Below are positions 1 to 7,905 of a DNA stretch of 7,905 bases, piece after piece. Under the pieces are notes generated by a model. The model saw only the letters and a program-made list of their open reading frames with translations, made no database searches and was not told the DNA's origin. Position numbers and translations under genes: made by a program. The stretch's first letter is position 1. The number at the start of each line of letters is the position of its first letter. The DNA comes from an uncultured Eubacteriales bacterium (GTDB taxonomy: Bacteria > Bacillota_A > Clostridia > Oscillospirales > Oscillospiraceae): assembly GCA_900556015.1 (NCBI GenBank), contig USNH01000036.1, forward strand, positions 1 through 7,905, written 5' to 3'.

Positions 1-68
1 AACTGAGAAAGCTGCACGGCGATATGTCGCCCGAAGCGACCTACGCCGATCAATAGAATGTTTTTCAT
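1..68 (-). CDS. ktrA: KtrA/TrkA-type RCK potassium-uptake regulator, N-terminal fragment
   Basis: Only the first 22 codons lie in the window; the gene continues beyond base 1. The visible N-terminus is a short hydrophobic strand followed by GVGRFGRH, the dinucleotide-binding GxGxxG loop of a Rossmann-fold RCK/TrkA-N domain. In this family a cytoplasmic ring of RCK subunits binds nucleotides and gates the membrane channel subunit. The start is the ATG at complement 66-68, with AAGGAGT eight bases upstream (complement 77-83). It lies directly downstream of the KtrB/TrkH gene on the same strand, the expected partner, so the two form an operon. The family call rests on the motif plus context; KtrA versus another TrkA-like regulator cannot be decided from this piece. 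Confidence 0.85.
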   Translation of the reverse strand, partial: MKNILLIGVGRFGRHIAVQLSQ

Positions 69-76
69 GCGTAAAG

Positions 77-83
77 ACTCCTT
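77..83 (-). promoter_or_regulatory. Ribosome binding site of ktrA overlapping the ktrB stop codon
   Basis: On the minus strand AAGGAGT (complement 77-83) is a strong Shine-Dalgarno sequence eight bases before the ktrA ATG. Its first bases are shared with the ktrB TAA stop (complement 82-84). Ribosomes finishing ktrB therefore terminate on the ktrA ribosome binding site, an arrangement that favours translational coupling and balanced synthesis of channel and regulator. Confidence 0.8.
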
Positions 84-1422
84 ATCCAATCGTAATTTTT
101 TCCTGCGGCAACCTTGCATTCCCCACTTTTTTGCTGGAAAATGCCGCATAAATGAGGGTAAGACCGCCGACTCTGCCCAGATACATGAGCAAGATCAGCA
201 CCATTTGCGATGGAATGCGCAGCTGCGGTGTAATACCAAGTGTCAATCCCACCGTCCCGACCGCCGATGCCGTTTCATACAGGCAGGCAGACAGCGGAAG
301 ATTCTCGTATGCGCTGATAAAGACCGCACCGCCAAAGAACAGCACCAGATACATCGTCAGAATGGTCGCGGCGGTCTTGACGGCGCTGCAATCGACTCTG
401 CGTCCGAAAAATTGGGCACTATCGCGCTGGCGGAAGGTCGCAGTGGCATTGGCAATCAAGACCGCCAGCGTCGTTGTTTTCATGCCGCCTGCTGTAGAAC
501 CCGGAGAACCGCCGATGAGCATCAAAAGGATCATCACGCCCTGCGACGCGCCGGACATCGCGGATAGATTTACCGTGTTGAAGCCCGCTGTCCTCGGCGT
601 GACGGACTGAAAAAAGGATGCCAGCAGCCGGTTTTCGGCGGGAAGCGCGGAAAAGTCTGAAAAGAAGAAAAACACAGCAGGCAGAAAAATCAAAAGACCT
701 GTCGTGACGAGAATCACCTTGCTCTGCATTCGGTAGCGATGAAACCGCCACTTGTTTTCAAAGATGTCATCCCACGTCAGAAATCCAATGCCGCCAATCA
801 CGATCAACAGCATAATCGTGATATTGATCACCGGGCTGTCCGCGTAGCCGGTAAGAGATGGATAGCGGTTGCTTTCTGTCCCAAGAATGTCAAACCCGGC
901 GTTGCAAAAAGCAGATATGGAATGAAATATCGCCATCCAGACGCCGCGCCATCCATAGTCACGGCAGAACACCGGCAGCACGGCAAGCGCCCCCAGCAGC
1001 TCAATCAGAAACGTCCCTCGCAGGATGAAGCGTGTCAGGCGGACGATTCCGCCGACCTTTGGTGCTGAAATTGCATCCTGCATGGTGCTGCGTTGCATCA
1101 GAGAGATTCTTCGCCCGGACAACAGTGCAAACGACGCTGCTACGGTTACGACACCAAGACCACCAATTTGGATCAGCGCCAGAATAACCGCCTGCCCAAA
1201 GGTTGACCAGTAGCTGCCTGTATCCTGCACCACAAGCCCTGTCACGCAGACGGCAGAGGTTGCTGTAAACAGCGTTTCATTGAATGGAGTTACATTCCCT
1301 CCAGTCGTGGAGATCGGCAGCATCAGCAGCAGCGCTCCGAGCAGAATGACCCCGGCAAAACCTAATATGATAATTTGAAAAGACGAAAGGCGGCGCTTTC
1401 GACGAATGATCTCTTCCGGCAT
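82..1422 (-). CDS. ktrB: KtrB/TrkH-family potassium uptake channel subunit
   Basis: A 446-residue integral membrane protein of the SKT (Trk/Ktr/HKT) superfamily, the ion-conducting subunit for K+ uptake. The four M1-P-M2 repeats are visible through their selectivity-filter loops: AVCVTGL at 57-63, SAFCNAGFD at 170-178, VTPRTAGFNT at 274-283 and SAVGTVGLTLG at 386-396, each with the filter glycine. The glycine-rich gate segment after filter 3 (IGGSPGSTAGGMKTTT, 303-318) and the M2D arginine (LGRVGG, 415-420) are intact. The N-terminus is short and basic (RRKRR) before the first helix, and the length matches KtrB better than the longer TrkH proteins. The ATG at complement 1420-1422 has AAGGAG eight bases upstream. 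The RCK regulator follows 13 bases after the stop. KtrB versus TrkH naming is uncertain; the family is not. Confidence 0.95.
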   Translation of the reverse strand: MPEEIIRRKRRLSSFQIIILGFAGVILLGALLLMLPISTTGGNVTPFNETLFTATSAVCVTGLVVQDTGSYWSTFGQAVILALIQIGGLGVVTVAASFALLSGRRISLMQRSTMQDAISAPKVGGIVRLTRFILRGTFLIELLGALAVLPVFCRDYGWRGVWMAIFHSISAFCNAGFDILGTESNRYPSLTGYADSPVINITIMLLIVIGGIGFLTWDDIFENKWRFHRYRMQSKVILVTTGLLIFLPAVFFFFSDFSALPAENRLLASFFQSVTPRTAGFNTVNLSAMSGASQGVMILLMLIGGSPGSTAGGMKTTTLAVLIANATATFRQRDSAQFFGRRVDCSAVKTAATILTMYLVLFFGGAVFISAYENLPLSACLYETASAVGTVGLTLGITPQLRIPSQMVLILLMYLGRVGGLTLIYAAFSSKKVGNARLPQEKITIG

Positions 1423-1453
1423 AAAGGCAGCTCCTTATTTCTGTGATGGTTAT

Positions 1454-1482
1454 ATTATACAGCCGGAGATTTTAAGAGCGGA
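1454..1482 (-). promoter_or_regulatory. Candidate sigma-A promoter of the ktrB-ktrA operon
   Basis: On the minus strand a perfect TATAAT (complement 1454-1459) lies about 30 bases before the ktrB ATG. At the expected 17-base spacing the -35 hexamer is poor (TCCGCT, complement 1477-1482). The promoter may therefore need an activator or be weak. The call rests mainly on the -10 element and its position. Confidence 0.5.
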
Positions 1483-1542
1483 TAAGGGACATTTGCGACG
1501 TATTAAGATTGAATAAAGATGAGGAGATTGCTTGTGCAGATT

Positions 1543-1571
1543 GGGCAAGGCGAAAGTCTTGTCCATTTTTT
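1543..1571 (+). terminator. Terminator-like hairpin with GAAA tetraloop and T-tract
   Basis: GGGCAAGGC (1543-1551) pairs with GTCTTGTCC (1556-1564) over nine base pairs (two G-U) around a GAAA loop, then A and six T. This has the form of a plus-strand intrinsic terminator, but no gene ends just before it. GGCAAGG (1544-1550) can also pair with CTTTGCC (1580-1586), so a competing fold is possible. Confidence 0.45.
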
Positions 1572-1652
1572 GTGTCCGGCTTTGCCAAATCGCCCAAGTC
1601 AGGCCGTAGTAGTGGTGAAAAGCGGACAGGACGGTTTATCGCAAACGCTTTA

Positions 1653-1726
1653 TTTGCAGAAGTGGCCAAAAAGCGCTTTTGAGATTGTAGTAAGCATATA
1701 TCGGTCAAAAGGCGGTTTTCTGCAAA
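1653..1726. repeat. Inverted repeat TTTGCAGA / TCTGCAAA
   Basis: The eight bases at 1653-1660 are perfectly complementary to those at 1719-1726. The enclosed 58 bases contain the 12-base palindrome AAAAGCGCTTTT (1669-1680), giving a nested stem-loop layout. TTTGCAG recurs at 1770-1776 and could pair with the same partner. Function unknown. Confidence 0.5.
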
Positions 1727-1898
1727 ATTTCGTATAGGCGCACAATTTGGCACATTCAAAATCTCCACATTTGCAGCGTTTTGCCCATGAAATGCGGTGG
1801 TTTTTGCTGCCTGCACACGAAAAAATGGGCGGTGGAGGCCGATTTCTACCCCCAAACCGCCGAAAATAACATAAATATTTAGGTCTTATTAAAAAAGG

Positions 1899-1907
1899 TG
1901 CTACACT
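1899..1907 (+). promoter_or_regulatory. Candidate extended -10 promoter for the doc-like gene
   Basis: TGC followed by TACACT (-10 at 1902-1907) fits the TGnTATAAT extended -10 pattern. At 17-base spacing the -35 position reads TTAGGT, a weak match. Transcription would begin near 1914, just before the ribosome binding site at 1926-1931. Confidence 0.4.
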
Positions 1908-1939
1908 GACCGCAAATCACATTGCAGGAGGAAATGACC

Positions 1940-2215
1940 ATGGATGTTACTTTTTCACCCGCCCTCCGTGTGTACGCGGAGCTGTGGGAGATCGCCGGAC
2001 GGCGACGGGCGGCGGACGCACAGTTCGCGCAGGCGTTGGCACATATCCGCAGCGGCACGCCCGACGCTATGTACGTTATGCTGACGTTTCTGGAAGTGAA
2101 CGGGATACACATGGAGTGTGCCAATGAGGAGGTTGTGGAGGTCGGATTATCCGTTGCCTCCGGCACAATGGACTATGACGTGCTTCTCCAATGGGTGCGC
2201 GACCACAGGAGCTGA
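1940..2215 (+). CDS. Doc/Fic-like protein: C-terminal half only, catalytic motif absent
   Basis: A 91-residue protein starting at ATG 1940, eight bases after AGGAGG (1926-1931); the in-frame ATG at 1934 is too close to it. Residues from about 46 onward (YVMLTFLEVNGI, then an acidic helix and a final LLQWVRDHR) read like the last two helices of Doc 'death-on-curing' toxins, in which this segment directly follows the catalytic HxFxDGNKR motif. Here that motif is missing: the equivalent positions read SGTPDAM. The first 45 residues (basic, GRRRAADAQFAQ) do not look like Doc. No antitoxin gene is recognisable beside it. It may be a decayed toxin, a non-catalytic derivative or a chimera; AMPylation or phosphorylation activity is unlikely. 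The Doc resemblance is from memory of the family, without an alignment. Confidence 0.6.
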   Translation: MDVTFSPALRVYAELWEIAGRRRAADAQFAQALAHIRSGTPDAMYVMLTFLEVNGIHMECANEEVVEVGLSVASGTMDYDVLLQWVRDHRS

Positions 2216-2223
2216 CGGTTTTG

Positions 2224-2260
2224 AAAGAAGTCGATAGGCGGCACGCCTATTCTTTAATTA
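2224..2260 (+). terminator. Intrinsic terminator after the doc-like gene
   Basis: ATAGGCG (2234-2240) pairs perfectly with CGCCTAT (2244-2250) around a GCA loop. AAAG (2224-2227) can add a lower stem with CTTT (2252-2255). A T-rich tail (TTCTTTAATT) follows on the plus strand. It begins nine bases after the doc-like stop codon. Confidence 0.55.
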
Positions 2261-2418
2261 CAGCGTGGTCATTTCTGCGCCGTCGCGGGGCTTGACCCAA
2301 ACCATGACCCAAAAGGCGAAATGATGGGAGAGGAGTATGTACGGGTTGCTGGGATGCTTCTTGTGCTCAGCGATCAGCAGGTCAACGCCCTCCTGCGGGA
2401 TGTTTGCCGTGGGCGGGA
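2247..2418 (-). pseudogene. Remnant of a tyrosine (phage/ICE-type) integrase
   Basis: Read on the minus strand from about 2405, the sequence encodes IPQEGVDLLIAEHKKHPSNPY. This resembles the pre-catalytic linker of clostridial Tn916-like integrases, in which a conserved 'NPYxFPSP' segment precedes the catalytic RHxxRH region. The frame stays open to a TAA at complement 2258-2260 but no longer looks like integrase. Another frame then gives GHGLGQAPRRRR and ends at a TAG (complement 2247-2249), in the style of the short polar tails of these enzymes. The catalytic HxxR/H and tyrosine segments are missing, so the simplest reading is an internal deletion plus frameshift that fused two ends of the gene. 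No start codon with a ribosome binding site is present. The first part is the stronger evidence; the tail is a weaker inference. Confidence 0.5.
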
Positions 2419-2421
2419 TGT

Positions 2422-2438
2422 CGTAACGGAATTGTAAC
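2422..2438 (+). promoter_or_regulatory. WalR-like direct repeat upstream of vanW
   Basis: CGTAAC (2422-2427), five bases, then TGTAAC (2433-2438). This matches the WalR (YycF) box TGTWAH-N5-TGTWAH with one mismatch, and has the 11-base periodicity bound by OmpR/PhoB-family response regulators. It sits about 21 bases before the vanW -10, where a -35 element is lacking, which suits a class of activated promoters. The regulator itself is an inference. Confidence 0.4.
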
Positions 2439-2459
2439 CCTTTTTTTGATTTTCTGCTG

Positions 2460-2465
2460 TATAAT
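2460..2465 (+). promoter_or_regulatory. -10 element of the vanW promoter
   Basis: A perfect TATAAT 50 bases before the vanW start. No acceptable -35 hexamer exists 16-18 bases upstream (the position reads close to ACCCTT), which points to activator dependence. Predicted transcript start is near 2472. Confidence 0.55.
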
Positions 2466-2472
2466 GGTATCT

Positions 2473-2490
2473 CCGGCGGAGGTACGCCGG
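2473..2490 (+). other. 5' UTR stem-loop in the vanW leader
   Basis: CCGGCG (2473-2478) pairs perfectly with CGCCGG (2485-2490) around GAGGTA. It lies at the predicted 5' end of the transcript, where such stems stabilise mRNA. The loop contains most of a decoy GGAGGT; the real AAGGAGG is at 2503-2509. Confidence 0.45.
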
Positions 2491-2514
2491 CAGAAACGAA
2501 AAAAGGAGGGGGAC

Positions 2515-4167
2515 ATGATGAACGAAGAAAACGAGATGTCCTCTGTGCAGACAACGGTCGGCAGGCGCATCGCCCAGGAGGAGCAGACGGATCGCCCCGC
2601 CGGGAAAAAGACAGGGCTGATCATCGGCATCGTGGCCGGTGCGCTGGTGCTGGGCTACGCGGCGCTGTGCATGGTGGCGCAGACGGTGTACGGCCACAGG
2701 GCGTTCCCCAACACCACGGTGCTGGGACTGGACGTGTCCGGCATGAGCGCCCAGCAGGCGGAACAGCTGTGGCAGGAAAAGGGGACGGCGGTGCTGGAAA
2801 ACACCGTCATCGACCTGACGCGGCAGAGCTATATTTTGGGCGAGGTGACGCTGGCGGAGCTGGGCGCGGAGGTGAAGCCCCTGTACGTCAGCCGGGCCGC
2901 CGGGTGTGATTCGGCGGGCGGCGGCGTATTGGACGTGGCGCGGAGCGGCTGGGACTATCTTCACAGCCTGATAGGCGGCGTGTCCGCCGTGCCGCAGATA
3001 GATGTAAGCGGGGACAAGCTGGAGAGCGCCTGCGAGACACTGGCCGACACGGTGGACTGCACCGTGGTGGACGGCGGCTACCGGCTGGAGGACGGCCAGG
3101 GGCTGTATATCACCAAGCCGCAAAACGGCGAACGGCTGGACAGCACCGCGCTGAAAACGGCGCTGGAGCAGCATCTGGAGAGACGCGACCTGTCGGCCAT
3201 CGAGTGTACGTACAAGGAGCAGCCCGCCGCGCCGCTGGACTTGCAGGCCATCCACGATGAGCTGGAGGGGCAGGTGGTCAGCGCCGTGTGCGACAAGGCC
3301 ACCGGCAAGCCCACCCAGTCCCACGTGGGCGTGGCATTCGACGTGGAGAAGGTACAGGCTCAGCTGGACAGCGCCGCGCCGGGGACGGAGTTCCTGGCGG
3401 AGGCGGAGGTGGCGTTCCCCTCCGTGACCACGGAGGAGCTGGAGACGGCCATGTTCCGGGACGTGCTGGGGACAAGCACCACCAAGTGCGCCGGGCCGTG
3501 GGGGCGGCATCAGAACATCCGGCTGGCGGCCAGGGCCATCAACGGCAGGATCTATAACCCCGGCGAAGCCTTTTGGTACAACGCCACCGTGGGTGAGCGG
3601 ACGGAGGAACGGGGCTACCAGCCCGCCGCGGCCTACTCCGGTGGCAAGACCGTCACGTCCATCGGCGGCGGCATCTGCCAGGTGTCGTCCACGCTGTATT
3701 ACGCGGCGCTGCTGGGCGATCTGGAGATCGTGCTGCGGTATGCCCACATGTTCGACCCGGGCTATATGCCCGTTACCGGCTGCGATGCCACGGTGAGCTG
3801 GGGCGGGCCGGACTTTGCCTTCCGCAACGACACGGACTATCCCATCAAGATCGTCACCAGCTACAACGATGACACCAACGAGCTGACGGTGACAATCATG
3901 GGCACGAAGGTCAACGACAACTACGTGGAGATGACCAGCGCCTTTTTGTCCTACTCCGGCTATGAGACGGTGTATCAGGAGGATGTCAGCGTTGCGCCCG
4001 GCGAGAGTGTGACGGAGCAGAGCGGCCACAACGGCTACGCGGTGCAGACGTACCGCAACGTGTATGCCGGGGACGGGACGCTGCTGCACAGCACCAAGGA
4101 GGCGTACAGCGATTACGACCGCTGTGACAAGATCGTGCTGGTCGCGCCGGGGGAGCTGCCGGGATAA
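2515..4167 (+). CDS. VanW-family membrane-anchored cell-envelope protein
   Basis: A 550-residue protein. After a charged cytoplasmic N-terminus a single membrane helix spans about residues 34-57, so most of the protein is outside the cell. Residues about 60-300 are a family-typical N-terminal region, resembling the PG_binding_4 module often paired with VanW. The VanW domain lies at about 315-450, with TKCAG, NIRLAARAINGRIYNPGEAFWYN, GYQPAAAYSGG, GGGICQVSSTLYYAAL and the R(N/D)xTDYPIKI segment. The C-terminal 60-70 residues (VAPGESVTEQSGHNGY...) look like a G5-type domain. VanW proteins occur in some vancomycin-resistance clusters but are widespread in Clostridia without van genes, and their reaction is unknown; no van genes are seen here. 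Start: AAGGAGG (2503-2509) is five bases before ATG 2515 and eight before ATG 2518; either could be used. Monocistronic, ended by the terminator at 4185-4220. Confidence 0.92.
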   Translation: MMNEENEMSSVQTTVGRRIAQEEQTDRPAGKKTGLIIGIVAGALVLGYAALCMVAQTVYGHRAFPNTTVLGLDVSGMSAQQAEQLWQEKGTAVLENTVIDLTRQSYILGEVTLAELGAEVKPLYVSRAAGCDSAGGGVLDVARSGWDYLHSLIGGVSAVPQIDVSGDKLESACETLADTVDCTVVDGGYRLEDGQGLYITKPQNGERLDSTALKTALEQHLERRDLSAIECTYKEQPAAPLDLQAIHDELEGQVVSAVCDKATGKPTQSHVGVAFDVEKVQAQLDSAAPGTEFLAEAEVAFPSVTTEELETAMFRDVLGTSTTKCAGPWGRHQNIRLAARAINGRIYNPGEAFWYNATVGERTEERGYQPAAAYSGGKTVTSIGGGICQVSSTLYYAALLGDLEIVLRYAHMFDPGYMPVTGCDATVSWGGPDFAFRNDTDYPIKIVTSYNDDTNELTVTIMGTKVNDNYVEMTSAFLSYSGYETVYQEDVSVAPGESVTEQSGHNGYAVQTYRNVYAGDGTLLHSTKEAYSDYDRCDKIVLVAPGELPG

Positions 4168-4184
4168 GTACATAGGAAAGAAGG

Positions 4185-4220
4185 AAGCAGGGCCGCCGGA
4201 GGGCGGCCCTGCTTTGTTTT
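4185..4220. terminator. Bidirectional intrinsic terminator between vanW and prmA
   Basis: A perfect 13-bp stem (4185-4197 with 4202-4214) around a GGAG loop, followed by TTTGTTTT on the plus strand and by a pyrimidine/T-rich tract on the minus strand. It lies between the convergent stops at 4167 and 4242 and can serve both transcripts. Confidence 0.92.
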
Positions 4221-4241
4221 GTGGTCATAAGGGGTGCGAGA

Positions 4242-5195
4242 TCAGCGGCTCAGGAAGCTGTACCAGCCCTCGCTGGTGCGCTGCTCCAGCACGTCCCAGC
4301 CGTCGGACTTCAGCTTTTGCAGTACCTCCTCCGCCCGGTCGTCGATGATGCCGGAGCAGAGGAACAGGCCGCCGGGCTTCAAAAAGTCCCGGACGCTGCC
4401 GCTGAGGCCCATGATAACATCAGCCACGATGTTGGCCACCACCATGTCATAGCCGCCGCCCATCTCGCTGCGGAGCTGGGCATCGTGGAGCACATCTCCC
4501 CAGCGGACAGTATAGGTGTCGTGGGTGATGTTGTTCAGGGCGGCGTTTTCATAGGCCACGTCCACGCACTTTTCATCGATGTCGCAGGCGAAGGCGCTGG
4601 CCGCGCCCAGCCGCAGCGCGGCGATAGACAGGATGCCGCTGCCGCAGCCCAGGTCCAAAACCCTTTCACCGCCGTGGATGTGGGTGTCCAGCGCTTGCAG
4701 GCACAGCCGGGTGGTGGCGTGACTGCCTGTGCCGAAGGTCAGGCCGGGGTTCAGCCGCAGCGTCACCCGCTCCGGGGCATCGGCCTGCTCCCACTCCGGG
4801 ACGACCAGCAGGCGTTCACCGATCTCCATGGGCTTGTAGAACTGCTTCCAGTTGTTCTCCCAGTCCGCGTCGGCCACATCGTCCATGGTCAGCAGCAGCG
4901 GGCCGTACTCCGGGTGGGCCTTTTTCAGGTCGGACATGGCCATACGCACGGCGGCGATGACGGGCAGCGCGGCCTCGCCGCGCTCCAGGTAGAACGTGAC
5001 GCGGCTGACACCGCGCTTTTCCGCCAGCAGCTCCTCGTCCACGTAGTCCCAGTACTGGCGGTTGTGCTCCAGGAAGTCCTGAAAGTCCGCCTCATCGTCG
5101 ATCATCCATCCCGTGACACCCTGCTGCTCCAGCAGCTCGCACACCGGGTCAAGACCGGCGTGGGAGGTGTCGATCTTCATTTCCAGCCATTCCAT
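4242..5195 (-). CDS. prmA: Ribosomal protein L11 methyltransferase PrmA
   Basis: A 317-residue class I SAM-dependent methyltransferase that in this family trimethylates lysines and the N-terminus of ribosomal protein L11 in the cytoplasm. The N-terminal L11-recognition domain (about 1-100) leads into the linker ADWENNWKQFYKP (110-122), the family signature PGLTFGTGSHATTRLCL (150-166), SAM motif I VLDLGCGSGILSIAA (179-193), the acidic motif II ACDIDEKC (203-210) and VVANIVADVI (252-261). The length is normal and no key motif is missing. The ATG at complement 5193-5195 has GGAGGG six bases upstream. It begins 29 bases after the degV stop and is probably co-transcribed with it, ending at the strong terminator at 4185-4220. 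Confidence 0.96.
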   Translation of the reverse strand: MEWLEMKIDTSHAGLDPVCELLEQQGVTGWMIDDEADFQDFLEHNRQYWDYVDEELLAEKRGVSRVTFYLERGEAALPVIAAVRMAMSDLKKAHPEYGPLLLTMDDVADADWENNWKQFYKPMEIGERLLVVPEWEQADAPERVTLRLNPGLTFGTGSHATTRLCLQALDTHIHGGERVLDLGCGSGILSIAALRLGAASAFACDIDEKCVDVAYENAALNNITHDTYTVRWGDVLHDAQLRSEMGGGYDMVVANIVADVIMGLSGSVRDFLKPGGLFLCSGIIDDRAEEVLQKLKSDGWDVLEQRTSEGWYSFLSR

Positions 5196-5224
5196 GGCGT
5201 GCCCTCCGTTTTGTCAGTTTGGGG

Positions 5225-6097
5225 TCAGCGCTTCGTGCCGAAGAAGAACAGACCCATGGTGTTCGGGCCGGTGTGGCTGCCGATGACCGGGCCGATGTAG
5301 TTGATATAGACCTCCTTGACACCGTAGCGGGCCTTCAGCTCCTCTGCCACGGCACGAGCCTCCACCTCGCAGTCGGCGTGGCAGATGAACATGACCTGCT
5401 CACTGGGCTCGATGCCCAGCTCCGCCACCTTGTCGATGAGGGCCTGGAGGCTGGCCTTGCGGCCACGGGCCTTGCTCATGGGGACGAGCTTGCCCTCGTC
5501 GGAGGTGTGCATCACCGGCTTGATGGACAGCATCGTGCCCAGGAAGGCGGTGGTGGCGCTGACGCGGCCACCCATCTTCAGGTAGTTCAGGTCGTCCACG
5601 GTGAACCAGTGGTCGATGTGCAGCTTGTTGTCCTCCACCCACTGCACCAACTCCTCGGCGGTGAGACCCCGGCGCTTTTGCTGCACCGCCAGGTACAGCA
5701 GCAGGCCCTGACCCAGGGAGGCGGACAGGGAGTCCACCACGTAGATGTTGGCATCGGGGAACTCCTGGCGCATATCGTTGGCGGCGATGGACGCGCTCTG
5801 GTAGGTGGTGGACAGGGCGCTGGAGAAGCTGATGCAGACGATGTCTTTGCCGCTCTCCAGCACGGAGCGCATGGCATCCTGGAACTGGCCCACGTTGGCG
5901 GCGGAGGTGGTGGCCAGCTTACCGGATCGGATCTTGGTGTAGAAATCCTCAAAGCTGATGGCGCTGCCGTCCAGCAGGTTGGGGTAGTCCTGACCGTCGA
6001 TGTGGACCGTCAGGGGAACGACCGTCAGCTCCAGCTCACGGGCCATGTGGTCCGTCAGGTCACAGCAGCTGTCGGTCATGATGATGTAATCACGCAT
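5225..6097 (-). CDS. DegV-family fatty-acid-binding protein (FakB-like)
   Basis: A 290-residue two-domain DegV protein. Such proteins bind one long-chain fatty acid and, as FakB, present it to the kinase FakA for phospholipid synthesis. The signatures are present in order: MTDSCCDL near the N-terminus (7-14), LATTSAANVGQF (61-72), SSALSTTYQSA (92-102), VDSLSASLGQG (121-131), YLKMGGRVS (172-180) and the C-terminal GPVIGSHTGPNTMG (269-282), which contains the family's conserved ligand-contacting histidine region. No signal peptide is seen, consistent with a cytoplasmic protein. The ATG at complement 6095-6097 has AAAGGAGG nine bases upstream. It has its own strong promoter just after mnmE and is followed by prmA. 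No fakA gene is in the window, so its lipid role is inferred from the family. Which fatty acid it prefers cannot be read from the sequence. Confidence 0.93.
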   Translation of the reverse strand: MRDYIIMTDSCCDLTDHMARELELTVVPLTVHIDGQDYPNLLDGSAISFEDFYTKIRSGKLATTSAANVGQFQDAMRSVLESGKDIVCISFSSALSTTYQSASIAANDMRQEFPDANIYVVDSLSASLGQGLLLYLAVQQKRRGLTAEELVQWVEDNKLHIDHWFTVDDLNYLKMGGRVSATTAFLGTMLSIKPVMHTSDEGKLVPMSKARGRKASLQALIDKVAELGIEPSEQVMFICHADCEVEARAVAEELKARYGVKEVYINYIGPVIGSHTGPNTMGLFFFGTKR

Positions 6098-6129
6098 AGG
6101 GTAAAGCCTCCTTTGGAGCGATATGGCCT

Positions 6130-6158
6130 ATCATATCACGGAATGGGGGAAATGTAAA
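6130..6158 (-). promoter_or_regulatory. Sigma-A promoter of degV-prmA
   Basis: On the minus strand TTTACA (complement 6153-6158), a 17-base spacer, then TATGAT (complement 6130-6135); each hexamer differs from consensus by one base. It lies between the mnmE stop and the degV ribosome binding site. No GC-rich terminator separates mnmE from it, so read-through from mnmE is also likely. Confidence 0.75.
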
Positions 6159-6173
6159 TAATATAACATATTA
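6159..6173. repeat. 15-base palindrome next to the degV -35: candidate operator
   Basis: TAATAT-AAC-ATATTA is a perfect inverted repeat (six bases per arm, three-base centre) directly abutting the upstream side of the degV -35. It could be a dimeric regulator site or simply an AT-rich UP-like element. It does not resemble the FapR or FabT sites known to me. Confidence 0.35.
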
Positions 6174-6183
6174 GATGAAGGAA

Positions 6184-7551
6184 TTATTTGCCCACGCAGA
6201 AGCGGGAGAAAATGGTGTCCACCAGGTCGTCCCGGATGTGCCTGCCGTTCAGCTCGCCCAGAGCCTCCAGCGCCGCCTCGCAGTCCGTCAGCACCACGTC
6301 GGGGGTCATGCCGATACGCAGGGCGCTGCGGGCCTCGCCCACGGCGCTGAGCGCCCGGGACACGGCATCCGCCTGGCGGGCGTTGGTCAGCAGCGCGCCC
6401 TGGGCAGGCGTGCCGACAGGAAAGAGGGCGGCGATGGCGTCAGTGAGGGTGTCCAGCCCCAGGTGCTCCGTGGCGGAGACGGAGAGGACGTTATCAAAGC
6501 GGTCTGCCAGCGCGCCGATGTCCAGCCGCCGGGGCAGGTCGCATTTGTTCACCGCCACCAGCAGGTGGGGGACTTGCCGGGCCACAGCGATGGCCTCCTC
6601 GTCCTCCGCCGTCAGGGGGGCGGAGCCGTCCAGCACCAAAATGGCCAGGGACGCCTGCCTGGCGGCGGCACGGCTGCGCTCCACGCCCAGGGCCTCCACG
6701 GTGTCGCCGCCGTCACGGATGCCGGCGGTGTCCGTCAGGCGCAGCAGCACACCGCCCACCGTGACCTTCTCCTCCACCGTGTCGCGGGTCGTGCCGGCGA
6801 TGTCGGTGACGATGGCCCGGTCGTAGCCCAGCAGGGCGTTGAGCAGAGAGGATTTGCCGGCGTTTGGCTTGCCCAGCAGCACCGTGGGCACGCCCCATTT
6901 CATCAGCCGGCCACGGGAGAACCCGGCCAGCAGACCGTCCAGCTCCTGCTGGGCGGTGCGGAGGGTGTCCAGCATCTCCTCACGCTGGAGGTCCTCGATG
7001 TCCTCGTCGGGGTAGTCCACCACGGCGTAGAACCGGGCGGCCATGTCCGTGAGGCCGTCGTAAATGCGGGCGATGGTGCGGCTCAATGCGCCGGAGAGCT
7101 GGCAGGCGGCGTTGTGGGCCTGCTCCGCCGTCTCGGCATCGATGAGGTCCACCACGGCCTCGGCCTGCATCAGATCCAGCTGGCCGCTGAGGAAGGCGCG
7201 GCGGGTAAACTCGCCGCCTGCGGCCTGGCGGCATCCGGCGGCGAACAGGGCGCGAAGGCCGGCATCCAGCACCACCGGGCTGCCGTGACAGTGCAGCTCG
7301 GCGCAGTCCTCGCCGGTGTAGCTGTGAGGGGCGGGGAAGGTGACGCACAGCACGTGGTCGATGACGCGGCCCGCATCGTCCATCAGGTCGCCCAGCACCA
7401 TGGAGCGGGGGCGCTGGGCGGCGGCAGGCTTGCCGTTTTGGGCGCGGAACACCGCGTCCAGCGCGGAGAAGGTCTCCGGGCCGGAGAGGCGGAGGATGCC
7501 GATGGCGCTGGGGGCGTGGCCGGTGGCGATGGCGGCAATGGTGTCGGGCAT
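6184..7551 (-). CDS. mnmE: tRNA uridine-5-carboxymethylaminomethyl modification GTPase MnmE
   Basis: A 455-residue protein (usual length about 450-460). With MnmG it modifies the wobble U34 of certain tRNAs in the cytoplasm. The N-terminal folate-binding domain (about 1-118) starts DTIAAIATG and holds AGGEFTRRAFLSGQLDL (111-127). A helical domain carries an inserted G domain with P-loop GKPNAGKSS (227-235), GTTRD (253-257), DTAG (274-277), NKCD (335-338) and the G5-like SAT. The C-terminal FCVGK (451-455) supplies the family's catalytic cysteine. The ATG at complement 7549-7551 has AAGGAGG eight bases upstream; the open frame extends further, but without coding character. In many Firmicutes mnmG follows mnmE near the origin; here degV-prmA follows instead. 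Confidence 0.97.
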   Translation of the reverse strand: MPDTIAAIATGHAPSAIGILRLSGPETFSALDAVFRAQNGKPAAAQRPRSMVLGDLMDDAGRVIDHVLCVTFPAPHSYTGEDCAELHCHGSPVVLDAGLRALFAAGCRQAAGGEFTRRAFLSGQLDLMQAEAVVDLIDAETAEQAHNAACQLSGALSRTIARIYDGLTDMAARFYAVVDYPDEDIEDLQREEMLDTLRTAQQELDGLLAGFSRGRLMKWGVPTVLLGKPNAGKSSLLNALLGYDRAIVTDIAGTTRDTVEEKVTVGGVLLRLTDTAGIRDGGDTVEALGVERSRAAARQASLAILVLDGSAPLTAEDEEAIAVARQVPHLLVAVNKCDLPRRLDIGALADRFDNVLSVSATEHLGLDTLTDAIAALFPVGTPAQGALLTNARQADAVSRALSAVGEARSALRIGMTPDVVLTDCEAALEALGELNGRHIRDDLVDTIFSRFCVGK

Positions 7552-7580
7552 GGGGGTGGCCTCCTTGGTGGTTTTTCGAT

Positions 7581-7589
7581 AGTATAGCA
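7581..7589 (-). promoter_or_regulatory. Extended -10 promoter of mnmE
   Basis: On the minus strand TGC followed by TATACT (-10 at complement 7581-7586), an extended -10 arrangement about 30 bases before the mnmE ATG. The -35 position (complement 7604-7609) reads TTCCTT, a weak match. A pyrimidine-rich tract lies upstream. Confidence 0.5.
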
Positions 7590-7627
7590 CAGGGAAAGGG
7601 AAAAAGGAAGCGGAGGAAAAGGCGAAA

Positions 7628-7656
7628 TTGACAGCAAAGAAGGAGCCTGTTATAAT
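7628..7656 (+). promoter_or_regulatory. Consensus sigma-A promoter of the small-peptide locus
   Basis: TTGACA (7628-7633), exactly 17 bases, then TATAAT (7651-7656): a perfect consensus promoter, the strongest in the window. Predicted transcript start is near 7663. It diverges from the mnmE promoter. Such a promoter for a 26-codon ORF suggests high constitutive transcription, held in check after transcription. Confidence 0.85.
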
Positions 7657-7665
7657 ATGAAACGG

Positions 7666-7680
7666 GAGAGATCTGCTCTC
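7666..7680 (+). other. Short hairpin at the 5' end of the small-peptide mRNA
   Basis: GAGAG (7666-7670) pairs with CTCTC (7676-7680) around ATCTG. It lies at or within a few bases of the predicted transcript 5' end and could stabilise the mRNA. Confidence 0.4.
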
Positions 7681-7700
7681 AAACAACGGCAGGCGGTTTG

Positions 7701-7727
7701 GCTCACACCACCCGAAAGGGGGTGAGC
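7701..7727 (+). promoter_or_regulatory. 5' UTR hairpin sequestering the Shine-Dalgarno sequence
   Basis: GCTCAC (7701-7706) pairs with GTGAGC (7722-7727). Inside it CCC (7711-7713) pairs with GGG (7718-7720) closed by a GAAA tetraloop. The strand it hides, AAAGGGGGTGA (7715-7725), is a near-perfect complement of the 16S rRNA 3' end and lies just before the ATG at 7730. The fold should restrict ribosome loading until rearranged or processed. Confidence 0.65.
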
Positions 7728-7729
7728 TG

Positions 7730-7810
7730 ATGCGTATTACTTTACATATCGGTATCTATACAGTTACCATTATCGTGAAGAAACGCGAAAACCGCCACTC
7801 TGCCAAGTGA
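7730..7810 (+). CDS. 26-residue hydrophobic/basic peptide, candidate type I toxin
   Basis: ATG at 7730 to TGA at 7808-7810, preceded by a very strong Shine-Dalgarno sequence. The peptide has a hydrophobic, beta-branched segment (ITLHIGIYTVTIIV, residues 3-16) followed by a strongly basic, polar tail (KKRENRHSAK). The segment is short for a classical membrane helix, so membrane association is plausible but not shown. I do not recognise it as Fst, TxpA, BsrG, Ibs, Hok or the usual holin-like toxins. Context makes it look like a toxin: consensus promoter, hidden ribosome binding site, a hairpin spanning the stop codon, and a convergent promoter for an antisense RNA over its 3' end. It could instead be a leader peptide or a non-toxic small protein; the assignment is inference from architecture. 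Confidence 0.65.
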   Translation: MRITLHIGIYTVTIIVKKRENRHSAK

Positions 7811-7874
7811 CGGTTTTCTTAAAACATAAACCTTCATTTAGGAGTTAAACCGCTTGTCAGAGCAGGTTTCTCCT
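7775..7874 (-). ncRNA. Candidate antisense antitoxin RNA (about 95-100 nt)
   Basis: Transcription from the minus-strand -10 at 7881-7886 should start near 7874. The RNA would open with a stem-loop (complement 7841-7873: GGAG/CTCC, AAACC/GGTTT and GCT/AGC arms, CTGACA loop), continue through an AT-rich linker and end at the hairpin at 7787-7818. It would be fully complementary to the last third of the peptide ORF and the sense terminator. This matches the convergent 3'-overlap layout of TxpA/RatA and BsrG/SR4. The 3' end is approximate, and expression is inferred. Confidence 0.5.
7787..7820. terminator. Bidirectional hairpin overlapping the peptide stop codon
   Basis: GAAAACCG (7787-7794) pairs with CGGTTTTC (7811-7818), and CACT (7796-7799) with AGTG (7806-7809), with one C-A mismatch and a CTGCCA loop. 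TTTTCTT follows on the plus strand; the minus strand gives GGTTTTCGCGTTTCTT. The TGA stop lies inside the stem. It can end both the sense mRNA and the convergent antisense RNA. Confidence 0.6.
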
Positions 7875-7883
7875 ACCTTCATT
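7830..7883. repeat. Direct repeat ACCTTCATT in the antisense region
   Basis: ACCTTCATT occurs at 7830-7838 (followed by TAG) and at 7875-7883 (followed by ATAG), 45 bases apart. The second copy overlaps the antisense -10; the first gives a degenerate -10-like sequence. It may mark a duplication within the element. Confidence 0.45.
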
Positions 7884-7905
7884 ATAGCGAACGGGGGCAG
7901 ATTGT
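7881..7905 (-). promoter_or_regulatory. Promoter of the antisense RNA, cut by the window edge
   Basis: A perfect TATAAT on the minus strand (complement 7881-7886). With a 16-base spacer the -35 would occupy complement 7903-7908, of which only the last three bases (ACA) are inside the window; they agree with TTGACA. Confidence 0.55.

Follow-up and report, generated by a model that had tools for sequence, protein, structure and literature searches.

What does a 26-codon ORF do between two promoters that face each other, beside mnmE and at the very end of the window (the whole 7,905-nucleotide stretch of DNA that was analysed)? A preliminary description had read it as a type I toxin-antitoxin locus, a layout now supported by a conserved and selected peptide and by a strongly conserved convergent antisense gene; quite probably, the locus is a type I cassette that combines a silenced basic beta-hairpin peptide with a convergent antisense RNA. 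Its features are as follows, R1 and R2 being models of the antisense RNA and the leader, respectively, built from 27 cassettes:

7628-7656, plus strand: toxin promoter, TTGACA-17-TATAAT, 12 of 12 consensus positions, with TG ahead of the -10.
7662-7729, plus strand: toxin mRNA leader, start placed from the -10; R2 match at 7653-7738, 68.9 bits (the window is part of the model).
7664-7704, plus strand: 5' arm of the putative mRNA clamp, 7664-7679 and 7688-7704, inverted repeats with 33 pairs to 7842-7874.
7706-7724, plus strand: Shine-Dalgarno hairpin CACC-A-CCC-GAAA-GGG-GGTG with GAAA cap, a predicted fold, well conserved in the 27-cassette alignment (A2).
7730-7810, plus strand: candidate toxin ORF, 26 aa, MRITLHIGIYTVTIIVKKRENRHSAK, predicted beta hairpin with a basic tail.
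7787-7818, minus strand: stop-codon hairpin and putative antisense terminator, 14 pairs in a minus-strand terminator scan, with covariation.
7819-7841, no strand assigned: spacer of variable sequence, left single-stranded in the predicted folds of both RNAs, the likely contact segment.
7842-7874, plus strand: 3' arm of the putative mRNA clamp, complementary to the 5' hairpin of the antisense RNA (predicted fold).
7777-7874, minus strand: antisense RNA gene with putative ends; R1 match at 7771-7885, 77.8 bits (the window is part of the model).
7881-7905, minus strand: antisense promoter, with a complete -10 TATAAT (complement of 7881-7886) and a -35 cut by the window end, read from the sequence.

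The perfect toxin promoter, the ORF with its Shine-Dalgarno sequence inside a hairpin, and the convergent TATAAT, which would give an RNA antisense to the 3' end of the ORF, had all been claimed beforehand and are all in place. The three visible bases of the antisense -35 (TGT, 7903-7905) fit TTGACA at a spacing of 16 nt, the relatives having 16-18 nt, and 6500-7905 contains three promoter-like sites scoring at least 9/12, where shuffles lead one to expect 0.2. The idea that a cassette of some 250 bases lies inside the window has to be given up: the element extends beyond base 7905, and the window covers the locus incompletely, because a toxin-strand terminator-like site is found beyond the antisense -10 in 49 of 98 loci (20 of 98 in one shuffle each). 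Since 101 complete loci, counting the window, show the arrangement, with covarying helices, it is not a product of chance. By Pfam, the neighbors on the visible side encode MnmE, DegV, PrmA, a VanW/G5 protein and TrkH; between trkH and the vanW-like gene lies an ORF of about 92 aa (1937-2215, plus strand) with no Pfam match.

The tblastn and covariance-type model search of Clostridia that had been proposed for the cassette did recover relatives, which come from Oscillospiraceae, some Lachnospiraceae, and faecal phage records. At E<=10, tblastn matched one of 72,556 plasmid records, an 860-kb replicon of Vescimonas fastidiosa, in four places, the best of which has no gene listed beneath it (the PLSDB gene table is incomplete). 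Phage records gave no tblastn match to the peptide; a distant blastn search added two faecal phage records, and a DNA pattern search found four viral contigs, along with 22 stretches among 84,980 genomes, 14 of them titled Oscillospiraceae. R1 has matches in all 15 genomes picked for holding a locus (1-18 each, other toxins included), in at least 64 of 200 genomes of the taxonomic family (best 18 candidates per genome scored), and in at least 25 of 291 genomes of the class (best 12 candidates scored), most of the latter weak. A match to mnmE is present in 184 of the 200, and in the loci of the best 20 of these 184 there is no R1 match at E<=0.1 beside it; the cassette is therefore not a fixed neighbor of mnmE.

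Most of the comparisons below draw on 154 distinct cassettes taken from R1 and pattern matches, a non-random sample that favors high R1 scores. A script assigned 100 of them to the toxin family of the window, 26 to other peptides, 22 to a toxin-less or interrupted class, one to a broken class and five to none. After the doubtful ones were read, 101 complete loci (window included) belonged to the family, 28 had the same chassis with another or a broken peptide, 20 had an antisense gene without a working toxin, and five were cut by a contig end or by N. L091 and L093:1501 left the toxin-less class in this step, as a toxin frame is present in both (with a GTG start in L093 and an altered end in L091).

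Is the ORF translated into something that matters? Conservation as a protein, on which the preliminary description had made its reading depend, is seen in the part of the ORF that precedes the stop hairpin: the 44 distinct sequences of the MRI type (codons 2-16) have a dN/dS of 0.086 and the 43 of the MPI type (codons 2-17) one of 0.231, values indicating that the peptide is under strong protein-level selection. Third codon positions are the most variable in the family, and the synonymous excess disappears in shifted frames, both in the MRI type (pS 0.16 and 0.09 vs pN 0.27 and 0.29) and in the MPI type (pS 0.34 and 0.19 vs pN 0.32 and 0.36). The tail, NRHxxK or NRHxGR, is likely constrained as protein and as RNA at once, because it overlaps the antisense terminator.

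That the peptide belongs to a family not previously recognized is borne out by every collection searched. Pfam has no family for the window peptide at E<=10 (Hol_Tox, PF16935, included), NCBIfam and PADLOC no match for two family peptides, and in PHROGs the window peptide matches nothing, while another member reaches E = 0.48; a PDB sequence search gave nothing better than E = 2, Rfam nothing credible at the gathering threshold or at E<=10, and four strings from the peptides are absent from the open-licence literature searched. The expectation of a small hydrophobic toxin like TxpA or BsrG fares less well. Over 90 distinct family peptides, the hydrophobic moment is 0.47 at 170 degrees, the beta-type angle (0.23 when shuffled), and 0.23 at 100 degrees, with a hydropathy of 1.04 (best 18 aa) and a charge of about +4.9; the other toxins on the same chassis (25 distinct peptides, one of which, MDAPRF..., is a wrong frame of L089) have moments of 0.11 and 0.22 at these angles, a hydropathy of 2.28 and a charge of +2.1. 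Mean Chou-Fasman beta propensity is 1.25 in the family and 1.26 in the others, and so does not separate the two groups. AlphaFold2, run on 24 members with the input lengthened by four upstream-encoded residues to meet the minimum length, predicts strands at 4-11 and 14-21 with a mean pLDDT of 84, while a helical-type chassis mate is predicted from its single sequence as one helix over residues 2-29 (pLDDT 90); pTM is low for both (0.37 and 0.47), as expected at 30 residues. The window peptide is thus predicted to be a cationic, amphipathic, two-stranded beta hairpin, and neither hydropathy nor AlphaFold2 finds a hydrophobic transmembrane alpha helix in its family. The membrane type I toxins classified in the available part of one review all have an alpha-helical transmembrane domain (PMC8309996); should the peptide prove toxic in its beta-hairpin form, the class as described there would be widened.

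Quite different peptides share this leader, antisense hairpin and terminator within the ORF, among them MVTYAELFQFC..., MWKKVIIFIICF... and MTTLEILTLL..., with MEYVLAFALVV...IIKK and others as more distant cases. Against Hol_Tox (PF16935; cut-off 23.3 bits) one chassis mate, MNVTYADLFQFC..., reaches 25.8 bits, and a second falls below the cut-off (E = 0.02); the window peptide, by comparison, has a beta pattern and no Pfam match. From the Hol_Tox match it follows that one control device would serve both the beta family and small helical toxins of a kind already known. Type I toxins are close to invisible to protein searches, and a model of the chassis detects their loci in gut Clostridia regardless of which toxin they encode. 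On one 121-kb contig (G015 contig C4; L077, L079, L080, L084, L091), the toxins of six Hol_Tox-like cassettes resemble one another, but the terminator loops and spacers differ.

The convergent RNA, as judged from its promoter, is the best-conserved part of the locus. With the window left out, the antisense promoter averages 11.71/12 and reaches the full score at 76 of 99 complete loci (shuffled control, 7.1/12); the best toxin promoter averages 9.54/12 and is perfect in 7 of 101, the window being among those few. The antisense promoter is the better of the two in 83 loci and the toxin promoter in two. The putative antisense gene, by its sequence, has its own promoter and terminator and is complementary to the toxin mRNA, and its predicted RNA in the window folds at z = -4.7.

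The hairpin across the stop codon, also noted beforehand, is present at 7787-7818, and its chief role appears to belong to the antisense strand. In 27 sequences, 90.4% of its cells are paired and 29 cells show a double change (0 of 500 shuffles for both), and every slide of the hairpin along the alignment leaves less than 44% paired. It exceeds shuffles in three of five covariation measures, the failing ones being pairs with a double change (5 vs 3.6 shuffled, 67/500) and further pair types (7 vs 10.1 shuffled). Following the stem there are on average 4.73 T on the antisense side and 3.61 on the mRNA side, the antisense side being richer in 61 of 93 loci and the mRNA side in 17, and a solitary antisense gene in V. 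fastidiosa (L001, near 2900) has the same hairpin followed by a T run. The T runs and the minus-strand terminator call suggest that the hairpin is chiefly the terminator of the antisense RNA.

The layout first described had no long-range pairing in the mRNA and so overlooked a 5'-3' clamp of 33 predicted pairs. The window mRNA (7662-7900) folds at -98.2 kcal/mol (z = -8.6), with 7664-7704 paired to 7842-7874 and the Shine-Dalgarno hairpin and ORF enclosed; the leader without the 3' part has a different predicted fold. More than 10 clamp pairs form in 92 of 94 folds (mean 25.9), and pairing of the 5' leader with the mRNA 3' region is probably an inactivating clamp. The terminator-like site is seen in only 49 of the 98 loci, and for the rest, as for the window, the full-length mRNA that the clamp needs is itself putative.

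A different possibility is that there is no clamp at all, the covariation being that of the antisense hairpin and its complement, and the leader being alike through an ancestral inverted duplication. The antisense 5' end does fold alone, leader and antisense RNA have similar starts, and half of the loci with divergent stems fail against mixed controls (both beaten in only 19 of 38). Cognate leader and 3' segment nevertheless pair more strongly (-45.7 kcal/mol) than non-cognate ones (-35.6; n = 101, 0 of 5000 permutations) or shuffled segments (-27.0), though kinship among the sequences inflates both the permutation and the shuffle test. Both sides have changed together in L158, L056, L114, L145 and the window despite their different stems, and rewritten stems still pair, over 14 bp in L158, 15 bp in L056 and 16 bp in the window. 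Mismatches in the clamp are more often G.U than A.C (108 vs 37 in 95 loci; G.U ahead in 50, A.C in 17, neither in 28), although non-cognate pairs too have more G.U than A.C (268 vs 148). On this evidence a locus without the clamp seems unlikely.

If the clamp is real, it has parallels. The hok and aapA1 mRNAs are known for 5'-3' pairing, and here too the mRNA 5' end is predicted to pair with the 3' region; to our knowledge there is no sequence relation between hok/Sok or AapA1/IsoA1 and the system in the window. In par of the Enterococcus plasmid pAD1 (Fst/Ldr), as far as the available part of the source describes it, convergent promoters, a Shine-Dalgarno stem-loop and an intramolecular helix concealing the mRNA 5' end are found as here (PMC7472228). 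Both par RNAs cross direct repeats, whereas here it is the leader and the mRNA 3' region that are complementary, and the only candidate for such a repeat in the window is 9 nt long (7830 and 7875) and does not join the two RNA starts. For hok, the portion of the source available describes a 3' processing step of the mRNA that has to precede binding by ribosome or Sok (PMC4147584).

Among 94 loci, the spacer between terminator and clamp arm is where the mRNA is most open in 75 and where the antisense RNA is most open in 61, and the modeled accessibility makes it the likely first contact between them. Near-identical toxins and leaders often bear unrelated antisense spacers. Where ORFs are at least 93% identical, spacers are only 61-68% alike (44 pairs; 46% when shuffled), and tandem copies with identical coding sequence have different spacers in G086 and G171 (in G178 they do not differ). 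This suggested diversifying selection, but a control region, the stretch between the antisense -10 and -35, is equally diverged (0.68 and 0.68 over 18 pairs, 10 of them more alike and 6 less) and gives no separation from drift. The spacer is therefore variable and may decide specificity, while selection for variety is without support.

Taken as a type I system, the cassette might work as follows. A rare mRNA would encode the 26-residue basic peptide, a two-stranded beta hairpin that probably harms the membrane of its own cell or binds a polyanion, membrane damage being the first guess. The nascent full-length message would be silenced in cis, first by the GNRA-capped hairpin holding the Shine-Dalgarno sequence and then by the clamp between leader and 3' region, which would also shield the 5' end from decay. 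The strong convergent promoter would meanwhile yield a transcript some 100 nt long, terminated at the hairpin within the toxin ORF; the single-stranded spacer of this RNA may start pairing with the mRNA, and RNase III would then cut the duplex. Were the antisense gene or its transcription lost, the longer-lived mRNA could be trimmed or refolded and then translated.

Of 149 loci that could be classified, 20 have an antisense gene without a working toxin, and 13 of these have an antisense promoter of at least 11/12. In L109 (1305-1464) a 159-base insert with its own inverted repeat splits the toxin ORF and leaves the antisense gene intact; another such locus, L003, is in a record filed as a faecal phage. 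L155 (534-650) and L056 (621-743) represent one orthologous site in two genomes, with flanks 94-96% identical: L056 has a full cassette, whereas L155 has lost toxin promoter, leader and first codons in a deletion and retains the antisense segment (-35 TTGGCA in L155 vs TTGACA in L056, -10 TAAGAT in both). The idea that solitary antitoxins match toxins elsewhere finds two cases among the 20 in which an intact cassette has nearly the same spacer, namely L056 for L155 and L047 for L063, where L063 1501-1607 and L047 1837-1943, from different genomes, share the whole spacer and differ in the terminator loop. Solitary type I antitoxins are known in orz of E. coli, likewise retained without a toxin; in the available part of that report they are chiefly one antitoxin in one species, with ohsC in two strains as well (PMC11264685), whereas the 20 loci here span several Clostridia genomes and a phage-filed record. 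With an orthologous intact copy at hand for one of them, the role of solitary RNA antitoxins becomes directly testable.

Might the peptide instead be a secreted antimicrobial or signal under antisense control, harmless to its own cell? A charge of about +4.9, an amphipathic beta pattern and no membrane helix would suit a cationic antimicrobial hairpin, but the visible side has no exporter or immunity gene (MnmE, DegV, PrmA, VanW, TrkH), helical peptides, a Hol_Tox member among them, occur on the same chassis, and antisense-only copies are more easily explained by a harmful peptide; the proposal is accordingly improbable. A MITE-like mobile element, with the clamp arms as terminal inverted repeats and the ORF as passenger, would account for up to 18 R1 matches per genome (other toxins included), for tandem copies and for the missing R1 beside mnmE in the best 20 of 184 relatives, yet is very improbable given the conserved antisense promoter and terminator, the low dN/dS and the excess of G.U over A.C mismatches in the repeats (108:37), as pairing in toxin-strand RNA predicts.

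For the type I cassette, then, what is new? Its kind is known. In TxpA/RatA and BsrG/SR4 of Bacillus subtilis the antisense RNA likewise overlaps the 3' end of the mRNA for a small peptide, and the BsrG ribosome binding site lies in structure as here, in the portion of the source at hand (PMC4147584). Judged by profile search and these descriptions, the window system differs from TxpA and BsrG in having no Hol_Tox or other Pfam match and another predicted fold, and from both pairs in its clamp and in the antisense terminator inside the toxin ORF; on kinship with Fst-like or TxpA/BsrG toxins the analysis covered the Pfam and NCBIfam profiles, in which the window peptide has no match. Within the material searched, novelty appears to extend to the toxin family, to the fold predicted for it, to the terminator within the ORF and to how many antisense-only copies there are; from the parts of the sources available, a 5'-3' clamp may also be new to Gram-positive systems. 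Neither beta-hairpin type I toxins nor type I systems of Oscillospiraceae appear, by title or start of abstract, among the open-licence literature matches listed. A wider proposal, offered tentatively, is that these would be the first beta-hairpin type I toxins, on a modular Clostridia chassis that swaps unrelated toxins and retains a single device of clamp and antisense RNA, with solitary antisense genes, many of them with intact promoters, serving in hosts and in at least one phage-filed record as RNA antidotes, each directed by its own spacer, to the toxins of invading or lost elements. In L001, a toxin-less antisense gene (2780-2915) lies directly upstream of two tandem full cassettes, and the whole group stands between a LysR-type regulator and nadE.
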